64,000 nt of DNA from Candidatus Nitrospira kreftii (GTDB lineage Bacteria > Nitrospirota > Nitrospiria > Nitrospirales > Nitrospiraceae). How positions within the stretch are numbered: the first letter of the stretch is position 1; the number at the start of each line of letters is the position of its first letter. Position numbers and translations under genes: made by a program. Under the pieces are notes generated by a model that was not told the DNA's origin, did no database searches, and saw only the letters and a list, made by a program, of their open reading frames with translations. This document shows positions 1 through 64,000 of this stretch, piece after piece. The stretch is taken from assembly GCA_014058405.1 (NCBI GenBank), contig CP047423.1, forward strand, positions 4,014,501 through 4,078,500, written 5' to 3'.

Positions 1-162
1 GCTTACGAGCAGGTCGTCAAGATGATCCGAGGGGAAGAGGGAACCGTTGTGAAACTTGGCGTGAAGGACGAGAAAGGCCTTCATGAACTCTCCGTGGAGC
101 GCGTAGCAGGCGACAAACTCCCAAAAGGGCCGGCGGGATCTCATGGAAATCAGGAGCGGTAA
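1..162 (+). CDS. C-terminal end of a PDZ-domain protein (5' end outside window)
   Basis: Frame 1 is open from the window edge to TAA at 160-162 and encodes 53 residues. The segment AYEQVVKMIRGEEGTVVKLG resembles the end of a PDZ domain (helix plus last strands), as in C-terminal processing proteases (S41) and HtrA-type proteins. There PDZ domains bind substrate C-termini in the periplasm. No catalytic part is visible, so which of these families it belongs to cannot be decided. It is followed at 24 bp by the photolyase gene on the same strand. Confidence 0.6.
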   Translation, partial: AYEQVVKMIRGEEGTVVKLGVKDEKGLHELSVERVAGDKLPKGPAGSHGNQER

Positions 163-185
163 CCCTACGAAGCAGAGGTGGGTAC

Positions 186-1631
186 ATGCGTGGGATCGTT
201 TGGTTTAGGCGCGATCTTCGATTGCATGACCAGCCGGCACTCACAGCTGCCTGCCAAGAATGCGACGAGGTCGTTCCGCTGTTTGTGTTCGATGAGCCAC
301 TGCTGCGGTCGCATGAGTTCGGATCAGCTTGCGTAAACTTTATGCTGGGATGCTTGGATGAGCTCCAAGCATCCCTCGCCGCCCTCGGACTCACTCTGCA
401 GTGGCGACGCGGTGAGCCAGTTGAACAAATTGTTCAAATGGCAACCGATTGGAAGGCCGACGTAGTCTATTGGAATCGCGACTACGAACCGGGCGCGATA
501 GAGAGGGACCGCCTGGCTCACCAGCGTTTGGCAAAGCTCGGAGTGGCAGTGCGAACGTTCAAAGATCATGTTGTGTTTGAAGCGTCTGAAGTGCGGGGAG
601 CAACCGGGGAACCGTTACAACGATACAGCGCGTATCGCGCACGCTGGTGGACCAAATGGCATGCAACAACCCCAGCAGTTCAACCGATCCCAACCACCCT
701 TGCAAAAAAGAAAGCCGCACCGCTGCCACTCTCTCGTCCTCTTCCCACCGCCGGTGAGCTAGGGTACGAATCCATCGTCTTGGCGTTTGAGCCTGGCGAG
801 CAGAACGCCCTGAAGCGATTGCGCTGGTTCATGAAAGGACCGCTTCATTCTTATGCGCAAGGTAGAAACCTGCCGGCGATCGATGGCAGCTCAACACTTT
901 CCCCGCACTTCCGGTTCGGCACACTGTCGCCGCGCGTGGCCATTCACGCAGTGTTGAATTCACTGACCAAAGGCGGGCCAGTATCCCGGACTGATGTCTT
1001 GACCTGGGTCGATGAGTTGATCTGGCGTGACTTCTTCCAACAAGTCCTCACGGGGTTCCCACATGTCGCGAAAGGGCCATTTAAAGCGGTTCCCGTACCA
1101 CCATCACGAGCGGCGGGGCGTGAGCGGGATCAATTGTTTCGAGCCTGGTGTGAAGGAAAGACCGGCTATCCGATCGTGGATGCAGGCATGAGGCAACTCG
1201 ACCACACAGGATGGATGCATAACCGTGTTCGAATGGTCGTCGCATCATTCCTGATCAAAGATCTTCGGATCGATTGGCAGAGCGGCGAACGGTATTTCAT
1301 GCAGCACCTGATCGATGCTGATGTGGCGGCAAACAACGGTAATTGGCAGTGGTGTGCGTCAACCGGCACCGATAGTATGCCCGGGTATCGGATCTTTAAC
1401 CCTGCGCTTCAGAGTAAAAAGTTCGACCCGGACGGAACCTACATTCGCCGGTATATTCCTGAACTGGCCCGTGTATCGGCGAAGAGGATTCATGAGCCCC
1501 ATCTCATGACCGCAGATGAGCAAGAACGGGCCGGATGCCGAATCGGGACCGATTATCCGTCACCGGTTGTGGACCATCACCTCGCCCGTCAGGAATATCT
1601 CAACCTCGGGAAGCAGGAGGCAACGAGATGA
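186..1631 (+). CDS. phrB: Deoxyribodipyrimidine photolyase (class I CPD photolyase)
   Basis: Light-driven repair of cyclobutane pyrimidine dimers using FADH-. The 481 residues match the usual length (about 470). The N-terminal part (about 1-130) is the Rossmann-like antenna domain, starting MRGIVWFRRDLRLHD. The C-terminal FAD-binding domain carries the family blocks WVDELIWRDFF, KTGYPIVDAGMRQL, the GWMHNRVRMVVASFL segment, and NNGNWQWCASTGTD followed by RIFNPALQSKKFD. The Asn of NNGNW corresponds to the residue near flavin N5 in class I enzymes. AGAGGTG precedes the ATG. The stop overlaps the next start (ATGA), so the two genes are probably translationally coupled. A cryptochrome cannot be excluded, but the intact motifs favour repair. 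Confidence 0.93.
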   Translation: MRGIVWFRRDLRLHDQPALTAACQECDEVVPLFVFDEPLLRSHEFGSACVNFMLGCLDELQASLAALGLTLQWRRGEPVEQIVQMATDWKADVVYWNRDYEPGAIERDRLAHQRLAKLGVAVRTFKDHVVFEASEVRGATGEPLQRYSAYRARWWTKWHATTPAVQPIPTTLAKKKAAPLPLSRPLPTAGELGYESIVLAFEPGEQNALKRLRWFMKGPLHSYAQGRNLPAIDGSSTLSPHFRFGTLSPRVAIHAVLNSLTKGGPVSRTDVLTWVDELIWRDFFQQVLTGFPHVAKGPFKAVPVPPSRAAGRERDQLFRAWCEGKTGYPIVDAGMRQLDHTGWMHNRVRMVVASFLIKDLRIDWQSGERYFMQHLIDADVAANNGNWQWCASTGTDSMPGYRIFNPALQSKKFDPDGTYIRRYIPELARVSAKRIHEPHLMTADEQERAGCRIGTDYPSPVVDHHLARQEYLNLGKQEATR

Positions 1632-2581
1632 CGACCTCCCCGCTTCGTCTTGGAATCAGTCGGTGTCTTCTCGGAGATGAGGTCCGCTTCGACGGAGGAC
1701 ACAAGCAGGACCATTTCCTAACCGATATATTGGGCCAGTACGTCGAATGGGTACCGGTCTGCCCTGAGGTGGAGGCGGGATTGAGCACCCCAAGGGAAGC
1801 CATGCGCTTGGTAGGCAATCCGCATCGCCCCAGGCTGATGACCATCACGAGCAAGCATGATCACACCGAAGCGATGGAGACAATGGTCAAGGGCCGACTC
1901 GATTCTCTCAACGAACTGGACCTCTCAGGGTTTGTCTTCAAGAGAGGCTCACCCAGTTGCGGACTCGAACGGGTACGCGTGTACACGACACAGGGGATGC
2001 CGAGCCACAGTGGCACGGGAATCTTTGCAAAGGCCTTTCAAGATGAGTTTCCCCTGATTCCCGTCGAGGAGGAAGGCCGGCTCTCCGACCCGGCGCTCAG
2101 AGAGAACTTCATCGAGCGGGTGTTCTGTTACCGCCGGTTCCAGGATTTGTTGCAGAACGGAGTCACGAAACAGGCTTTGATACGCTTCCACACAATTCAC
2201 AAATACCTGCTGCTGGCCCATAGCCAGCAGCACTACGAAGCGATGGGGCGTCTGGTCGGTCAAGCGGAGCGGTATCGCCTCAAAGAGTTGACGCTGACGT
2301 ACGGAGCGCACTTCATGAAAACCCTGACTATGAAGGCGACGGTGCGTAAGCATGTCAATGTGCTGCAGCATATCGTGGGCTACTTCAAGAGTCGCTTGAC
2401 CACTCAGGAAAAGGCCGAGCTGTTGGACCTGATCGCTGATTATCATCGGGGGCTTACACCGTTGATCGTCCCTCTCACACTGGTCAAGCATTACGTCCAG
2501 ATCCTCGACGTCGGGTACATTCGCGATCAGGTCTATCTTAACCCGCATCCGAAAGAGCTCATGTTGCGGAATCATGCGTAG
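1628..2581 (+). CDS. DUF523-DUF1722 two-domain protein (YbgA/TudS-like)
   Basis: The start at 1628 was chosen because AGGAGG lies 6 bp upstream and the ATG overlaps the photolyase stop; 317 residues. The N-terminal DUF523 domain (about 1-150) has three conserved cysteines: Cys13 (ISRCLLGDEVRFDGG), Cys45 (VPVCPEVEAGLSTPRE) and Cys111 (KRGSPSCGLERV). A DUF523 enzyme, TudS, is known as an Fe-S thiouracil desulfidase, and these cysteines could bind a [4Fe-4S] cluster. The C-terminal part (about 190-310) is DUF1722, which has no settled function. In E. coli the same two-domain protein (YbgA) is also adjacent to the photolyase gene, so a role in handling damaged or modified pyrimidines is a reasonable inference, not shown. 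Confidence 0.85.
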   Translation: MTTSPLRLGISRCLLGDEVRFDGGHKQDHFLTDILGQYVEWVPVCPEVEAGLSTPREAMRLVGNPHRPRLMTITSKHDHTEAMETMVKGRLDSLNELDLSGFVFKRGSPSCGLERVRVYTTQGMPSHSGTGIFAKAFQDEFPLIPVEEEGRLSDPALRENFIERVFCYRRFQDLLQNGVTKQALIRFHTIHKYLLLAHSQQHYEAMGRLVGQAERYRLKELTLTYGAHFMKTLTMKATVRKHVNVLQHIVGYFKSRLTTQEKAELLDLIADYHRGLTPLIVPLTLVKHYVQILDVGYIRDQVYLNPHPKELMLRNHA

Positions 2582-2593
2582 GGGGGAAACGCA

Positions 2594-2965
2594 ATGCCAC
2601 ATGTTGTAGTAGAAGAAGCCGGAGATCTGCAGGGCCTCTATCAGGCGTTCACGCCGATGGTTCACCGAACCGGCAACGAAATTCTCAAAGTTCAGGAATT
2701 CTATTTGTCGCGGAGCGGGAAAGACGCCCTGCTGGAGTCCGTGGCGATCGAACAGGGTGCCGCATGCAATTTCTTTGTCCAGCTCAAGTTGCACGAGAAA
2801 GCCATCACGGTTCGGCTGCTGCCCGCCACGGATCCTGAGAAAACCCCCTCGGTCAAGAAGCTGATGGCCCTCGTCGCGGGATTCATTCGTAAGGTGTACC
2901 CGGGAAGCCGTTATGGAAAGACCAACTTACAAGAATACCTCGAGGCGACTCTGAGTTCAGAGTAA
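2594..2965 (+). CDS. Conserved hypothetical protein, 123 aa
   Basis: I do not recognise the family. The 123-residue protein starts MPHVVVEEAGDLQ, has no signal peptide or membrane segment, and looks like a small soluble alpha/beta protein: alternating hydrophobic strands around FFVQLKLHEKAITVRLLPA, then a basic helix ending GFIRKVYPGSRYGKTNL. It sits 12 bp after the DUF523/DUF1722 gene with GGGGGAAACGCA before the ATG, so it is probably in the same transcript as the photolyase. No catalytic motif is visible. Confidence 0.7.
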   Translation: MPHVVVEEAGDLQGLYQAFTPMVHRTGNEILKVQEFYLSRSGKDALLESVAIEQGAACNFFVQLKLHEKAITVRLLPATDPEKTPSVKKLMALVAGFIRKVYPGSRYGKTNLQEYLEATLSSE

Positions 2966-3002
2966 GTCAACACAGACGCAATTCACAACAAGAGGAGTGA
3001 GG

Positions 3003-3539
3003 ATGATGGCAGCAATTACCAGAGGAGTGATTCTGGTCGGTCACGGCGGCATTCCCAAGGGATGCCCTCAGGATTTAGTCACGAAACTGAAACGGTTGGA
3101 AGCTCAGCGGCGTGCCGCGAAGCTTCCTCCTTCGGCGGAGGAACTTGAGCTGGATACTAAGATCCGCCAATGGCCGAGAACCGCGGAGACGGATCCCTAT
3201 CAAGCGGGTCTCGAAACCGTAGCTGCGTCCCTTCGAGCGCAACTCAATGGCGCACTCTTTGCCGTGGCCTACAACGAGTTTTGTGCGCCGACGTTGGAGG
3301 AATCAGTCGAGGCGCTGATCAAGCAGGGGGCGACTCATATTACGGTGACGACAACGATGTTCACGCCGGGTGGGTCGCATTCCGAAGTTGAGATTCCGGA
3401 AATCCTTGATCAGTTGCGGCCGCAGTATCCTGACGTGGAACTGCGTTACGCCTGGCCGTTTGATTTAGATCAAGTCGCCAACACCTTGGCTGCACAAATC
3501 CAGAAGTTCTCCGCGGTCGTATCCGACGCGGGCCAGTGA
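3003..3539 (+). CDS. CbiX/SirB-type chelatase-like protein
   Basis: Member of the small CbiX/SirB chelatase superfamily, which inserts Co or Fe into sirohydrochlorin or related tetrapyrroles in the cytoplasm. The two histidines expected as metal ligands are present: His in GVILVGHGG near the N-terminus and His in FTPGGSHSEVEIPEIL. At 178 residues it is one half-domain plus an insertion rich in charged residues (about 25-60). The start at 3003 gives a good spacing to AGAGGAG; a GTG at 2997 in the same frame is the alternative. The long insertion after GHGG suggests a lineage-specific subgroup, so the exact tetrapyrrole is uncertain. Confidence 0.75.
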   Translation: MMAAITRGVILVGHGGIPKGCPQDLVTKLKRLEAQRRAAKLPPSAEELELDTKIRQWPRTAETDPYQAGLETVAASLRAQLNGALFAVAYNEFCAPTLEESVEALIKQGATHITVTTTMFTPGGSHSEVEIPEILDQLRPQYPDVELRYAWPFDLDQVANTLAAQIQKFSAVVSDAGQ

Positions 3540-3614
3540 AAAACCCTGTCATGAATTGCTCCGTCGGTGTAGAATGCCCGGCAATCTTGGTGACGGTACA
3601 AGAGAGAAGGTCTC

Positions 3615-4190
3615 GTGACGGGTCGTGAACAACTGGCAAACGCGTTCCATGACACTCAATCCTTTAAATGGGATCGTGACAAGGGATTCAAGCTCGCATC
3701 CGGCGAGATCAGCCCATTTTATGTCGATTGCCGTACTCTCATGGCGCATCCAGAAGCTCGTCGCTTAGTGGCTGAACTTGCGTACGAAGCCGTTGCAGGA
3801 ATTGAATTCGATTGTTTGGGTGGGCTGGAACTCGGAGCAATTCCGATCGCCATCACCATTTCCGATTTCGGCTGCGCTGCATCCTGGCAGCGCCTGTGGA
3901 GGACCTTTGTCGTCCGTAAACAGGCTAAAGACCATGGATTAGGAAAGTTGATCGAGGGCAGCATCAGTCACGGTGATCGGGCGTTGATCGTGGACGATGT
4001 GCTCACGAGCGGTGGATCCTTGCTCAAAGCGGTCGCGGTCGCGCGGGACGCCGGTCTTCGAGTCGATCATGCCTTAGTGATTGTGGACCGTCAGGAGCAA
4101 GACGGAAAAGCTCGGCTGGAAAAAGAGGGAGTTCGTCTTATGAGTCTTTTAACGATTCAAGATCTCATGCAGACAATGAACCACACGTAG
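3615..4190 (+). CDS. pyrE: Orotate phosphoribosyltransferase
   Basis: Catalyses orotate + PRPP to OMP, step 5 of pyrimidine synthesis, in the cytoplasm. 191 residues with a GTG start; AGAGAGAAGG lies just upstream. The PRPP-binding loop ALIVDDVLTSGGSL is canonical (two Asp, then TSGG). The N-terminal motif SGEISPFYVDCR matches the orotate-side loop, and VVRKQAKDHGLG carries the Lys residues that contact PRPP. It stands alone, with 75 bp upstream and no other pyr gene in the window. The next gene is convergent. Confidence 0.93.
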   Translation: MTGREQLANAFHDTQSFKWDRDKGFKLASGEISPFYVDCRTLMAHPEARRLVAELAYEAVAGIEFDCLGGLELGAIPIAITISDFGCAASWQRLWRTFVVRKQAKDHGLGKLIEGSISHGDRALIVDDVLTSGGSLLKAVAVARDAGLRVDHALVIVDRQEQDGKARLEKEGVRLMSLLTIQDLMQTMNHT

Positions 4191-4228
4191 TGCGACCCTA
4201 GCCTGGATACCCATACCTTACCTTCTTT

Positions 4229-4546
4229 TCATTTACACTCAAACTGAATTCCCCACCGCCGCTCCTCGACAAGTTCTTGAGCCCCATCAAGCGGACTCAC
4301 TACACGAGAGCGCCCCTTCGCCTCTCCCTCACGAACAATGGAATAAGACCCTCCGGGACATTTCTCTTTCATAAGTTCGAGCGCCTCCTTTCGAAACGAG
4401 GAGAGGATGGGTCCCTGTCCATCTTTAAACGGATAGATGACCACACCACCCGTGCCATGCTCTTGAACGATCTTTGCGCCATCGGCACAACCCCCAACGA
4501 CTAGACACGCCACTACCATAGCGGTTCTCACCCATGAGTTGATCAT
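4229..4546 (-). CDS. Small predicted lipoprotein, 105 aa
   Basis: The N-terminus MINSWVRTAMVVACLVVGGC is a lipoprotein signal with the lipobox VVGGC at residues 16-20, so the mature protein is about 86 residues anchored by Cys20. No family recognised. The mature part is mixed polar, with a basic stretch around EGEAKGRSRV and a C-terminal WGIQFECK. The start codon overlaps the stop of the upstream glycosidase-type gene by 3 bases, so the two are probably co-translated and may act in the same envelope process. Confidence 0.72.
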   Translation of the reverse strand: MINSWVRTAMVVACLVVGGCADGAKIVQEHGTGGVVIYPFKDGQGPILSSFRKEALELMKEKCPGGSYSIVREGEAKGRSRVVSPLDGAQELVEERRWGIQFECK

Positions 4547-5448
4547 TGTCTTGGGCTCACACCAATCACTGTGGGCAAAGGAATATGACTACCGGTGCCG
4601 CCGGCGAATAGCCCCTTCCATGATGCGCGATCCTCTGTATCCTTGTCTTTATGCCAGAGTGATTCGAGAATACGCACCTCCGAGGAGGATCCTCCGTCCA
4701 TTGCCATCGCTTGACGCACAGCGGGAAGTACGTCCTTGAAACACTGACCGATATCGTATAACCGCGCGACTCCAAGACTCTTAAAGAGAAGAATGTGTCC
4801 GGCTGTCGTTTCAGCAACAATCGTCTGATAGGCATATTTTCCGGTCTCACGCACACGGACCTTCCCCGTTCGGTCAAGAAGCATAAGGGCCTGTGCCGCC
4901 TCTCGATAAGGTGGTCTCCCTTCATCGAAGACCTCCGATTCCAAATCAAGGACCCGTGCCTTTCGTAACCCCGAATCCGACGGTTCTGCGACAAACAGCC
5001 CTTGCCATGATGGGTGGCGCCGGCTTCCCAATGGACGCCCATCCTTATAGAGAAGTCCAAGATACGCAAAGTTTTCTCTGAATAACCCTGCATTAAATAC
5101 CACGTGGTGGCCCGTTCGTTTCTGCCATTCGTCGATTTTAGGTGGCTCCGGCAACCCTTCATGGGCATAATAGTGAATGGAGAACTTTGTCCGTTCAGGA
5201 TCCAAATCGACAACCAGCATTCTAGGAACGACAGGGCATTGAACCTCAGCTCTCCACACCGAAACCCTGATACCATCGGAAATCTGTAGCCATGCGATAT
5301 CCTCCGCTAAGCTGGGATTAGGGAGCACGCATGCGCCCACCAATAGATATGTCGCTCCATATATGCTCCATCGTGACGAATGTCGCCTCGTGATCATACC
5401 TGCTGTAGATGCCCAATCACGGAACGATTCTAGGTATCGTCTTTTCAT
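4543..5448 (-). CDS. Phosphodiester glycosidase (NAGPA/DUF2233) family secreted protein
   Basis: 301 residues with an N-terminal export signal: basic residues, then SIYGATYLLVGACVLPNPSLA with a likely cleavage near AxA-E. The body shows the phosphodiester glycosidase fold: VVFNAGLFRENFAYLGLLYKDGRPLG, a ligand loop like the NAG... block of this family, and the signature AMAMDGGSSSE, equivalent to the LDGGGS loop. The family includes the mammalian mannose-6-phosphate uncovering enzyme and bacterial cell-wall or exopolysaccharide hydrolases. The substrate here is unknown; a periplasmic or surface location is inferred. An internal ATG at 5397, nearer a Shine-Dalgarno-like AGCAGG, is an alternative start that shortens the signal's n-region. 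Confidence 0.75.
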   Translation of the reverse strand: MKRRYLESFRDWASTAGMITRRHSSRWSIYGATYLLVGACVLPNPSLAEDIAWLQISDGIRVSVWRAEVQCPVVPRMLVVDLDPERTKFSIHYYAHEGLPEPPKIDEWQKRTGHHVVFNAGLFRENFAYLGLLYKDGRPLGSRRHPSWQGLFVAEPSDSGLRKARVLDLESEVFDEGRPPYREAAQALMLLDRTGKVRVRETGKYAYQTIVAETTAGHILLFKSLGVARLYDIGQCFKDVLPAVRQAMAMDGGSSSEVRILESLWHKDKDTEDRASWKGLFAGGTGSHIPLPTVIGVSPRQ

Positions 5449-5462
5449 GAATCAGGACTACT

Positions 5463-7079
5463 TCAGATCGATGACCGCGATGGCTCCGATGATTGGCTTT
5501 TCCTCTTCTGATTGGAAGGCTTGAGGTCGAGCACTTCGCGCACTTTGTCTGCTACCGCTTCTGGCGTGAATGGCTTTTGCAGGTAGGCCCAAGATGGCTC
5601 TCGTGCACTGACACCAACATCATCCATATAGCCAGAGATCAAGAGAACACTGAGCTCCGGCTTAATCATCCGAAGATTCCGAGCCAGTTCCACGCCGCTC
5701 ATTCCTGGCATGACGATATCGGTAAGTAACAGTTGAAGTTTTCTCATATAGGGGGTAGCCACCAGGCAAGCCTCCACGCCATTTCGCGCTTCGACAATAC
5801 GATACCCACGTTTACGAAGTTCATCGCGAATCAGTACGCGAACATCCTCATCATCCTCTACGAGGAGTATCGTCTCATGCCCTCCTAGTGACGGCATTGC
5901 CGGATTCTCATCAGATGGAACCAAGATCTCGTTTTCCACCCGTGGCAGGTAGACATCAAAACGCGTTCCCTCCCCGATCTTACTGGTCACGTCCAACCCA
6001 CCACCGCTCTGAGTCACAATGCCGAACACGGTCGAAAGCCCGAGTCCAGTTCCCTTTCCTTCTTCTTTGGTTGTAAAGAAAGGTTCAAAAACATGTGCTT
6101 GCACTTCTGGAGTCATTCCGCATCCGCTGTCGGAAACGGAGAGCCTGACATAGGTGCCGGGTGTGATCGGGCTCATGTGGTACAACGGTGCATGATCGAG
6201 ATCCACTCCGGTGGTTTCAATCGTGAGTTTGCCGCCCTCTGGCATAGCATCTTTTGCGTTGACGACCAGATTCATCACAACCTGTTCAAGCCAGGCCGGG
6301 TCGGTCTTTACTTTTAGATCATCGACGCTCGGTTTCAACGTGAGTTGGATATCATCTCCAATCAGCCTGCCCAGCATGGGTTCGAAATCGACAAGGACGG
6401 TATTCAGGCTCAACACCTTCGCCTGAGAGGGTTGTTTTCTGCTGAACGTGAGCAACTGGCGAATGAGAATTCTTGCTCGATCACCGGCTCTATGCATCTC
6501 CTCAACTCGACGTCTAAGGGGGTCATTCTGATCCATTTCGCTGAGCAGCACCTGACTTTGTCCCATAATGATTGTCAGCAAGTTATTGAAATCGTGGGCG
6601 AGCCCTCCAGCCAGACGCCCGACCGCTTCAAGCTTCTGCACCTGCCGAAACTGCACTTCGCTTTCCAAGAGTGCCGATTCGGCCCGCACTCGCGCTGCTC
6701 GCTCCTGTTGCTCGCGCAGTAGGCGCCGTACCGATGGAACCAGTCGATCTAGCTCATTTATGGGTATACAATCCGTCGCACCACGATATAGCTGTTCGAT
6801 GCTCTGTTTCCCCTGAAGGGTGGCCGAAACAAAAATCACCGGCACATCAGGAGCCAATGTTCGAGCCGACTCAAGAGCCGACCGTCCGTCCAACCAAGGA
6901 AGGATGAATTCTGCCAGGATGAGATCGACTTGACCTTCAGAGAGAGCCGACGTAAAGGCCGCGCGGCTCCCGATCCGCCGTATCACGCATGGAATACCTC
7001 CATCCGTCAACATCGTCTCAATTCGGTCACTGAGGTGCCGATTCGATTCTAAATGAAGGACTCGTAGCGGCGTGATCAT
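5463..7079 (-). CDS. Hybrid histidine kinase with N-terminal pseudo-receiver (REC-HisKA-HATPase-REC)
   Basis: 538 soluble residues. The first REC-like domain is about 5-120, followed by a coiled linker, HisKA with H-box GRLAGGLAHDFNNLLTII (about 155-175), HATPase_c with N-box NLVVNAKDAMPEGG and G-boxes SDSGCGMTP and GKGTGLGLSTVFGIV, and a C-terminal REC (about 400-525) with LLTDIVMPGMSG. The C-terminal REC keeps its acidic pair, phosphoacceptor Asp and Lys (LQKPF). The N-terminal REC does not: Glu57 replaces the Asp in LILAEFILP, and Ile107 stands where Lys is expected. The ATG overlaps the stop of the Rcp1-type regulator, so it is the last gene of a coupled three-gene unit. Confidence 0.88.
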   Translation of the reverse strand: MITPLRVLHLESNRHLSDRIETMLTDGGIPCVIRRIGSRAAFTSALSEGQVDLILAEFILPWLDGRSALESARTLAPDVPVIFVSATLQGKQSIEQLYRGATDCIPINELDRLVPSVRRLLREQQERAARVRAESALLESEVQFRQVQKLEAVGRLAGGLAHDFNNLLTIIMGQSQVLLSEMDQNDPLRRRVEEMHRAGDRARILIRQLLTFSRKQPSQAKVLSLNTVLVDFEPMLGRLIGDDIQLTLKPSVDDLKVKTDPAWLEQVVMNLVVNAKDAMPEGGKLTIETTGVDLDHAPLYHMSPITPGTYVRLSVSDSGCGMTPEVQAHVFEPFFTTKEEGKGTGLGLSTVFGIVTQSGGGLDVTSKIGEGTRFDVYLPRVENEILVPSDENPAMPSLGGHETILLVEDDEDVRVLIRDELRKRGYRIVEARNGVEACLVATPYMRKLQLLLTDIVMPGMSGVELARNLRMIKPELSVLLISGYMDDVGVSAREPSWAYLQKPFTPEAVADKVREVLDLKPSNQKRKSQSSEPSRSSI

Positions 7080-7540
7080 GAATGGGGATGACTGAACCGA
7101 GAACCTTCGGGAGGGGGTTCGTTGATCACCCCCCAGAACGTGCCCAACTCTTTGACAGCCGACAGAAATTTGTGAAACTCAACGGGCTTGACCACGTAGG
7201 CGTTCGCTCCCAACGCATAGCTTTCGGCCAAATCTCGTTCTTCTCGTGACGACGTCAGCATCACGACCGGAATCGGACGAAGGTTGATGTCCGCTTTAAT
7301 GGTACGCAAGACTTCCAGTCCGTTCACCTTCGGCATTTTGAGGTCAAGAAACACCACAGCGGGGTTCCCTTTAAGACGTGACTTGAACTGCCCTCGACAG
7401 TACAGATAGTCCAACACCTCAGCTCCATCACGACAGAGGACGATTTTGTCAGATATATGCTCCTCTTCCATCGCAGCAAGAGCAAGTTCAGCATCACGTG
7501 GATTATCTTCGGCGAGGAGAATTGGTTTCGCCGCATTCAT
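7076..7540 (-). CDS. Single-domain response regulator, Rcp1 type
   Basis: 154 residues made of one receiver domain. The acidic pair lies in ILLAEDNPRDAEL, the phosphoacceptor Asp in VVFLDLKMPKVNGLEVL, Thr in VVMLTSSREERD and Lys in AYVVKPVEF. The extended segment CRDGAEVLDYLYCRGQF is typical of the Rcp1 subfamily, which works with phytochrome-like and CHASE3 kinases. There is no output domain, so it probably relays phosphate or acts by protein contact. Start and stop overlap the neighbouring kinase genes by 4 bases each (ATGA), giving a kinase-regulator-hybrid kinase relay in one transcript. Confidence 0.9.
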   Translation of the reverse strand: MNAAKPILLAEDNPRDAELALAAMEEEHISDKIVLCRDGAEVLDYLYCRGQFKSRLKGNPAVVFLDLKMPKVNGLEVLRTIKADINLRPIPVVMLTSSREERDLAESYALGANAYVVKPVEFHKFLSAVKELGTFWGVINEPPPEGSRFSHPHS

Positions 7541-9027
7541 GATTCACTACTCCTTGTTGGCAACGCAATAAAGAAAGTCGCTCCCTTGTCTGGGACGCCT
7601 TCCGCCCAGGTCCGACCCCCATGGCGATGGACGATCCGACGTGCATTCGCGAGCCCGATTCCCGTTCCTTCAAATTCATCCGCGCGGTGCAGTCTCTGGA
7701 ACACTCCAAACAACTTGGACGCATACTCCATATCAAACCCAACCCCGTTGTCACGCACAAAAATGACGATCTCGGCAGAGGTGGGACAATCCACCCCTAT
7801 TTCAATAGAAGCCTGGGACCTGGTGCCGGTGAACTTAATCGCATTCGTGATCAGATTCACAAATACCTGTCTCAGCATGGCTGGATCGCCCTTGACCTCT
7901 GGTAATGGGGCGATTGTCCACGATATCTCCCGCCCTTGCAAGTCCAGGCGCAAATCCGCAAGAATACTTTTGATCAACTGCTCCAGATTGACATTGGTGC
8001 GAAGCATTTCTTGTCGGCCCATGCGTGAAAAGACCAACAGGTCATCAATCAGCTGTCCCATCTGCTTGGCGGCATCAGAAATTGTTTGCAAATACCGTGC
8101 ACCTTTCTCGTTCAACGACTCCTCAACAGATTTACGCAGGAGAGCCGCATACCCGTCTATATGCCGCAAGGGTGCCCGTAAATCATGAGAGACTGAATAG
8201 CTGAACGCTTCCAGCTCCTTGTTTGCAGCCTCCAAGAGTTCCCCTCGACGATGCAGTTCCCCTGCAACACGCCGCCGCTCCGTAATGTCATGCCGAATAA
8301 GATAGTAGACCCATGCCAGCAAGACCAGCTGGAGAAAAGCCCCGATACCTAAGAGCACAATAGTATTTCTGGTCCCGACAGCAGAATCCGCCACACGACC
8401 ATTCATTGCCTGTCGTTCGTCTGAATCCATCTCGGTAATGAGTTGATGAATCACGCCCAACTCGCGGCGACCAGCCCCTTCAAGAGCCATCTTCTTGACG
8501 GATCGAAACCCGCCTCTCTCAAACAGGGCGATGGCCTTGGATTCGGCGTTCAACTGTTTGTCCATCATCCGATCCAGAACACCGACTCGTTGCTCCTGTT
8601 CTGTGGAACCGCGCGTCAATTCACGAAGATAGTTAGTAAATGCCGGCTTCTGGTTTACGACTTTCGTATAGGAGTCAAGATAGGACGCTTCTCCTGTGAC
8701 AAGATATCGTCGGTGCGCATCCTCTGCTTCAGTCATTGCAACATCGATATTGCTGAGAAGCTGGAGGAGATCATGGCTGCGACCATCGAGTCGACTGTTA
8801 GCCAGGAGAATACTGGTGTTGTGATACGAAACCGCGGTGATTACTAGGATCCCAACAAACACAAGACTGAAACCAGCCAACACCCTTTGCTCAATGGCAA
8901 GTTTTTCAAACCATGGCACACGAACGTGGCCAAAACCAATCGAACCTGGAAGGATGTCGATATGAGGGTTGGCCTCCTCGATCGCCAAATCCGGAGGCTC
9001 CGCTAGATGGTTTGAGGTTGAGTCCAT
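7537..9027 (-). CDS. Membrane histidine kinase with CHASE3 sensor domain
   Basis: 496 residues. Membrane segment 1 (about 50-72, VLAGFSLVFVGILVITAVSY) and segment 2 (about 222-245, TIVLLGIGAFLQLVLLAWVY) flank an extracytoplasmic CHASE3-like helical domain with the family signature TEAEDAHRRYLVTGEASYLD. The cytoplasmic part has a coiled coil, HisKA with H-box FSYSVSHDLRAPLRHIDGYA, and HATPase_c with NLITNAIKFTG, VRDNGVGFDMEYASKLFGVF and FEGTGIGLANARRIV. This architecture is typical of kinases paired with Rcp1-type regulators, and one follows immediately. No clear Shine-Dalgarno precedes the ATG. The ligand is unknown. Confidence 0.88.
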   Translation of the reverse strand: MDSTSNHLAEPPDLAIEEANPHIDILPGSIGFGHVRVPWFEKLAIEQRVLAGFSLVFVGILVITAVSYHNTSILLANSRLDGRSHDLLQLLSNIDVAMTEAEDAHRRYLVTGEASYLDSYTKVVNQKPAFTNYLRELTRGSTEQEQRVGVLDRMMDKQLNAESKAIALFERGGFRSVKKMALEGAGRRELGVIHQLITEMDSDERQAMNGRVADSAVGTRNTIVLLGIGAFLQLVLLAWVYYLIRHDITERRRVAGELHRRGELLEAANKELEAFSYSVSHDLRAPLRHIDGYAALLRKSVEESLNEKGARYLQTISDAAKQMGQLIDDLLVFSRMGRQEMLRTNVNLEQLIKSILADLRLDLQGREISWTIAPLPEVKGDPAMLRQVFVNLITNAIKFTGTRSQASIEIGVDCPTSAEIVIFVRDNGVGFDMEYASKLFGVFQRLHRADEFEGTGIGLANARRIVHRHGGRTWAEGVPDKGATFFIALPTRSSES

Positions 9028-9139
9028 GGGTCAAGCTGACAAGCCACCACGGTGCTCTAACTGTCGTGTGGGATCCGAGCCAAGCGATATATGATTCGAC
9101 TCAATTGTAGCAGAACTCTAAGAAGGAGGAAGCAGAAAA

Positions 9140-10636
9140 CTAGCTGCCAACATGTATCGTTGAGGGAAAGGCCGTTGCGGAAGGAGTCACAAAGTTGGAA
9201 AACATCAGCGTAGCTTCAACGACCCAGTCTGTAAACGGTTGCGGGTAAATGCCGATCACCAAAGTCCCCGCTAAGCCGACATAGATGACGGTCTTCATAG
9301 GGGCGGAAATCCTAATTGGAGACGGATCAATCGGTTCATTGATGTACATTTGCTTCACCACAATCAAGTAATAGTACATCGATATGACGATATTGATCAG
9401 GCCAACCGTGATCAAGGTATAGAGCCCTTCCTTAATCGCAGCGACAAAGATGTAGAGCTTTCCAATAAACCCTGCAAGCGGCGGCACCCCGGCCAATGAC
9501 AACAGGAACAGCAACATGGCAAATGCCAAAAACGGGGAGCGTCTATTTAGACCTCGATAATCCTCGATCTCGTCCTTACCGATCGCCTGGCTGACCGCAA
9601 TGACAACGGCAAAGGCTCCAAGATTCGCAAAGAGATAGGCCAAGAGATAAAACAGAATGGCATCACTTCCCATCTTGGTTCCTGCCGCCAGTCCTATCAA
9701 TACGTTTCCAATTTGAGCGATCCCAGAGTAGGCAAGCAGCCGTTTAATGTTTCGTTGAGCGATGGCCACGATGTTTCCGTACGTCATCGACACGATCGAG
9801 ACAGCAACCAGCAAGTAAACCCAAACCGGTTTGAACGACGCCAATGCGACCAGAAAAATCCTGAGGAGGATCACCAAAGCAGCGCCTTTGGGGGCAATCG
9901 ACAAAAAGGCCGTAACGGGGGTTGGGGCGCCGTGATAGGTATCGGGTATCCACGAATGGAAGGGAACGGCCCCGATCTTAAATCCTAAGGCGGCGAAGAT
10001 CAGCAGAAATCCAATGATTAAACCGGGAGTCGGTTGTGCGGACGACATTTCTGAGAACACTAGCTGACCCGTTTCACCGTAGACGAGGCTGATGCCGTAG
10101 GCGAAGAGACCAGCAGCAAATACACCGAGGATGAAGAATTTCAACCCTGCCTCGTTTGAGGCCAAGTCATCGCGTAAATACGACACGAGTACATAAAATC
10201 CAAGAGTCGAGAACTCCAAGCTCACAAAGACAGACAGGAGATCATTGGCTGATGCCATGAACATCATGCCAAGCGCCGACATCACTACGAGCACATAATA
10301 TTCACCCCGGAATAATGTGAACCGATTGACATACTCGACTGACGACAGAATCACGAGTATGGTGGCCCCCAAAATAAATACCTTGAAAAAAATCGCCATG
10401 CGATCCAGTACGAACATGTTGCCAAACAGCGCGCCGGATATATGATTGACGTCAAACCACGCCAAACATCCCAGTGTGATCACAAGGCCTGCCACACTAA
10501 GATATGCAAGCTGTTCTTTAGGCAGGCGCGGAGAGACGAAATCCACGATGAGGACGACACACAGCCAACACGTGAGGAAGATTTCCGGCAAGAGAAGAAG
10601 CAGATCCGCAAAGGAGAGATTCAGCGAAAAGATCAT
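9140..10636 (-). CDS. nuoN: NADH-quinone oxidoreductase subunit N
   Basis: 498-residue antiporter-like membrane subunit of complex I, last in the operon. About 14 hydrophobic helices are visible. The proton-channel residues are present: Glu in the TM5 segment SLEFSTLGFYVLVSYL, Lys in FKIGAVPFHSWIPDTYHG (TM7), and Lys in SIAPKGAALV (TM8). The start overlaps the upstream nuoM stop by 4 bases. Transcription continues into 112 bp without a gene before the kinase block. Confidence 0.93.
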   Translation of the reverse strand: MIFSLNLSFADLLLLLPEIFLTCWLCVVLIVDFVSPRLPKEQLAYLSVAGLVITLGCLAWFDVNHISGALFGNMFVLDRMAIFFKVFILGATILVILSSVEYVNRFTLFRGEYYVLVVMSALGMMFMASANDLLSVFVSLEFSTLGFYVLVSYLRDDLASNEAGLKFFILGVFAAGLFAYGISLVYGETGQLVFSEMSSAQPTPGLIIGFLLIFAALGFKIGAVPFHSWIPDTYHGAPTPVTAFLSIAPKGAALVILLRIFLVALASFKPVWVYLLVAVSIVSMTYGNIVAIAQRNIKRLLAYSGIAQIGNVLIGLAAGTKMGSDAILFYLLAYLFANLGAFAVVIAVSQAIGKDEIEDYRGLNRRSPFLAFAMLLFLLSLAGVPPLAGFIGKLYIFVAAIKEGLYTLITVGLINIVISMYYYLIVVKQMYINEPIDPSPIRISAPMKTVIYVGLAGTLVIGIYPQPFTDWVVEATLMFSNFVTPSATAFPSTIHVGS

Positions 10637-12342
10637 TCGCCCCCTCCTTGTGACGTCAGCATCGGAGTCGGCAGAATCTTGGTGGCCACGACCGGTGTCG
10701 TCGTCATAGTTTCTGAGAGAACTACTGCGCTCGGAGGCCCTGGGCCGTCCCCAGTTTGCGCAACAGGAACGACTTCGGTGATCCTCACGATCAATGGATC
10801 TACGCCGGAGCGAACAACATCGTACAGATGCATCGGGAAAATACCGAACCCGACGCTGACTGAGATCATAATCAACAAGGGCAGCCGATCAACGGTAGAA
10901 ATCGCATCATGGGCGTGTCCGTACTTCTGATTCATCGGACCATAGAACAGGCCCCTCATCATTTTAAATAGGTAAGCCAGAGTCAGCACAATGCCCAACA
11001 TCGCAACGATCACTTGCAATGGGTACTTATTCCAACTGCCGACGACAATCATGATCTCCGCAATAAAATTCACCGTCCCAGGCATCCCAATCGAGGCCAT
11101 ACACCCCACGATAAAGCACGCAGAGATAAACGGCATCTTATTGGAAAGCCCCCCCAGCGAAGGAATGTCGCGTGTATGGGTTTGATCATAGACCCATCCC
11201 GCCATCGCGAACAGCATGCCCGTGGCCATTGCGTGAGCGAACATATAGATGACGGCACCGCTCAAGCTGATGTAGTTAAGGGAAGCCATGCCGAGAAACA
11301 CATAGCCCATGTGACTGGAGCTTGAATAGCCGATGACATACTTCGTGTCCTTGGCATAAAAAGCGACAAACCCTCCGTAGATGATGCTGAACATGCAAAG
11401 AACGGCAGCAATCGGCATCATTTCTCTAGTCGTGTCCGGGAGAATTTCAAATGCAACTCTGATGATTGAAAAATGCCCCAGCTTCATAAGGACACCGGCA
11501 TGAAGCATGCTCGTCGCAGCCGGTGCTGCCGCATGGCCAACGGGAGACCATGAGTGCATCGGCCAAAGCGGAGCGATCGATGCAAATCCGAAGAAGACCA
11601 AAACCCATATGATCTTATCCAGAGTCGTGCCCAAGACCGGAATATTCATGAGGTTGGCCTGCTCACGAAGCACCAAGATGTCAAAGGTATTGAGCCCCGA
11701 ATATTTATAGATCAGCAGAATGCCCATTAAAGCCATGACCGCGAACGCGGAGAGAAAGAGCACCAGTTTCATGGCCGCATATTCTTTGCTGTTGGAGCCG
11801 AAATTAAAAATAAAGCCGACGGAATCTCGCAGTTTCATCCCTTCGGTATCCGTCATCTCCAAATACTTCTTGGTGTGACTCCCCCACATACCCAGCAGTA
11901 AGTACATCGGGATCACGGACATTTCGTAGAAGAAGTAGAGGAAGAACAGATCAAGAGACATGAACACGCCGATCGTGGCAGCCGCCAGGATCAACAACCA
12001 GATGTAGAACTCTTTCGTCCGATCCTTGATATGCCAGGATACGAAGATCCCAGCAAATAGGAGAATCGTTGAGGCCAACACGAGAGGAGTTCCGATACCG
12101 TCGACACCCAGATGCAAGGAAATACCAAGCTGGCGGGACCACTCAATTTTTTCGACAAATTGAAATCCCCCTTTAACCGGATCATAGGCATAGAAGAGGT
12201 AGATCGAAGCGATTAACGACACGAAGGCAGAGCTTGCAGCAACGCCACGGACAAGCAGAGGTTGACGATTCGAAATAAAAATCAACCCTAACGCTCCAAG
12301 AAACGGAGCGAAAAGGATATACAACAGTGCGTGCTCTCCCAT
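10633..12342 (-). CDS. nuoM: Second NuoM-like subunit, lacking the TM7 lysine
   Basis: 569-residue antiporter-like subunit, longer than a typical NuoM (about 510) and clearly divergent from the NuoM just upstream. Glu140 (FFYEMSVIPMYLLLGMWG) and the TM8 Lys287 (HAGVLMKLGHFS) are conserved, and the Glu in the late helix is kept (NFIAEIMIVVG). In TM7, however, the canonical K-x-P-x-F-P-F-H-T-W-L-P-D block reads FGFASIAPLWPMHSWSPV: Ile256 replaces the lysine and the Asp is lost. Residues about 155-186 are a hydrophilic insertion between TM5 and TM6, and the C-terminus (about 510-569) is a Pro/Thr-rich tail. It is a real, unbroken gene in a tight operon (9 bp spacing), so it is probably a structural or altered pumping module. 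Confidence 0.9.
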   Translation of the reverse strand: MGEHALLYILFAPFLGALGLIFISNRQPLLVRGVAASSAFVSLIASIYLFYAYDPVKGGFQFVEKIEWSRQLGISLHLGVDGIGTPLVLASTILLFAGIFVSWHIKDRTKEFYIWLLILAAATIGVFMSLDLFFLYFFYEMSVIPMYLLLGMWGSHTKKYLEMTDTEGMKLRDSVGFIFNFGSNSKEYAAMKLVLFLSAFAVMALMGILLIYKYSGLNTFDILVLREQANLMNIPVLGTTLDKIIWVLVFFGFASIAPLWPMHSWSPVGHAAAPAATSMLHAGVLMKLGHFSIIRVAFEILPDTTREMMPIAAVLCMFSIIYGGFVAFYAKDTKYVIGYSSSSHMGYVFLGMASLNYISLSGAVIYMFAHAMATGMLFAMAGWVYDQTHTRDIPSLGGLSNKMPFISACFIVGCMASIGMPGTVNFIAEIMIVVGSWNKYPLQVIVAMLGIVLTLAYLFKMMRGLFYGPMNQKYGHAHDAISTVDRLPLLIMISVSVGFGIFPMHLYDVVRSGVDPLIVRITEVVPVAQTGDGPGPPSAVVLSETMTTTPVVATKILPTPMLTSQGGGE

Positions 12343-12351
12343 GACCCGACC

Positions 12352-13914
12352 CTACTTCCTCCCCAATTGGATTTGCGGACTCACCACTGCTGCCGCTTGA
12401 TCGTGATGGATCCGGTCAACAAGAGCTTGAACCGATCCATTCATAATTCGTAGAAACGGGGATGGATAGAGCCCGATCCAAAGAATCATGACCGATAAGG
12501 AAACGGCAATAATCATCTCACGAAGCTGCAGATCGTTCATGGTGGCTCTCACCGCTGTCCCCACCGGTCCAAGCATGGCCCGCTCGTAATACCAGAGGAA
12601 ATAGGCGGCACCAAAAATCACCCCCAGAACGGCAACGGCTCCAAACCACCATCTGGCTTCAAAAGCCCCAAGCAGAATAAGAAACTCACCGACAAAGCCA
12701 TTTGTACCGGGAAGTCCAATGGACGCCAGTCCAATAATAAAGAAGAACGTGGCGAGCAGCGGCACTTGTTTGGCCATTCCACCGAAAGCGGATAATTGAG
12801 TCGTCTGCTGACGGGAATACAGAAACCCCGCAATAAAAAATAATCCGGCTGTGCTGAACCCCAAATTGATCATGGTCAGCAAACTCCCTTGCAGACCTTG
12901 ATAATTCAAGGCAAACAACCCCACCACCACAAAACCCAAGTGACTCACGCTGCTGTAAGCGAGCAAACGCCTCAAATCAGCCTGCACCAACGCCATCCAG
13001 GCCCCATAGAGAATTGCGCAGAGACCGAGGACCACAAGGACGGTGACAACCGTCTCACTTTTTGATGCGTCTGGAAGCAGCGGGATGCTGAAACGCATAA
13101 AACCAAATGTTCCTAGCTTGAGACCCGCCAATACGACGGACATTCCAATCGGCCCCTCCAGGAGGGCATCGGGTAACCAGGTATGGAATGGGAACACCGG
13201 TGCCTTGAATGCAAATCCCATAAACATCAGCCAAAAGATCACCATCTGCTGACTGACTGGAATTGGCACGCTCAGAAGGTCAAGGAAATCAAACGAGTAC
13301 GCCTGATCGGCATGATGCAACGAGGCCCACTCATGGAAATTGATGTTCAGTAATGCGATTCCAACCAGCATGAAGACACTGCCCAAGAGCGTATAGAGGA
13401 CGAACTTCAACGCCGCGTAGTGACGTTCGGCTCCGCCTCCCCACAACTTGATCAAGAAGTAGCTCGGAATCAGCATCAGCTCCCAGAACACGAAGAATAA
13501 GATCAAATCCAACGATACGAACACGCCCATCGTCGTCGTTTCAAGGGCTAACAGGCACATCATGTACAATTTGACCTGATGGCGAATCGTATCCCACGAG
13601 TAGACCACAACCAGAACGGTCAGAAACGCCGTGAGTCCCACGAACAGAACGCTGATTCCATCGACCGCCAAGTGGTAGCTGATCCCTAGAGCCGGAATCC
13701 ATGGCACACGTTCTGTGAACTGCATGGCGGCCGACTCCGGGACGAAGCGAAGCAGGACAAATATACAGAGCGCAAGCTCAACGAGTGCGATGGTGAGGGC
13801 AGCGCTTCTGACCGTATCTTCGTCATCGACCACCCAAAGAACAGCCGCTCCAACCACAGGGAGAAAGAGAATACAGGATAGAATTGGAAACCCGGCCGTG
13901 AGTTCTTCGAGCAT
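12352..13914 (-). CDS. nuoM: NADH-quinone oxidoreductase subunit M (canonical copy)
   Basis: 520-residue proton-pumping subunit of complex I. The functional residues are where expected: Glu in FFVFWELMLIPSYFLI (TM5), Lys in FAFKAPVFPFHTWLPDA (TM7), Lys in VVLAGLKLGTFGFMRF (TM8), and Glu in GFVGEFLILLGAF (late helix). LRRLLAYSSVSHLG is the standard broken-helix segment. It lies between nuoL (25 bp upstream) and the second nuoM (9 bp downstream). Because it keeps every pump residue, I take it as the functional NuoM. Confidence 0.94.
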   Translation of the reverse strand: MLEELTAGFPILSCILFLPVVGAAVLWVVDDEDTVRSAALTIALVELALCIFVLLRFVPESAAMQFTERVPWIPALGISYHLAVDGISVLFVGLTAFLTVLVVVYSWDTIRHQVKLYMMCLLALETTTMGVFVSLDLILFFVFWELMLIPSYFLIKLWGGGAERHYAALKFVLYTLLGSVFMLVGIALLNINFHEWASLHHADQAYSFDFLDLLSVPIPVSQQMVIFWLMFMGFAFKAPVFPFHTWLPDALLEGPIGMSVVLAGLKLGTFGFMRFSIPLLPDASKSETVVTVLVVLGLCAILYGAWMALVQADLRRLLAYSSVSHLGFVVVGLFALNYQGLQGSLLTMINLGFSTAGLFFIAGFLYSRQQTTQLSAFGGMAKQVPLLATFFFIIGLASIGLPGTNGFVGEFLILLGAFEARWWFGAVAVLGVIFGAAYFLWYYERAMLGPVGTAVRATMNDLQLREMIIAVSLSVMILWIGLYPSPFLRIMNGSVQALVDRIHHDQAAAVVSPQIQLGRK

Positions 13915-13939
13915 AATGACCGTCTGTCTGCCTTCCGAC

Positions 13940-15916
13940 CTACATTTGAACTATAAGTTGAACAACCATCGCCAGAAGAAAAAGCCCCGCGACAATGATG
14001 GCGGCATAGTGATGGACCATACCGCTCTGCATTTTTCTTCCTTCGCGAGCTGCCAAATGGTTTCCATATCCGATCACATTCAAGCCGGCATAGACGATGT
14101 ACTTCTCAATCCATGTCGAGCTAAAGGCCCCCCAATCGGCGAGCCGCCCCACGCTGCGGACCACACCGTCGATGACGGTACGATCGAACCAGTCTAGTAA
14201 CATTCCGAGGCGTTTCACTGATTCCACAAAAAGTAGGTCATATAATTCGTCGATGTAATATTTGTTCAGGAGTGTTCGATAGATCCCGGAACACTTCGCC
14301 GCCCAACCATCAGCCGTGGCCGGACTCACGGCATACAGGAAATGTGCGAGTCCCCATCCGACCAAGGCGATCGCGATGGCCACACCCATCAATAAAAACA
14401 GCATCCCCGTACTGGCCTCGTGCTCACCCACAGCCCCCACGACTGGAGCCAAAAAGCCATGCAGCCAACCATGCTCTGGGGGAAACCCAAGGATTAATCC
14501 GCCCACAAACGAGAGAAAGGCTAGAACCATCAGAGGTGCAACCATGATCATAGGAGATTCATGCACGTGCTCCTCGGTATGATGATCCATCCTTGAAGGA
14601 CCATAGAATGTGAGATACGTGAGTCGAAACATATAAAACGAAGTCATCAGCGCGCCAACCGCAGCCATGCTGTACAGGAGGTAGTGATGATTCATAAATG
14701 CGTGCGCCATGATTTCATCCTTGCTCCAGAATCCAGCTAGAGGAGGCAACCCAGCGATCGCAACCGTACCAATCAGAAACAGACGATGGGTCCATGGAAT
14801 ACGCTTGCTCAGTCCACCCATCTTTCGGATATCCTGCTCACCGGACAACGCATGAATGACAGACCCGGCCGCCAAAAATAATAAGGCTTTGAAGAATGCA
14901 TGCGTCATGACGTGAAACACAGCAGCTGTGTAGGCACCAACTCCACAACCTAGGAACATGTACCCAAGCTGGCTCACCGTGGAATAGGCCAACACGCGCT
15001 TGATGTCGGTTTGAACAAGCCCGATGGTCGCGGCAAACAAGGCGGTGACACCACCGACAACAGCCACCACCGACATGGCGAACGGCGAAAGATCAAAAAT
15101 CACATGATTGCGCACAATCATATAGACGCCTGCCGTCACCATCGTCGCCGCGTGGATGAGAGCACTGACCGGTGTTGGACCCTCCATCGCATCAGGCAAC
15201 CATGTGTGCAGAGGCAATTGCGCGGATTTTCCCACAGCGCCCACAAGCAGACACAGAGCTATCGCTGTGGCCATCTCCGGAGACAGTTGACCAACCTGCG
15301 CAAAGACCTTGGTATAGTCGAGAGTTTTAAAGTTGACGAAGACGAGAAAGATGGCAATCAGAAAACCAGCATCGCCGATCCGATTGACGACGAATGCTTT
15401 AGTCGCCGCTTTTGCAGCGGATACTTTGTCATAGTAATAACCGATGAGTAAATAAGAGCAGAGTCCCACCCCTTCCCAACCGATAAAGAGCACCAGATAA
15501 TTATTCCCCATGACAAGTAGCAGCATGGAGACCATAAACAAATTCATGTACGTAAAGAATCGCGTAAACCCGGTTTCCCCATGCATATAACCCACGGAAT
15601 ACACGTGGATCAGAAAGCCCACACCGGTGACAACCAGCAACCAGGCACAGGTGAGAGGATCCACGAGGTACGCAAGGTTGATCGTCAGATCTCCCCCAAA
15701 AATCCATTGGTACGCGATAACTTCATGGGTCGTCCCAGTCCGCATGACATCCGAAAACACTGCGACTGTGCAGAGGAACGAGAGGCCCACTGATCCCCAA
15801 GCGAGTCGATGAGCCATATCACGGGAATAACGATTCCCTAGAAGGCCGTTTACGATGACCGCCACCAACGGGAAAATGGGAATCAGCTTAATCAGCAGAT
15901 CGGTGAGGTTAGACAC
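13940..15916 (-). CDS. nuoL: NADH-quinone oxidoreductase subunit L
   Basis: 658-residue antiporter-like distal subunit, about 45 residues longer than E. coli NuoL. The channel residues are present: Glu in FIGWEGVGLCSYLLIG, Lys in VGKSAQLPLHTWLPDAMEG, and Lys in GFWSKDEIMAHAF. The C-terminal part after about residue 540 holds the long lateral helix and a final membrane segment (AAIIVAGLFLLAMVVQLIV). Extra NuoL length is expected if the lateral helix must span one additional antiporter-like subunit, which fits the second nuoM downstream. 134 bp separate it from nuoK, the longest gap inside this operon. Confidence 0.94.
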   Translation of the reverse strand: MSNLTDLLIKLIPIFPLVAVIVNGLLGNRYSRDMAHRLAWGSVGLSFLCTVAVFSDVMRTGTTHEVIAYQWIFGGDLTINLAYLVDPLTCAWLLVVTGVGFLIHVYSVGYMHGETGFTRFFTYMNLFMVSMLLLVMGNNYLVLFIGWEGVGLCSYLLIGYYYDKVSAAKAATKAFVVNRIGDAGFLIAIFLVFVNFKTLDYTKVFAQVGQLSPEMATAIALCLLVGAVGKSAQLPLHTWLPDAMEGPTPVSALIHAATMVTAGVYMIVRNHVIFDLSPFAMSVVAVVGGVTALFAATIGLVQTDIKRVLAYSTVSQLGYMFLGCGVGAYTAAVFHVMTHAFFKALLFLAAGSVIHALSGEQDIRKMGGLSKRIPWTHRLFLIGTVAIAGLPPLAGFWSKDEIMAHAFMNHHYLLYSMAAVGALMTSFYMFRLTYLTFYGPSRMDHHTEEHVHESPMIMVAPLMVLAFLSFVGGLILGFPPEHGWLHGFLAPVVGAVGEHEASTGMLFLLMGVAIAIALVGWGLAHFLYAVSPATADGWAAKCSGIYRTLLNKYYIDELYDLLFVESVKRLGMLLDWFDRTVIDGVVRSVGRLADWGAFSSTWIEKYIVYAGLNVIGYGNHLAAREGRKMQSGMVHHYAAIIVAGLFLLAMVVQLIVQM

Positions 15917-16050
15917 GGTATCCTATAACTCTCAACGCTCTCAGGCAGGAGACGATCCCCTCTGGAGCAAGGTCTAGTAGCATCAGCGTGGGAACATATT
16001 GAGGGCATAGCGCACTGTGCACGAAGATTCTCGCCATTCTCAACATCCTG

Positions 16051-16353
16051 CTACCACTTTAAAATATTCATTTCGTCGACATTGGTTGAAATCTTGCCTC
16101 GGAAAACCACGATGATGATCGCCAGGCCAACGGCGGCTTCGCCTGCAGCAATCGCAATGACGAAGAGAGCCACCAATTGCCCGGACATCGATTCTAGATA
16201 GTGTGAAAATGCGACGAGATTGATATTTGCAGCATTCAACATCATCTCAACTGACATCAGCACAATGATGAAATTGCGCCTGACCAGTACACCGAGGAGC
16301 CCGGTTGTGAACAGCACGGCACTTACAGCTGTGTAGGCAGACAGCGGAATCAT
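16051..16353 (-). CDS. nuoK: NADH-quinone oxidoreductase subunit K
   Basis: 100 residues, three transmembrane helices, the normal size. Both membrane glutamates of the NuoK channel are present: in LMSVEMMLNAANIN (helix 2) and AIAAGEAAVGLAI (helix 3). The start overlaps the nuoJ stop by 4 bases, so it is translationally coupled. Confidence 0.93.
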   Translation of the reverse strand: MIPLSAYTAVSAVLFTTGLLGVLVRRNFIIVLMSVEMMLNAANINLVAFSHYLESMSGQLVALFVIAIAAGEAAVGLAIIIVVFRGKISTNVDEMNILKW

Positions 16354-16877
16354 GACCGTTCTTTCTCGGGCTCCAGAGCCTTCGGAGTCTTGGCCAATAC
16401 AATGGCCCCGATGATGGCACCGAGGAGAAATATGCCAACAATCTCGAACTGCAGAATATGGTCGCTGAACATCTTGATACCGACGGCATAGGTATCGCCG
16501 TCCTGTAGGACGACATTAGGAGGAGCCGTACCCTTCGCACCATCGAACGGAGACTGCAGAAGGAGATAAAGCATATACATTGCTCCCAGGACCGCAGGTC
16601 CCACAAAATACGGAGCTGAGGGATGGAAATAGCGTTCGTCAGTTTTAAGATTCATCAACATCAACACGAAGAGATAGAGCACCAGAATGGCCCCAACGTA
16701 GACGATAACCTGCACAGCCCACAGGAATTCCGCGTTCAGCAGGATGAAAAGACCCGAGACGTGCAAGAGTAAGGCAAGTAGCGCCAGTGCACAGTGGACG
16801 GGGTGGCGCAGAGCCACCGTTAGAACGCCGGCAGCAATACTGACCGACGCGAAATACGCGAAAAACACCAACACCAT
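16350..16877 (-). CDS. nuoJ: NADH-quinone oxidoreductase subunit J
   Basis: 175 residues with five hydrophobic helices. The helix-3 segment WAVQVIVYVGAILVLYLFVL is the typical NuoJ signature, where a pi-bulge gates the quinone-to-antiporter coupling. A loop of about 40 residues (NLKTDERYFH...) precedes helix 4. It starts 9 bp after nuoI. Confidence 0.92.
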   Translation of the reverse strand: MVLVFFAYFASVSIAAGVLTVALRHPVHCALALLALLLHVSGLFILLNAEFLWAVQVIVYVGAILVLYLFVLMLMNLKTDERYFHPSAPYFVGPAVLGAMYMLYLLLQSPFDGAKGTAPPNVVLQDGDTYAVGIKMFSDHILQFEIVGIFLLGAIIGAIVLAKTPKALEPEKERS

Positions 16878-16886
16878 GTGCTCGGC

Positions 16887-17474
16887 TCAGCTTAAATGTT
16901 TGGGAGGTTGTTGGGTAGCCTTCTGTATCGACTGAGGAAAGTAATACCGGTACTCCCGGCTCTGCTCCACATCCTTTTCTTGATTATGGGCATATAGGTA
17001 TTTCTTCCCGTCGTCGAGATGGCGCTCGCCGATATCATACAGCCGTTTCTTATCGAACAGCAGACTCCGTTTGTCATGCGTGGAATATTCGTACATCTTG
17101 GTCATTGCGAGCGCGTTCACCGGGCAAGCCTCGACACAATAGCCACAGAACACGCATTTCGTAATATCGATATAGAATTCGCTTGCGCATCGTTGAAGTG
17201 GCCGAGTGGTATCCTCTGCACTAATCACCTTAATACAGTGAGATGGGCATGCAACTTCGCACAAATCACAGCCGACGCAACGCTCCTGTCCATCGTCGTA
17301 TCGGAGCAGGCCAAGCGCACCTCTGTGTGTATCAGGGATTGCTCGTTGTTCACGCGGATACTGAAACGTCATTGGTTTATGAAGCATGTGCCGAAAGGTA
17401 ACTTTCATAGCGTCCCAAATCTCATAAAACAACGCGGCATGAAGGAGTTTTTTTGTCAGTGCAACGACGCTCAT
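16887..17474 (-). CDS. nuoI: NADH-quinone oxidoreductase subunit I (ferredoxin-like)
   Basis: 195 residues carrying two [4Fe-4S] sites (N6a/N6b): CVGCDLCEVACPSHCIKV and CVFCGYCVEACPVNALAMT. They pass electrons between the peripheral arm and NuoB. GAGGAGC lies 5 bp before the ATG. Only 40 bp separate it from the nuoG stop, where nuoH stands in the usual operon; no nuoH fits there. Confidence 0.94.
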   Translation of the reverse strand: MSVVALTKKLLHAALFYEIWDAMKVTFRHMLHKPMTFQYPREQRAIPDTHRGALGLLRYDDGQERCVGCDLCEVACPSHCIKVISAEDTTRPLQRCASEFYIDITKCVFCGYCVEACPVNALAMTKMYEYSTHDKRSLLFDKKRLYDIGERHLDDGKKYLYAHNQEKDVEQSREYRYYFPQSIQKATQQPPKHLS

Positions 17475-17514
17475 CGTAGCTCCTCGTCACAGACCAGCCA
17501 CTGTAGGCATCCGC

Positions 17515-20211
17515 TTATACCTGTTCAATACTGACCCACATGTGTTTAAACGACGGCACACCCGTCGCGGCATCAACCGAGACCGTCATCAAGTCTTTCA
17601 CCGGAGGTTCATTGAAATGTTCAGGGAAAAAGCAGGTCCCTGGTGCGATAGATTGATCGGGTTGCACCGCAAGCTGAAGCGACCCACGATCAGAGATCAG
17701 GCGTACCTTCGTACCATCCTGCAGTCCCAGACGTTCCATATCTCGTATGTTCATCCGTAACCTCCCCGTGTTGGGAGCAATTTTGATCAATCCGGATGCT
17801 TGCGCGGAGAGTTTTCCGGAATGCATCAATAACTGCCCCATCACCAGCGCAAAAGGACGTGTGCGTTCCTCAGAGATTTGGGTCGGTCGATAATAACGAG
17901 CCTTAACCTCCGCAGCATAGCCGCCGGACAGATATTGATCGAGTACGGGCACGAATTTCCGAGGTTGACCAAGATTGTAATACCCGGGAAGAAGCTTCAT
18001 GATTTCACTCTGAATATCGTTGGCTGATTGATATTCCCACTGGCAATCCATGGCATTCGCGAGGGCAGTCATGATGTGCCAGTCCGGCAAGCTATCTCCA
18101 AGAGAATCCATCGCCTGACGGATCCGAAGCACACGACCTTCGAGGTTCGTAAATGTGCCTTCCTTTTCCGCATAGGTGCAGGCAGGCAGCACAAAATGAG
18201 CCATCTTCGCCGTCTCAGTCAGAAAAGGATCTTGCACCACCAATAGTTCCAGACGTTCGAGCGCAGCCCGTACCTCCATTGACGCAGGAAAGGTTGCCAG
18301 AGGATTTTCCCCCAACACATACAGCGCTTTAATCTGGCCACTCTTACATCTTTTTAGAATCTCAACCAAATGCGCCCCTGATTCAACGGATGGAAGCGAT
18401 GCACCCCATGCACTCGCAAAACGATCTCGAGCGACTGAGTCATCAAACCGAGCCTGTCCTGGGAGGAATTCAGGCGCCACGCCCATATCCACGGCTCCCT
18501 GCTCATTCGGCTCCTCTGTCACGGTATTCACACCACATCCCGGTTGGCCGATCTTTCCAGTAATCCAAGCAAGATCCATAAGCTTTAGGACATTCTGATA
18601 GCCGTGTGTTCTCCTGACAATTCCTTCCGCACACACAATGATGGACCTCGGCGACTCGGCGAAAATCGTCGCGATTTCTTTGAATGCCTCCACCGCAAGC
18701 CCTGTCTGAGCAGATACTTGTTCAAACGAGAGGTTCTCCAACGCGCTCTTGAGCTCGGTAAACGCTCTGGGATATTTGTTGATCGCTTCTTCGTCCACCA
18801 AGTTATAAACGATCGCAGCCTTCACCAAGCCATCAATCACCATTCCTTCGGTCCCAGGCCTGATCAAAAAGGGATGCGATGCCAACTTAGCCATATTCGT
18901 GACGGCACTGTCGAGGGTGACCACCTGCGCCTTGTAGACACGTATTGCTTCTTTGATACGCACGGCGGTCAGCGGGTTCGTTTCCGTAATGTTGGAACCG
19001 ATCACAATGATCGTCTTTGCCTTCGTCAAATCTTCCCAATCGTTCGATGTTCTCCCCAATCCGATGGCATGCTTGGAGGCGAGCACAAAGTTCATATGAC
19101 CATACCGGGCACTGCTGTCGAGCTGGTTGGTGCCAAAACCAGTACGCATCAGCTTTTGGAACAAATACAGTTCTTCGTTTGTGCAGCGCGCCGTCGCCAG
19201 GCCGGCGATGGCATCCGCACCGTGTTTTTGCTTGATCTCAGTGAACCGATTCGCTAGTGCATGCATGGTCTCTAGCCACGGCTTTTCGATCAATCGGTCA
19301 CTTTCACGAACCAATGGCTGGACAAGCCGATGCTGACTATCCAGATACTCGAACCCAAACCGTCCTCGGACACAGAGCCCCCCGTGACCCTTCGCGGTTT
19401 CCGAGCGATCACCCCACTTATTCTTCCAGGATAACGGCGACGAGACACGGATCACTTCCGTATCCTTCGTTTCCAAGTACATCTGACAGCCGTCCCCACA
19501 GTAATTGCAGGTGGTCGTCGTTTTCTTCATTTGCCAAGGCTTGTACAGGTACTTGGAAAACTTGTTCGTGATGGCTCCAACAGGGCAGACCGCCAAACAG
19601 TCTCCGCAGAATTCACAATCGAGGGCCAGGTCACCTTTAGGCACGACCTGATTAAAACCACCCTTCTTCATGAACTGCAATGCATCGATCATCAGCACAT
19701 CTTTGCAGACATTGATGCACTCTGCACAGGCGATACACCGGTTCATGTTGAAATCAAGTACCGGACTACGCGTGTCTTCCGGTATGAATTTCTGCTTGGC
19801 GTTGGCTAGGTTTGTCACACCGTGTTGAAAGGCCATGTCTTGTAATTCACAGTGCCCATCTGCGTCGCACACCGGACAATCGAGAGGATGCACGGAGAGA
19901 TGTTTCTCGACGGCTTTTTTCCGGGCAAGGAACAGATCTTCTCCCTCTGTTCGGATAACCATCCCCGCCGCCGCTTTAGCTGTACAAGACCGCACAGGGG
20001 CCTTTTTCCCCTCTTGCATCACCAGGCACATGCCGCAGGAACCGAACGGGTCGAACGTGTAGTGATAACACATCGCTGGGATGATCTTACCGGTCATCGA
20101 GATGACGTCATACAAGGACACGCCATCTTTTGCCGTGACCGATTTTCCGTCGATGCTCAGCTCGATCGGTGTCGCTTCAACATCGGGGTTTGTAGCTGGC
20201 TTAAGTCCCAT
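17515..20211 (-). CDS. nuoG: NADH-quinone oxidoreductase subunit G
   Basis: 898-residue large Fe-S subunit of complex I. In order: the [2Fe-2S] site CYHYTFDPFGSCGMC with a later CTAKAAAG (about 48-80), the His-Cys3 [4Fe-4S] site HPLDCPVCDADGHC, a two-cluster ferredoxin segment CIACAECINVC and CEFCGDCLAVCPVG, and a molybdopterin-oxidoreductase-like domain opening with CNYCGDGCQMYLETKD, which would hold the N7 cluster. The rest is the degenerate formate-dehydrogenase-like fold. NuoE and NuoF, which normally pass NADH electrons to NuoG, are not adjacent. The start is ATG after AGGAAAGGT. Confidence 0.92.
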   Translation of the reverse strand: MGLKPATNPDVEATPIELSIDGKSVTAKDGVSLYDVISMTGKIIPAMCYHYTFDPFGSCGMCLVMQEGKKAPVRSCTAKAAAGMVIRTEGEDLFLARKKAVEKHLSVHPLDCPVCDADGHCELQDMAFQHGVTNLANAKQKFIPEDTRSPVLDFNMNRCIACAECINVCKDVLMIDALQFMKKGGFNQVVPKGDLALDCEFCGDCLAVCPVGAITNKFSKYLYKPWQMKKTTTTCNYCGDGCQMYLETKDTEVIRVSSPLSWKNKWGDRSETAKGHGGLCVRGRFGFEYLDSQHRLVQPLVRESDRLIEKPWLETMHALANRFTEIKQKHGADAIAGLATARCTNEELYLFQKLMRTGFGTNQLDSSARYGHMNFVLASKHAIGLGRTSNDWEDLTKAKTIIVIGSNITETNPLTAVRIKEAIRVYKAQVVTLDSAVTNMAKLASHPFLIRPGTEGMVIDGLVKAAIVYNLVDEEAINKYPRAFTELKSALENLSFEQVSAQTGLAVEAFKEIATIFAESPRSIIVCAEGIVRRTHGYQNVLKLMDLAWITGKIGQPGCGVNTVTEEPNEQGAVDMGVAPEFLPGQARFDDSVARDRFASAWGASLPSVESGAHLVEILKRCKSGQIKALYVLGENPLATFPASMEVRAALERLELLVVQDPFLTETAKMAHFVLPACTYAEKEGTFTNLEGRVLRIRQAMDSLGDSLPDWHIMTALANAMDCQWEYQSANDIQSEIMKLLPGYYNLGQPRKFVPVLDQYLSGGYAAEVKARYYRPTQISEERTRPFALVMGQLLMHSGKLSAQASGLIKIAPNTGRLRMNIRDMERLGLQDGTKVRLISDRGSLQLAVQPDQSIAPGTCFFPEHFNEPPVKDLMTVSVDAATGVPSFKHMWVSIEQV

Positions 20212-20288
20212 ACCTTTCCTACGCTCAGAATTCCTTATGTTCTCTACTCAGATGTAACGCTGGTACTCATGTTAGCATTCACGCCCAC

Positions 20289-21533
20289 CTATCGATCGCA
20301 TTCCCCCATCACAACATCGTACGTGCCGAATATCGTACAGGCGTCTGAGATCATATAGCCTCGGGCCATATGATCAAAGGCACCCATATGCACAAACGAT
20401 GGAGCGCGAATCTTCAGTCGATAGGGCTTCCCACCCCCCGTGCTGACAATATAAAAACCCAGTTCGCCTTTGTGCGCCTCGGTGCCGCAATAGATCTCTC
20501 CTGGCGGAGCATCAAACCCCTGCGAAAAAAGTTTGAACTGCTGGATCATCGCCTCCAGGTTAGTGAAGACTCGCTCTTTCGGCGGCAGTGTCACGCTCGG
20601 AGCATCAGCCATGATGGGCCCTTCCTGCATCTGCTCCAGGCATTGGCGAATGATTTTGACGCTTTCGTAAAGCTCCATCACTCGGATCCAATATCGATCA
20701 TACGTGTCGCCATTTTTCCCGACCGGCACACTGAACTCGCACTTTGGATAGGCGCTATAGGGTTCATATTTTCGTAGGTCATAGTCCACACCTGATCCAC
20801 GCAGGACTGGCCCGCTCAGCCCAAAGTTAACCGCGTCCTCGGCGGAGATCACGGCTACCCCCTTGGTACGCCCAAGCCAGATGCGGTTTTTCTCAAGAAA
20901 CACCTGATATTCATCGATCTTCGGCGGGAAGTAGTCTAGAAACTGTTTGAGCTTGTCGATCAAGGCCGGTGTCAAGTCTCGCTCCACTCCGCCGATTCGA
21001 TACCAACTGGTCGTGAGACGCGCCCCACAAAGCTCATCGAACCAATCGAGCAGGATTTCGCGATCACGAAAACAATAAAAAAAGACAGTCATGGCCCCGA
21101 TATCGAGCGCCTGTGCGCTGAGCCAAAATTGGTGCCCGATGATACGCTGCACTTCCGCAACAATGGTCCTTAGATACTCCGCCCGTTCCGGCACCTGCAG
21201 GTTCAACAGTTTCTCGACCGCACGACAGTAGGCAAAGTTGTTGTACATCGCGCAGACATAGTCCAGCCGATCCGTATGAGGAATGAACTGATGATAGGTC
21301 CCATCTTCAGCAAGCTTTTCAACTCCGCGATGGAGATAGCCCATCACCGGAGTGGACTTCACCAGCCGCTCTCCTTCCAATTCTAGGATTACCTTGAGCA
21401 CACCGTGCGTGCTGGGATGCTGAGGCCCCATGTTGAGCAGGAGCTCCTCGGTCCTGAGCGTCGGAAGGGTCTCGCTTTCAGGATGCTCCGGATCAATCTT
21501 ATAGACCGTGGTTCTTTGGTCTTCGAATGCCAT
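20289..21533 (-). CDS. nuoD: NADH-quinone oxidoreductase subunit D
   Basis: 414-residue 49-kDa subunit forming the quinone pocket with NuoB. The N-terminal NMGPQHPSTHGVLKV loop contains the quinone-site His, the HRGVEKLAE segment is present, and the C-terminus ends DVVMGECDR. It is separate from nuoC, not fused as in E. coli. 15 bp separate it from nuoC; 77 bp lie between it and nuoG. Confidence 0.95.
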   Translation of the reverse strand: MAFEDQRTTVYKIDPEHPESETLPTLRTEELLLNMGPQHPSTHGVLKVILELEGERLVKSTPVMGYLHRGVEKLAEDGTYHQFIPHTDRLDYVCAMYNNFAYCRAVEKLLNLQVPERAEYLRTIVAEVQRIIGHQFWLSAQALDIGAMTVFFYCFRDREILLDWFDELCGARLTTSWYRIGGVERDLTPALIDKLKQFLDYFPPKIDEYQVFLEKNRIWLGRTKGVAVISAEDAVNFGLSGPVLRGSGVDYDLRKYEPYSAYPKCEFSVPVGKNGDTYDRYWIRVMELYESVKIIRQCLEQMQEGPIMADAPSVTLPPKERVFTNLEAMIQQFKLFSQGFDAPPGEIYCGTEAHKGELGFYIVSTGGGKPYRLKIRAPSFVHMGAFDHMARGYMISDACTIFGTYDVVMGECDR

Positions 21534-21547
21534 ACAATTTCCGAATT

Positions 21548-22045
21548 CTAACGCGGCACTTCATCCAGAAACTCAAACGTGTCTCGCCACCCTTTGCCCC
21601 GCAATGGGAAATCTTTTCGCAGGGGGTACCCTTCGGTATAATCATCCGGCATGAGGATTCGACGGAGATCCGGATGATTCCTGAATCGGATACCCATCAT
21701 GTCGTAGACTTCACGCTCCATGAAGTCCGCACCTTTCCATAAATCTGTCAAGGAGTCCACTACGCAATCCGATTCAGGCACCCGAGTTTTGAGCCTTATT
21801 CGCTGCCGCTTTCGCAGGGAATAGAACTCCCACACCACCTCGAATCGTTCTTCGTCGTCTGGCCAATCCACGGAGCTCACGTGGACGATATAGTCAAAAT
21901 CCATCCACGGATCCTCGCGCAGGAATTGGGCGACCTCGTGAAGCTTGTCCCGCGAAACCGTCACAGCCACATCACCGCGCCACTCCGTCAAGCTGGTAAT
22001 TCCAGCTGAAAAGGTCTGCTGAATACGGTCAAGCAATGGATGCAT
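21548..22045 (-). CDS. nuoC: NADH-quinone oxidoreductase subunit C
   Basis: 165-residue 30-kDa subunit of the peripheral arm. The family signature ADFMEREVYDMMGIRFRNHP and the following RRILMPDDYTEGYPLRKDFP are clear. It starts 7 bp after nuoB. No cofactor is expected in this subunit. Confidence 0.94.
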   Translation of the reverse strand: MHPLLDRIQQTFSAGITSLTEWRGDVAVTVSRDKLHEVAQFLREDPWMDFDYIVHVSSVDWPDDEERFEVVWEFYSLRKRQRIRLKTRVPESDCVVDSLTDLWKGADFMEREVYDMMGIRFRNHPDLRRILMPDDYTEGYPLRKDFPLRGKGWRDTFEFLDEVPR

Positions 22046-22052
22046 GCGAACC

Positions 22053-22580
22053 TCAGACTTTCAAATTAGTCTTGACCTGATCCGGCTGAGTCACAAACAC
22101 GCGCTTCTGCATAATGCGCTCTTGCAGTTTTAGGATGCCATCCAAAAGAGCCTCAGGGGTCGGAGGGCAGCCGGGCACATAAATATCGACTGGAATAAAT
22201 CTGTCGACTCCCTGCACAACGGGATAACTGTCGTAAATGTTCCCAGATGTGGCACAAGAACCCATCGCGATAACATACTTGGGTTCCGGCATCTGGTCGT
22301 AGATCTTTCTAATGACCGGCGCCATCCGACGGCACACCGTACCGGCCACAATCATCAAATCAGACTGCCGCGGTGAACCACGAAAGACTCCCGCCCCAAA
22401 CCGGTCCATGTCGTACCGTGAAGAGACGGCAGCCATCATCTCAATGGCACAGCAGGCCAGCCCGAAAGTCATAGGCCAGAGGGAACCCTTCCTTGCCCAA
22501 TTCACGGCCTTTTCCAGAGATCCTGTAATGATATCCGGAACGCCGTCCTTTTCATGCCGCCCCAACTGAATCAGCCCCAT
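22053..22580 (-). CDS. nuoB: NADH-quinone oxidoreductase subunit B
   Basis: Carries the terminal cluster N2 next to quinone. Ligand motifs: [11 protein letters not shown] (tandem Cys), [10 protein letters not shown] and [12 protein letters not shown] place the start at 22580 (175 residues) because GAGG lies 6 bp upstream and it follows the nuoA stop by 7 bp. An upstream in-frame ATG at 22628 would overlap nuoA by 41 bases and add 16 atypical residues. Confidence 0.93.
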
Positions 22581-22587
22581 ACGATCC

Positions 22588-22977
22588 TCAATCCCACTCC
22601 AGGGCACCTTTTCGCCAGGCATAAACATACGCCACGACGAATAGTCCGATAAAAATCATCATCTCGACTAACCCAATGACCCCGATCTGCTTGAAGACAA
22701 CCGCCCACGGATAGAGGAAGATGACCTCAATATCAAAAATGACGAACAACATCGCAAAAATATAATACCTGACAGGGAATGGCATACGAGCATCTGAAAA
22801 TGGTTCAGAACCACACTCGTAAGTCGTTAATTTTTCAGGCTCCGGGTATCTAGGTTGGACAAAATAACTGATGATCAACGTCACCATGCCAAAAGCCAAG
22901 GTCACAAAAATAAACAGAAGGATCGGGAAGAACTTCGTCAAATACGCAAGAAGAATTTCAGCTCCGCCTATCTCCAT
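22588..22977 (-). CDS. nuoA: NADH-quinone oxidoreductase subunit A
   Basis: 129 residues, three membrane helices. The loop between helices 1 and 2 has the family pattern [11 protein letters not shown] (the conserved Cys used in conformational switching), followed by [19 protein letters not shown]. First gene of the operon. A perfect 22-bp palindrome lies 33 bp upstream of its ATG. Confidence 0.94.
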
Positions 22978-23009
22978 ATTTTCTCACAAGGCATTGACCG
23001 TGAAAGGGT

Positions 23010-23031
23010 ATTCCACACCCATGTGTGGAAT
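23010..23031. promoter_or_regulatory. Perfect 22-bp palindrome upstream of nuoA
   Basis: Arms ATTCCACAC and GTGTGGAAT, 9 bp each and perfectly complementary, are separated by CCAT. The site ends 33 bp before the nuoA ATG. Size and symmetry suit an operator for a dimeric regulator. In the transcript it could instead form a short hairpin just upstream of the ribosome binding site. No regulator can be named. Confidence 0.5.
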
Positions 23032-23160
23032 CTTAGTGCCCAGATCTGAGGGATAGCAAGAGAACAAAGGACCTAATCGCGTTCGACCCGAAAGCCCTAG
23101 CGATGAACTGAGAGTAATCCAGAGATTGTAAGCAGATCGGTGGTCTTATACAACCCAGAC

Positions 23161-23358
23161 TCAGGAATCTGGCGCAGGGTTACATTCGATGTGTCGATCA
23201 ACCTGCGAAAGCTCAGTCCCGAATGGGTGAAAATCATCCCACTCGATTTGTAGAGGAGAAAAGATCTTAACCTTTCGGCGTCTATGGATCTGTGTCTCGA
23301 TTCGGTCAGGCGGGCTAAAGTTCTTAGAGAGATGCCCTAACTTTACATGACCATTCAT
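23161..23358 (-). CDS. Possible small protein, 65 aa (doubtful)
   Basis: A 65-codon frame starting MNGHVKLGHLSKNF, preceded by GAGGG at 8-9 bp. It is rich in charged and aromatic residues (IEWDDFHPFG), has no membrane segment, and I do not recognise it. It lies in the nuoA/ompA intergenic region on the nuoA strand. Composition is protein-like but it may be chance. Confidence 0.28.
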   Translation of the reverse strand: MNGHVKLGHLSKNFSPPDRIETQIHRRRKVKIFSPLQIEWDDFHPFGTELSQVDRHIECNPAPDS

Positions 23359-23470
23359 AGTTCCATCCCTCAACCAATCCTCAGGGAGAGGTAGCTTGAG
23401 ACCCACATCAGTGCCAAATTAACACTCAGGGGAAGCGTCGGTCAAATTCCTATCAATCAAGCTCAAATTC

Positions 23471-23498
23471 TTGACAAGACAGCGACTTTTGCTATGGT
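23471..23498 (+). promoter_or_regulatory. Sigma70-type promoter for the OmpA-type gene
   Basis: TTGACA (23471-23476), a 16-bp spacer, and TATGGT (23493-23498): a perfect -35 and a 4/6 match at -10. It places transcription start near 23505, about 28 bp before the ATG at 23533. Confidence 0.55.
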
Positions 23499-23532
23499 TT
23501 TGCAAGAGACTCTAGCCCAAAAGGAACAACCT

Positions 23533-25113
23533 ATGAAAACCTTGGCATGCCTTGTCTTGATTCTATCCATGAATATCGGCGTCTTACTCGATGGGGTACA
23601 AGCCCAGGTATTAGACTTCGATTCCGTTCGGTTAGGAGACCGAGCGCTCGCGTTCGCCAGTGGGTCCATCCAGAAAGCTTCCCCGATCGATGGGACCGTG
23701 AACTTGGTGACCGGTGATAATCAGTCCACGGGGAATCGAATGCTTTTAGGTAAGGGAGATTCGCTCTATCTCAGGCTAAACACCTCGACTGATGTGGCGG
23801 TTGGAGATCTTTTTACGGTGTACCGACGCGTTCGTAAGGTGTTTCATCCGGTGACCCAGGAATATCTCGGCTTCGTTGTGAATCGATCAGCGATTGTGAA
23901 GGTAACCGCGGCCGATCATGCCCTAACCACAGCTGAAACTATTATCAGCTATGGACCTATCTCTCCTGGCGACCCAGTTGTGAGATTTACCGCTCCAACT
24001 TTAGATCTCGAGCCGAGCCCCGTGGAGAACGTTTCCAATCTCGACGGCATGATCATTGAGCTCCAGGCTGACCGATCTATGACACTTGTTGCACAATCTA
24101 ACGTTGTGTACCTGGATCGAGGCAAAGATGATGGATTGAAGGCCGGTGATCTTCTCGATATCCAGCGTTATAGCGCGGGACTTCCTTCGCGAACAATCGG
24201 CAAACTCAAGGTATTGACGACCGAACCACACACCGGTGTGGCCAAAGTCCTTAAAGCCAACACACGCGTTATGAAAGGAGATCGGTTCAGGCTCGTTGAG
24301 TCGGCTGCGCCCATGCTGCAGCCTCTCGCAACAAACGAGGAATCCTTTGTAGCGGGGGCCAGTGAACAAGCCAGCCTTGTGGTCCCAGGAGATCTGGTAT
24401 CTAGCAAGCTCAAAGTACAGGATGCCTCTGGACAAAGTCGCCTCAATCTTGGCGAGCTAGCCAAGTTTCTGCACTATGACTCGGGAGACGCAGCCATTAA
24501 GCCTGAAAGTTACACGGTACTAGATCAGTTAATTGAGTATCTCCACACAAGTGGCGATACGAGGTTAATCCGAATCGAAGGTCATACGGATAATGTGGAG
24601 ATCGGCCCCTCTCTCAAATCAAGGTATCCCAGCAATTTTGAATTGTCCAAGGTGCGCGCAAACGGTGTCCTTCGGTATCTTCTGGAGAAGGGTGAGGTTG
24701 AATCAACTCGTCTCAGCGCCGTGGGGCTTGGGGATAGCAAGCCAGTCGCCACGAATACGGTCGAGGAGGGACGGACGAAAAATCGGCGCGTGGAGATTCT
24801 TCTATACAGTCCAGACGCGGATACCTCAGCACTGCAACCTAGTGTTGAGACCCAAGCGCAATCGCCGGGAGGCAACCTTTCCACCCTGAACGCGCGCGAT
24901 ACCAACGACCAGCAGACCTCCTCAGGCGCTGCCCTCTCCGACAGGGATGATTCCCCTCGCAGCGGAACTCTGTCAGTAGGCGATTCTTCACAGACTTCTG
25001 GAAGGGGTGGTGCGAGCGCCGACAATGGCTCCAATCCCAATGGCGCGACGTCGACAGACACGAACCAACAAGATATGCCTCAGCAACCGGCTGCTGGAAC
25101 ACAAGCAGACTAA
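23533..25113 (+). CDS. OmpA-family C-terminal domain protein with N-terminal barrel-like repeats
   Basis: 526 residues. Start at 23533 after AAAGGAAC; it yields a signal peptide (MKTLACLVLILSMNIGVLLDG, cleavage near VQA-Q). The middle (about 60-260) holds two related beta-rich modules, each with a VGD/AGD-LF/LL-x-V/I-x-R motif and a GD-R/VVRF/RLV ending, resembling LysM/FlgT-like small barrels. The OmpA/MotB peptidoglycan-binding domain is at about 300-425 (IRIEGHTDNVEIGP, NFELSKVRANGVLRYLLEKG, TKNRRVEILL). The last 90 residues are low-complexity Ser/Gln/Asn/Gly. Probably periplasmic, tied to the cell wall. A perfect hairpin follows the stop. Confidence 0.8.
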   Translation: MKTLACLVLILSMNIGVLLDGVQAQVLDFDSVRLGDRALAFASGSIQKASPIDGTVNLVTGDNQSTGNRMLLGKGDSLYLRLNTSTDVAVGDLFTVYRRVRKVFHPVTQEYLGFVVNRSAIVKVTAADHALTTAETIISYGPISPGDPVVRFTAPTLDLEPSPVENVSNLDGMIIELQADRSMTLVAQSNVVYLDRGKDDGLKAGDLLDIQRYSAGLPSRTIGKLKVLTTEPHTGVAKVLKANTRVMKGDRFRLVESAAPMLQPLATNEESFVAGASEQASLVVPGDLVSSKLKVQDASGQSRLNLGELAKFLHYDSGDAAIKPESYTVLDQLIEYLHTSGDTRLIRIEGHTDNVEIGPSLKSRYPSNFELSKVRANGVLRYLLEKGEVESTRLSAVGLGDSKPVATNTVEEGRTKNRRVEILLYSPDADTSALQPSVETQAQSPGGNLSTLNARDTNDQQTSSGAALSDRDDSPRSGTLSVGDSSQTSGRGGASADNGSNPNGATSTDTNQQDMPQQPAAGTQAD

Positions 25114-25125
25114 CCTCGACAGTAG

Positions 25126-25153
25126 CCAGGGACTCAAAGCGCTGAGTCCCTGG
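25126..25153 (+). terminator. Perfect 11-bp stem-loop after the OmpA-type gene
   Basis: CCAGGGACTCA / TGAGTCCCTGG, perfect 11-bp arms with a 6-base loop, 12 bases after the TAA. There is no U-run behind it, so it may be a factor-assisted terminator or an mRNA 3'-end stabiliser instead of a classic intrinsic terminator. Confidence 0.5.
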
Positions 25154-25276
25154 ATTACTGGATCATTTCACCAAACATCATCCTCAAGGACGCCAACAGA
25201 CCCGGCATTCTTCGGGTATTCTTCGTTGTGGTCCACTGATAGAATAGAGAATGGTTTCGATAGGAATTCCACCGCC

Positions 25277-27523
25277 ATGAGGAGGACGGACACGCTCTAT
25301 GCGGATGTGATTGTTCCACGTCATATCTCGAAGTCTTTCACCTATCTCGTGCCCCCTACCTTGGCGCAACAGATTGGCGTCGGAAGCCGCGTCCTTGTCC
25401 CATTTGGACGTGTGATGCTGGAAGGAGCAGTCGTTTCGCTGGCCAATGAACTTCCGGCCGAGATACATGCCGCTTCTCTGAAGGCAATCTCTTCCCTGGT
25501 TCAAGACGACCAAGGCCCATTGTTGTCCCCCGAGCTGCTCGAACTATCCCGCAAGATTGCTAATTACTACGTTGCGCCCTGGGGCCAATCTCTTCGGCTA
25601 GTCTTTTCTCCACTCACCACGCGACAGACTAGCGCGACTCGATATATTGTCACTCCCCAGGGACGTGCAGCATTGGAGACCGGCAGCTGCCCCGACGACT
25701 TGCGACCGACTCTGCAGCGAATTGCCCGTCGAGCAAAGGGAATCTTGTCATCGACATTGGATCCAACTCGACGAGGTAGCGCACGGCGGATGATCGATAC
25801 GCTTGTCACAAATTCGTGGCTCGCTCGCGCATCGTCGGCCAGCGCCAACACCGATAACCGGAAACTGTCTAAGAAGCTCATGGCGCACGAGGGCGTTAAT
25901 GGAATACCAATGGATACCGCTCTGCTTACTGCGACCATTCCTGGAACGGATGTGTCGTGGAGAGCTCACATCACCCAATGTCTTCACAACCACCATAGGC
26001 AGAAACTCGTTCTGCATGCTCCATGGCCATATCGAATCAGAAGGCTTGCCGACGCCATTCAACAAGCGCACTCACTCAACCGCTCCACCATTGTGGTTAC
26101 CGGTGAGATCGCGAGAGCAACCTGGCTCCACCAGCTGCTCTCAGCTCTCACCGGGCTTCAGATTACTCTTGCACACTCGGCTTTGGGACCAGACCGATTG
26201 GAACAGCGTCATGGTTCAGTGCCAACGGTTGTCGTAGGAACCCGTTCCACCATTTTTGCACCCATCAAATCAATTGGACTGATCTGGGTCGAAGGGGAGG
26301 AAGATCCTGCTCTCAAAGAACCTCAGGAGCCGCGTTATCACGCCCGTGAGGTCGCAGGTCTGCGGGCCGAGAGCGAGCAGGCTCTCCTGGTACTTGCCTC
26401 CGCGCATCCATCCCTCGAGTCAAAATTCGACGCCACAGCCGAGCACCACTATGTTTCGCACGATGTGGCCCTTCAACCAAAGATCGAGGTGGTTGACCTC
26501 CGCAAGGAGACTGGAGGGACCCTGTTCAGCCATAAACTGATCTCAGCGATGCAAGAAGCACTTCGAAATCATAGAACAATACTGCTCTTTCTCAATAGAA
26601 AAGGGTATGCAACGACCTTGGTGTGTCGAGATTGTAGTTGGGTGCCTCGCTGTGCCCCTTGCGCCGTGCCATTCACCTACTATCGGGAGGCCTCCCGCCT
26701 GGCTTGCCGTTACTGCGGTAGCTCAGATGTGGTGCCTGATTCCTGTCCTTTATGCCATGCATCCCGTGTGAGTCCCATAGGAGACGGCACTGAGCGAGTC
26801 GAAACCGAAACCCGCCGCTTGTTTTCACAGGCCAAGATTGCGCGGATTGATGGTGACACGCTGCGTCAACCCGCGTCTGCCCGCCAACTGTGGGAGTCGG
26901 CCAGGTCAGGGACCTGTGATATCCTGATCGGGACGCAAGCGCTGTTTCGCAGAGAACCACTCCCCCAACATGGACTGGTAGGAATTCTTCAAGCAGATTC
27001 CGGGTTGCATGTCTCTGATTTTCGCTCAGCCGAGCGGACCTACCAGCTTCTGATAGATGCCGCAAGCCTAGCCTGTTCGGCTTCGAGAGGAGGTCGAGTC
27101 ATCGTCCAGACACGCTTCCCCACCCATCATGCCGTCCAAGCGCTGCTATTGGGAAACCCCGATCACTTCTACGAAGAAGAGCTTGCGGCGCGCCGGCTTT
27201 TGTACTACCCACCGCTATGCCACATCGCCGAGCTTTCGGTCAGTGGAAAGAACCTTGAGATTGTTCAGGACGCCGCGAAGCAATGGGCCACAGAACTTGG
27301 TCGGAGTACCGGTGGCCATGAGTCTCTGATCGTGCTGGGGCCGGTGCCGACCATAAACAGAGGGTCTCGAAACCATCATCACCGCTTGCTGGTAAAGGCA
27401 GCCGATTGCCGGATGCTGAGTCGTCGGGTCCATGATTCTGTGCAGGGTTTAGAGCAACAGTACCGAAGAGGACAGATCAAGTTTGCCATCGACATAGACC
27501 CGGTTGAAACCGGCCAAGCTTAA
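25277..27523 (+). CDS. priA: PriA homologue with inactivated helicase motifs
   Basis: 748 residues, full PriA length, starting MRRTDTLYADVIVPRHISKSF; the N-terminal 3'-DNA-binding domain is intact. The zinc module is also intact, with eight cysteines at 450, 453, 459, 462, 477, 480, 490 and 493. The superfamily 2 ATPase is not. Where Walker A (GxTGSGKTE) belongs, residues 246-254 read LHAPWPYRI. The DEEH box reads WVEGEEDPALKE (337-348), and the AGRAGR arginine-finger block is AASLACSASRGGR (595-607). Neighbouring segments such as GTRSTIFAPI, YHAREVAGLRAE and DILIGTQALF remain recognisable. PriA normally reloads DnaB at stalled forks; here any role must be structural (DNA and primosome binding), as proposed for actinobacterial PriA. 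The frame is continuous, so this is not a pseudogene. Confidence 0.88.
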   Translation: MRRTDTLYADVIVPRHISKSFTYLVPPTLAQQIGVGSRVLVPFGRVMLEGAVVSLANELPAEIHAASLKAISSLVQDDQGPLLSPELLELSRKIANYYVAPWGQSLRLVFSPLTTRQTSATRYIVTPQGRAALETGSCPDDLRPTLQRIARRAKGILSSTLDPTRRGSARRMIDTLVTNSWLARASSASANTDNRKLSKKLMAHEGVNGIPMDTALLTATIPGTDVSWRAHITQCLHNHHRQKLVLHAPWPYRIRRLADAIQQAHSLNRSTIVVTGEIARATWLHQLLSALTGLQITLAHSALGPDRLEQRHGSVPTVVVGTRSTIFAPIKSIGLIWVEGEEDPALKEPQEPRYHAREVAGLRAESEQALLVLASAHPSLESKFDATAEHHYVSHDVALQPKIEVVDLRKETGGTLFSHKLISAMQEALRNHRTILLFLNRKGYATTLVCRDCSWVPRCAPCAVPFTYYREASRLACRYCGSSDVVPDSCPLCHASRVSPIGDGTERVETETRRLFSQAKIARIDGDTLRQPASARQLWESARSGTCDILIGTQALFRREPLPQHGLVGILQADSGLHVSDFRSAERTYQLLIDAASLACSASRGGRVIVQTRFPTHHAVQALLLGNPDHFYEEELAARRLLYYPPLCHIAELSVSGKNLEIVQDAAKQWATELGRSTGGHESLIVLGPVPTINRGSRNHHHRLLVKAADCRMLSRRVHDSVQGLEQQYRRGQIKFAIDIDPVETGQA

Positions 27524-27945
27524 CTGAGCTTTTTTTGCTTCTTAGTCGACCGCGATCCTAACAACGGGGCCGGGCGGTCTTTGGACGGTGCTGAATCAGC
27601 TTTGAAGGCTCGATTGAACAACCCGTAAGCGAACGATACCCAAAACACAGATGAAAAGAGCCCCAGGACGACGGCAGAGAGAAACGTTCCCATTTCGGAT
27701 TCAGGAACTGTGTCCGAGGCTCCCTTAAGTTGCACCATCAACACCAACGGCCACACAAAGCTCTCGATGCCTAGGATTAGCGTCGACCACGCCCAGACTT
27801 TCGAGATTGAATCCGCCACCACCCACAGAAACAAACCCACGGCAGTAACCCATCCGAGCACGATAAACGGAGAAACACTTCCCCAGATCAGCCAAAACCC
27901 GACAGCAACCACCGCAGTACCAAGGACAAGATTGAGAAGTCTCAT
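27520..27945 (-). CDS. Small integral membrane protein, 141 aa
   Basis: Four hydrophobic segments (about 5-25, 28-48, 55-75 and 88-110), then a basic tail ending TKKQKKLS. No family recognised. Its 3' end overlaps the convergent priA stop by 4 bases. The positive C-terminal tail suggests a cytoplasmic C-terminus. No functional residues can be named. Confidence 0.65.
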   Translation of the reverse strand: MRLLNLVLGTAVVAVGFWLIWGSVSPFIVLGWVTAVGLFLWVVADSISKVWAWSTLILGIESFVWPLVLMVQLKGASDTVPESEMGTFLSAVVLGLFSSVFWVSFAYGLFNRAFKADSAPSKDRPAPLLGSRSTKKQKKLS

Positions 27946-28037
27946 GGTGAAGATAAGACTGACACGAAAGGGCGGAGTCTGACGGGACGGATGTGCGATG
28001 TCAATGGGGAGAAGGCACGCGCGAAGAGTGTATCCGT

Positions 28038-28350
28038 CTAGGTCATCATTTCCGTAGCGACCGTATCAAGAGGAACCTTAAGATCGAAGGGCTTTTGTAA
28101 TGTCCGTGTAACACCAAGCATTGTGCCAACGTCCGAGAAATTGAGAACGCCCATCGCTTCACATGCCCCGGTCATAGCTATCACACGAGCATCGAGAAAT
28201 TCACGGCGGAGTGTTATAAGTCCTTCGATATTGCTCAAGCCCCTCTTTCCCATCGCGGGCTTCTTCAACCTCTTAGCTCCCTCGCTCCAGAGTTTCTTTG
28301 ATGGGGTGACGATCTTATACCTGCGCGTCAACCACGAGGACCGACGGCAT
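28038..28350 (-). pseudogene. Decayed response regulator (receiver domain)
   Basis: Reading from ATG at 28350 gives MPSVLVVDAQV, a receiver start with the second acidic residue changed to Ala. A stop follows at 28315-28317, then DRHPIKETLERGS, a second stop at 28273-28275, and EVEEARDGKEGLEQYRR. Homology then continues in another frame with IEGLITLRREFLDARVIAMTG and GVTRTLQKPFDL, the second half of a receiver. About 25 residues containing the phosphoacceptor Asp are missing at the switch. So it has two nonsense codons, a frameshift and a deletion. A 97-codon frame (28038-28331) remains open over the second half but cannot encode a working receiver. The start lies inside the end of the kinase gene. 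Confidence 0.75.
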
Positions 28351-30649
28351 CCGAGACTTCGATGGATAATGTGGATGGTTCTTGGTCTACCGGCGTGGAT
28401 ACCGAGTAAAACGACGCATGGTCTATGGCACGACGAATCCGATAGGCTACCTCGCGCGCTTTTCGTCCCGCTGTGATCACTTGGACAAGGTGGCGATGGG
28501 CTTTGGTCTCCACGGGGATCAACGCCAGTGCCAACTCGCTGAAGCCCAGTACTGCCGTGAGACTATTGTTCAGCTCATGAGCAATACCACCGTTCAACGT
28601 TCTCATGGTTTCCATTTCCTTCACGACTCGTACCACCATTTCGCTATGCACACGATCCGTGATATCAACAACCATCCCTATCGTACGCATGGGGCGCCGC
28701 ATGCTCCCCTCACCGTCAAACTGCGTGAGAGTACGAAGGCTGACGTGCCGGATGGAACCATTCGGCCTGACTAGTCGGTGCTCAACCGTGTACAGCCCCT
28801 CTCGCTTGGGATCAGGGGTATGCAAGGCCGAGCAGTGCATCCTCTCTCGATCACCGGGGTGAACCAGTTCCAGATATCGCTCGAACGAAGGCGATTCCTC
28901 AGAGCTCACTCCATAGATCTCACGCAAGATCGGCGACCAGAGGTGAGCGTTCGTCCGGTGATCATATTCGAAGATTCCCACTCGTCCTGCCTGGACCACA
29001 AGATCAAATCGTGCCTCGATATCCACGAGGGATTGTTCGGCCTTCTCGCGAGTCGTGAGATCGATCATGGTGATTAAGATCGTCCTTCCTTTAGACAGAT
29101 GCACAGGGTGAAAGCAGATTTTGACTGGGAATTCGGTACCATCCTTGCGACGTCCGTGCAATTCTTTACTGATGTCCGGGGGACCTGATCTCCCGATGTA
29201 TGCAAGACAGGCGGCACGTGCTTCCCGCTGCTGCTCCCGATCTCGTGCTGAGAGCAAACACTCGATAGGTCGCCCCACCAGCTCTTCACGAACATACCCG
29301 AACATTCGTTCGACATTGCTGTTGACGACAGAGATGGTACCATCTTGCCGAACCATGAACATGCCGTTGGGGGCCGACTCCATGACTGTTTTAAATTGAA
29401 GGGCTCGGTCATCAGCCAAAGCCGCGATCAGCTTGTAGTCGGTGATGTCCTCAATCGTTCCTGACATCCGAATGGGTTGGCCTGAGGAACCGTGAATGAG
29501 CACTCCGCGACAACGGACAAATCGAACATCGCCACCAGGTTGAATAATTCTACATTCGATATCATATGGACGGTCTGAGCTGAACGTTTCCTCTACCAAG
29601 GTAAGAACGCGATCACGGTCTTCTGGATGAAGGGCTTTTTTAAAGGTCTCATACGTTGCCGGGACCGAACCCGGTTCGTATCCAAAAACACGATAGTGCT
29701 CTTCCGACCAAATCTCGGTACCGTTATTGTTTGACCACCCCCAGTGGTCACTCTCCGCGATGGCCGGATCTTGTCCCAGCTGATTTCGGTTGTGGAGTGA
29801 TTGGGTTTCAGGTTGCCGCTGGCGAGAGATGTCCGAAAAACGGATTAGAACAGACTCTTTTCCATCCCACAGGATTGGAGCCACAGACAGTTCAACAACA
29901 ACTCCCCGCCCATCACGCCGTAAGAATTGCGTTTCCAATCGCCTGGTCAACTGACTTGATCCCACTGTCTGTACAATCCAGAGACGTACCGCCTCCTGCA
30001 ACTCAGCGTACACGATATCGAGAAACTGACTACCGATGAGTTGTTCGGCCGATTCGGCTCCGAGGATCTTCAGACCAGTCCTGTTGGCATAGACAACCTG
30101 GGACTCCGTCGTGACCAGCATACCTTCAGAAACGAAATCACACAGAAATGTCGGAGAAAGCGCTTGATGAACTCCTGATTCCTCCCGCAGGAGACGGGAC
30201 ACATCTCTCATCACCCAGATAACCGACCGCACACGTCCTGTCCGGTCCTCAATAGGCGCCAACGTTACCTCATTCCAAAACGACGTTCCGTTTTTTCGGT
30301 AATGGCGTAACGACACGCGGCACGCTCGCCCATCTTGGAGAGCCAATGCGAGCTTTTCGATCGACGCGCGATCGGTTGCGGGACCGGTCAATATTGCCGC
30401 GGTTTGGCCGACAACGTCATGCTCAGCATAGCCAGTCAACATCAGAAACGACGGATTCACATAGATGACGGGGTGATGTGGGAGCATCGCATCCGTCACA
30501 AGGACGCCGCAATTCGTCGCCGCGATGACCCTTGACTTCAACACATTTTCACGGTGCTCTCGAATTGCGATCCAGAGGGAGAGACCCACGAGCAGGAGCA
30601 ACCCTAGGAAGAGACCAGCCGTCATGCGGGACAACCTCCCGGTAGGCAC
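28328..30649 (-). CDS. Multi-PAS sensor protein with HisKA but no ATPase domain (truncated kinase)
   Basis: 773 residues: one N-terminal membrane segment (about 9-27, MTAGLFLGLLLLVGLSLWIA), then five PAS/PAC units (about 35-155, 165-285, 295-415, 420-545, 550-670) and a HisKA H-box GGIAHELNNSLTAVLGFSEL near 685-705. After about 70 more residues the protein ends in SIEVSDAVGPRG with no N-, G1- or G2-box, so it cannot bind ATP as a normal kinase. The stop lies within the start of the wrecked regulator gene. The likely history is deletion of the HATPase region. It could still act as a sensor adaptor, or be on the way to loss. Confidence 0.82.
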   Translation of the reverse strand: MPTGRLSRMTAGLFLGLLLLVGLSLWIAIREHRENVLKSRVIAATNCGVLVTDAMLPHHPVIYVNPSFLMLTGYAEHDVVGQTAAILTGPATDRASIEKLALALQDGRACRVSLRHYRKNGTSFWNEVTLAPIEDRTGRVRSVIWVMRDVSRLLREESGVHQALSPTFLCDFVSEGMLVTTESQVVYANRTGLKILGAESAEQLIGSQFLDIVYAELQEAVRLWIVQTVGSSQLTRRLETQFLRRDGRGVVVELSVAPILWDGKESVLIRFSDISRQRQPETQSLHNRNQLGQDPAIAESDHWGWSNNNGTEIWSEEHYRVFGYEPGSVPATYETFKKALHPEDRDRVLTLVEETFSSDRPYDIECRIIQPGGDVRFVRCRGVLIHGSSGQPIRMSGTIEDITDYKLIAALADDRALQFKTVMESAPNGMFMVRQDGTISVVNSNVERMFGYVREELVGRPIECLLSARDREQQREARAACLAYIGRSGPPDISKELHGRRKDGTEFPVKICFHPVHLSKGRTILITMIDLTTREKAEQSLVDIEARFDLVVQAGRVGIFEYDHRTNAHLWSPILREIYGVSSEESPSFERYLELVHPGDRERMHCSALHTPDPKREGLYTVEHRLVRPNGSIRHVSLRTLTQFDGEGSMRRPMRTIGMVVDITDRVHSEMVVRVVKEMETMRTLNGGIAHELNNSLTAVLGFSELALALIPVETKAHRHLVQVITAGRKAREVAYRIRRAIDHASFYSVSTPVDQEPSTLSIEVSDAVGPRG

Positions 30650-30777
30650 AACCTGGTGACTTGCGACTACAACTACCCAGAGTTAGCCTATAAGAATTGC
30701 GGGAGACTGCCCAGAGATGAAGGTCGTACGGCGAGTAGAATTTTGCCCCTACAATACTAGAGCCGAATGTTGTGGCC

Positions 30778-31440
30778 TCAGCCTTGCCGCTTGACGAAGA
30801 ACGCAGCAGCCTGCGTGCGGCGTGTGATGCGAAGCTTCTGAAAGACGTTCGCGAGATAGTTTTTCACGGTTTTGTCACTAAGCCCGAGGGCAACTGCAAT
30901 TTCCTTGTTGGTCTTTCCCTCGGCAACCAATGCTACGACCCGTTCCTCCTGAGATGAAAGTTGGTCGGTCCCTGGCGTCAATGGTAGATCGTGAAGTCCT
31001 CGCAACCACCTCAGAGCCCGTTCGGTCACGGTAGAGTCTAAGATGGACTGGCCCTTGGCGACAGAACGGATGGCTTCCAGCAATCCCGGGGAGTCGATTT
31101 CCTTCAGCACGTAGCCATGGGCGCCGGCGAGCACTGCGGCAAGCACCGAATCATCATCTGCATAGGACGTCAGAAAAATGACCCTGGTGGCGGGCAGTGC
31201 TCCCAGAATCTCTCGGCAGGCATCGACACCGGAACCATCCGGGAGACGCACATCCATCAAGATGACGTCTGGTTTCAGCTTCTGGCTCTGTTGAATGGCA
31301 TCGGTCATAGTGCCGGCCTCCCCCACCACCGTGATCCCCTGGTTTTGAGCCAAAACGGTCCGAAGCCCAACGCGAATCACCTCGTGATCATCGACAAGCA
31401 ACACACGAATGGTTTGAACTGGAGTTTTAGTTGTGAGCAT
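30778..31440 (-). CDS. NarL/FixJ-family response regulator
   Basis: 220 residues. Receiver (about 8-125): acidic pair in IRVLLVDDHEVIRVGL, Asp in PDVILMDVRLPDGSG, Thr/Ser in VIFLTSYADDD, Lys in GYVLKEIDS. C-terminal LuxR-type helix-turn-helix (about 155-218): LSSQEERVVALVAEGKTNKE and LSDKTVKNYLANVFQKL. I prefer the ATG at 31440 because AAAGGA of the kinase 3' end is well placed before it; the ATG at 31449 is the alternative. The gene overlaps the 3' end of the giant NarX-type kinase, so that kinase is its obvious partner. Confidence 0.92.
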   Translation of the reverse strand: MLTTKTPVQTIRVLLVDDHEVIRVGLRTVLAQNQGITVVGEAGTMTDAIQQSQKLKPDVILMDVRLPDGSGVDACREILGALPATRVIFLTSYADDDSVLAAVLAGAHGYVLKEIDSPGLLEAIRSVAKGQSILDSTVTERALRWLRGLHDLPLTPGTDQLSSQEERVVALVAEGKTNKEIAVALGLSDKTVKNYLANVFQKLRITRRTQAAAFFVKRQG

Positions 31441-34400
31441 AGTGACCATCCTTTGGAAGATCGAGTAAGATTTTCGTCCCCTTCCATGGTTTCGATTGAA
31501 GGGCGAACGATCCTCGGACCTTTTGAGCCCGTGCTGCCATGTTACCTAACCCGTGACCAACGCCTTGAGCCGACCGCGTATCAAACCCGATGCCATCGTC
31601 ACGAATGGTCAGACGAATCGCGCGGACGAGATCCCGAAGCGAGACCATGATCCGTGTGGCTCGGCTGTGCCGCAACGCATTACTAAGTCCTTCCCGAACG
31701 ACATTCATAATATGAAGTGCTTGTTCGGTTGATAGGCGACGTGATGCCGCATCGTCGATGCGTACGACACATTTCACCGGAGAAGAACCGGACATCGATT
31801 GGACCATGGTTCGTAGGGCCGTTGGAAAGTCCCCGCCCTGGATAACCTGAGACTCAAGACCTGCTATAAAATTACGAATCTCTCCCATCACTTGATTGAG
31901 CTGCCCAATCGCTTGATCAAGCGTGGTCATGAATGTTGACGCAATCTGCTGTGGCTGTTGCCGGATCATCGGCTTACAACCCTCTAACCCAAGCCCCACT
32001 GCATATAACGATTGGAGAATACCGTCATGGAGATCCTGACTGATGCGCTCCCTCTCTTGGAGCGCAACGCTTAAATCTCGTTCCCGCTGCAGCAATATCT
32101 CCTCCATTCTCTTGCGCTCAGTAATGTCGGTTGCCGCCCCAAGCACCATGTGAACCTGCCCCTCATCGTCATAAATCGGCCTTTTGACGGTCTGCAACCA
32201 ACGCGTGTTGCCGTTCACATCGGTCAATTTCTCCTCCGGGATAAACCGATCCCGTCCGGAATTCATCACCTCACGATCATTTTCCTGAAAGAACTCCACC
32301 TCATCCACATTGGGGTTGAAATCCGCGTCTGACTTCCCGATCAGGTCATCCACGGTCGTCCCATACCAATCGGCAACCGCTTTGTTGGCCACCGCAAACC
32401 GTCCTTCACGGTCCTTGGCGAAAATGAGGTCCGGGTCCGTGTCGATGACTTGTCGCAAAAACGTATGGGAACGGCGAAGCTCCGCCTCGGCTCGTTTGCG
32501 TTCTCCGATGTCCCTCAAAATCGCACAGCCATACTCTTTTCCATCATACTGCAGATAATTGAAGGTGACCTCCATATCCAGTATCTCACCGGTGCGCGAC
32601 CAATACTTTGCCTCAAATGCCAATGCTCCCTGCTCCTTCAAGTGACCCCAATGCTCCGGCCATCGTTCGACAGGAAAATTAGGATCAATGTCATGCACCG
32701 TCATCGCCATCAAATCCTGCCGTGAATACCCCAACATTCGGCAGGCGGTATCGTTGACGTTGAATATCCGAGCGGTCGGATCCAGCCACAAAATCGCTTC
32801 CACTGCCTGATCAACAGAGAACTGTGTCAGCCGCAGCGCTTTCTCCATGCGCTTGCGCTCAGTGATATCGTCCCCGACCGTGACAGAGCATTGCGTGCCG
32901 TTCAGCATGATCACTTCGGACGACAACAGACACTGGCGGACTTCGCCGCTCTTGCTCCGCAGCTTCACTTCCACGTTACGGGCCGATCCCACGCGTTTCA
33001 ACAGCTCAAGGTATCGGGTTCGTTCTTCCGCAGAATCCCAGAGCCCTATCTGTACTGTCGTGTGCTCCACCACTTCTTCTTTACAATACCCGAACAGCTG
33101 GCACGCAGCATCATTGACATCAACCACTCGTCCAGTGTCCAGCTCGCTGATGACGACCGGATGGGGGCTGGCTTGGAACGCCTTGGCAAAGCGTTCTTCG
33201 CTATTACGTAACGCTTCCTCCGCTTCTTTTCGCTCCGTAATGTCGCTAGCAACGGTAATCACGCATAGCGTTCCATTGAGCTCCGCGAGGTCAGCGGAGG
33301 TCAAGAAATAGCGCACCGCACCCGCTTTAGTCTTTAGAGCAAACTCCATATTGCGCACCGGCTGTCCAGCTTTCAGGCGCGCGATGACCCGCACTCTATC
33401 TTCGAGATTCGGCCAGATACCTAACATCAACGTGGTCTTGCCGATCACTTCCTCTCGACGAAAACCGAACGCCTCGAGACAGGCATCATTCACCTCGAGA
33501 CAACGGCCCGTTCCTACCTCGGTAATCCCGATTGGATGAGGACTTGCTCTAAAGGCTTTGGAGAATCGTTCCTCACTTTCCCGAAGAGCTTGCTCCGCCT
33601 GCTTGCGCTCAGTGATATCATCGCACACGATTAAGACCAATGGTTCTCCAGCTTGGTCCAGCACACGTGCAAACTCGCGTACCCAGAGCACCGTGCCATC
33701 CCCTCGTACCTTCCGAAATTCCCATTGCACGACTCCGTCCGGATGACGAAAGAATGCGTCTATCTCAGCACAGATGCGCGCTCGGTCTTCTTCGAAGAAG
33801 ATGGCCGCCACCGACGTCCCGACAAGATCTTCAACGCGATAACCCAAGTATTGCGCGCCATACTGGTTGACAGACCTGACGATTCCAGCTTTGTCCACAG
33901 TGAAGTACATTGAAGGAGTCTCATCATAAAGCGCTCGGTATCGTTCCTCGCTTTGACGCAGGTCATCCAGGGCGGATTGGCGGTCCAGCTCCCCGCCAAG
34001 CCAGCGGGCCATGAGTTGAATGAAATCTTTCTCGGTCTCGGTAAAATCTCGTTTCCTGGGTTCAACACCCACAAAACACAGGGTCCCATAGGTCCGCTCC
34101 AGACCGTTGATTGCAGTACCGATGTACGCTTCCAACTTCAGTGCAGCATAGGCTGGGTGTCGCTGCCACTCTGGAGAAGCACCGGCATGTTCGAAGCTCA
34201 GCGGTCCACCTCGGCGAAGAGTCTCAGCGCAGTACGTCTTGCTCAAGGGCACACGCATCCCTTCGTAGAAGACCGAACTGGGCGCGTTCACCTGCCTCAC
34301 CTCTAACTCTTCACCCCGGGTAATGGTCTCCATCCCGACCGGCAGGTCAAAGATCCGACAGCCGAGCTGAAGCAGGGCTTCAACCCGATCCTTGAACGAC

Positions 34401-37400
34401 TGCCCCTGAGCGGATGAGATATCGTGAAGCGCTCGAATTGCTTGTCGACTCTTCCAGAGAGCTTGTTCCGCCTGCCTGCGTTTCGTAATGTCTTTACTGA
34501 GTGTGATCATGCAAGATTTGCCGTGGTACTCGATCCGCTCTGCGGACACAAGGCAATCACGGCGTTCCCCGTCGGCCGTTTGAAGAACAGCTTCAAAATT
34601 TCGTATCGAGCCTTCCCGCTTCAATCTCTCAACGAATCGATGCTGATCATCCGGGGTCAGCCAATACTCAATCTCGGCTCCCTTTCGCCCGACTACTTTC
34701 TCTCGAGGGTATCCCAGGCCGGAGAGACAGGCGTCATTGACATCCAGCCATCGGCCGGAGTCGAGCTCCACCAACATCATGGGGTCAGGGCTAGACCGGA
34801 ATGCCTTCGAAAACAGTTCTTCGCTGGCCCGTAGCGCCTCCTCAGCCTCCTTACGCTCGGTGATGTCAACGGTCGCACCAATTAAGTGTGTCAAACGTCC
34901 ACTCTCATCACGCACGCTATGGCATCGAACATCAGTCCAAATCGTGGAAGCGTCTTTCTTCACCATACGAAGCTCGTAGTAACACTCATCAGCTGCTCCG
35001 TCTTGCATCAATTTCCAATGCTTCATGGCGATCGGCTGGTCGTCCGGATGGACGACGTTCAACCAGGCAAAGGGATCGGTTGAAAGTTCATCGGGGGCGT
35101 AGCCAAACAGAGCTTTCAGGTTGGCATCCCCGTGGTATTGCCCCTTTAGAACATCTAGTTCCCATACCCCGACTTTGCCGATAGCAGTGGCACGCGCGTA
35201 GCGCTCCTCACTGGCCTGCAATTCAGCCGTACGCTCGACGACTTTGCGCTCCAGTTCATCATGCGCAAGTCGGATGGCTTGTTCCGCTTGTTTGCGTTCC
35301 GTGATGTCTTGTAACGTTCCGTAGGCCCGAATCGCTCGACCTTCCAGGACATCGACCTTGCCGGCAGACCGCACCGCAATCCGACGTCCCTTTGCTGTGA
35401 TGAGCTCCAATTCGATATCCCAAGGCACCCCCTCTGTCATACCCTTTTCAAACGCCTCGGCAATTACAGGGCGGCTTTCTGATGCATAGAAATCCAACGC
35501 ACTTTCTACAGTCGGGCAGTAGAATTCCGGCGTCGTATCATGCAACTGGTACGTTTCATCGCTCCACCGTAACCGGTTCGTCACGAAGTCCAGCTCCCAT
35601 CCCCCAATCTTTCCAATCGCCTCAGTCTGGGCCAAGAGCGCGAACTGCTGCTTATGATGCGTAATATCCTCCGCAATGCCCGCAATGCGATTCTCCCACC
35701 CCGACATTCTGACCCTCCGGTCGGCAATCCAGCGGATATAGCCATCCCGTCCCACAATCCGGTACTCACAATAGAAGACCGCAGCCGTCCCTCCAGCAAG
35801 AAATCGATCGTGGTTTGCCTTCACTCGCATCCGATCCTCCGGATGTATCGAGTCGAGCCAGAGAGACCAATTGCGATATATCTCTTCCCGCTCAATACCC
35901 CAGATGAACGTGAAAGCGGCATTGACATAAATGACTTTCTTTCCATCCCGTGTAATCTCCGATATCCAGAATGCCGAACCGACCGACTCGGCAAACTGCT
36001 GGAAACGCGCCTGGCTCTCCCGCAACGCCTCCTGTGCGCGATTACGCTCGGTGATATCAGTCGCAATGGCGCCGATGGCTGAGAGATGCCCAGCGGCATC
36101 AGTCACAGGGAATTTCACCGTAAGACTAATATGAGCTCCATCTTCCTGTTGCATGACCTCCTCGAACTCCTGTGCTCCTCCACTAGCTAATACCTCTCGA
36201 TCATGCGCTTGAAACTGATCGGCTTGATCGGGCGAAAACAGTTCCCGATCGGTCTTTCCTATGGCCATGCCGGGAGCCAGCCGGAAAACCTCGTCGAATC
36301 GTCGGTTGGTATACAGGTAGCGACCGTCGTGATCCTTCAGGCAAGTGACGCTTGGCGCGTTATCGAAAAATTGCCGAAAGCGCTCATCGCTCCGGCGTAA
36401 CGCCTCCGTCCGGTCGCACACCTGTCGTTCTAGCGTAGCATTGAGCGCAGCAACCGCTTCTTGCGCCGCCTTGCGCTCAGTAATATCGGAAAAGAGACCC
36501 AGGATGGCGGGTTTGCCGTTCCACGTGATCCGTGCTGCCTCTACCTGCACCGGAACCGGTGTTCCGTCTAACTTTAGATAGATTCGTTCTGCGCTATGAA
36601 CGGACACTCCCCCCCTCAACAGCCGTGTCACATTCTGGAGGACTTCCTGATGATAGTCAGGATGGATGAATTCGAATGCTGGCCGGTCAAGAAATTCCTG
36701 CTCATCCGACGCCCCCATGAGCACTGCGCCCGTATGATTGACATAGACGATCCGTCCTTCGCAGAAGACGAATACACCCGAAGGGGAAAGTTCGACCAAG
36801 GTGCGGTATCGTTCTTCGCTCTCCCGGACAGCCTCCTCCATTCGTTTACGCTCGGTAATATCAGTATGCGAGCCGAGGAGGCGAACCTGTCTGCCATCTG
36901 CCTCGGTAACAAACGCAGCTCTCGCCTCAATCCATCGATACGTCCCGTCCTTCTGCCGCAGGCGAAATTCCTGCCGATAGTTTCCCTTACGGCTGGTGAT
37001 ATAATTTCGGGCGTAGGCCAGCGCCCCTTTGCGATCATCCGGATGCAGGAGCATCGCCCATGCCTCAAAGGAATCTTCGATCTCTGTCTTCTCATACCCA
37101 AGCTGGTGCTTCCATTCCTCGGAAAAGACCACCGCATTCGTTTCCGTATTCCAATCCCACAAGCCAGTACTTGACGCCTGCAGAGCTTGCCACAGCTTCT
37201 CCTGGGAGGTCCGCAGCGCCTCCTCAACATACTTCCGTGTGGTAATGTCCAGCATGCTACCGGACATGGAAACCGGGCGACCGCTCCCATCACGACAAAC
37301 CTCGCCCCGACAATTCAGAGCTCGAATCTCTCCGTTTGGGCGCACAACGCGACATTCCACATCGAAGATAGCCCGTCCTGCTAGAGCATTGTTGATCGCA

Positions 37401-38221
37401 TCTCGCACATGTCCACGATCATCCGGATAGACTGCGCGTAGAAACGTTTCGTGGGTCACTGTAACGGCTCCCGGTTCGTATCCAAACAGTCTGTATTGTT
37501 CATCTGACCACCATGTGTTCCCACTCTCTATGTCCCAGTCCCAGCTTCCGAGGTGCGCCAACGCTTGAGACTCAATCAGATGACGTTGCTGATGATTCAG
37601 TCTGGCTTCCCCCTGGCGTCGCTGGAGTTCAGCTCCGGCTCGTGATGCAAAGACATCCATAAGCGATTTCAGTCGGTGGGTATGACGCAAGGGCTTGGTA
37701 TCCATGAACACGAGCAGCCCAATGATGGATCCGCTTTTGGCACTGAGCGGTACCCCGCAATAGCTCTCAACCCGCAACTGATCCAATCGTTCACATGTCG
37801 GGAACATAGCCCGTACGTCTCGTTCGAAGCACGCAAAAGACTGTCTCAGCATAGATTCACAAGGTGTGCCATCCAGAGGATATTCAAAATTCTCGACGAC
37901 GGAGCCTCCTGAAGCGACGGCAATGGTACGAATCGTCTTGGCGGCCTCTCGTTGGACCTCCCCGACGATTGCATACTGCACGCCAAATACCGAACACAGA
38001 TGAAGTACTAACGTTTGAAAAAAGTCCTCGCCTGTCTCGGCTGCGGTGCCGGCAACGATAGCACGAAGCATTTCTGATTGCTCCCGCAGGTCTTGTACCT
38101 CGTCGTCCAGCTGTCGATTGTGATGGCGCAAGGCTTGGTCCCGTTCCGTCAATTCACGCGCTAAGTCGGCAACCTGCTTTCGCAATAGCTCTAATTCAGG
38201 AGGATGACTTGTCGCACTCAT
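31427..38221 (-). CDS. Giant NarX-type sensor kinase: 13 PAS and 2 GAF domains
   Basis: 2264 residues, soluble, no membrane segment. Order (rough): N-terminal coiled coil, GAF (50-195), eight PAS/PAC units (210-1260), a second GAF (1265-1420), five more PAS/PAC units (1425-2035), then HisKA_3 with RERISQDLHDGILQSLYAVG (phosphoacceptor His) and HATPase_c with NVVREGLSNALRHSRATRI, RDDGIGFDTRSAQ and GHGLGNMAARAQ. The PAC units end in the usual DITERK linkers. PAS 8, 10 and 11 are similar to each other (SPxPxxxxExxxGRxxxVNDA), pointing to internal duplication. AAGGAG lies 8 bp before the ATG. The downstream NarL-type regulator overlaps its end. Signals are unknown; some PAS units could bind heme or flavin, but this cannot be seen. 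Confidence 0.9.
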   Translation of the reverse strand: MSATSHPPELELLRKQVADLARELTERDQALRHHNRQLDDEVQDLREQSEMLRAIVAGTAAETGEDFFQTLVLHLCSVFGVQYAIVGEVQREAAKTIRTIAVASGGSVVENFEYPLDGTPCESMLRQSFACFERDVRAMFPTCERLDQLRVESYCGVPLSAKSGSIIGLLVFMDTKPLRHTHRLKSLMDVFASRAGAELQRRQGEARLNHQQRHLIESQALAHLGSWDWDIESGNTWWSDEQYRLFGYEPGAVTVTHETFLRAVYPDDRGHVRDAINNALAGRAIFDVECRVVRPNGEIRALNCRGEVCRDGSGRPVSMSGSMLDITTRKYVEEALRTSQEKLWQALQASSTGLWDWNTETNAVVFSEEWKHQLGYEKTEIEDSFEAWAMLLHPDDRKGALAYARNYITSRKGNYRQEFRLRQKDGTYRWIEARAAFVTEADGRQVRLLGSHTDITERKRMEEAVRESEERYRTLVELSPSGVFVFCEGRIVYVNHTGAVLMGASDEQEFLDRPAFEFIHPDYHQEVLQNVTRLLRGGVSVHSAERIYLKLDGTPVPVQVEAARITWNGKPAILGLFSDITERKAAQEAVAALNATLERQVCDRTEALRRSDERFRQFFDNAPSVTCLKDHDGRYLYTNRRFDEVFRLAPGMAIGKTDRELFSPDQADQFQAHDREVLASGGAQEFEEVMQQEDGAHISLTVKFPVTDAAGHLSAIGAIATDITERNRAQEALRESQARFQQFAESVGSAFWISEITRDGKKVIYVNAAFTFIWGIEREEIYRNWSLWLDSIHPEDRMRVKANHDRFLAGGTAAVFYCEYRIVGRDGYIRWIADRRVRMSGWENRIAGIAEDITHHKQQFALLAQTEAIGKIGGWELDFVTNRLRWSDETYQLHDTTPEFYCPTVESALDFYASESRPVIAEAFEKGMTEGVPWDIELELITAKGRRIAVRSAGKVDVLEGRAIRAYGTLQDITERKQAEQAIRLAHDELERKVVERTAELQASEERYARATAIGKVGVWELDVLKGQYHGDANLKALFGYAPDELSTDPFAWLNVVHPDDQPIAMKHWKLMQDGAADECYYELRMVKKDASTIWTDVRCHSVRDESGRLTHLIGATVDITERKEAEEALRASEELFSKAFRSSPDPMMLVELDSGRWLDVNDACLSGLGYPREKVVGRKGAEIEYWLTPDDQHRFVERLKREGSIRNFEAVLQTADGERRDCLVSAERIEYHGKSCMITLSKDITKRRQAEQALWKSRQAIRALHDISSAQGQSFKDRVEALLQLGCRIFDLPVGMETITRGEELEVRQVNAPSSVFYEGMRVPLSKTYCAETLRRGGPLSFEHAGASPEWQRHPAYAALKLEAYIGTAINGLERTYGTLCFVGVEPRKRDFTETEKDFIQLMARWLGGELDRQSALDDLRQSEERYRALYDETPSMYFTVDKAGIVRSVNQYGAQYLGYRVEDLVGTSVAAIFFEEDRARICAEIDAFFRHPDGVVQWEFRKVRGDGTVLWVREFARVLDQAGEPLVLIVCDDITERKQAEQALRESEERFSKAFRASPHPIGITEVGTGRCLEVNDACLEAFGFRREEVIGKTTLMLGIWPNLEDRVRVIARLKAGQPVRNMEFALKTKAGAVRYFLTSADLAELNGTLCVITVASDITERKEAEEALRNSEERFAKAFQASPHPVVISELDTGRVVDVNDAACQLFGYCKEEVVEHTTVQIGLWDSAEERTRYLELLKRVGSARNVEVKLRSKSGEVRQCLLSSEVIMLNGTQCSVTVGDDITERKRMEKALRLTQFSVDQAVEAILWLDPTARIFNVNDTACRMLGYSRQDLMAMTVHDIDPNFPVERWPEHWGHLKEQGALAFEAKYWSRTGEILDMEVTFNYLQYDGKEYGCAILRDIGERKRAEAELRRSHTFLRQVIDTDPDLIFAKDREGRFAVANKAVADWYGTTVDDLIGKSDADFNPNVDEVEFFQENDREVMNSGRDRFIPEEKLTDVNGNTRWLQTVKRPIYDDEGQVHMVLGAATDITERKRMEEILLQRERDLSVALQERERISQDLHDGILQSLYAVGLGLEGCKPMIRQQPQQIASTFMTTLDQAIGQLNQVMGEIRNFIAGLESQVIQGGDFPTALRTMVQSMSGSSPVKCVVRIDDAASRRLSTEQALHIMNVVREGLSNALRHSRATRIMVSLRDLVRAIRLTIRDDGIGFDTRSAQGVGHGLGNMAARAQKVRGSFALQSKPWKGTKILLDLPKDGHYAHN

Positions 38222-38522
38222 GATCAGGCTCCTTGCTACGCAACATCGAGAATAGGGTGAGAATGGCTTGGCTCACGGAAGTGGCCTGGCTCACGTCTCC
38301 AAACACTGATTGAGAGTGGCTTTCGCCAAGAAAAACTCTTCGCCCAAAGTCCAGCTACTGGTTCCTAAGAAAAGGTCCCAATGAGGGAGCTAGTGTCCTA
38401 TGAGAGTGGATGAAAGTCTAGATCCGAATGGCCCAGGGTCTTCAAGATATGGGTGCGCGGAGACGCATGAAACAGATCCCGATGGTGGATTTGACCCCAA
38501 CACGGCTTTAGTCTCACGTCCC
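38222..38522. other. Intergenic region between the two paralogous kinases
   Basis: 301 bp with no gene. It carries the conserved block at 38392-38438 that is also present upstream of the short kinase. Nothing else is recognised; the promoter of the giant kinase should be here, reading leftward. Confidence 0.6.
38392..38438 (-). promoter_or_regulatory. Conserved upstream element, copy 1 (giant kinase)
   Basis: On the + strand this copy contains AGTGTCCTATG, TGAAAGTCTAGATC and CGAATGG; the copy at 40977-41024 has AGTGTCCTATG, TGAAAGTCCAGATC and TGAATAG in the same order and spacing. Each lies about 165-220 bp upstream of its kinase start. Conservation in otherwise diverged flanks suggests a shared regulatory site or a remnant of the gene duplication. 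Confidence 0.5.
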
Positions 38523-40814
38523 TTAGGTGTCCGTGTCAGTGGGAATCACTCTGGTATCTTTTTGAAAATCCAACAAAATTCTTGTTCCTTTGCCAGGTTC
38601 CGATCGTACGGCGAACAACCCGTCAACCTTTTGAGCCCGCGCTGCCATGTTCTCCAACCCATGACCAACCCCTTGGACCGACTTTGGATTGAAGCCGATG
38701 CCGTTGTCAATAATGGTCAAACGGATAGACCCGATCAGCTTTCCTAATGACACGGTAATACGTGTGGCACGGCTGTGACGGAGAGCGTTACTCAACCCTT
38801 CCCGCACGATATTGATGAGATGGAGCGCCGATTCTGTTGAGATATACTGTCCAACCTCGTCGTCGATCCGCACCCGGCATGTGGCCGAGGAAGACCCGCA
38901 CATGGTTTGGACCATAGTCCGCAAGGCGGTCGAAATGTCACCTCCTTGCATGAGATGGGACTCAAGACCCATAATGAAATTCCGCACCTCTCCCATCACG
39001 TAATTGAGTTGTCCAATGGCCTGATCTAGTGTCACGATTAGATTATCAGCGATGCGTTCAGGTTGTTGTGCGATCAGTAGCTTACATGTCTCCAACCCGA
39101 GCCCAGTCGCATAAAGAGATTGGAGAATGCCATCGTGAAGATCCTGGCTGATTCGTTCCCGTTCCTGAAGGGCGGCGCTCAGGTCGCGTTCCTGTTGTAA
39201 GAGCATCTCTTCCATCTGCTTGCGCTCCGTAATATCAGTCGCCGCACCAAGCACCATGTGGGCATGTCCCTGATCATCGGCAATCGGCCGCCTGATCGTC
39301 TGCAACCAGCGCGTCTTCCCAGACCAATCTGTGATCTTTTCCTCAGCGACATAACAGTCCTGCAAAGAATTCATGGTTTGGAGATCCTTCTGGCGTATGA
39401 ATTCTACCTCCTCCACGTTAGGGTTAAAATCAGCGTCGGACTGGCTAATGAGGTTCTCTACCGTACTTCCATAACAATCTGCGACTGCCTTGTTGACCAT
39501 CGTAAACCGCCCCTCCCGATCCTTGGCGAAGATAAAGTTGGGAACGCTGTCGATCACCTGTCGCAAGAAAATATGGGATCGGCGCAGCTCGTCTTCAGCC
39601 CGCTTTCGATCGGTGATATCATTCCCAACCGTCACGCTACATTGCTTGCCATTTAACTCGACCCGTTCGGAGGACAGGAGGATCTGGCGAATTTCGCCGC
39701 TTTTACTCCGCAACTTCACTTCCATGTTGCGGACCGACCCCTGTCGCTTCAATACATCAACAAACCCTGTCCATTCCTCAACAGAACACCAAATCCCCAT
39801 CTCCAGCAACGTGGCATACCCCTCAATTTCTTCCCTGCTATATCCCAACAGCTGATATGCAGCATCATTGACGTCCACCAGCCGACCAGTTTCCATCTCG
39901 CTGATGACAATGGGATGGGGGCTCGCTCTGAACACTCTAGCAAACCGTTCCTCGCTAGCACGCAGGGCCTCCTCAGCTTGCTTACGATCAGTGATATCCG
40001 ACACTAGGCCGATGATGGCGGGTGTGCCGTTCCATGTGATCCGTGCGATTTCGACGTGAACTGGAATTGGCGTTCCGTCTTTTTTGAGGTAGATTCGTTC
40101 GGCACTATGGACGGACGCTCTCCCGACAAGTAAGCATTTCACATTCTCGCGGACCTCGTGGTGAAAATCTGGATGGATGAACTCGAACATCGATCGCTCG
40201 AGAATTTCCTGAGGGTCATTCGCTCCCATGAGAATGGCGCCCCTGTGGTTGACATACACGGTCCGGCCTTCACAGAAGACGAAGACCCCGGATGGTGATA
40301 GTTCGACCAATGTTCGGTACCGGTCTTCACTCTCTCGCACCGCCTCCTCCATCCGTTTGCGATCTGTGATGTCCAGGACGGAACCGGACATACGACAAGG
40401 TGTTCCATTGTCGTCGCGTAGGACTTCGCCGCAGCAATGAATTGTCCGCACGTCGCCCTTTGGACGGACGATTTTGTACTCCAGATCCAAAGGCGCCTTT
40501 CCACCTAGAGCATCATTGATTGCAGTGACAACTCGGTCGTGATCGTCCGGGAAAAGTGCCGAGACAAAAGTCTCAAAGGTCATGTGGTGCAATCCAGGAT
40601 CACGGCCGAAGATTCGATATACCTCATTCGAACATCGAACCTCGCCGCTTTCGATTTCCCAATCCCAGCTACCCAGATGAGCCAGCGACTGAGCAACACG
40701 GAGGTGCCGAGTGCGTTCATGCAACACCCCATCACGTTCGACCAGTTCACGCGCTAGATCGGCGACCCGCTTGCGCAGCAGATCCAATACAGAAAGGTTA
40801 CTGGTAGAAATCAT
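38523..40814 (-). CDS. NarX-type sensor kinase with four PAS domains (short paralogue)
   Basis: 763 residues from ATG at 40814, chosen because AAGGAG lies just upstream and the N-terminus (LLRKRVADLARELVERD) then aligns with that of the giant kinase. Four PAS/PAC units (about 55-180, 180-305, 305-430, 430-550), HisKA_3 (RERISQDLHDGILQSLYATG) and HATPase_c (NIVREGLSNALRHSRATRI, IDNGIGFNPKSVQ, GHGLENMAARAQ). Its four PAS units match units 1, 3, 11 and 13 of the 2264-residue protein, and the catalytic parts are closely related. It has no regulator of its own next to it and may share the NarL-type protein at 30778. Soluble; signal unknown. Confidence 0.9.
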   Translation of the reverse strand: MISTSNLSVLDLLRKRVADLARELVERDGVLHERTRHLRVAQSLAHLGSWDWEIESGEVRCSNEVYRIFGRDPGLHHMTFETFVSALFPDDHDRVVTAINDALGGKAPLDLEYKIVRPKGDVRTIHCCGEVLRDDNGTPCRMSGSVLDITDRKRMEEAVRESEDRYRTLVELSPSGVFVFCEGRTVYVNHRGAILMGANDPQEILERSMFEFIHPDFHHEVRENVKCLLVGRASVHSAERIYLKKDGTPIPVHVEIARITWNGTPAIIGLVSDITDRKQAEEALRASEERFARVFRASPHPIVISEMETGRLVDVNDAAYQLLGYSREEIEGYATLLEMGIWCSVEEWTGFVDVLKRQGSVRNMEVKLRSKSGEIRQILLSSERVELNGKQCSVTVGNDITDRKRAEDELRRSHIFLRQVIDSVPNFIFAKDREGRFTMVNKAVADCYGSTVENLISQSDADFNPNVEEVEFIRQKDLQTMNSLQDCYVAEEKITDWSGKTRWLQTIRRPIADDQGHAHMVLGAATDITERKQMEEMLLQQERDLSAALQERERISQDLHDGILQSLYATGLGLETCKLLIAQQPERIADNLIVTLDQAIGQLNYVMGEVRNFIMGLESHLMQGGDISTALRTMVQTMCGSSSATCRVRIDDEVGQYISTESALHLINIVREGLSNALRHSRATRITVSLGKLIGSIRLTIIDNGIGFNPKSVQGVGHGLENMAARAQKVDGLFAVRSEPGKGTRILLDFQKDTRVIPTDTDT

Positions 40815-40976
40815 CTCAAACTCCTTGCAGAATGATAAGGCTAGCGGATCGAAGAAAGGTTGATATTGCAGAAGCAAATGAATTTAGCTGCGATAGGGGG
40901 GTAGGAGGCAGCTTAGGATGAGGCGATCTCATCACATAATCACTCAGGCGCGTGAAGATCGGCACAAGGGTGGACC

Positions 40977-41024
40977 AGTGTCCTATGGGATAGGGCTGAA
41001 AGTCCAGATCTGAATAGCTAGGAG
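40977..41024 (-). promoter_or_regulatory. Conserved upstream element, copy 2 (short kinase)
   Basis: Same block as at 38392-38438. This copy contains a perfect inverted repeat CCTAT-GGG-ATAGG at 40982-40994, of which only the CCTAT half is kept in the other copy. About 165-210 bp upstream of the short kinase start. Confidence 0.5.
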
Positions 41025-41063
41025 ATGGCTTAGTGGGAGATTTTCAACTGAAGGTCAAAACGA

Positions 41064-41147
41064 TGGTGCCGAAGGCGGGACTTGAACCCGCACGGCTTTC
41101 GCCACACGCCCCTCAAACGTGCGTGTCTGCCATTCCACCACTTCGGC
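41064..41147 (-). tRNA. tRNA-Leu (anticodon GAG)
   Basis: Minus-strand sequence GCCGAAGTGGTGGAATGGCA... folds as a class II tRNA: 7-bp acceptor GCCGAAG/CTTCGGC, anticodon stem CACGT/GCGTG around loop TTGAGGG (anticodon GAG), a long variable arm GGCGAAAGCC, T-arm GCGGG-TTCAAGT-CCCGC, and an encoded CCA at 41064-41066. It lies between the kinase block and a plus-strand HAD gene. Confidence 0.95.
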
Positions 41148-41342
41148 ACAAAGCGTGAAGCGTCACTCGCGACCCGTTATTTGTCGCAATTCGTCACGGA
41201 CCGCGGCTCACGAGACACGCTTTCCGAACGACGATCGACGCCAGAGGGAGTGCGCATTATAGAAGTAGGGTAAAATTGTTGTCAATCAACAGAACCTCCG
41301 GTAGAATCGGCACCTACTTTTTTGTGCCTGGGTTGTTCTTCC

Positions 41343-42023
41343 ATGATACGGACGGATCAACGGGGGCTCTCCTCCTCCATTGCTGCATTCTTCGACGTCG
41401 ACAATACCATTCTGCCCGGCGAAGCAAGCGAAGTACGATTTTTCCGTTGGCTGTGGCGACGCGGTATCGTTGGTTGGCCCGAAGCCCAGGAGAGTGTGTC
41501 TTGGCTGCTGCAACATTTTCCACCTCTCTCTCTGCACCCACTCCGATCGCGCAAGCTCTATCTTGCCGGAAAACCTTCGCAAGTGATCCAACCGTTGGGC
41601 GAAGAATTCTGTCGAGAGGAATTATGTCCTCGTGTCTCAGCCTCTGCCATGCGGAAGCTTGAAGAGCATCGACAAGCCGGCCATGCCATCATTTTCGTGA
41701 CCGGGTCCATCGATTTCTTGATTGCTCCCGTCGCAGATGCTCTTCGAGCCGATCGATGCTTTGCCAGTCGGTTGGAGCAGATGAACGGCCTATATACCGG
41801 TTTTCTTATCCCCCCGCTTCCGTACGGACAAGGGAAACGCCAACTGATCGAGCAGTTGACCCATGAACTGACGCTGGATCTATCTCAATGCTATGCCTAC
41901 GGAGACAGTCCTGGTGATCTGGACCTTCTTCGTGCCGTGGGTCACCCGACAGTGGTGAATCCCATTCGTGGAATGGCCTCCATCGCCCGACGCAAGAACT
42001 GGCCGGTTGTCAAATGGCAATGA
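41343..42023 (+). CDS. HAD-superfamily hydrolase, subfamily IB (phosphoserine-phosphatase-like)
   Basis: 226 residues. Motif I FFDVDNTILPG (nucleophile and acid Asp), motif II IIFVTGSIDF (Ser/Thr), a later Lys in YGQGKRQLIEQL, and motif IV YAYGDSPGDLDLLRAVG. The helical cap between motifs I and II is typical of subfamily IB, which includes SerB and phospholipid- or sugar-phosphate phosphatases. The substrate cannot be deduced. No good Shine-Dalgarno precedes the ATG; a TTG at 41322 is an alternative. It may form a loose operon with queE 78 bp downstream. Confidence 0.82.
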   Translation: MIRTDQRGLSSSIAAFFDVDNTILPGEASEVRFFRWLWRRGIVGWPEAQESVSWLLQHFPPLSLHPLRSRKLYLAGKPSQVIQPLGEEFCREELCPRVSASAMRKLEEHRQAGHAIIFVTGSIDFLIAPVADALRADRCFASRLEQMNGLYTGFLIPPLPYGQGKRQLIEQLTHELTLDLSQCYAYGDSPGDLDLLRAVGHPTVVNPIRGMASIARRKNWPVVKWQ

Positions 42024-42101
42024 GCGCTGGTTTGGACCAGGCCACACTGTTTCCTCAGCTAGTCATCCGATCAACACACCTGTGAGCATGGCACCTTTCT
42101 T

Positions 42102-42737
42102 ATGCGCGTGACGGAAATTTTTCACAGCGTGCAGGGTGAATCGACCTTTGCCGGGCTGCCCTGCGTATTTGTGCGGCTGACCGGTTGCCCACTCCGCTGT
42201 ACCTGGTGTGACACGGAATATGCCTTCTACGGGGGAACGGAGTATTCCTTCGATGATATTCTTGGAAAGATACGATCCTATGGTTGTCCCTTGGTAGAGG
42301 TAACGGGGGGTGAGCCGTTAGCCCAGATGGATACCGATGTCTTACTCCGCCGCTTGTGCCAAGAAGGATTCACGGTCCTTCTTGAAACAAGCGGAGCAGT
42401 GGATACCGCTCTGGTCGATCCATCGGTTCATATAATCTTGGACATCAAGTGTCCAGGAAGCGGCATGGCGGATCGAATGCACTGGCCTAATGTCGAACGC
42501 CTGAGGCCGCAGGACGAAGCAAAGTTCGTCATCCAAGACCGGATCGATTACGACTGGGCTAAAAGCGTTCTGGATCGCTTCCGGCTTACCGAGCACTGTT
42601 CAGTCCTTTTTAGTCCGGTATTCAACTCGTTGGATCCTCGACATCTGACAGAATGGATATTGGCAGATCAACTCCCAGTCCGTCTTCAATTGCAAATGCA
42701 TAAGTACATCTGGGCACCCGATATGCGGGGAGTATGA
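42102..42737 (+). CDS. queE: 7-carboxy-7-deazaguanine synthase
   Basis: Radical-SAM enzyme converting 6-carboxytetrahydropterin to 7-carboxy-7-deazaguanine in queuosine/preQ0 synthesis. 211 residues. The N-terminus MRVTEIFHSVQGESTFAG binds substrate, the cluster motif is CPLRCTWC (CxxxCxxC), and VTGGEPLAQ is the SAM-binding GGE motif. VLLETSGAVD and DIKCPGSGM follow the family pattern. No other que gene is in the window. Confidence 0.92.
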   Translation: MRVTEIFHSVQGESTFAGLPCVFVRLTGCPLRCTWCDTEYAFYGGTEYSFDDILGKIRSYGCPLVEVTGGEPLAQMDTDVLLRRLCQEGFTVLLETSGAVDTALVDPSVHIILDIKCPGSGMADRMHWPNVERLRPQDEAKFVIQDRIDYDWAKSVLDRFRLTEHCSVLFSPVFNSLDPRHLTEWILADQLPVRLQLQMHKYIWAPDMRGV

Positions 42738-42798
42738 GGGTAGCCACCTGCGAGCGATAGATGCCGGTTGTTGATTGACGCATCATAAGGAGAACGGA

Positions 42799-44319
42799 AT
42801 GAATATCATGCGGATCAAGCCAAAACAGGGACGAGTGGATACAGAGATCGCAGACGCCCTTGTCCTCCTGCATTGTGAGGGTGAGGGACTCTCGAAAGAA
42901 GACGCGGGGTTACTGGATCGGCCTCTCGGTGGGGCGCTCCGCGAACTCCTCCACTCGAAGGAATTCGAGGGGAAGGTGAACGAAGTCGTGCTATTTCATA
43001 CGCACGGGAAAATTCCCGCGAAACGGCTGATTCTTGTAGGCCTCGGTAAGAAGACCACCTTAGGTCTTGATCAAATTCGGCAGGCCATGGGTCATGCCGT
43101 TAAACGGGTACGCGGCGCGAAGTCCCGCGCTTTCGTGGTCGCCCTTCCTGGCTTCACCCCCCGTGACTGTTCGCCCTTGGACGTGGCGCAGGCGATGGCT
43201 GAGGGAGCCATCTTGGGAAGCTATCAATTTACCATTTACCGGAGCGAGGCTTCGACGAATAAAGACTTGACGGCAATGACGGTCTTGACCCCACACACAG
43301 GTGAAATGGGTCAAGTATCGGAAGGCATTCGCCGTGGCGTAGCTACTGCCGAAGCCACGGTGTTTGTCAGAGATCTGTCCAACCATCCATCCAACGTGAT
43401 GACTCCCACGAGGGTTGCTCACGAAGCAAGGGCCGTCGCGAAGGAGACCGGCATCAGCCTGAAAATCCTCGAACAGAAAGACATGGAAGTTCTCGGTATG
43501 GGCGCGTTGCTGGGAGTCGCCAAAGGCAGCCACGAGCCACCGAAGTTCATTATTCTCCAGTACCACGGAGCCAAAAAGAAAGACGAACAGCCGGTCGTCC
43601 TTGTCGGAAAGACCATCACCTTTGACACTGGAGGAATCTCGCTCAAACCGTCGGAGAACATGGAGCAGATGAAAGCTGATATGACCGGTGGGGCAGAGGT
43701 GCTGGCCACAATACGTGCAGCCGCCCGTTTGAAGCTCCCATTGAATCTGATCAGCATTCTTCCCGTCGCCGAGAACATGCCCGGGGGTCGGGCGATGAGA
43801 CCCGGTGACGTCGTCAAGACGCTCTCCGGCAAAACGGTGGAAGTCCAAAACACCGACGCCGAAGGTCGTCTGATCTTGTCCGACGGTCTTGCGTATGCCA
43901 CCCGATTCAAGCCAGCTGCCCTCATCGACATCGCCACACTAACAGGTGCCTGTGTTGTCGCATTAGGCCAATTCGCCATCGGGATGTTTGGCACTGATAC
44001 AAAATTGAAAGAAGCAATTCGTCAGGCAGGTCTTCGGGCAGGGGAGCGTGTTTGGGAGATGCCGCTTTGGGAAGACTATTTCGAACAATTACGCAGCGAT
44101 GTGGCCGACATGCGCAATATTGGCGGTCGAGGGGGTGGCATGATCACTGCTGCGCTGTTCCTCAGCAAGTTTGTCGGCGATTGTCCATGGGTACATCTGG
44201 ACATCGCGAGTACCGACTGGAGCGAGCGGGAACGAGCATATATTCCCAAGGGACCAACCGGCATTGGGACTAGACTATTGATCCAGTTCCTAGTCAATCG
44301 CTCATTACTAAAGGCATGA
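42799..44319 (+). CDS. pepA: Leucyl aminopeptidase (M17)
   Basis: 506 residues from ATG at 42799 with AAGGAG 5 bp upstream (an upstream TTG at 42775 is less likely). The catalytic C-terminal domain has the two-metal site: VGKTITFDTGGISLKPS, MKADMTGGAEVLATI and the M17 signature NTDAEGRLILSDGL, with the catalytic Arg in it. Normal length for PepA. It releases N-terminal residues from peptides in the cytoplasm; some homologues also bind DNA. It overlaps nagZ by 4 bases. Confidence 0.94.
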   Translation: MNIMRIKPKQGRVDTEIADALVLLHCEGEGLSKEDAGLLDRPLGGALRELLHSKEFEGKVNEVVLFHTHGKIPAKRLILVGLGKKTTLGLDQIRQAMGHAVKRVRGAKSRAFVVALPGFTPRDCSPLDVAQAMAEGAILGSYQFTIYRSEASTNKDLTAMTVLTPHTGEMGQVSEGIRRGVATAEATVFVRDLSNHPSNVMTPTRVAHEARAVAKETGISLKILEQKDMEVLGMGALLGVAKGSHEPPKFIILQYHGAKKKDEQPVVLVGKTITFDTGGISLKPSENMEQMKADMTGGAEVLATIRAAARLKLPLNLISILPVAENMPGGRAMRPGDVVKTLSGKTVEVQNTDAEGRLILSDGLAYATRFKPAALIDIATLTGACVVALGQFAIGMFGTDTKLKEAIRQAGLRAGERVWEMPLWEDYFEQLRSDVADMRNIGGRGGGMITAALFLSKFVGDCPWVHLDIASTDWSERERAYIPKGPTGIGTRLLIQFLVNRSLLKA

Positions 44320-45419
44320 CGTTCTCTCGCGACCAGATCGGCCAGCTTTGTATGGTAGGGTTCGACGGGACGACCGTGTCGTCAGACCTGGCCTCGTTTA
44401 TCAGGGAATACAAGCCGGGTGGAGTCATTCTCTTCGCAAGAAACCTCGAATCGGCCGAACAAATCGTTACCTTAACGAACGAGCTTCAGCGCTGCAGTGC
44501 GCAGGTCCCCCTTCTGATCTCGATCGATCAAGAAGGCGGCCGTGTCTCACGGTTGCCCAAAGAATTCACCATTTTCCCCCCGTGTGAAGTTCTGGGGCGA
44601 TGTCATTCTTCGGAATTAGCCTATGCAGCGGCAGCCACGACCGCGAAAGAGCTCAAAGCCGTAGGCATCAATATGAATATGTCTCCTGTGCTGGATGTAA
44701 ACAGCAACCACTTGAATCCGGTGATCGGCGATCGGGCATTCGGCACAGATCCTCATGTGGTGTCCGAACTGGGATTGGCTACTGTGGGAGGGCTTCAGGA
44801 CAATGGTGTCGTCGCTTGTGGAAAACACTTTCCTGGACATGGTGACACCAACTCGGACTCCCATAAGGAATTGCCCACCGTAACCGCGGACCGTGCGCGG
44901 CTCGAGCACATCGAGTTTCCTCCTTTTCGACACGTGGTTGCGAACGGTGTGGCCACATTGATGACCGCCCATGTCGTCTATCGGGCTTTGGACGAAATCC
45001 GCCCAGCGACGCTCTCTCCAATGATCATCGGGAGATTTCTTCGTGAAGAGTTGTATTATGACGGCGTTGTCCTGACGGACGATCTCGAGATGCACGCTAT
45101 TATCGATCACTATGGCATCGGAGATGCGACCGTGCAGGCTATCCAGGCCGGCTGCGACATGCCATTGATCTGCAAAGATCGTAATCGGATCGTTGCTGCC
45201 TTTAATGCCCTTGAGAAGGCCGCGACATCCGGTGATCTTTCTGAAGGACGACTGGCACAATCCTTCGCGCGGATCCGACGATTAAAAGAGCGGTTCTTGC
45301 GTTCCTATCGACCGGTGACGATTTCTGATGCGAAACTCGTAGTCGGCTGCCGAAGCCATAGGACTCTCTTGCGTTCCATCCACCAAGCTCGAGAACGACT
45401 TGAGAAGACGGACGTCTGA
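44316..45419 (+). CDS. nagZ: Beta-N-acetylhexosaminidase, peptidoglycan recycling
   Basis: 367 residues, glycoside hydrolase family 3. Clear motifs: ISIDQEGGRVSRLP (substrate loop), KHFPGHGDTNSDSHKELP (with the Asp-His catalytic dyad of NagZ), and GVVLTDDLEMHAI, which carries the nucleophile Asp. It cleaves GlcNAc from anhydro-muropeptides in the cytoplasm. The start overlaps the pepA stop, so the two peptide/muropeptide-processing enzymes are coupled. Confidence 0.93.
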   Translation: MTFSRDQIGQLCMVGFDGTTVSSDLASFIREYKPGGVILFARNLESAEQIVTLTNELQRCSAQVPLLISIDQEGGRVSRLPKEFTIFPPCEVLGRCHSSELAYAAAATTAKELKAVGINMNMSPVLDVNSNHLNPVIGDRAFGTDPHVVSELGLATVGGLQDNGVVACGKHFPGHGDTNSDSHKELPTVTADRARLEHIEFPPFRHVVANGVATLMTAHVVYRALDEIRPATLSPMIIGRFLREELYYDGVVLTDDLEMHAIIDHYGIGDATVQAIQAGCDMPLICKDRNRIVAAFNALEKAATSGDLSEGRLAQSFARIRRLKERFLRSYRPVTISDAKLVVGCRSHRTLLRSIHQARERLEKTDV

Positions 45420-45558
45420 TCACATGTCTCTTCTTTATTCCCAACCCCTGAGATCAAACACGGAGGATCGACCAATCCGGCAATAACGGCTAACTCTCCT
45501 GCAGCCTTGCCCCTTTGTCACCTCTTGTGGCATCATGAGCATTCCTTGGGAGGGCCTT

Positions 45559-46020
45559 ATGGCCTCATTGCTCGAGTACGTCGGATCCGTCCATATATTT
45601 CTTGGTCCCTACAGGGGTAATCCAATCGCATTATATTTGCGACGCACGGAATCCGAGTGCCAGATTGGGCCTAAGGTTTACCCTTGGAACGATGTCATGG
45701 GAATCGGCGAAACACCCAACAAAGCTGCTGCTGACTTTGAAGAAAAATGGAAAACCAATGGTTTAACAACAACCATGTATTCAGGCCCGGCGTGGGAAAA
45801 GGGGATTAAGCCAGAAAAACCTGCTCCACCAAAGCCGGTGGCACCCCCGCCGAAGCCTGCTGTACCGCCTGCACCCACAGCTGTGCCGGCATCTTCCGCT
45901 CCAGCACCCCCGACCCCCGCTGAGTCTGCAACAACGAAGGTGGCAACCACACCCGCTGTCGCAGACGCGACTATCGCAGCTCCTACTTCTGCGACAGAAC
46001 CGTCCGGAAAGCCCGTCTAG
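45559..46020 (+). CDS. Hypothetical protein with Pro/Ala-rich tail, 153 aa
   Basis: Start at 45559 after GGGAGGG; an ATG at 45535 adds 8 residues. The first ~75 residues (LLEYVGSVHIFLGPYRGNPI onward) form a small folded part I do not recognise, with ADFEEKWKTNGL typical of a helix end. The remaining ~75 residues are low-complexity Pro/Ala/Thr (repeats like PAPP, PPKPA), likely disordered and possibly spanning the envelope, though no signal peptide is seen. Convergent with the permease gene. Confidence 0.6.
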   Translation: MASLLEYVGSVHIFLGPYRGNPIALYLRRTESECQIGPKVYPWNDVMGIGETPNKAAADFEEKWKTNGLTTTMYSGPAWEKGIKPEKPAPPKPVAPPPKPAVPPAPTAVPASSAPAPPTPAESATTKVATTPAVADATIAAPTSATEPSGKPV

Positions 46021-46047
46021 CCTCCGCCCAGGAAGCTCGTGCACAAC

Positions 46048-47496
46048 TCACCCATTCGTTGAATCACGGTTGGCAGCCTGAACAGCCAATCTGCTGTGTT
46101 TCATACCATAGCCCACGTAGACGAGAATGCCGATGACAGTCCAGACCACAAAGCGGATCCATGTCGCCTGCGGCAATCCAGCCATCAGGTAGAGACATGC
46201 TGCTATGCTCAAGATCGGTACAAGAGGCATAAACGGAAGCCGAAAGGGACGAGCTTGATCGGGCTTCGTGTATCGAAGCAGCATGACACCGAAACTGACC
46301 AATACAAAGGCGAAGAAGGTGCCGATGTTGGTCATATCAGCCGCTTCCCCGATTTGGAAGCACGCTGCCAATACTGCGACAGCCACCCCAGTCAGAATAG
46401 TCGCACGATGCGGGGTCCCGAATGTCGGATGAACTTTAGATAACCCTGGACTCAGAAGTTGGTCGCGTGACATCGCAAAGAACACACGGATTTGTCCAAG
46501 CATCATGACGACCAGCACACCCGTAATGCCCGCCACGGCCCCGATCGCCACAATGGCAGCGCCCCATTTAAACCCAACGAGACTCAGTGCTTCGGCGACT
46601 GGAGCGTGAATGTCAATTTGGCTCGCAGGAACCAAGCCGGTAAGGATGGCGGCGACAGAGATATAGAGCACCGTGCACACAGCCAGTGAGCCAAGGATCC
46701 CTAATGGAACATCTCGCTGAGGGTTCCGAGCCTCCTCTGCGGCAGTCGACACAGCGTCGAAACCGATGTATGCAAAAAAGATGATCGCGGCGGCGGAGCG
46801 AACTCCCTCAAACCCATTTGGCATGAAGGGGGTCCAATTCTCGGCACTTACCGCAGGGGCCCCGACGGCGATAAAGAACAGGATTACCCCAAGTTTCAAG
46901 ATGACGATCACACCGGCGGCGCGAGCACTTTCTTTAATTCCCAAGACAAGGATCGCGGTGACCAACAACACGATGATCGCAGCGGGGAAATTCGCGATAC
47001 TCCCTTCAGGCCCTCCAGCCCAATGCGGCGGGTTGGTCGCCCAATACGGCAATTCCAGGCCTGCAAGCTTAAGCAAGTTGTTAAAGTAACCGGACCAGCC
47101 GATCGCAACTGCGACGCAGGCCACACCATATTCCAGGACCAGATTCCACCCCGTCAGCCAGGCGAGAAACTCCCCAAGCGTGGCATAGGAAAAAGTATAG
47201 GCCGACCCAGCTACCGGAATCATTGCTGAGAATTCGGCATAGCAGAGGGCGGCTAATGCGCACGTGAAGCCGGACAGGACGAAGGACAGCACAATCCCAG
47301 GCCCCGCTCCTGGACGGAGCGAGTCACCGACTATGGCCGTACCGACCAGAACAAAGATCCCGGTTCCGATAATTGCACCGATTCCAAGCGCGGTCAGGTC
47401 CCAGGCCGTCAGCGTTTTTTTGAGCCGGTGCTCAGGGCGGTCGGCATCCGCGAGAATTTGATCAATGGATTTGATTCGAAAAAGAGGATTGCTCAC
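46048..47496 (-). CDS. Amino-acid permease, APC superfamily
   Basis: 482 residues from GTG at 47496 (GGGAGCG upstream; a TTG at 47514 is possible), with 12 or more membrane helices. The family signature GIGAIIGTGIFVLVG (unwound helix 1, substrate-binding) and the following FVLSGFTCALAALCYAEFSAMIP are clear. FFAYIGFDAVSTAAEEARNPQRD is the helix-6 region of the cationic-amino-acid-transporter/YfnA subgroup. Substrate not determinable. Next gene on the same strand is 133 bp away. Confidence 0.85.
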   Translation of the reverse strand: MSNPLFRIKSIDQILADADRPEHRLKKTLTAWDLTALGIGAIIGTGIFVLVGTAIVGDSLRPGAGPGIVLSFVLSGFTCALAALCYAEFSAMIPVAGSAYTFSYATLGEFLAWLTGWNLVLEYGVACVAVAIGWSGYFNNLLKLAGLELPYWATNPPHWAGGPEGSIANFPAAIIVLLVTAILVLGIKESARAAGVIVILKLGVILFFIAVGAPAVSAENWTPFMPNGFEGVRSAAAIIFFAYIGFDAVSTAAEEARNPQRDVPLGILGSLAVCTVLYISVAAILTGLVPASQIDIHAPVAEALSLVGFKWGAAIVAIGAVAGITGVLVVMMLGQIRVFFAMSRDQLLSPGLSKVHPTFGTPHRATILTGVAVAVLAACFQIGEAADMTNIGTFFAFVLVSFGVMLLRYTKPDQARPFRLPFMPLVPILSIAACLYLMAGLPQATWIRFVVWTVIGILVYVGYGMKHSRLAVQAANRDSTNG

Positions 47497-47629
47497 GGTC
47501 GCTCCCAGGCTCAAGATGTGAGGGTTCGATCTGACCGAATCAATAGCCGGAAGATTTTCATCCCGTCAATAGACAGAAAGGAAATGGTGATACAGATTGG
47601 TGAGGAAAGTTGGAAGTGGTCAACACAGC

Positions 47630-48370
47630 TCATGCGCGAGTCCGACGAGCCGCCCGCAATAGGGCTTCAAATAACCGGCGATGAGCACGATGTCCCTCAA
47701 ATAAGAATTCGGGATGCCATTGAACTGCAAGCATGAATCGATGGGCAGGCGACTCGATCGCCTCGATAACCCCATCAGGTGCAAGGGCGCTTGCGATGAG
47801 TGATGGCGCAACCTTCTTGACCGATTGATGATGTGAGCTATTCACCATGAGGGTATCACTTCCGATCACCCTTCTCAGCAGGCTCTTGGGTGCGATCGTG
47901 ACCGCATGAGCGATATGGATCGCCTTCGTCTTCTGACGATGGTCCATCGCGGTCGGGACTTGTGCGGGAATATCCTGAAAGAGGCTCCCCCCGCATGCAA
48001 CATTCACTGTCTGCATTCCTCCGCAGATCCCCAAGAGTGGAAGATCCCGCGTCCCAGCCTGGCGCACCATCTCCAGTTCAAAATCGGCGCGACGCTCGTT
48101 GACTATCGGAAACTTATAGCGTTTCCTTTCACCGTAGAGCCTTGGTGAAAGGTCCGGCCCGCTTCCTGTGAGCAGAAGTCCATCCACGCCATCAAGAAGC
48201 CGTCGTCGAGCAGCAGGATGAGCTACGAGGGGTAAGATCAGAGGAATGCCACCGAGTTCTTCGACGGCTCGAATGTACCTGGCCCGAAGGAAGTAGGTGG
48301 GTTCCGGTCCGCCCATATCCTTCCTGTCACCGGCATGGAAGTCTGGCGTCACGCCGATGACAGGATTCAT
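47630..48370 (-). CDS. Class I glutamine-amidotransferase-like hydrolase (PuuD/peptidase C26 family)
   Basis: 246 residues, starting MNPVIGVTPDFHAGDRKDMG just after the upstream gene's stop. The nucleophile Cys is in LLGICGGMQTVNVACGG, and the His-x-Glu part of the triad is in AVQWHPEFLF. The family hydrolyses gamma-glutamyl bonds (for example gamma-Glu-GABA). No other putrescine-pathway gene is nearby, so the substrate is open. An amino-acid permease lies downstream on the same strand and could be functionally linked. Confidence 0.8.
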   Translation of the reverse strand: MNPVIGVTPDFHAGDRKDMGGPEPTYFLRARYIRAVEELGGIPLILPLVAHPAARRRLLDGVDGLLLTGSGPDLSPRLYGERKRYKFPIVNERRADFELEMVRQAGTRDLPLLGICGGMQTVNVACGGSLFQDIPAQVPTAMDHRQKTKAIHIAHAVTIAPKSLLRRVIGSDTLMVNSSHHQSVKKVAPSLIASALAPDGVIEAIESPAHRFMLAVQWHPEFLFEGHRAHRRLFEALLRAARRTRA

Positions 48371-48371
48371 A

Positions 48372-48764
48372 TCACTGCACGGGTTCGTACGGTGAAGACG
48401 GTGTGCCTGACATCCCCTCATTTTCAGCGGCAACGCCGAGGAAGCGAACCGGTCTATCACCGGTCAAGTGCTCGGGGGTAATGAGATAGGTGCCGTACAC
48501 GCTCGGCACCCAGATATTCATCGCTGTTGGTTCGCTGAAACCTGAAAAAACATAGGCAAGGCCACCCACAATCCCACCACCTATGGCAAACGCCGCTTTG
48601 AACGGGAAGTACAAGATGGTGGCGGCTGCAGACGCTGCGCCCATACCAGCTCCGGTCGCCGTTCCCTGCTGCTGGTCAGCGGAGGAAGACTGGCTCCATG
48701 CTGGGGCTACGAGCATTGAACAATAGGTCATGACAACGACAAGAATCACCATCGCAAGTCTCAC
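48372..48764 (-). CDS. Secreted or membrane hypothetical protein, 130 aa
   Basis: I place the start at GTG 48764 because AAGGAGG lies 8 bp upstream and it gives a proper signal peptide (MRLAMVILVVVMTYCSMLVAPAWSQ, cleavage at AWS-Q). An upstream ATG (48836) would bury the signal. The mature part contains a Gly/Ala-rich hydrophobic hairpin (FPFKAAFAIGGGIVGGLAYVF), perhaps glycine-zipper-like, and a C-terminal segment YGTYLITPEHLTGDRPVRFLG. Family unknown. TGA at 48372 is one base from the next ATG. Confidence 0.65.
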   Translation of the reverse strand: MRLAMVILVVVMTYCSMLVAPAWSQSSSADQQQGTATGAGMGAASAAATILYFPFKAAFAIGGGIVGGLAYVFSGFSEPTAMNIWVPSVYGTYLITPEHLTGDRPVRFLGVAAENEGMSGTPSSPYEPVQ

Positions 48765-48887
48765 GTGATACCCCTCCTTCTTCTCAAATCCATAAACTGG
48801 GTCACCACATGAACAATCATGCGGTGATACCCACATGCGTTATAACAAATTGGGATGTGATTGCAAGCCCTCTGGCTGATTTGAACA

Positions 48888-49349
48888 TCAAAGGGATGAT
48901 GACGGGCAACTTGGGATCAGATCCAGCTCGCTGATGATGGAAGCGAGGATCTCTTCGGTACGGGCACAGACTTCTTCGTTCAATTCATCCATCAATTTAT
49001 TGGCTTCCATTCGTTGATTCTTTTGAGCAAGACCAGACCGCAACCGCAAATCCAGCTTGCACCGACAGATGGCTTGTGCGAAGACATCTGTCACACGCTC
49101 TTGGTAGTGTGACACCTCATGCGGGTCGACCGCCTTCAAGCTTGCCCTGAGCCGATCATCCACTTCTATGGTCCGTCGAAGTGCCGTCAGCTGACTGGTG
49201 CCAATCTCGACAGCGACCTGAATGCCTGCTTTCCAACTCCGCTTTTTGACGTTGAACACGCAGACCACCCCATTTTGCTCGACCGGCTCAGGCCCAAAGA
49301 ACAATGTGACTCGAAAGGCGGAGACGTCTGGCGTTGCTTCTGACATCAT
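48888..49349 (-). CDS. Hypothetical soluble protein, about 153 aa
   Basis: No recognised family. N-terminal half with beta-strand pattern (FRVTLFFGPEPVE, VCVFNVKKRSWKAG); C-terminal half strongly helical and charged (AQKNQRMEANKLMDELNEEV) and likely coiled coil. Start is uncertain: ATG at 49367, 49349 or 49346, none with a clear Shine-Dalgarno. Divergent from the M24 peptidase; with the longest start the two reading frames nearly meet. Confidence 0.55.
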   Translation of the reverse strand: MMSEATPDVSAFRVTLFFGPEPVEQNGVVCVFNVKKRSWKAGIQVAVEIGTSQLTALRRTIEVDDRLRASLKAVDPHEVSHYQERVTDVFAQAICRCKLDLRLRSGLAQKNQRMEANKLMDELNEEVCARTEEILASIISELDLIPSCPSSSL

Positions 49350-49430
49350 GAATGGCCATTGTACCATGATTCATGCGGGGTCAGTTGCTTGATTGACGCC
49401 TTTCAACCCCCAAGGATAAGATGGCACTCC

Positions 49431-50633
49431 ATGAAGAGTGGTGCGCATCATAGCCGGATACTCGCAATTCAAGAGGCACTTCGAGATCTGCCGACAGTCG
49501 ACGGATGGCTATTCTACGATTTTCGGGGCAGTGACCCGCTCGCCTATCGCGTGCTGTTGCTGGACCCGACTCGGCACGTCACTCGTCGCTGGTACTATTG
49601 GATACCGACAACCGGAGATCCTGTCAAACTTCTTCACAAGATCGAACCATACGTACTGGATGAGCTCCCCGGCCAGGTTCAGGAATACGTGTCCTGGGAG
49701 CAGCAACAGATACTCTTAGCCTCCCTCTTACGGCACCAACGACACATTGCCATGCAGTACTCACCGTTCAACGCGGTTCCATATCTGTCACGAGTCGACG
49801 CCGGCACCGTTGAGTTGATTCGAAGCTTTGGACTTCAGGTCGTGACCTCAGCCGATCTCGTCCAACGATTTGAGGCAGTTTGGACGGATCAACAACTGGA
49901 ATCCCATCGATACGCTGTCACCACGCTCAGAAGCATCGTCGATGACTCCTTTTCTCATATAGCCTCTTGCCTCACTCACAAACGTCCGCTGGAAGAATAT
50001 GACCTGCAACAATTCATCCTCTCGCGCATCCGCGACGCTGGTTTGACGACATCCAGCCCTCCTATTGCCGCTGTGGACGCTCATAGCGCCGATCCCCATT
50101 ACAGCCCTAGTGAATTTGGATCCTCTCTGATTACTCGTGACAACTTGATTCTGATCGATCTATGGGCGAAACAGACCCTCCCGGGGTCCGTTTACGGCGA
50201 CATCACCTGGACAGGCTACAGTGGTAAACATGTGCCGTCTAGGCACCGGGCGATTTTTGACTCTGTACGACGCGGACGCGATGCAGCTCTCTCGTTTGTC
50301 CAAGAGAAGGTACTGGCAGGGCAATTTCCCTGCGGATGGGAAGTCGATGATATTTGTCGAAAAACCATTTCTGAAACCGGCTACGGCGACTTTTTCATCC
50401 ATCGAACCGGCCACTCCATCGGTGAGGATGTCCACGGCAATGGAGCCAATATTGACAATTTAGAAACTCAAGACAATCGCCGACTCATGCCGCGCACCTG
50501 TTTTTCAATAGAGCCCGGCATCTACCTTCCAGGAGAATTCGGAATCAGGAGCGAGCTCGATGTGTATGTCTCGGATCGAGAGGCCGTGGTGTATGGCTTA
50601 CCACTTCAGACTGAGATCGTGCCTCTTCTCTAG
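49431..50633 (+). CDS. M24-family aminopeptidase (Xaa-Pro-type)
   Basis: 400 residues, metallopeptidase of the pita-bread fold. Metal-ligand regions: LILIDLWAKQTLPGSVYGDI (Asp...Asp), HRTGHSIGEDVHGNG (His), CFSIEPGIYLPGEFG (Glu), and IRSELDVYVSD (Glu). The N-terminal ~160 residues form a creatinase-like domain (VDGWLFYDFRGSDPLAYRVL). These enzymes cleave N-terminal residues before proline. The start at 49431 (MKSGAHHSRILAIQEAL) fits the family; the Shine-Dalgarno is weak. Substrate unknown. Confidence 0.85.
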   Translation: MKSGAHHSRILAIQEALRDLPTVDGWLFYDFRGSDPLAYRVLLLDPTRHVTRRWYYWIPTTGDPVKLLHKIEPYVLDELPGQVQEYVSWEQQQILLASLLRHQRHIAMQYSPFNAVPYLSRVDAGTVELIRSFGLQVVTSADLVQRFEAVWTDQQLESHRYAVTTLRSIVDDSFSHIASCLTHKRPLEEYDLQQFILSRIRDAGLTTSSPPIAAVDAHSADPHYSPSEFGSSLITRDNLILIDLWAKQTLPGSVYGDITWTGYSGKHVPSRHRAIFDSVRRGRDAALSFVQEKVLAGQFPCGWEVDDICRKTISETGYGDFFIHRTGHSIGEDVHGNGANIDNLETQDNRRLMPRTCFSIEPGIYLPGEFGIRSELDVYVSDREAVVYGLPLQTEIVPLL

Positions 50634-50737
50634 CATCCGGTACATCCGCGCGCTCCGCTTCCTTGACACTGTCTCTTTACAGCGGCTAGATTAAATTCTA
50701 GTTCTTCTTGTGTACAGGTTTTCCGCACGAGGCACAG

Positions 50738-51538
50738 ATGTTTGGAACCATGGGCTTCTCTGAGCTCATTATCATTCTCATCATTATCCTGATCATTTTT
50801 GGCGCCGGCCGGTTGCCGCAGATCGGTGAAGGCGTCGGTAAGGCCTTGAAAGGGTTTCGGAAAGAGGTCAACGACTCTCCCCCGTCCACACCAAGTCAGG
50901 CTCAACAGGAAACTGAACAACCACGACCAGTTGAAGCTCCTCCTATGGGAACAACTGGGATGCCCGCTGCCGCTCAATCTTTCTCTACCCTATCCAAAGC
51001 AAATGTCCCTTATGTAGCAGGGCCTGAGCTGACGCCTGGCACCACTGCTTCGTTGCTTTATAATACCGCCCCACACACTCCACAGGCCTCGACCACTTCT
51101 CCAAATCCAGCTCCTACTTCTTCCGCAAATCCTGTCATTTCGATGGAAGAGCGGGCCGCCTCTCCTCCTCCGGCAACTCGTGCCTCGTACCCTCCATTGC
51201 CAGCCACGTCCAGCGCGAAAGCCACCGCGAAACGCCCTTCAGCGATCGTCAATAAAGATGCTGTCGCCCGTGTGCAAGCACAACAAGCTGCACTCAAAGC
51301 GAAGGCACCAACAGCAGCTGCCGGAATGTCGCCCGATGATCTGCAATATCTAGGGGAAGGGCTTGGGGAAGCCGTACGAACGTTTCGGCAGGCAGTGACC
51401 GATGTCCGAAATAGCGTGGACCCTCAGGTGCAGACTATTCAGGCGGAGATAGATGCGGCTCAAAAAGAAATCCAGCAATCTATCGAAGCGGCGAAGGAAC
51501 CACCGCAGGTACAGAACGAGTCCCTAAAATCCTCATGA
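50738..51538 (+). CDS. tatA: TatA/B-family protein with long disordered linker and second amphipathic helix
   Basis: 266 residues from ATG at 50738 (GAGG 5 bp upstream). Residues 1-46 are a canonical TatA: short membrane helix (ELIIILIIILIIFGAGRLP), hinge, and amphipathic helix (QIGEGVGKALKGFRKEVND). About 150 Pro/Ala/Ser/Thr-rich residues follow. At 202-222 LQYLGEGLGEAVRTFRQAVTD closely echoes the first amphipathic helix (residues 26-46), then comes a coiled-coil-like C-terminus. TatA forms the channel for folded proteins in the cytoplasmic membrane. No tatC is in the window. The stop overlaps the HEAT-repeat lipoprotein start. Confidence 0.82.
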   Translation: MFGTMGFSELIIILIIILIIFGAGRLPQIGEGVGKALKGFRKEVNDSPPSTPSQAQQETEQPRPVEAPPMGTTGMPAAAQSFSTLSKANVPYVAGPELTPGTTASLLYNTAPHTPQASTTSPNPAPTSSANPVISMEERAASPPPATRASYPPLPATSSAKATAKRPSAIVNKDAVARVQAQQAALKAKAPTAAAGMSPDDLQYLGEGLGEAVRTFRQAVTDVRNSVDPQVQTIQAEIDAAQKEIQQSIEAAKEPPQVQNESLKSS

Positions 51539-51951
51539 TCCTCTTTTCGCAGTTCTCAATGCCGTTGTCACATGCTTGCCGAACCAAATGGTTCCTCTTC
51601 ACATCCCCATTTCTCATTTCCTTCTTTCTGATTGTCGGTTGCTACCAGGATAGCCCCTCACCGGATCGACAAACGGCGGTTGACCTCCTGATCACGTTGT
51701 TAGATGACCGCGATACGTTCGTTCGACGTAACGCAGCGGAGGCCTTGGGAAAGATTGGAGATTTGAAATCGAAGCCCTTCCTTCTGGCAACACTAGATGA
51801 TTCAGAGCCAGCCGTGCGTGAAGCTGCCGCTCGGAGCTTGAGCTGGTTATCAGGATTGGACTCTGAAACACGTTCCAAATTGACAATGCTGCTGCAGGAT
51901 GCCGATATGTCTGTACAGCGAGCGGCCGCTCAAGCCCTGAATAGATTCTAG
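51535..51951 (+). CDS. HEAT-repeat lipoprotein, 138 aa
   Basis: Lipoprotein signal with lipobox near FFLIVGC (about residues 30-36), preceded by a long hydrophobic stretch. The mature part has three HEAT-like helical repeats with the typical VRRNAAEALGKIGD, VREAAARSLSWLS and VQRAAAQALNRF pattern. Such repeats are protein-binding scaffolds. The start overlaps the TatA-type stop (ATGA), so the two are co-translated; a link to export or envelope assembly is inference. Confidence 0.75.
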   Translation: MILFSQFSMPLSHACRTKWFLFTSPFLISFFLIVGCYQDSPSPDRQTAVDLLITLLDDRDTFVRRNAAEALGKIGDLKSKPFLLATLDDSEPAVREAAARSLSWLSGLDSETRSKLTMLLQDADMSVQRAAAQALNRF

Positions 51952-52058
51952 ATCCCTACACAATTCAACACCCATCCTTGAAGGTAAAGATAGAATCGAT
52001 GGTGTGATAAAGGGCTAGCTTCGATGGTGATTGGGTAGAAGACAGGATCGAAAGGGCT

Positions 52059-52577
52059 TCAGGATGGGTTTCGGTTTCGATTCAGAGCTTCGACCAGCCC
52101 AACCAGTTCTTCCTGGATTTTCTTATCCAACTCGATGAATTGAACACCCATCCCAGGAAATAGGAGGTATCGCTCAGGTTTGCTACGGACCCAAGCAACC
52201 TTTGCTTTAGCTTTGAGCTTTTCCATGGGTTTATCGGGAATGGCGAATTCAACCGTCAACTCAGTGCCTGGTTTCAAGGGAGCACCGCTTTCAATAAAGA
52301 GCCCACCTCCACCGATGCCTCCTGTAAGACTATCGAACCGCTTTCCTTCTGGTGTCGTGTAACGGACCTTCAGGGCAAGCGGCGCACGCGGTTGGGTACG
52401 GCAATGTGCAAATCGAGCATCTTCACCGCTGATAATCACACGCTCGATGACAGCACCCCATGACATAGCACCCAACAAGTGACCTGAGGCGTCGTGGATG
52501 TTGATCATTTCTTGGTCCAAGTCGATGACGAGAGACTTACCTTGATGACCTGCAGTGGAAACAACAGGGAGTTTCAT
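52059..52577 (-). CDS. PilZ-domain protein with degenerate second motif (copy 1)
   Basis: 172 residues. An N-terminal ~60-residue part is followed by a PilZ domain: RxxxR present as RTQPR, but the usual D/N-x-S-x-x-G is GGIGGGGLFIES (Gly at the D/N and Ser positions). The ending FPGMGVQFIELD is typical of the PilZ subtype common in delta-proteobacteria. PilZ domains bind cyclic di-GMP. Equal in length and clearly homologous to the upstream PilZ gene, 41 bp away: tandem duplicates. Confidence 0.82.
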   Translation of the reverse strand: MKLPVVSTAGHQGKSLVIDLDQEMINIHDASGHLLGAMSWGAVIERVIISGEDARFAHCRTQPRAPLALKVRYTTPEGKRFDSLTGGIGGGGLFIESGAPLKPGTELTVEFAIPDKPMEKLKAKAKVAWVRSKPERYLLFPGMGVQFIELDKKIQEELVGLVEALNRNRNPS

Positions 52578-52618
52578 AAACCCGATGCTCTTCCAAATAA
52601 ACTACATGAGAGGTGAAG

Positions 52619-53137
52619 CTAGGCCGCTTGGCTCGTGTTTTGGGCTATATTTACTAACTCATGAATTCGATCCCGAATCTCTTCGGAAATTTCTGTGAAT
52701 CGGATTCCCATTCCAGGGCTGAACGTATATTGATCGGCCTTTGGGCAAACCCACGCTACACTTCCTTTAGCTGGAAGCCATTCTTCGGACTTTTCCGTCA
52801 GAGAGAACTCCATGGCTACCTTGGTCCCCACTGGAAGAGGAGATTGGCTTTCAATAAATAACCCACCGCCCCCGATACCTCCTGCGCGACTTTCAAATCG
52901 CATCCCTTCAGGGGTGTTGTATCGCACCCGAAATGCCAGGGAGATGCGTGGCTCGGAGCGAATCTCTTTTTGAACGGAAACCTTGTGGTAGGCAAGAATC
53001 TGGTCGATGACGAAGTCCCACGATAATCCGCCGATTGCCTCCCCATTAACCCCCGACAAGACAACCATTTCACGGGATGCATCTAGCTCAAGGATCTTGC
53101 CTTTATGGCGGAGACTTAGAGAAACGGGGTACTTCAC
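52619..53137 (-). CDS. PilZ-domain protein with degenerate second motif (copy 2)
   Basis: 172 residues from GTG at 53137, chosen because GGAGG lies just upstream and the N-terminus MKYPV then lines up with MKLPV of copy 1 (a GTG at 53161 is possible). RxxxR is RSEPR; the second motif is again GGIGGGGLFIES, without the D/N and Ser. The end is FSPGMGIRFTEI. The same substitution in both copies suggests it is functional, not decay. First gene of the pair; clpX lies upstream after a 180-bp gap with a hairpin. Confidence 0.82.
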   Translation of the reverse strand: MKYPVSLSLRHKGKILELDASREMVVLSGVNGEAIGGLSWDFVIDQILAYHKVSVQKEIRSEPRISLAFRVRYNTPEGMRFESRAGGIGGGGLFIESQSPLPVGTKVAMEFSLTEKSEEWLPAKGSVAWVCPKADQYTFSPGMGIRFTEISEEIRDRIHELVNIAQNTSQAA

Positions 53138-53289
53138 AAACCCTCCATCCAGCGCCTGCACACGTGGAAAGTATAGCGCAGCAATTCAGCTTGTCGAGAT
53201 ACGGATGAAAGTACTGTGGCGAGCGAAGCAATAAAGCGAGGATACAGGAATTTAAATCAACCCGACCGCTCAGAAAATCTGGCCGAGGC

Positions 53290-53307
53290 AACGCAACTCT
53301 TTGCGTT
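53290..53307. terminator. Hairpin between clpX and the PilZ genes
   Basis: AACGCAA-CTCT-TTGCGTT, a 7-bp stem just after the clpX stop. The T-rich run lies on the + strand side, so for the minus-strand clpX transcript it is not a textbook intrinsic terminator. Confidence 0.3.
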
Positions 53308-53317
53308 TTCGTAATTT

Positions 53318-54574
53318 TTACGCGGTCTTAGCGTCTTTGTCTTGTTCAAAGATGCGAATCGGAGGATTTTTCCCCTGGATAGCATCCTCTGTAATCACTA
53401 CCTCGATGATCTGTTTCTGGGAAGGGGCATCATACATTACGTCGAGCATGACCTCTTCCAAGATCGCCCGAAGCCCCCGGGCGCCAGTCTTCTGGGAATA
53501 TGCTTTTCGTGCAACAGCCCCCAGCGCCCCTTCCGTGAACCGTAGCTTGACCTTTTCAAACGACAACAACTTCTCGTACTGCTTCGTCAGGGCATTGCGG
53601 GGTTCGGTCAAGATACGGATAAGGGCACGATCGTCGAGTTCTTCTAACGTAGCCACTACGGGCAACCGTCCGACAAATTCAGGAATCAGACCAAACTTCA
53701 AAAAATCTTCAGGTTGGACCTTGGCGAGTAAGTCGCCCAAGCGAATGTCGCTCTTGCCACGAATTTCTGCACCAAATCCCATCGACTTTCGATTCAGACG
53801 CTGCTCAATGATTTGCTCCAGACCAACAAAGGCCCCACCACAGATAAACAGGATGTTGCTCGTGTTCACTTGAATGAACTCTTGATGTGGATGCTTTCTC
53901 CCTCCTTGCGGAGGGACATTTGCAATCGTGCCCTCAATCAATTTCAAGAGCGCTTGCTGTACACCTTCACCGGACACATCCCGAGTTATCGAGGGGCTGT
54001 CACTCTTCCGGCTGATTTTATCGATTTCATCGATGTATACGATCCCACGCTCGGCCCGTTCAACATCGTAGTCGGCAGCTTGCAGGAGCTTCAGAATGAT
54101 ATTCTCGACATCTTCGCCCACATAACCGGCCTCGGTAAGCGTCGTAGCATCGGCCAGGGTGAACGGGACATCCAAGTACTTGGCCAGAGTTTGGGCCAGG
54201 AGGGTTTTCCCTGTACCGGTAGGGCCCACCATGAGGATATTGCCCTTCTGAAGTTCAATATCATCAACCTCTTTTTCTTTTGAGGAGATGCGCTTGTAGT
54301 GATTATGAACGGCCACGGACAAGATGCGCTTCGCACGCTCCTGTCCAATGACATACTGATCGAGGTGATGTTTAATTTCTACTGGCTTCTTGAGCTTCGA
54401 CGAAATCTCTTCTTTGGCTTCTTCCCAGTCCTCGGCAATGATGTCATTGCAGAGATTGACACATTCATCACAGATATAGACCGTCGGTCCAGCAATCAAT
54501 TTTCGTACTTCATCACGGCTTTTACCACAGAAAGAACATCGTAGGTGCCGGTCCATCTTTTCCTGTTTGGCCAT
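53318..54574 (-). CDS. clpX: ATP-dependent Clp protease ATP-binding subunit
   Basis: 418-residue AAA+ unfoldase. N-terminal zinc domain: [14 protein letters not shown] and ICDECVNLC. Walker [16 protein letters not shown], Walker [14 protein letters not shown], pore loop GYVGEDVE, and the IGF-type loop region typical of ClpX. Start at 54574 after GGGAGG at 5 bp; an upstream frame to 54619 overlaps clpP. It feeds unfolded proteins to ClpP, encoded 13 bp upstream. Confidence 0.96.
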
Positions 54575-54587
54575 GGATCCTCCCGTG

Positions 54588-55226
54588 TTACTTGCCTTTG
54601 GCCCCGTCCTTCGCTCCATCGTGTGATTCCACTGCTTTCATAAATTTCGACGGTCGTGTGATGACCTCGTCGATAAGCCCGTATCGCTTTGCTTCCTCAC
54701 CGGACATGAAGTAGTCTCGTTCAGTATCATGAGCAATCTTTTCAATAGGTTGTCCGGTGTGCTTGGCCATAATCTCGTTGAGACGTTCACGAATCTTTAG
54801 TATTTCTCGAGCATGGATGTCGATCTCCGTTGCCTGCCCCTGGAATCCACCTAATGGCTGATGGATCATCACTCGGGCGTTAGGCAATGCAAACCGTTTC
54901 CCTTTTGTTCCTGCAGTCAGGAGGAGCGCACCCATACTCGCGGCTTGACCGAGGCAAATGGTGTTGATCGGAGGTTTCACATACTGCATCGTGTCATAGA
55001 TGCCCAATCCGGCTGTCACACTGCCCCCGGGAGAATTGACATAGAGATTGATATCTTTCTCCGGATCTTCCGCTTCCAGAAAAAGAAGTTGTGCGATCAC
55101 TAAGTTGGCAAATACATCGTCAATCGGGGCACCCAGGAAAATGATGCGATCCTTGAGGAGGCGTGAGTAGATATCATAGGCACGTTCGCCTCGATTGGTT
55201 TGTTCAACGACGATCGGGACCAACAT
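54588..55226 (-). CDS. clpP: ATP-dependent Clp protease proteolytic subunit
   Basis: 212 residues from ATG at 55226 ([20 protein letters not shown]), with GAGG/AAAGGA upstream; the longer open frame runs into tig and is not a plausible start. Catalytic triad: Ser97 ([11 protein letters not shown]), His122 (MIHQPLGG), Asp171 (ERDYFMS). Forms the barrel protease with ClpX. Confidence 0.96.
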
Positions 55227-55293
55227 ATTCCTCAGTTCCTTTCTTGTATGAGCCCCTGCCACCCGAGGCCAGGTGCGCGACAAACGGCCCAAT

Positions 55294-56610
55294 TTATCCT
55301 TGAATGACCGCTTGGCGGTAGACCACATCCAGAGCTTTGTCAGCCAAGATCCGTGCCCGTAATTCATCGATGGCATCCTGGCCACCTGCCTGGATCATCT
55401 TTACGAGATCAGTCGTCGGAACCCTCAGTTCCGTGGCTAATCGAGTCACTTCGTTGTTCAGATCTTCCTGGCTGACTGACAAGCCTTCCTCCTCGGCGAT
55501 GGCTTCGAGTATCAATCCCGCCTTGACTCGACGATGCGCCTCATCACGATGTTCCTCACGAATCTTCATCCGTTCTTCGTCATCAACTGCTGGGAGAGAA
55601 CCGGTAACATTACTCCGATGCCGTGCTTGGAGTTTTTGACGAACAATCGTACTAAGCTCTCGCTCGACGAGTGAATCGGGCAGGTCAAAATGATGGGTTT
55701 CGAGCAGGTGTTTGAGAAGTGTATCCTTGTAAGACTCTTCAATATCTTTCTTGAGAGCCTTCTCCATTTCACCGCGAAGCTTGTCTCGTAATTCTTGGAG
55801 TGATGCGTATGGCCCGCAATCTTTAGCAAACTCGTCGTCGAGCGCAGGAAGCTTTCTCTGCTTGACCCCCTTGATATCCAAGCGGAACCTGACGTCTTTT
55901 CCCGCAACTCGCTGGTCGGGATGGCTCACGGGATAGGTCTGAGGAATTTCTATGACATCCCCTTGCAGTCTCCCAATAAGGTGCCCATCAATATCGATCC
56001 CCAGCAACGCTGCCTTTGACCCTACTCTATGGAGCTGACCTTCTTTCTTTGTCCCTTCCAAAGAGGTGCCATCTAAAAATCCCTCAAGGTCGACGATAGC
56101 ATAGTCTCCTTCAGCTAATGTTGTACCCACCGGGGCAGCATCCAGTTGAGCATGTTGTTCGCGTAACACATCCAAGGCACGATCTATTTGTTCAAGAGTA
56201 ACGGCTCGCTTGTCGGCTGAAAGAGAAATAGGATTCGGCGCTTTATAGCTGCGAAGTGCGATTGTGGGCTTTATCTCGACGGTCGCGGTAAAGGTGAACG
56301 GAGAATCTTTTTTGATCTTGACTCGATCCAAGGGTGGGATATCCACTACCACTGGGCTGATTCCTGCTTCCTTGATGGCTCGATCATAGAAATCAGGGAT
56401 CAATTTTCGAATCACATCTTCTTCCACCGTTTTGGCATAACGCTTTTCTAGAATCGCCATAGGAGCTTTCCCTGGTCGAAATCCTGGAATCTGTACCTGG
56501 CGGTTGAGCTCTAGATACGCACGTGAAAATTGTTGGGCCACCTCATCGGCTGGCACCTCAATTTTCAAGGCGCGTTTCATCGGTCCCAGCTCCGTTACTT
56601 CCATTTTCAT
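55294..56610 (-). CDS. tig: Trigger factor (ribosome-associated chaperone / PPIase)
   Basis: 438 residues. N-terminal ribosome-binding domain with the signature PGFRPGKAP (GFRxGxxP loop), FKBP-like PPIase domain (about 150-245, ADGEDYAI-like region [16 protein letters not shown]), and the helical C-terminal domain. Start uncertain among TTG 56616 (AGGAG at 8 bp), ATG 56610 and ATG 56604. Classic tig-clpP-clpX order. tRNA-Leu(UAG) lies 39 bp upstream on the same strand. Confidence 0.94.
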
Positions 56611-56649
56611 CGTCAAGATTCTGGCTCCTAGTCACGGGGATTGTAGTGA

Positions 56650-56732
56650 TGGTGCGAGAGGGGGGACTTGAACCCCCACGGTTCCCCACGAGATCCTAAG
56701 TCTCGCGCGTCTGCCAGTTCCGCCACTCTCGC
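56650..56732 (-). tRNA. tRNA-Leu (anticodon UAG)
   Basis: Class II tRNA: acceptor GCGAGAG/CTCTCGC, anticodon stem CGAGA/TCTCG around CTTAGGA (anticodon UAG), variable arm TGGGGAACC..., T-loop GTTCAAGTC, and encoded CCA at 56650-56652. Directly upstream of tig on the same strand. Confidence 0.95.
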
Positions 56733-57153
56733 AACGGTGGAGAACGTCCGCGGAGCTACTCCCTTAGTGAGGCAGCAAAAATAGGCAATGTCGTATAGCT
56801 TTGTACCGTTGCACCCATGTAAGTGTCAACCCATACGACCGAGGGAACTTCATCCCACTGTTGCTCAATGTCACACCTCTAAAGATGAGCCCATGACCAA
56901 CAGAACTGCATGACCTTTTCGCCTGTAGATAGCAATTTACGTTGTCGAGTATCGGGTATATGGTGCGCATGGTCTGTCCGGGTTTTCTTTCGATTATTTT
57001 AGTCCGATGGCAAAATGTCTTCGTGCACCATTGTTCTACGACCAACGGTCGGTCGCCCAATCTCCAGATGTGCTATCTACTGCTGTATGACCTCTTCGTC
57101 TTGCTGGTCATGCACACGCATGCTAAGATGCTCGTCTTTGTACTTCTCGACGC
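56733..57153. other. Non-coding gap between tRNA-Leu(UAG) and tRNA-Ser(GGA)
   Basis: About 420 bp between divergently oriented tRNA genes. Short frames on both strands do not look protein-like. It should hold the promoters of tRNA-Leu/tig (leftward) and tRNA-Ser (rightward), but I see no strong consensus pair. Confidence 0.55.
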
Positions 57154-57243
<90 letters not shown>

Positions 57244-57350
57244 TACTACACTTGGCATGTACCGCCCGCATCTTCTTTCCGTATCGTATTCGTGCGAGCG
57301 AACAGAGATCTCGAGTGTGGACTGAACTGGAGAGCCTCGTTTGAGAAATA

Positions 57351-57451
57351 GGGGCTGGGCCCTGTGCAATGGAACCCTGTGAACCCCGCCAGGTCCGGAA
57401 GGAAGCAACGGTAAACAGTCAGTTCTGTGTGCCGCAGGATCACCTGGCCCC
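57351..57451 (+). ncRNA. ffs: Signal recognition particle RNA, small bacterial type (4.5S-like)
   Basis: About 100 nt with the universally conserved SRP helix-8 core: AGGTCCGGAAGGAAGCAA on the 5' side (GGAA tetraloop within CCGGAAGG) and GTGTGCCGCAGGATC on the 3' side. The ends GGGGCTGG... and ...CTGGCCCC pair to close the rod. It lacks an Alu domain, as expected outside the long Gram-positive form. It binds Ffh for co-translational membrane targeting. Located between tRNA-Ser(GGA) and dnaX. Exact ends are estimated from pairing. Confidence 0.9.
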
Positions 57452-57538
57452 ACTTGCACAATGACGTATCTCGCGAGCGATTAGTAAAGCGTCCGCAGCA
57501 AAAACGCGATCCGATTCACAAGGGACGAACGACGCCCC

Positions 57539-59317
57539 ATGGATTACCAAGTCTCTGCTCGGAAATATCGCCCCGGCACATTTGATGGTGTGATCGGTCA
57601 GCCGCATGTCATCCAAACGCTGATGAACGCGGTCTCGACGAAGCGAATCGCGCATGCGTATCTATTTTCAGGCACACGAGGCGTGGGAAAGACGACCGTC
57701 GCGCGAATCCTCGCGAAGGCACTCAACTGTGAACGAGGGCCAACGAGTCGCCCTTGCGACAGGTGCGAGAATTGCCGCGAGATCGCTCAAGGAAGCTCGG
57801 TCGACGTCATTGAAATTGACGGCGCATCCAATACCAGCGTGGACGATGTCCGGGAGATTCGCGAGAACGTCAAGTTCACACCGTTTCGTGGTCAGTTTCG
57901 TGTCTATATCATCGACGAAGTTCACATGCTCTCCAACTCGGCGTTTAATGCCCTCTTAAAGACGCTTGAAGAACCACCGGCGCATGTCGTCTTCGTTTTT
58001 GCGACCACGGAAATTCACAAGATCCCCGCGACGATTCTTTCGCGATGCCAGCATTATAATTTTCGGCGCATCGCCAGGACCGAAATCATTGAGCGGCTTC
58101 GGCATGTGGCTGCTCAAGATCAGTTGACACTCGAGGACCGAAGCTTCGTCGCGCTGGCCAGGGCCAGCGAAGGAAGCATGCGTGATGCCCTGAGCTTGCT
58201 CGACCAGGCAATTGCCTATGGCGGTAAGGCCATCCGCCACACGGACCTGGAAGTACTTTTGGGAGCCGTACCTCAAGAGCTGGTGCAGAACCTCATTAGA
58301 GCTGTTTTGACCCAAGATAGCCCAGCCGCTCTGGCCAGCCTGGCCCATTTGCTTGATCAAGGACATGATTTGCGAGCATTTTGCGCGGAAGTGGTGGAAC
58401 GGCTTCGCAATTTGCTTGTAGCAGCAGTCGTCTCTGGCACAACCGAGTTGCGCAGTCTAATTGAAACTGCGGAAGAGGACCTGAACCAGCTTTCAAGAGA
58501 AGCCAAAACGTTGACCCCTGAACAAATACAGGACCTATTGGCAATCTTCATTCAGGCAGAAGATTCACTCCGGTTCAGCTCCCACCCTCGTTTTGTAGTA
58601 GAAACCGCGGCCATCCGAGCCACACGATTGATATGCCAACGAGACAGTCACACAGCCCAGCCTGTACAAGACGCACCGTCTCCTTCCAACCAAAAGAATG
58701 TCATTGACTCAGAAGCGCGTAAGACAATTCCACCAGCTGTGGCTCCCCGTACTCGACAGGATGCGCCTGTCGCTACAAAGCCAGCCTCTCAACCTAATTC
58801 CACATCCAGGCCGGCTCTTCCAGAGCCTGTCCCTACACCTGAAACCGATGCGGCGACAGCGACCTCAGCGACCATGCCAACTTCCCCTGTTGACCCACAC
58901 CCGACCTTGCATTGGGAATCGGTCCAAGAGGAGATCAATGCTTCGTTTCCCAACATGGCACCATTCCTCGAGGCTGGTCGGTTTGTTGGAATGGATGGAG
59001 GCTTCGTCACAATCGGCTTCCCCAAGCAAGCGACCCTGGCCAGAGCCAGATTGGAGAAGGAAGAAAATATTCTGGTACTCGCACGGCTATGTGAACAGCA
59101 AATGGGACATCCAGTCCGTGTTCGCATCATCGAGCTGAACGAGGCTCATCCCCCAGGGCCGACCATGGCCCAAATTCGAGCCACCAAGGAACAAGAGCAG
59201 CGAATGGTGTTGTTCGAACGTGCAAAATCGAATCCAACGGTGAAGCAGGCACTCGAGATCTTCGGCGTTGAGTTGGCCGATGTTCGTACCATAGCCCAAC
59301 AGGAGGCAAGCGAATGA
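57539..59317 (+). CDS. dnaX: DNA polymerase III subunit tau (and gamma)
   Basis: 592-residue clamp-loader ATPase. Walker A LFSGTRGVGKTTVARILAKA, zinc site CERGPTSRPCDRCENC, Walker B VYIIDEVHMLSN, sensor 1 FVFATTEIHKIPATILSRC, then the AAA+ lid and domain III. A Pro/Ala/Thr-rich linker (about 375-455) precedes a C-terminal domain. I see no A-AAA-AAG slippery heptamer in the linker, so a separate gamma form by frameshifting is not supported. Shine-Dalgarno is weak. The stop overlaps ybaB (ATGA). Confidence 0.93.
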   Translation: MDYQVSARKYRPGTFDGVIGQPHVIQTLMNAVSTKRIAHAYLFSGTRGVGKTTVARILAKALNCERGPTSRPCDRCENCREIAQGSSVDVIEIDGASNTSVDDVREIRENVKFTPFRGQFRVYIIDEVHMLSNSAFNALLKTLEEPPAHVVFVFATTEIHKIPATILSRCQHYNFRRIARTEIIERLRHVAAQDQLTLEDRSFVALARASEGSMRDALSLLDQAIAYGGKAIRHTDLEVLLGAVPQELVQNLIRAVLTQDSPAALASLAHLLDQGHDLRAFCAEVVERLRNLLVAAVVSGTTELRSLIETAEEDLNQLSREAKTLTPEQIQDLLAIFIQAEDSLRFSSHPRFVVETAAIRATRLICQRDSHTAQPVQDAPSPSNQKNVIDSEARKTIPPAVAPRTRQDAPVATKPASQPNSTSRPALPEPVPTPETDAATATSATMPTSPVDPHPTLHWESVQEEINASFPNMAPFLEAGRFVGMDGGFVTIGFPKQATLARARLEKEENILVLARLCEQQMGHPVRVRIIELNEAHPPGPTMAQIRATKEQEQRMVLFERAKSNPTVKQALEIFGVELADVRTIAQQEASE

Positions 59318-59637
59318 AAAATCCTTTCGGCAACATGAACAACATCCTCAAGCAAGCCCAAGCCATGCAGGAGCAGATGGCCAAGATTCAGGAGCAAGCG
59401 GCATCAAAAACCGCCACCGGCACAGCAGGCGGCGGGATCGTCACGGTCACCGCGAACGGAGCCATGCAGATAGTGGGAGTGGCGATCGATCCCGAAATTG
59501 TGAAGAGCGATGATGTCGATATGCTCCAAGATCTGGTGGTGGCCGCGACGAACGAAGCGCTCCGTAAAGCCAAGGAATTGATGGAAGGTGAGATGAAAGC
59601 GCTGACCGGCGGGATGAAAATCCCGGGCTTGTTCTAG
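59314..59637 (+). CDS. ybaB: YbaB/EbfC-family nucleoid-associated protein
   Basis: 107 residues, typical length. N-terminal helix with Met/Gln repeats (NNILKQAQAMQEQMAKIQEQ), the central strand region GGGIVTVTANGAMQIVGVAI, and the conserved DLVVAATNEALRKAKELM helix, ending GGMKIPGLF. A small DNA-binding dimer. The usual dnaX-ybaB-recR order is kept, with a 4-base overlap to dnaX and 2 bp to recR. Confidence 0.94.
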   Translation: MKNPFGNMNNILKQAQAMQEQMAKIQEQAASKTATGTAGGGIVTVTANGAMQIVGVAIDPEIVKSDDVDMLQDLVVAATNEALRKAKELMEGEMKALTGGMKIPGLF

Positions 59638-59639
59638 TA

Positions 59640-60242
59640 ATGGCGGTCGATCAACAAGGTTTGTTGGCAAGACTGATCAAGGAATTGGTCCGTCTCCCTG
59701 GAATTGGCCACAAAAGTGCACAGCGCTTGGCCTTTCACCTTATGAAAGCTGAGCGGGATGATGCCTTGCGATTAGCAGATGCCATCCGTGCCGTAAAGGA
59801 CGGGTTGGCGTTTTGCCAACAATGTCGGAACATCGCCGAAGGGGACTTATGCGAGTTTTGTCTGGACCCCAAACGCGATCAGACGAAGATTCTCGTCGTG
59901 GAGGAACCGAGCACCCTCTATGCCGTGGAACGGGCAGGTGCCTATCATGGTCTCTATCACGTCCTGTTGGGAGCGCTGTCCCCACTCGACGGCGTCGGTC
60001 CTGGAGACATCAAGGCGGATGAGCTGATCGACCGCGTGAAACTCGGTGGAGTTGAAGAAGTGATCCTTGCGACGAACCCCACCATAGAAGGAGAAGCCAC
60101 CGCGATTTACCTCACACGATTGCTCAAGCCCTTCGGCGTCCGCGTTTCGCGCATCGCCTATGGTATTCCAGTGGGCATGGACATTGAGTATGCAGACGAA
60201 GTAACGTTGTTGAAATCGATTGAGGGTCGCCGGGATTTATAG
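59640..60242 (+). CDS. recR: Recombination protein RecR
   Basis: 200 residues. N-terminal helix-hairpin-helix (VRLPGIGHKSAQRLAFHL), zinc finger CQQCRNIAEGDLCEFC, and Toprim domain (ILVVEEPSTLYAVERAG, VILATNPTIEGEATAIYL) ending in the Walker-B-like region SRIAYGIPVGMDIEYADEVTL. It acts with RecO at RecF-pathway gaps. Third gene of the dnaX operon. Confidence 0.95.
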   Translation: MAVDQQGLLARLIKELVRLPGIGHKSAQRLAFHLMKAERDDALRLADAIRAVKDGLAFCQQCRNIAEGDLCEFCLDPKRDQTKILVVEEPSTLYAVERAGAYHGLYHVLLGALSPLDGVGPGDIKADELIDRVKLGGVEEVILATNPTIEGEATAIYLTRLLKPFGVRVSRIAYGIPVGMDIEYADEVTLLKSIEGRRDL

Positions 60243-60326
60243 CCTCTGGTTGGGAATCCAGCACTCATTGACCCCCCTCAACTAGGTTGGTATAGTCGCC
60301 TCATTCCCTCGGACGTATAGTTGGCT

Positions 60327-60776
60327 ATGAAAACACGTCCCCCCCAAAAACGACCTCCTTCGACGAAACCTCTTAGCTCAGTACCTGCCAAAGCTTCAGC
60401 GGCTTCTCGAAGGAGAAATTCTAAGAATGGAAAGTATCCGGATATTCGCCGTGATCTCGAACGCCAGCGGGAAGCAATTCTCAATGAGACAGGGGAAATC
60501 TTGACACATCGCGGTGATATTGAGGCATTTCCCGACGTCAGCGATCAAGCGTCCGTCGAGGTCGATCAGAACTTTTCGATGCGCATTCGCGACCGCGAGC
60601 GGAAGTTGCTCAAGAAGATTGACGAAGCGCTTGAGCGGATGGATGCGGCCACATACGGAATATGCGAACGGTGTGGTGGAGACATTCCATACAAGCGGCT
60701 CAAAGCCCGCCCCGTAACTACCCTCTGCATCGAGTGCAAGACGCTCCAAGAACAGGAAGAACAAGCTCGAGGCTGA
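60327..60776 (+). CDS. DksA/TraR-family zinc-finger regulator
   Basis: 149 residues from ATG at 60327. A basic N-terminal tail (KTRPPQKRPPSTKPLSSVP) is followed by a long helical region and the DksA coiled-coil tip pattern DVSDQASVEVDQNF (D-x-x-D-x-A kept). The zinc finger is CERCGGDIPYKRL...CIEC (C-x2-C-x17-C-x2-C). DksA-type proteins bind the RNA polymerase secondary channel and tune rRNA and amino-acid promoters with ppGpp. The extended basic N-terminus is unusual. 84 bp after recR. Confidence 0.85.
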   Translation: MKTRPPQKRPPSTKPLSSVPAKASAASRRRNSKNGKYPDIRRDLERQREAILNETGEILTHRGDIEAFPDVSDQASVEVDQNFSMRIRDRERKLLKKIDEALERMDAATYGICERCGGDIPYKRLKARPVTTLCIECKTLQEQEEQARG

Positions 60777-60795
60777 GTTCTTTCTTCCCATTGGA

Positions 60796-61541
60796 TCAGA
60801 AATGCAGCGCTACTCCTCCGACCAGATGGATGGTCGAAATGCTATAGCGTTCCCAATAGGAGTCCGTTTCATATTTGAATATGTGCCAGCCTTGCGTCCA
60901 CTTCGTTTCGCCTAAGAAAGCTAGATACTTAATCACAAAGAACTTGATGCCTGCCAATGCCCGAATGGAAGGGGAATAGCTGGTCTCTTCATAGCCCTGT
61001 AGAGATAAGCGAGCCCGTTGGGCACCTCCTCCGATACCGACATAGGGATGCCACCGACCCTACGGCATATCGTCTGTGGCCCAGATCGGATACCGAACAG
61101 TAGATTGAAGGCTATATTGTCTACCGCAAATTCACGACGAGAGATTGGCCCTATAAGTCCAAGCGGCGTACCACTGGTTAGAAAGGTCCCAAATCCCGGT
61201 ATGACCTGGCCACCCGGCACGTCTGCAGTAAACCTGGTCCAATCGATTTCTAATCCAATTTGCGGTTGCCAGCGGTATTTTCTCGGCAAATGCCAAGCGG
61301 AGAGTTTAGCGCCTAATGTTCCAGCATCTTCAAAACGAAGATTGGTTCCTTTACCATCAACCGGCTCTACGAACCCCGTAGACACGTTTATTAATTGATT
61401 GGCTTGAAATGTTGTATCGCCATGAAACGCCCATCCGCCATATCCACCGATCGACAATTCCCAGCTCCGCTCCGCGGCAGCCGGTACTGTCGAAATCAAC
61501 ATGCACGAGACGGCAAGACTCTGCGGTACTGCTTGACCCAT
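60796..61541 (-). pseudogene. Outer-membrane beta-barrel-type protein, frameshifted and with a nonsense codon
   Basis: ATG at 61541 (AGGAGG 6 bp upstream) opens a signal peptide (SCMLISTVPAAA-ERSWE) and an OprF-like barrel pattern with alternating strands (WELSIGGYGGWAFHG, LGAKLSAWHLP, WQPQIGLEIDWTRF). Near 61094 one base is missing: homology leaves the frame after NLLF and resumes in another as RYPIWATDDMP. That frame has a TAG at 61060-61062 (where Tyr of MPYGRWHPYVGIGGG is expected), then runs on as RWHPYVGIGGGAQRA, through a normal barrel end (STIHLVGGVALHF) to TGA at 60796-60798. A frameshift and a nonsense codon mark it as a pseudogene, or two sequencing errors. Confidence 0.75.
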
Positions 61542-61661
61542 GACGATCCTCCTCAGTGACAAGCAAGACTAGCGTCACTCTATCGGACGGATGCGAAACG
61601 TCCAGAAATTATTCGTTTTCTGTGGAATGGAGACTACGGCATATTTTGGAGGGACTCGAGC

Positions 61662-62807
61662 CTATTTTTTTAACGCCTTGATGCGTTCCTTCACGTGCGC
61701 AATCCGGGCAGCTTCTTCAGGGATGCCGTCTACGATAGCCAAGTAGGTTTCGTATTCCGAGAGTGCACGTGTAGGATTCGTCGATTCAGTCGATTCAGCA
61801 AGGTTATAACGGGCAAGCGCATAGTTAGGTCGTAGGACGATGGCCTTCTCAAACAGTCTTAAGCCTTCGGCTTTATCTCCAAGTTGCATCTCGATCGTAC
61901 CAAGGTTATTTAATACTTCTGGAATATTGGGTCTGAGTGCAAGTGACCGCAGTAACTCGGCTCTCGCTTTCTCAGGTTTTCCCTTCGCCTGCCACGCGAC
62001 GCCAAGTTTATGATGGGCTTCCGCAAGCCACACTGTATTCGTAAATCCGCTGGCAATAGATTTTTGATACGCATCCGCGGCAATGTCATAGTTCTTCTCA
62101 CCGCAATACGCGAGTTGAGCGGCCTGGCCACGCGCAAATTGCTGCAATGATGAGTACGGTTCCTTGTCTTCGATCCCCTGACTTTCAATATTCTGGCCAC
62201 CTTTGCCTCCCAACGAATTGCGAAGCCGATCGAGAAACTCACGCCGGTACGGGGAAAAAAGCCGTACGTACGGGTCGATGGTAAAGGACGCTTGGAGCAG
62301 GATTGGACGTTCCCGAAGATTGGTAACCAGATACTGAGTCGTGCTTTTTTCATCGCCAGTTTCCAGCAGCGCACTACTCTCCATGTTCGTTCCTGTTTCC
62401 AATTGAGCCACATTTAAATAGAACTCGAGGGACGGTTTCAGCTGAAAGAGCGTGTTCCGGAGCACCGAATACGGGTGGAGATCCAGCCCTCTGGGAAACG
62501 TGAAGAGCGCTCCGACCAATACTCCGTCTTCATCAAAGAAATATGATTCCTCGCCGTGTGACGCACTACGCTCGGTCGGAATCGTCAGCTCCTGGCCACT
62601 TCCCCAATCGCTCGCTGTATGCGTCGAGGAAGGATGCTTATTCAGGAAGCTCGCCTTGCTCTCACAGAGTGCTGTCGAAGCCAGCAAAATAAGATCGGTT
62701 TCTGAGGGAGGGAGACGGGGCCTGACCGGGGCATCTGTACCACAGCCTACGGCCAAGCTTAGCGCAAGCATCAAACCGGATGATATCAGGGTCCTCGAGA
62801 TGTTCAT
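61662..62807 (-). CDS. TPR-repeat lipoprotein
   Basis: 381 residues from ATG at 62807 (GAGG 8 bp upstream). Lipoprotein signal with lipobox LAVGC near residues 18-22. The first ~200 residues are an unrecognised domain (EESYFFDEDGVLVGALFTFP). From about 225 there are TPR units: AHHKLGVAWQAKGKPEKARA, NNLGTIEMQLGDKAEGLRLF and ARYNLAESTESTNPTRALSE. Probably an outer-membrane-anchored scaffold in the periplasm. Function unknown. Confidence 0.8.
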   Translation of the reverse strand: MNISRTLISSGLMLALSLAVGCGTDAPVRPRLPPSETDLILLASTALCESKASFLNKHPSSTHTASDWGSGQELTIPTERSASHGEESYFFDEDGVLVGALFTFPRGLDLHPYSVLRNTLFQLKPSLEFYLNVAQLETGTNMESSALLETGDEKSTTQYLVTNLRERPILLQASFTIDPYVRLFSPYRREFLDRLRNSLGGKGGQNIESQGIEDKEPYSSLQQFARGQAAQLAYCGEKNYDIAADAYQKSIASGFTNTVWLAEAHHKLGVAWQAKGKPEKARAELLRSLALRPNIPEVLNNLGTIEMQLGDKAEGLRLFEKAIVLRPNYALARYNLAESTESTNPTRALSEYETYLAIVDGIPEEAARIAHVKERIKALKK

Positions 62808-62869
62808 GCACAACGCCTCTGAGAGGAACCATACACGATTTGAGGGGGACTTCGCGAAGAGGAAAATGA

Positions 62870-62900
62870 AAGGCCCGCTCTTTTGTAAAGAGCGGGCCTT
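62870..62900 (-). terminator. Strong intrinsic terminator of the small lipoprotein gene
   Basis: AAGGCCCGCTCTTT-TGT-AAAGAGCGGGCCTT on the + strand: a perfect 14-bp stem with a 3-base loop. In the minus-strand transcript it begins 22 bases after the stop and is followed by a T-rich run (TTTCATTTTCC). Confidence 0.82.
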
Positions 62901-62922
62901 CTCTTACAGCAGCTTATCTTAA

Positions 62923-63264
62923 CTACTGGCGTTGTGCGTCCAACATACTATCTTCAGCGGTGTATCCGTGAAGATAGGGAGAGTTGCCACCAAGCGTATA
63001 CATCGGACGATTAATCCCGTAATCAAACGCATGGCCAATCGGGTGCAGAATAAACCCAACCCACCGAAGCGGATGATCACTGATGGCCGATCCGGCGGCT
63101 GGGGATGAATAGACCAAGGCGGTGCTGTCCAAGATATTATAAATACTCGTGGGAGGCATGTATCCCTTGTCCTCTGCGCCCACACCTGGTTGATGCGTCG
63201 TACTACAGCCGGTTGCGACCAGAGCCAAAATCATCATCCCGACAACCGTCAACGTGGCTTTCAT
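62923..63264 (-). CDS. Small lipoprotein, 113 aa
   Basis: Signal MKATLTVVGMMILALVATGC with lipobox VATGC (Cys20); GAGG lies before the ATG. The mature part of 93 residues has DHPLRWVGFILHPIGHAFDY and INRPMYTLGGNSPYLHGYT, with several His and aromatic residues. No family recognised. Own terminator downstream, so likely a single-gene transcript. Confidence 0.75.
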   Translation of the reverse strand: MKATLTVVGMMILALVATGCSTTHQPGVGAEDKGYMPPTSIYNILDSTALVYSSPAAGSAISDHPLRWVGFILHPIGHAFDYGINRPMYTLGGNSPYLHGYTAEDSMLDAQRQ

Positions 63265-63439
63265 AATGTAACCTCGCTTGGTTCGAGCCTCATCATGGAA
63301 TTCTCAAAATCGGACATGTCTAAAGACAATTAGAAGTGTAGCCGACGTCTCCATTTCTGTCCAGAATTTGGAGCTCCGGACTGCCTGAACAACGTCAGCA
63401 TTTCTATAGACTTAGAGGGGAAGTGCGGTGTATGCAAAT

Positions 63440-63484
63440 GGTGGGCGATACAGGTATCGAACCTGTGGCCTCTTCCGTGTGAAT
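63440..63484 (-). other. 3' fragment of tRNA-Val(CAC): attachment-site scar
   Basis: The minus strand reads TTCACAC-GGAAG-AGGCC followed by the T-arm ACAGG-TTCGATA-CCTGT, acceptor strand ATCGCCC and ACCA: everything of a tRNA-Val from the anticodon loop (CAC) to the CCA end. Upstream of the loop the expected stem CTTCC is replaced by TTACA, and no D-arm or 5' acceptor is present. Sharp loss of identity at the anticodon stem is what a tyrosine-recombinase crossover into a tRNA gene leaves behind. By orientation, chromosome lies to the left and the element to the right. Confidence 0.75.
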
Positions 63485-64000
63485 GTAAAAAGATAGGTTT
63501 TCGAATTGGCTCGCTGTTGCAACGGTTTCCCCACTTATCTGAGCAATTGCAAGGAGTTCGGAGTGTTCTACTTATTCTACTGAGTTCAGTGCTTCTGGTG
63601 CTTCCTGATCGGTTCTGGCACAAAAGCAGCCACAGTATAAGTACGTATATTTGCAGGCCCGTAGAAGGTTGCTGACTCGAGGTACAGAGAGTAACGCCGA
63701 TTACTTCATTCCGACGGCGCTAACTAAACGTGAATAGAACCCGTGTTTAATTTCGACTGCGACCCCATCACGCACTTTACCTGGAGACTCATCGTACCTG
63801 CTTTTGAGGTGCCCCTAAAACCCGTTCCAGCTCACCGCAATCCCTTTCTACCCTTGCCCTATTAACCAGCAACGCCTGCATCAGACGTTCGCTTATAACT
63901 TTATTAGTCCAGTTTGAAGGCAGGTATCTTCCTCAGCTCGGGGCCCATGAAATCTGTGGACGGAGTTGACACTGACGGCTTCACGGATGATTTTTTATGG
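63485..64000. other. Left end of a putative integrated element (mostly unassigned)
   Basis: 516 bp right of the tRNA scar. No integrase or insertion sequence is recognised in it. The minus strand has protein-like but broken frames: one ending QVEIK-type residues (SPGKVRDGVAVEIKHGFYS, stop at 63701-63703), one with MQALLVNRARVERDCGELER just upstream in another frame, and the tail at 63904-64000. This looks like small or decayed mobile-element genes. Confidence 0.4.
63904..64000 (-). CDS. Possible C-terminal end of a protein (5' end outside window)
   Basis: Open to the right edge on the minus strand: about 31 residues, including STPSTDFMGPELRKIPAFKL, then TAA at 63904-63906. Basic and protein-like in composition, but too short to assign. 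A short + strand frame from ATG 63948 covers the same bases and is the competing reading. Confidence 0.28.
   Translation of the reverse strand, partial: HKKSSVKPSVSTPSTDFMGPELRKIPAFKLD

Follow-up and report, generated by a model that had tools for sequence, protein, structure and literature searches.

A PriA of Candidatus Nitrospira kreftii without helicase motor motifs, with its DNA-binding and zinc modules retained, and motor loss across Nitrospirales

The window analysed here is a stretch of 64,000 nucleotides that covers bases 4,014,501-4,078,500 of the Candidatus Nitrospira kreftii genome, a single contig of 4,125,728 bases that is 99.97% complete. An open reading frame at window 25277-27523 on the plus strand was identified as priA, and the first-pass annotation had rightly described it as one continuous frame of 748 codons. 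The ATG at 25277 agrees with the start in close relatives; the frame stays open in the 5' direction to a GTG at 25007 (window 25007-27523, plus strand). Elsewhere in the window, positions 31427-38221 on the minus strand encode a histidine kinase of 2264 aa with numerous PAS and GAF domains. The features of priA are as follows, with residue numbers referring to the 748-aa protein.

25277-27523, plus strand: priA, helicase-dead PriA of 748 aa, sole copy in the genome (TIGR00595, PF17764, PF18319 and PF18074 over cut-off)
25304-25603, plus strand: 3'-DNA-binding domain (PriA_3primeBD), residues 10-109, intact (PF17764, E 1.6e-22)
26012-26038, plus strand: former Walker A (P-loop), LHAPWPYRI at residues 246-254 where LAGVTGSGKT is expected (alignment)
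26237-26248, plus strand: GTRS motif, residues 321-324, kept (alignment)
26288-26305, plus strand: former motif II (DEEH), VEGEED at residues 338-343 (alignment)
26336-26356, plus strand: YHAREVA, residues 354-360, part of the aromatic-rich-loop region, mostly kept (alignment)
26624-26755, plus strand: zinc module with eight cysteines, residues 450, 453, 459, 462, 477, 480, 490 and 493 (PF18319, 27.2 bits)
27017-27094, plus strand: DFRSAER, residues 581-587, kept, followed by former motif VI, SLACSASRGG at residues 597-606 (alignment)
27212-27502, plus strand: PriA C-terminal domain, residues 646-742 (PF18074, E 1.2e-10)

In Pfam searches, three domains of this protein scored over cut-off (3'-DNA-binding, zinc ribbon and PriA C-terminal), and no helicase domain was detected. 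The domain set that marks a PriA (3'BD, zinc ribbons, PriA_C) is complete, and the protein also exceeds the cut-off of the NCBIfam model TIGR00595 (365 bits; cut-off 230). As this model passes the protein under the name 'replication restart helicase PriA', the annotation of Nitrospira genomes can mislead. The earlier observation that the eight zinc cysteines and the N-terminal DNA-binding domain are intact was confirmed by residue positions and by the PF17764 match, respectively, and all eight cysteines were invariant when the window protein was aligned with named Nitrospira-group loci (34 rows).

The motor motifs presented a different picture. When the protein was aligned with E. coli PriA, GVTGSGKT paired with APW-PYRI, which is one residue shorter, DEEHD paired with EGEED, and GRAGRAG paired with LACSASR. 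These pairings bore out the first-pass reading of all three sites, namely LHAPWPYRI in place of Walker A, EGEED in place of the DEEH box (within residues 338-343) and SLACSASRGG in place of AGRAGR. The GxTGSGKT signature of an active SF2 motor is therefore lacking (APW-PYRI), as are the DEEH of motif II and the GRAGR of motif VI (EGEE and LACSA). A search of the 4,125,728-base single-contig genome for a second PriA, and of the protein for a Walker A or DEEH at other sites, found neither, so that the two observations that could have overturned this reading were not made. Its wording that all helicase motifs had been erased holds for motifs I, II and VI but is too broad, since GTRS, NRKG (440-443), IGTQ (551-554), DFRSAER and part of motif III (SAHPS) stay in place. 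We also determined how far the positions conserved in motor-live Nitrospirota PriA are conserved in Nitrospiraceae. This value was ∼11% for motif I and ∼14% for motif VI; it was 84% for the zinc module, 100% for the eight cysteines and 85% for the GTRS region, with four of four positions kept in the GxGTE region. DFR(S/A)AER was kept in ∼100% of Nitrospiraceae PriA.

The motifs were lost in every intact Nitrospirales PriA that was read (21 from Nitrospiraceae and two from a second family), and because the same loss recurs in every one of them across family and order, it does not reflect chance or error. Three residues of the former P-loop (A248, W250, R253) and three of the former motif II (G340, E341, D343) are invariant within the 34 Nitrospira-group proteins; the letters of the former P-loop differ in other branches of the genus. 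Selection on the gene was estimated as pN/pS (Nei-Gojobori, mean over seven close pairs). Over its full length the gene gave 0.30, with lower values in lobe 1 (0.27), the second half of lobe 2 (0.17) and the zinc module (0.21) and a higher one in residues 113-225 (0.58). The dead helicase core of Nitrospira priA is thus under strong purifying selection, and the 34 relatives together with the pN/pS values rule out a pseudogene, a decaying gene or a sequencing error. In one other genome (G108), PriA lies in two pieces on one contig with unknown residues at the join, probably an assembly fault. An AlphaFold model of the window protein, computed with 34 sequences, had a mean pLDDT of 74.5 and a pTM of 0.70. 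At the P-loop site the model places a strand at 243-247 and a helix starting at 250, almost directly after it. In a structure search with this model, PriA crystal structures ranked top with Z 21-23 (6dcr_A, Z 22.8 over 517 residues; 8fak_H, Z 22.4), followed by Mfd with Z of about 17.6. As modelled, the PriA fold is retained despite the loss of the motor.

We then considered the distribution of motor-dead PriA in Nitrospirota, as the first-pass annotation had asked whether the loss is clade-wide and whether it is independent or shared. Within one class, dead PriA occurs in Nitrospirales (f1, f2) and in three more families (f25, f23 and f27); beyond that class it occurs in nine families (f6, f12, f14 and f16-f21). 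The remaining sampled families have motor-live PriA, including f22, f24, f26 and f28-f32 of the class to which Nitrospirales belongs. The nine-family group resembles Nitrospirales in having lost motifs I, II and VI, but it has replacement sequences of its own, and its P-loop is not shortened; it further differs in that SSB ends in DLEPF in the four families read (f12, f14, f17 and f18) and that the pocket residues described below are mostly kept. Two genomes stood apart in copy number. G133 (f25) carries one motor-dead PriA on each of two contigs, and the pair represents either a gene duplicate or a mixed bin. In G105, which belongs to the same genus as the window's genome (2.0 Mb, 99% complete, 80 contigs), DciA and SSB were found and the PriA search gave no match; either PriA has possibly been lost outright from this small-genome Nitrospira, or the assembly has a gap.

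On the rpoB tree, this distribution requires three changes, and a single dead clade was rejected (AU test, p = 1.2e-5). The Nitrospirales loss spans the whole order, and the species tree supports its independence from one or more of the other losses in Nitrospirota. An alternative is that one ancient loss occurred, or that a dead allele was transferred between lineages, and the PriA tree itself lends this some weight: with all families included, the dead PriA form one group with a branch support of 84, which is weak support for a single loss, and when three dead families were removed two dead groups appeared while a single clade was still not rejected (p 0.15). However, the PriA data also do not reject a tree in which the class is monophyletic (p 0.39), and the dead PriA evolve fast and sit on long branches that may attract one another. 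Given the rejection by rpoB, we regard a single or transferred loss as unlikely, and conclude that there were at least two losses in the phylum, probably three or more.

We also inspected both sides of the contact between PriA and SSB. The tail pocket of K. pneumoniae PriA consists of Trp82, Tyr86, Lys370, Arg697 and Gln701 (PMC5531588), with the tail seen in 4nl8. Peptide binding to PriA, RecO, PriC and chi has been attributed to the SSB tip alone (PMC7145534). The single SSB of the window's genome (G000:C1:894311-894619, outside the window) ends EPPIHDDPGYEMGEDG, without Pro-Phe; its final letters are GYEMGEDG in place of the Pro-Phe tail. This tail was absent from SSB in 13/13 Nitrospirales genomes read, with ends such as GYEMGEEG, SYEDEQL, SYEYDEQH and YESEEYA, and in one branch of the order the end is GYEEDIPQ, which differs by one letter from the common IPF. 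Among Nitrospirota outside Nitrospirales, all 16 tails obtained had a Pro-Phe end (17 genomes, G023 left out), and this set includes the two f25 genomes, whose PriA is dead, as well as four from the second dead group (..DLEPF). In the window PriA, residues 93 and 97 correspond to the Trp and Tyr of the pocket and are Lys and Tyr. By alignment, the pocket Trp, Tyr and Lys are present in 21, 24 and 19 of 25 motor-live PriA, and each in six of six dead PriA of f25; in Nitrospiraceae PriA the counts are 5/21, 7/21 and 0/21. The second Nitrospirales family keeps the Trp and Tyr and not the Lys, f23 and f27 are variable, and the Arg and Gln positions are unconserved across the whole phylum.

Judged by these sequences, motor loss and SSB-tail loss coincide in Nitrospirales, whereas elsewhere in the phylum the motor was lost without the tail. 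The apparent link between SSB and pocket is a correlation across one order. Moreover, pocket loss alone is no proof of lost SSB binding, because the pocket is likewise missing from S. aureus PriA, which SaSsbA nevertheless binds (PMC5531588). We propose only tentatively, and with somewhat more doubt than confidence, that Nitrospirales dropped SSB-tail recruitment for restart altogether, with an SSB without Pro-Phe and a PriA without motor and (in Nitrospiraceae) pocket, and that PriA would serve there as a passive fork-recognition platform with DnaB and DciA alone.

DciA is described as the helicase-associated protein in bacteria without DnaC/DnaI (PMC5720831). Of the 118 genomes searched, 110 gave a DciA match, including that of the window, where it was the only loader-type match. 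No DnaC/DnaI loader was found in the window's genome, with one additional weak match below cut-off. A strong IstB-like match was rejected as a loader as it adjoins an IstA-like transposase and represents an IS21 helper, and the remaining matches of the loader search were PhoH, Lon and, judging by its position and size, one DnaA-like protein close to base 1. The best PriC match in this genome was below cut-off and within a 1237-codon frame. Genes for RecG (over cut-off), RecQ-family, Mfd and UvrD-type proteins are present.

The window protein is clearly descended from PriA helicase and has lost the catalytic residues, which is one of the marks of a PriA pseudohelicase such as that of D. radiodurans. 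We consider it likely that it acts as such, binding forks and serving DnaB as a platform; the only loader found is DciA. The analogous PriA of D. radiodurans (PMC4504706) suggests that binding and recruitment could proceed without the motor. In the proposed mechanism, branched DNA would be recognised by the 3'-binding domain, the duplex-binding core and the zinc module, and PriA would stay on the fork without ATP. Its surface would then be the site to which DnaB is brought with DciA, and clearing of the lagging strand would fall to other helicases or be unnecessary. In Nitrospirales, PriA would probably be recruited by recognising the fork directly and not through the usual SSB tail; alternatively, it may involve the replacement acidic end of SSB with its conserved tyrosine (e.g. 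HDDPGYE).

A variant of this idea, in which a separate helicase (RecG, RecQ or a Rep/UvrD-type enzyme) clears the lagging strand ahead of DnaB loading by the dead PriA, has the existence of RecG, RecQ-family and UvrD-type genes in its favour. Yet no helicase was found to mark the genomes with dead PriA in a survey that covered the UvrD-type helicase, a candidate marker present in 118/118 genomes, with live and dead PriA alike. We hold this variant to be conceivable but somewhat unlikely. It is considerably harder to maintain that PriA has given up its role in restart and either does a different job as a structural DNA-binding protein or is being lost. The same-genus genome without a PriA match (G105) would fit such a view, but purifying selection acts across all PriA domains, the full domain set and fold are kept, and PriA was found in nearly all relatives, which makes this improbable. 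That ATP is still bound or hydrolysed at a non-canonical site might be suggested by an Arg that takes the place of the Walker lysine in 19/21 Nitrospiraceae rows and by the acidic residues still present at motif II. Against this, the P-loop is shortened and its glycines are gone, the motif VI arginines are absent, and, according to work cited in PMC4504706, K230R alone kills the ATPase of E. coli PriA; residual ATP use thus seems very improbable. The pseudohelicase platform remains our preferred reading.

The PriA motor is usually assumed to be necessary outside the laboratory. Repeated motor loss, while selection maintains the remainder of the protein, suggests that the platform role is what selection keeps, and the paired live and dead PriA relatives within one phylum allow tests of this role. 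If confirmed, the absence of the SSB tail in Nitrospirales breaks a rule held to be general for bacteria, and a tail-less SSB lets one ask which SSB contacts are dispensable.

Actinobacterial PriA proteins lack working helicase motifs despite their PriA-like domains, and are presumably the set that the PRK14873 models describe. The window protein is not a best match to these models, as it scored 435.6 bits with PRK05580.1-3 versus 193.8 bits at best with PRK14873.1-3; the higher score of the canonical PRK05580 favours a loss independent of the actinobacterial one. E. coli and K. pneumoniae PriA (6dgd, 8fak, 4nl4, 4nl8) share the domain order, the fold, the eight zinc cysteines and DFRSAER with the window PriA, but have a full motor and an SSB-tail pocket that is largely missing here. 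A search of open-licence papers found nothing on Nitrospira PriA or a tail-less SSB. The kind of protein is already known, as PriA pseudohelicases have been published for Deinococcus-Thermus; as far as the searched papers show, the phylum, the repeated loss and the linked change in SSB and pocket are new. The PriA of D. radiodurans has no ATPase and no unwinding activity, yet binds forks and DnaB (PMC4504706). It resembles the Nitrospira protein in its degraded Walker A and B motifs, the Arg at the Walker lysine position, the retained DNA-binding parts and the proposed motorless action. It belongs to another phylum and was tested by experiment, whereas Nitrospira PriA is known from sequence and model. 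Its P-loop is only substituted, whereas that of the window PriA is shortened and rewritten and motif VI is gone as well, and the Nitrospirales system further differs from that of D. radiodurans in its SSB without a Pro-Phe tail.

Follow-up and report, generated by a model that had tools for sequence, protein, structure and literature searches.

Islands inserted at tRNA genes were mapped by Islander as regions bordered by an intact tRNA gene and a displaced 3' fragment of it, with a tyrosine integrase inside. The sections of that account consulted (PMC4383910) give a 3' fragment in 3,760 of 3,919 islands and anticodon-centred sites in 2,083, describe island sizes that peak at 13.6 and 39.9 kb, and mention integrases (Mx8, SSV) that reach across attP. 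A second point of comparison is the group of integrative and mobilizable elements with Rep_trans-type proteins, which the portions of PMC5704250 and PMC5357655 consulted portray as small elements with a tyrosine integrase and variable cargo.

The locus described here reaches into the right edge of the window, a stretch of 64,000 nucleotides that covers bases 4014501-4078500 of the single 4,125,728-bp contig of Candidatus Nitrospira kreftii. The sequence leaves very little doubt that a 7.8-kb integrative genomic island occupies the tRNA-Val(CAC) gene of this Nitrospira-type chromosome. Its borders and integrase are those of an Islander tDNA island, and its direct repeats, 7,763 bp apart, have the orientation and fall within the 2-200 kb length used there. 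As far as the consulted sections of PMC4383910 define such islands, the locus agrees in every feature tested (tDNA, fragment, integrase, orientation and length), and the island is therefore ordinary in kind, although at 7.8 kb it is small beside the peaks at 13.6 and 39.9 kb. The type of insertion is well known, and this is a very clean case of it. Modest novelty lies in the particular island and its small family, which is compact, swaps cargo, occurs in Nitrospira and has an integrase frame that enters the tRNA. Among the matches listed for Nitrospira literature on genomic islands, integrases and defence, seen as titles and the beginnings of abstracts, this island family is not described.

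Table 1. Features of the island and its surroundings, with complete sister islands. Plain positions are window coordinates, which equal L005 coordinates plus 60000.
Feature	Position	Strand	Evidence or remark
Chromosomal gene left of the island (lipoprotein-like by eye, 113 aa)	62923..63264	-	Outside island; empty-site marker
Displaced 3' fragment of tRNA-Val(CAC), island left end (attL)	63438..63483	-	Exact 46-bp direct repeat, maximal extension
Conserved left arm, no gene assigned, proposed attP arm	63484..63763	.	Alignment with L124, L125, L094, L007
PD-Lambda-5 A gene, 493-codon frame	63914..64000 in window, to L005:5395	+	PADLOC PDLC03998, E 1.8e-119
PD-Lambda-5 A, full frame	L005:3914-5395		ORF list
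PD-Lambda-5 B, D12-class adenine methyltransferase	L005:5438-6298		PADLOC PDLC04018, E 2.3e-114
ATPase/STAS-like protein	L005:6339-7670		HATPase and STAS-like DUF4325 domains
PemK/MazF-like toxin	L005:7993-8310	-	
61-aa partner ORF of MazF-like gene	L005:8291-8476		No family match
HTH_17 protein	L005:8867-9157		Excisionase-family match
Protein with two CxxC pairs (by eye)	L005:9154-9606		No confident family
HTH_17 protein	L005:9784-10137		Excisionase-family match
Tyrosine integrase	L005:10124-11245		PF00589, E 7.3e-44
Intact tRNA-Val(CAC)	L005:11202-11276	-	ARAGORN; Rfam 71.9 bits
Complete sister island L133			5,650 bp; exact repeats
Complete sister island L134			5,125 bp; exact repeats
Complete sister island L135			7,042 bp; exact repeats
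Complete sister island L139, Candidatus Nitrospira defluvii			6,481 bp; exact repeats
Complete sister island L142			3,558 bp; exact repeats
Complete sister island G042/L094			~4,680 bp; exact repeats

Over 46 bp, the window fragment exactly reproduces the part of tRNA-Val(CAC) that runs from the anticodon loop to CCA, and ARAGORN makes no tRNA call there. A search of the whole contig finds one other exact copy, at G000:C1:4085701-4085746 (L005:11201-11246), which lies to the right of the window edge and forms the 3' part of the intact tRNA-Val(CAC). The two copies are in direct orientation, the match extends over exactly 46 bp, and by naive chance any one 46-mer would be expected about 2e-21 times. 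The first-pass annotation had recognized the fragment and its identity but gave it 45 bp. From this lone displaced piece of tRNA in raw sequence it correctly foretold an island running rightward past the window, an integrase, and an intact tRNA at the far end, found 7.8 kb away. The integrase, expected beside the intact tRNA, even overlaps it.

Cargo genes, also anticipated, are present between the copies, as seen in the ORF list and in Pfam and PADLOC results. Cargo GC is 0.487, below that of all 233 sliding 5.2-kb windows in the left flank (minimum 0.502, mean 0.529), in keeping with the change in DNA character that had been claimed for the region beyond the fragment. The broken small frames reported with it correspond to a conserved ~280 bp to which no gene is assigned; beyond this, an intact frame of 493 codons begins. 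Its start is listed as TTG at 63914, and an in-frame ATG at 63947 is the likelier one. This frame and its neighbor on the island match the A and B components of PD-Lambda-5 in PADLOC.

The first reading had left the choice between island and prophage open. Searches of nine of nine island proteins against Pfam, and of six of the nine against PHROGs, returned no phage structural, packaging or lysis families, and because no structural family matched, we favor an island over a prophage. A prophage or a helper-dependent phage satellite in place of a non-viral island is thus an unlikely reading, even though the tyrosine integrase and the excisionase-like proteins match phage families in PHROGs, PD-Lambda-5 A has distant matches in nine phage records, and PD-Lambda-5 is reported, in the part of PMC10482375 consulted, to occur frequently on prophages in Actinobacteria.

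PD-Lambda-5 was found experimentally as an anti-phage system in E. coli, according to the section of PMC9519451 consulted. The island resembles that system in that its A and B genes adjoin and match strongly in PADLOC, and differs in that the system is a predicted one, carried on a tRNA island of a Nitrospira-type genome. PD-Lambda-5 A/B and the MazF-like toxin probably protect the host from phage and help keep the island. PD-Lambda-5 A is rare, occurring in 4 of 395 genomes of the phylum. The ATPase/STAS-like protein has a strong match in two of the 395, the source genome and G057, whose relative (L213) is 83% identical and interrupted by a stop. It matches phage-protein family phrog_5816 (E 2e-150), while tblastn finds no phage relatives; the family is rare and phage-linked. 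The idea that its gene forms a third part of PD-Lambda-5 is unsupported: it occurs in 2 of 395 genomes versus 4 of 395 for PD-Lambda-5 A, and follows A/B at none of the other Nitrospirota PD-Lambda-5 loci examined, with no tblastn match in regions L127-L130, which come from three other genomes, each with A and B.

The first-pass annotation had proposed a comparison with relatives that lack the insert. The chromosomal lipoprotein-like gene left of the fragment has no Pfam family and is present in 54 of 59 same-genus genomes; the five without it (G007, G020, G036, G049, G051) were left out of the gap count. The gap from this gene to tRNA-Val(CAC) is 148-326 bp in 47 of the 54 genomes. It is larger in four, at 7,936 bp here, 4,832 bp in G042, 4,339 bp in G058 and 1,168 bp in G035, and the site is rearranged or split between contigs in three (G012, G018, G031). 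G004 and G012 have two copies of the gene, one of which was entered for each. In four relatives (L095-L098), the match to the left flank runs to the end of the 46-bp block and the match to the right flank starts at its beginning, so that the two overlap only across the block, by 45-46 bp. These are empty sites. An unoccupied site in relatives, a feature we added to those used by Islander, is therefore on record for this island.

Three of these genomes show further arrangements. In G013, a MAG, the lipoprotein gene adjoins a complete tRNA on one contig and the integrase adjoins the tRNA on another, with 105 bp shared; the genome was entered among the 47 with a short gap despite the second contig with its occupied site. 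The two contigs would be explained if the population mixes chromosomes with and without the island, although assembly effects may also lie behind them; they bear on excision and re-integration only indirectly. G058 (L092:1035-5253) has a decayed island at tRNA-Val(CAC) with a degenerate left fragment (28 of 30 bases), a broken integrase, and cytochrome-like genes (by eye) between them. In G035 (L093:1982-12676), a 1-kb remnant of an island consists of the fragment and an integrase cut at its N-terminus. After it, tRNA-Val(CAC), trmFO and the genes that follow occur twice, ~8.2 kb apart, either because the region is truly duplicated in tandem or because the assembly is mixed.

Such doubling bears on the view that takes the fragment for a chance or degenerate remnant of a tRNA, left by local duplication or rearrangement with no integrative element involved. 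tRNA genes are prone to repeats, and G035 has its tRNA-Val and trmFO region duplicated downstream of its remnant. Against this stand the exact 46-bp direct match, the integrase lying over the intact copy, the relatives with empty sites, and sister islands of the same geometry with other cargo. We regard a chance or degenerate tRNA as ruled out by the exact repeat, the integrase and the empty sites, and a local duplication without an element as vanishingly improbable.

Because the frame of the island integrase terminates within the 46-bp block, its final codons double as tRNA sequence. Integrases 92.8-100% identical over the aligned part occur in 7 of 79 same-genus genomes, the source genome included, and those of G035 and G077 are truncated. 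Each of the seven loci is at tRNA-Val(CAC) with the stop codon within the tRNA. None of the other 11 same-genus loci listed, at 57.8-66.4% identity, was seen at tRNA-Val(CAC): seven loci contain a different tRNA and four contain none. A second set, the best 80 of 176 loci from named genomes, may leave out the window's own record and shares at least three loci with the same-genus set (G013, G075, G067). All 12 of its loci with integrase identity of at least 83% (L132-L143) are at tRNA-Val(CAC), and all are titled Nitrospira save one titled Nitrosospira. Integrase and tRNA overlap by 44 bp in 11 of the 12, the frame of L142 being broken earlier. Among the 68 remoter loci, L163 and L184 are also at tRNA-Val(CAC); the remainder lie at other tRNAs or have no tRNA within reach. 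Elsewhere in the source genome, with the present locus counted, the integrase frame enters a tRNA gene in four of eight integrase loci examined (L012-L019), namely at tRNA-Val(CAC), Lys(TTT), Thr(TGT) and His(GTG); tRNA-Thr(TGT) has an integrase on either side.

The arrangement suggests how the insertion may have come about. A predicted circular form of the island would carry an attP in which a 46-bp block, identical to the 3' half of the tRNA and also coding for the integrase C-terminus, is bordered by the conserved left arm. The integrase would recombine attP with the tRNA gene (attB), perhaps aided by the excisionase-like HTH protein encoded just upstream, and excision may follow likewise. 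The original 3' half would thereby be pushed 7.8 kb away to become the fragment in the window, and the element would provide a replacement, so that the tRNA stays intact.

The proposed attP arm is 89% identical over 275-280 bp in L133 and L134, partial in L094, confined in L135 and L142 to about the first 50 bp, and not detected in L139. Rfam (E up to 1) finds only the tRNA in L005:3300-11400, with no structured RNA in the arm. Apart from a single weak 9-bp tandem and a single 10-bp inverted pair, a search for integrase arm-site repeats gave none. A related segment of the same genome (L007; G000:357035-350524) has the left arm and the HTH/CxxC genes in common with the island, and its similarity does not begin until the last 11 bases of the block. 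If this segment was inserted by the same route, crossover probably takes place at the block's anticodon-loop end; the one case that points to this position has lost its integrase and sits inside another tRNA island. That island, at tRNA-Glu(CTC), extends from L010:19273-19350 to L007:8211-8242 (G000:C1:349273-358242), with an integrase-like frame adjoining the intact tRNA and an exact 32-bp 3' fragment ~8.9 kb off. Besides the related segment, it contains a gene for chlorite dismutase (PF06778) at L007:7093-7911. The 32-bp fragment is overlapped by another integrase, which is split, and islands may therefore stand in tandem there.

Six further complete islands, of 3.6-7.0 kb, have exact tRNA repeats at both ends and different cargo. 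L124, which shares its contig with L133, encodes GIY-YIG-like MUG113/T5orf172 domains, and L125, which shares its contig with L134, encodes a trypsin-like protein that matches LmuA weakly. L094 has an amidohydrolase, L139 a protein with a TIR domain and L135 one with a PIN domain.

Rep_trans proteins in sister islands extend the likeness to the integrative and mobilizable elements, as these appear in the consulted portions of PMC5704250 and PMC5357655; the present island differs from them in having no match to a Rep or relaxase family. Of 80 related integrase loci (the best 80 of 176), 36 have a Rep_trans match (E up to 1e-6), in most cases immediately upstream of the genes for HTH protein and integrase. 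At tRNA-Val(CAC) it occurs in 5 of 12 loci: L135, L136, L137 (end only), L139 (frame broken) and L140. The island may, as a tentative reading to which we give somewhat less than even weight, derive from a rolling-circle integrative element with Rep, HTH and integrase modules at tRNAs, its Rep lost or replaced in this branch, because the slot held by Rep_trans in related loci is occupied by the HTH/CxxC pair here and in the closest sisters. Besides the island's own lack of a Rep or relaxase match, the comparison of a sister Rep with MobT weighs against it, at 59.8 bits, far under the 600-bit cut-off. Loss or replacement within a rolling-circle lineage is the direction in which we tentatively read the pattern. 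On such a history the island would now need a helper or be stranded. Rolling-circle descent refines the island reading and is not opposed to it.

We give about an even chance to a broader picture, in which compact (3.6-7.8 kb), cargo-swapping, Nitrospira-centered islands dedicated to tRNA-Val(CAC) arose from rolling-circle integrative elements, keep their last integrase codons within the tRNA, shuttle defense-like genes (PD-Lambda-5, TIR-domain, GIY-YIG-like, trypsin-like/LmuA-like) between nitrifiers through one slot, and switch target tRNA as the integrase diverges. Nitrospira are important in nitrification and wastewater treatment, and their genetic manipulation is hard. The sites, some occupied and others empty, form a clean set in which one slot takes varied payloads, and they offer material for the study of defense-gene movement among these bacteria. 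In Nitrospira sp. SJ521 (L140:572-5059), related lipase-like and lipoprotein-like genes (by eye) alternate in tandem upstream of the tRNA-Val(CAC) integrase, in what looks like an expanding cassette array.
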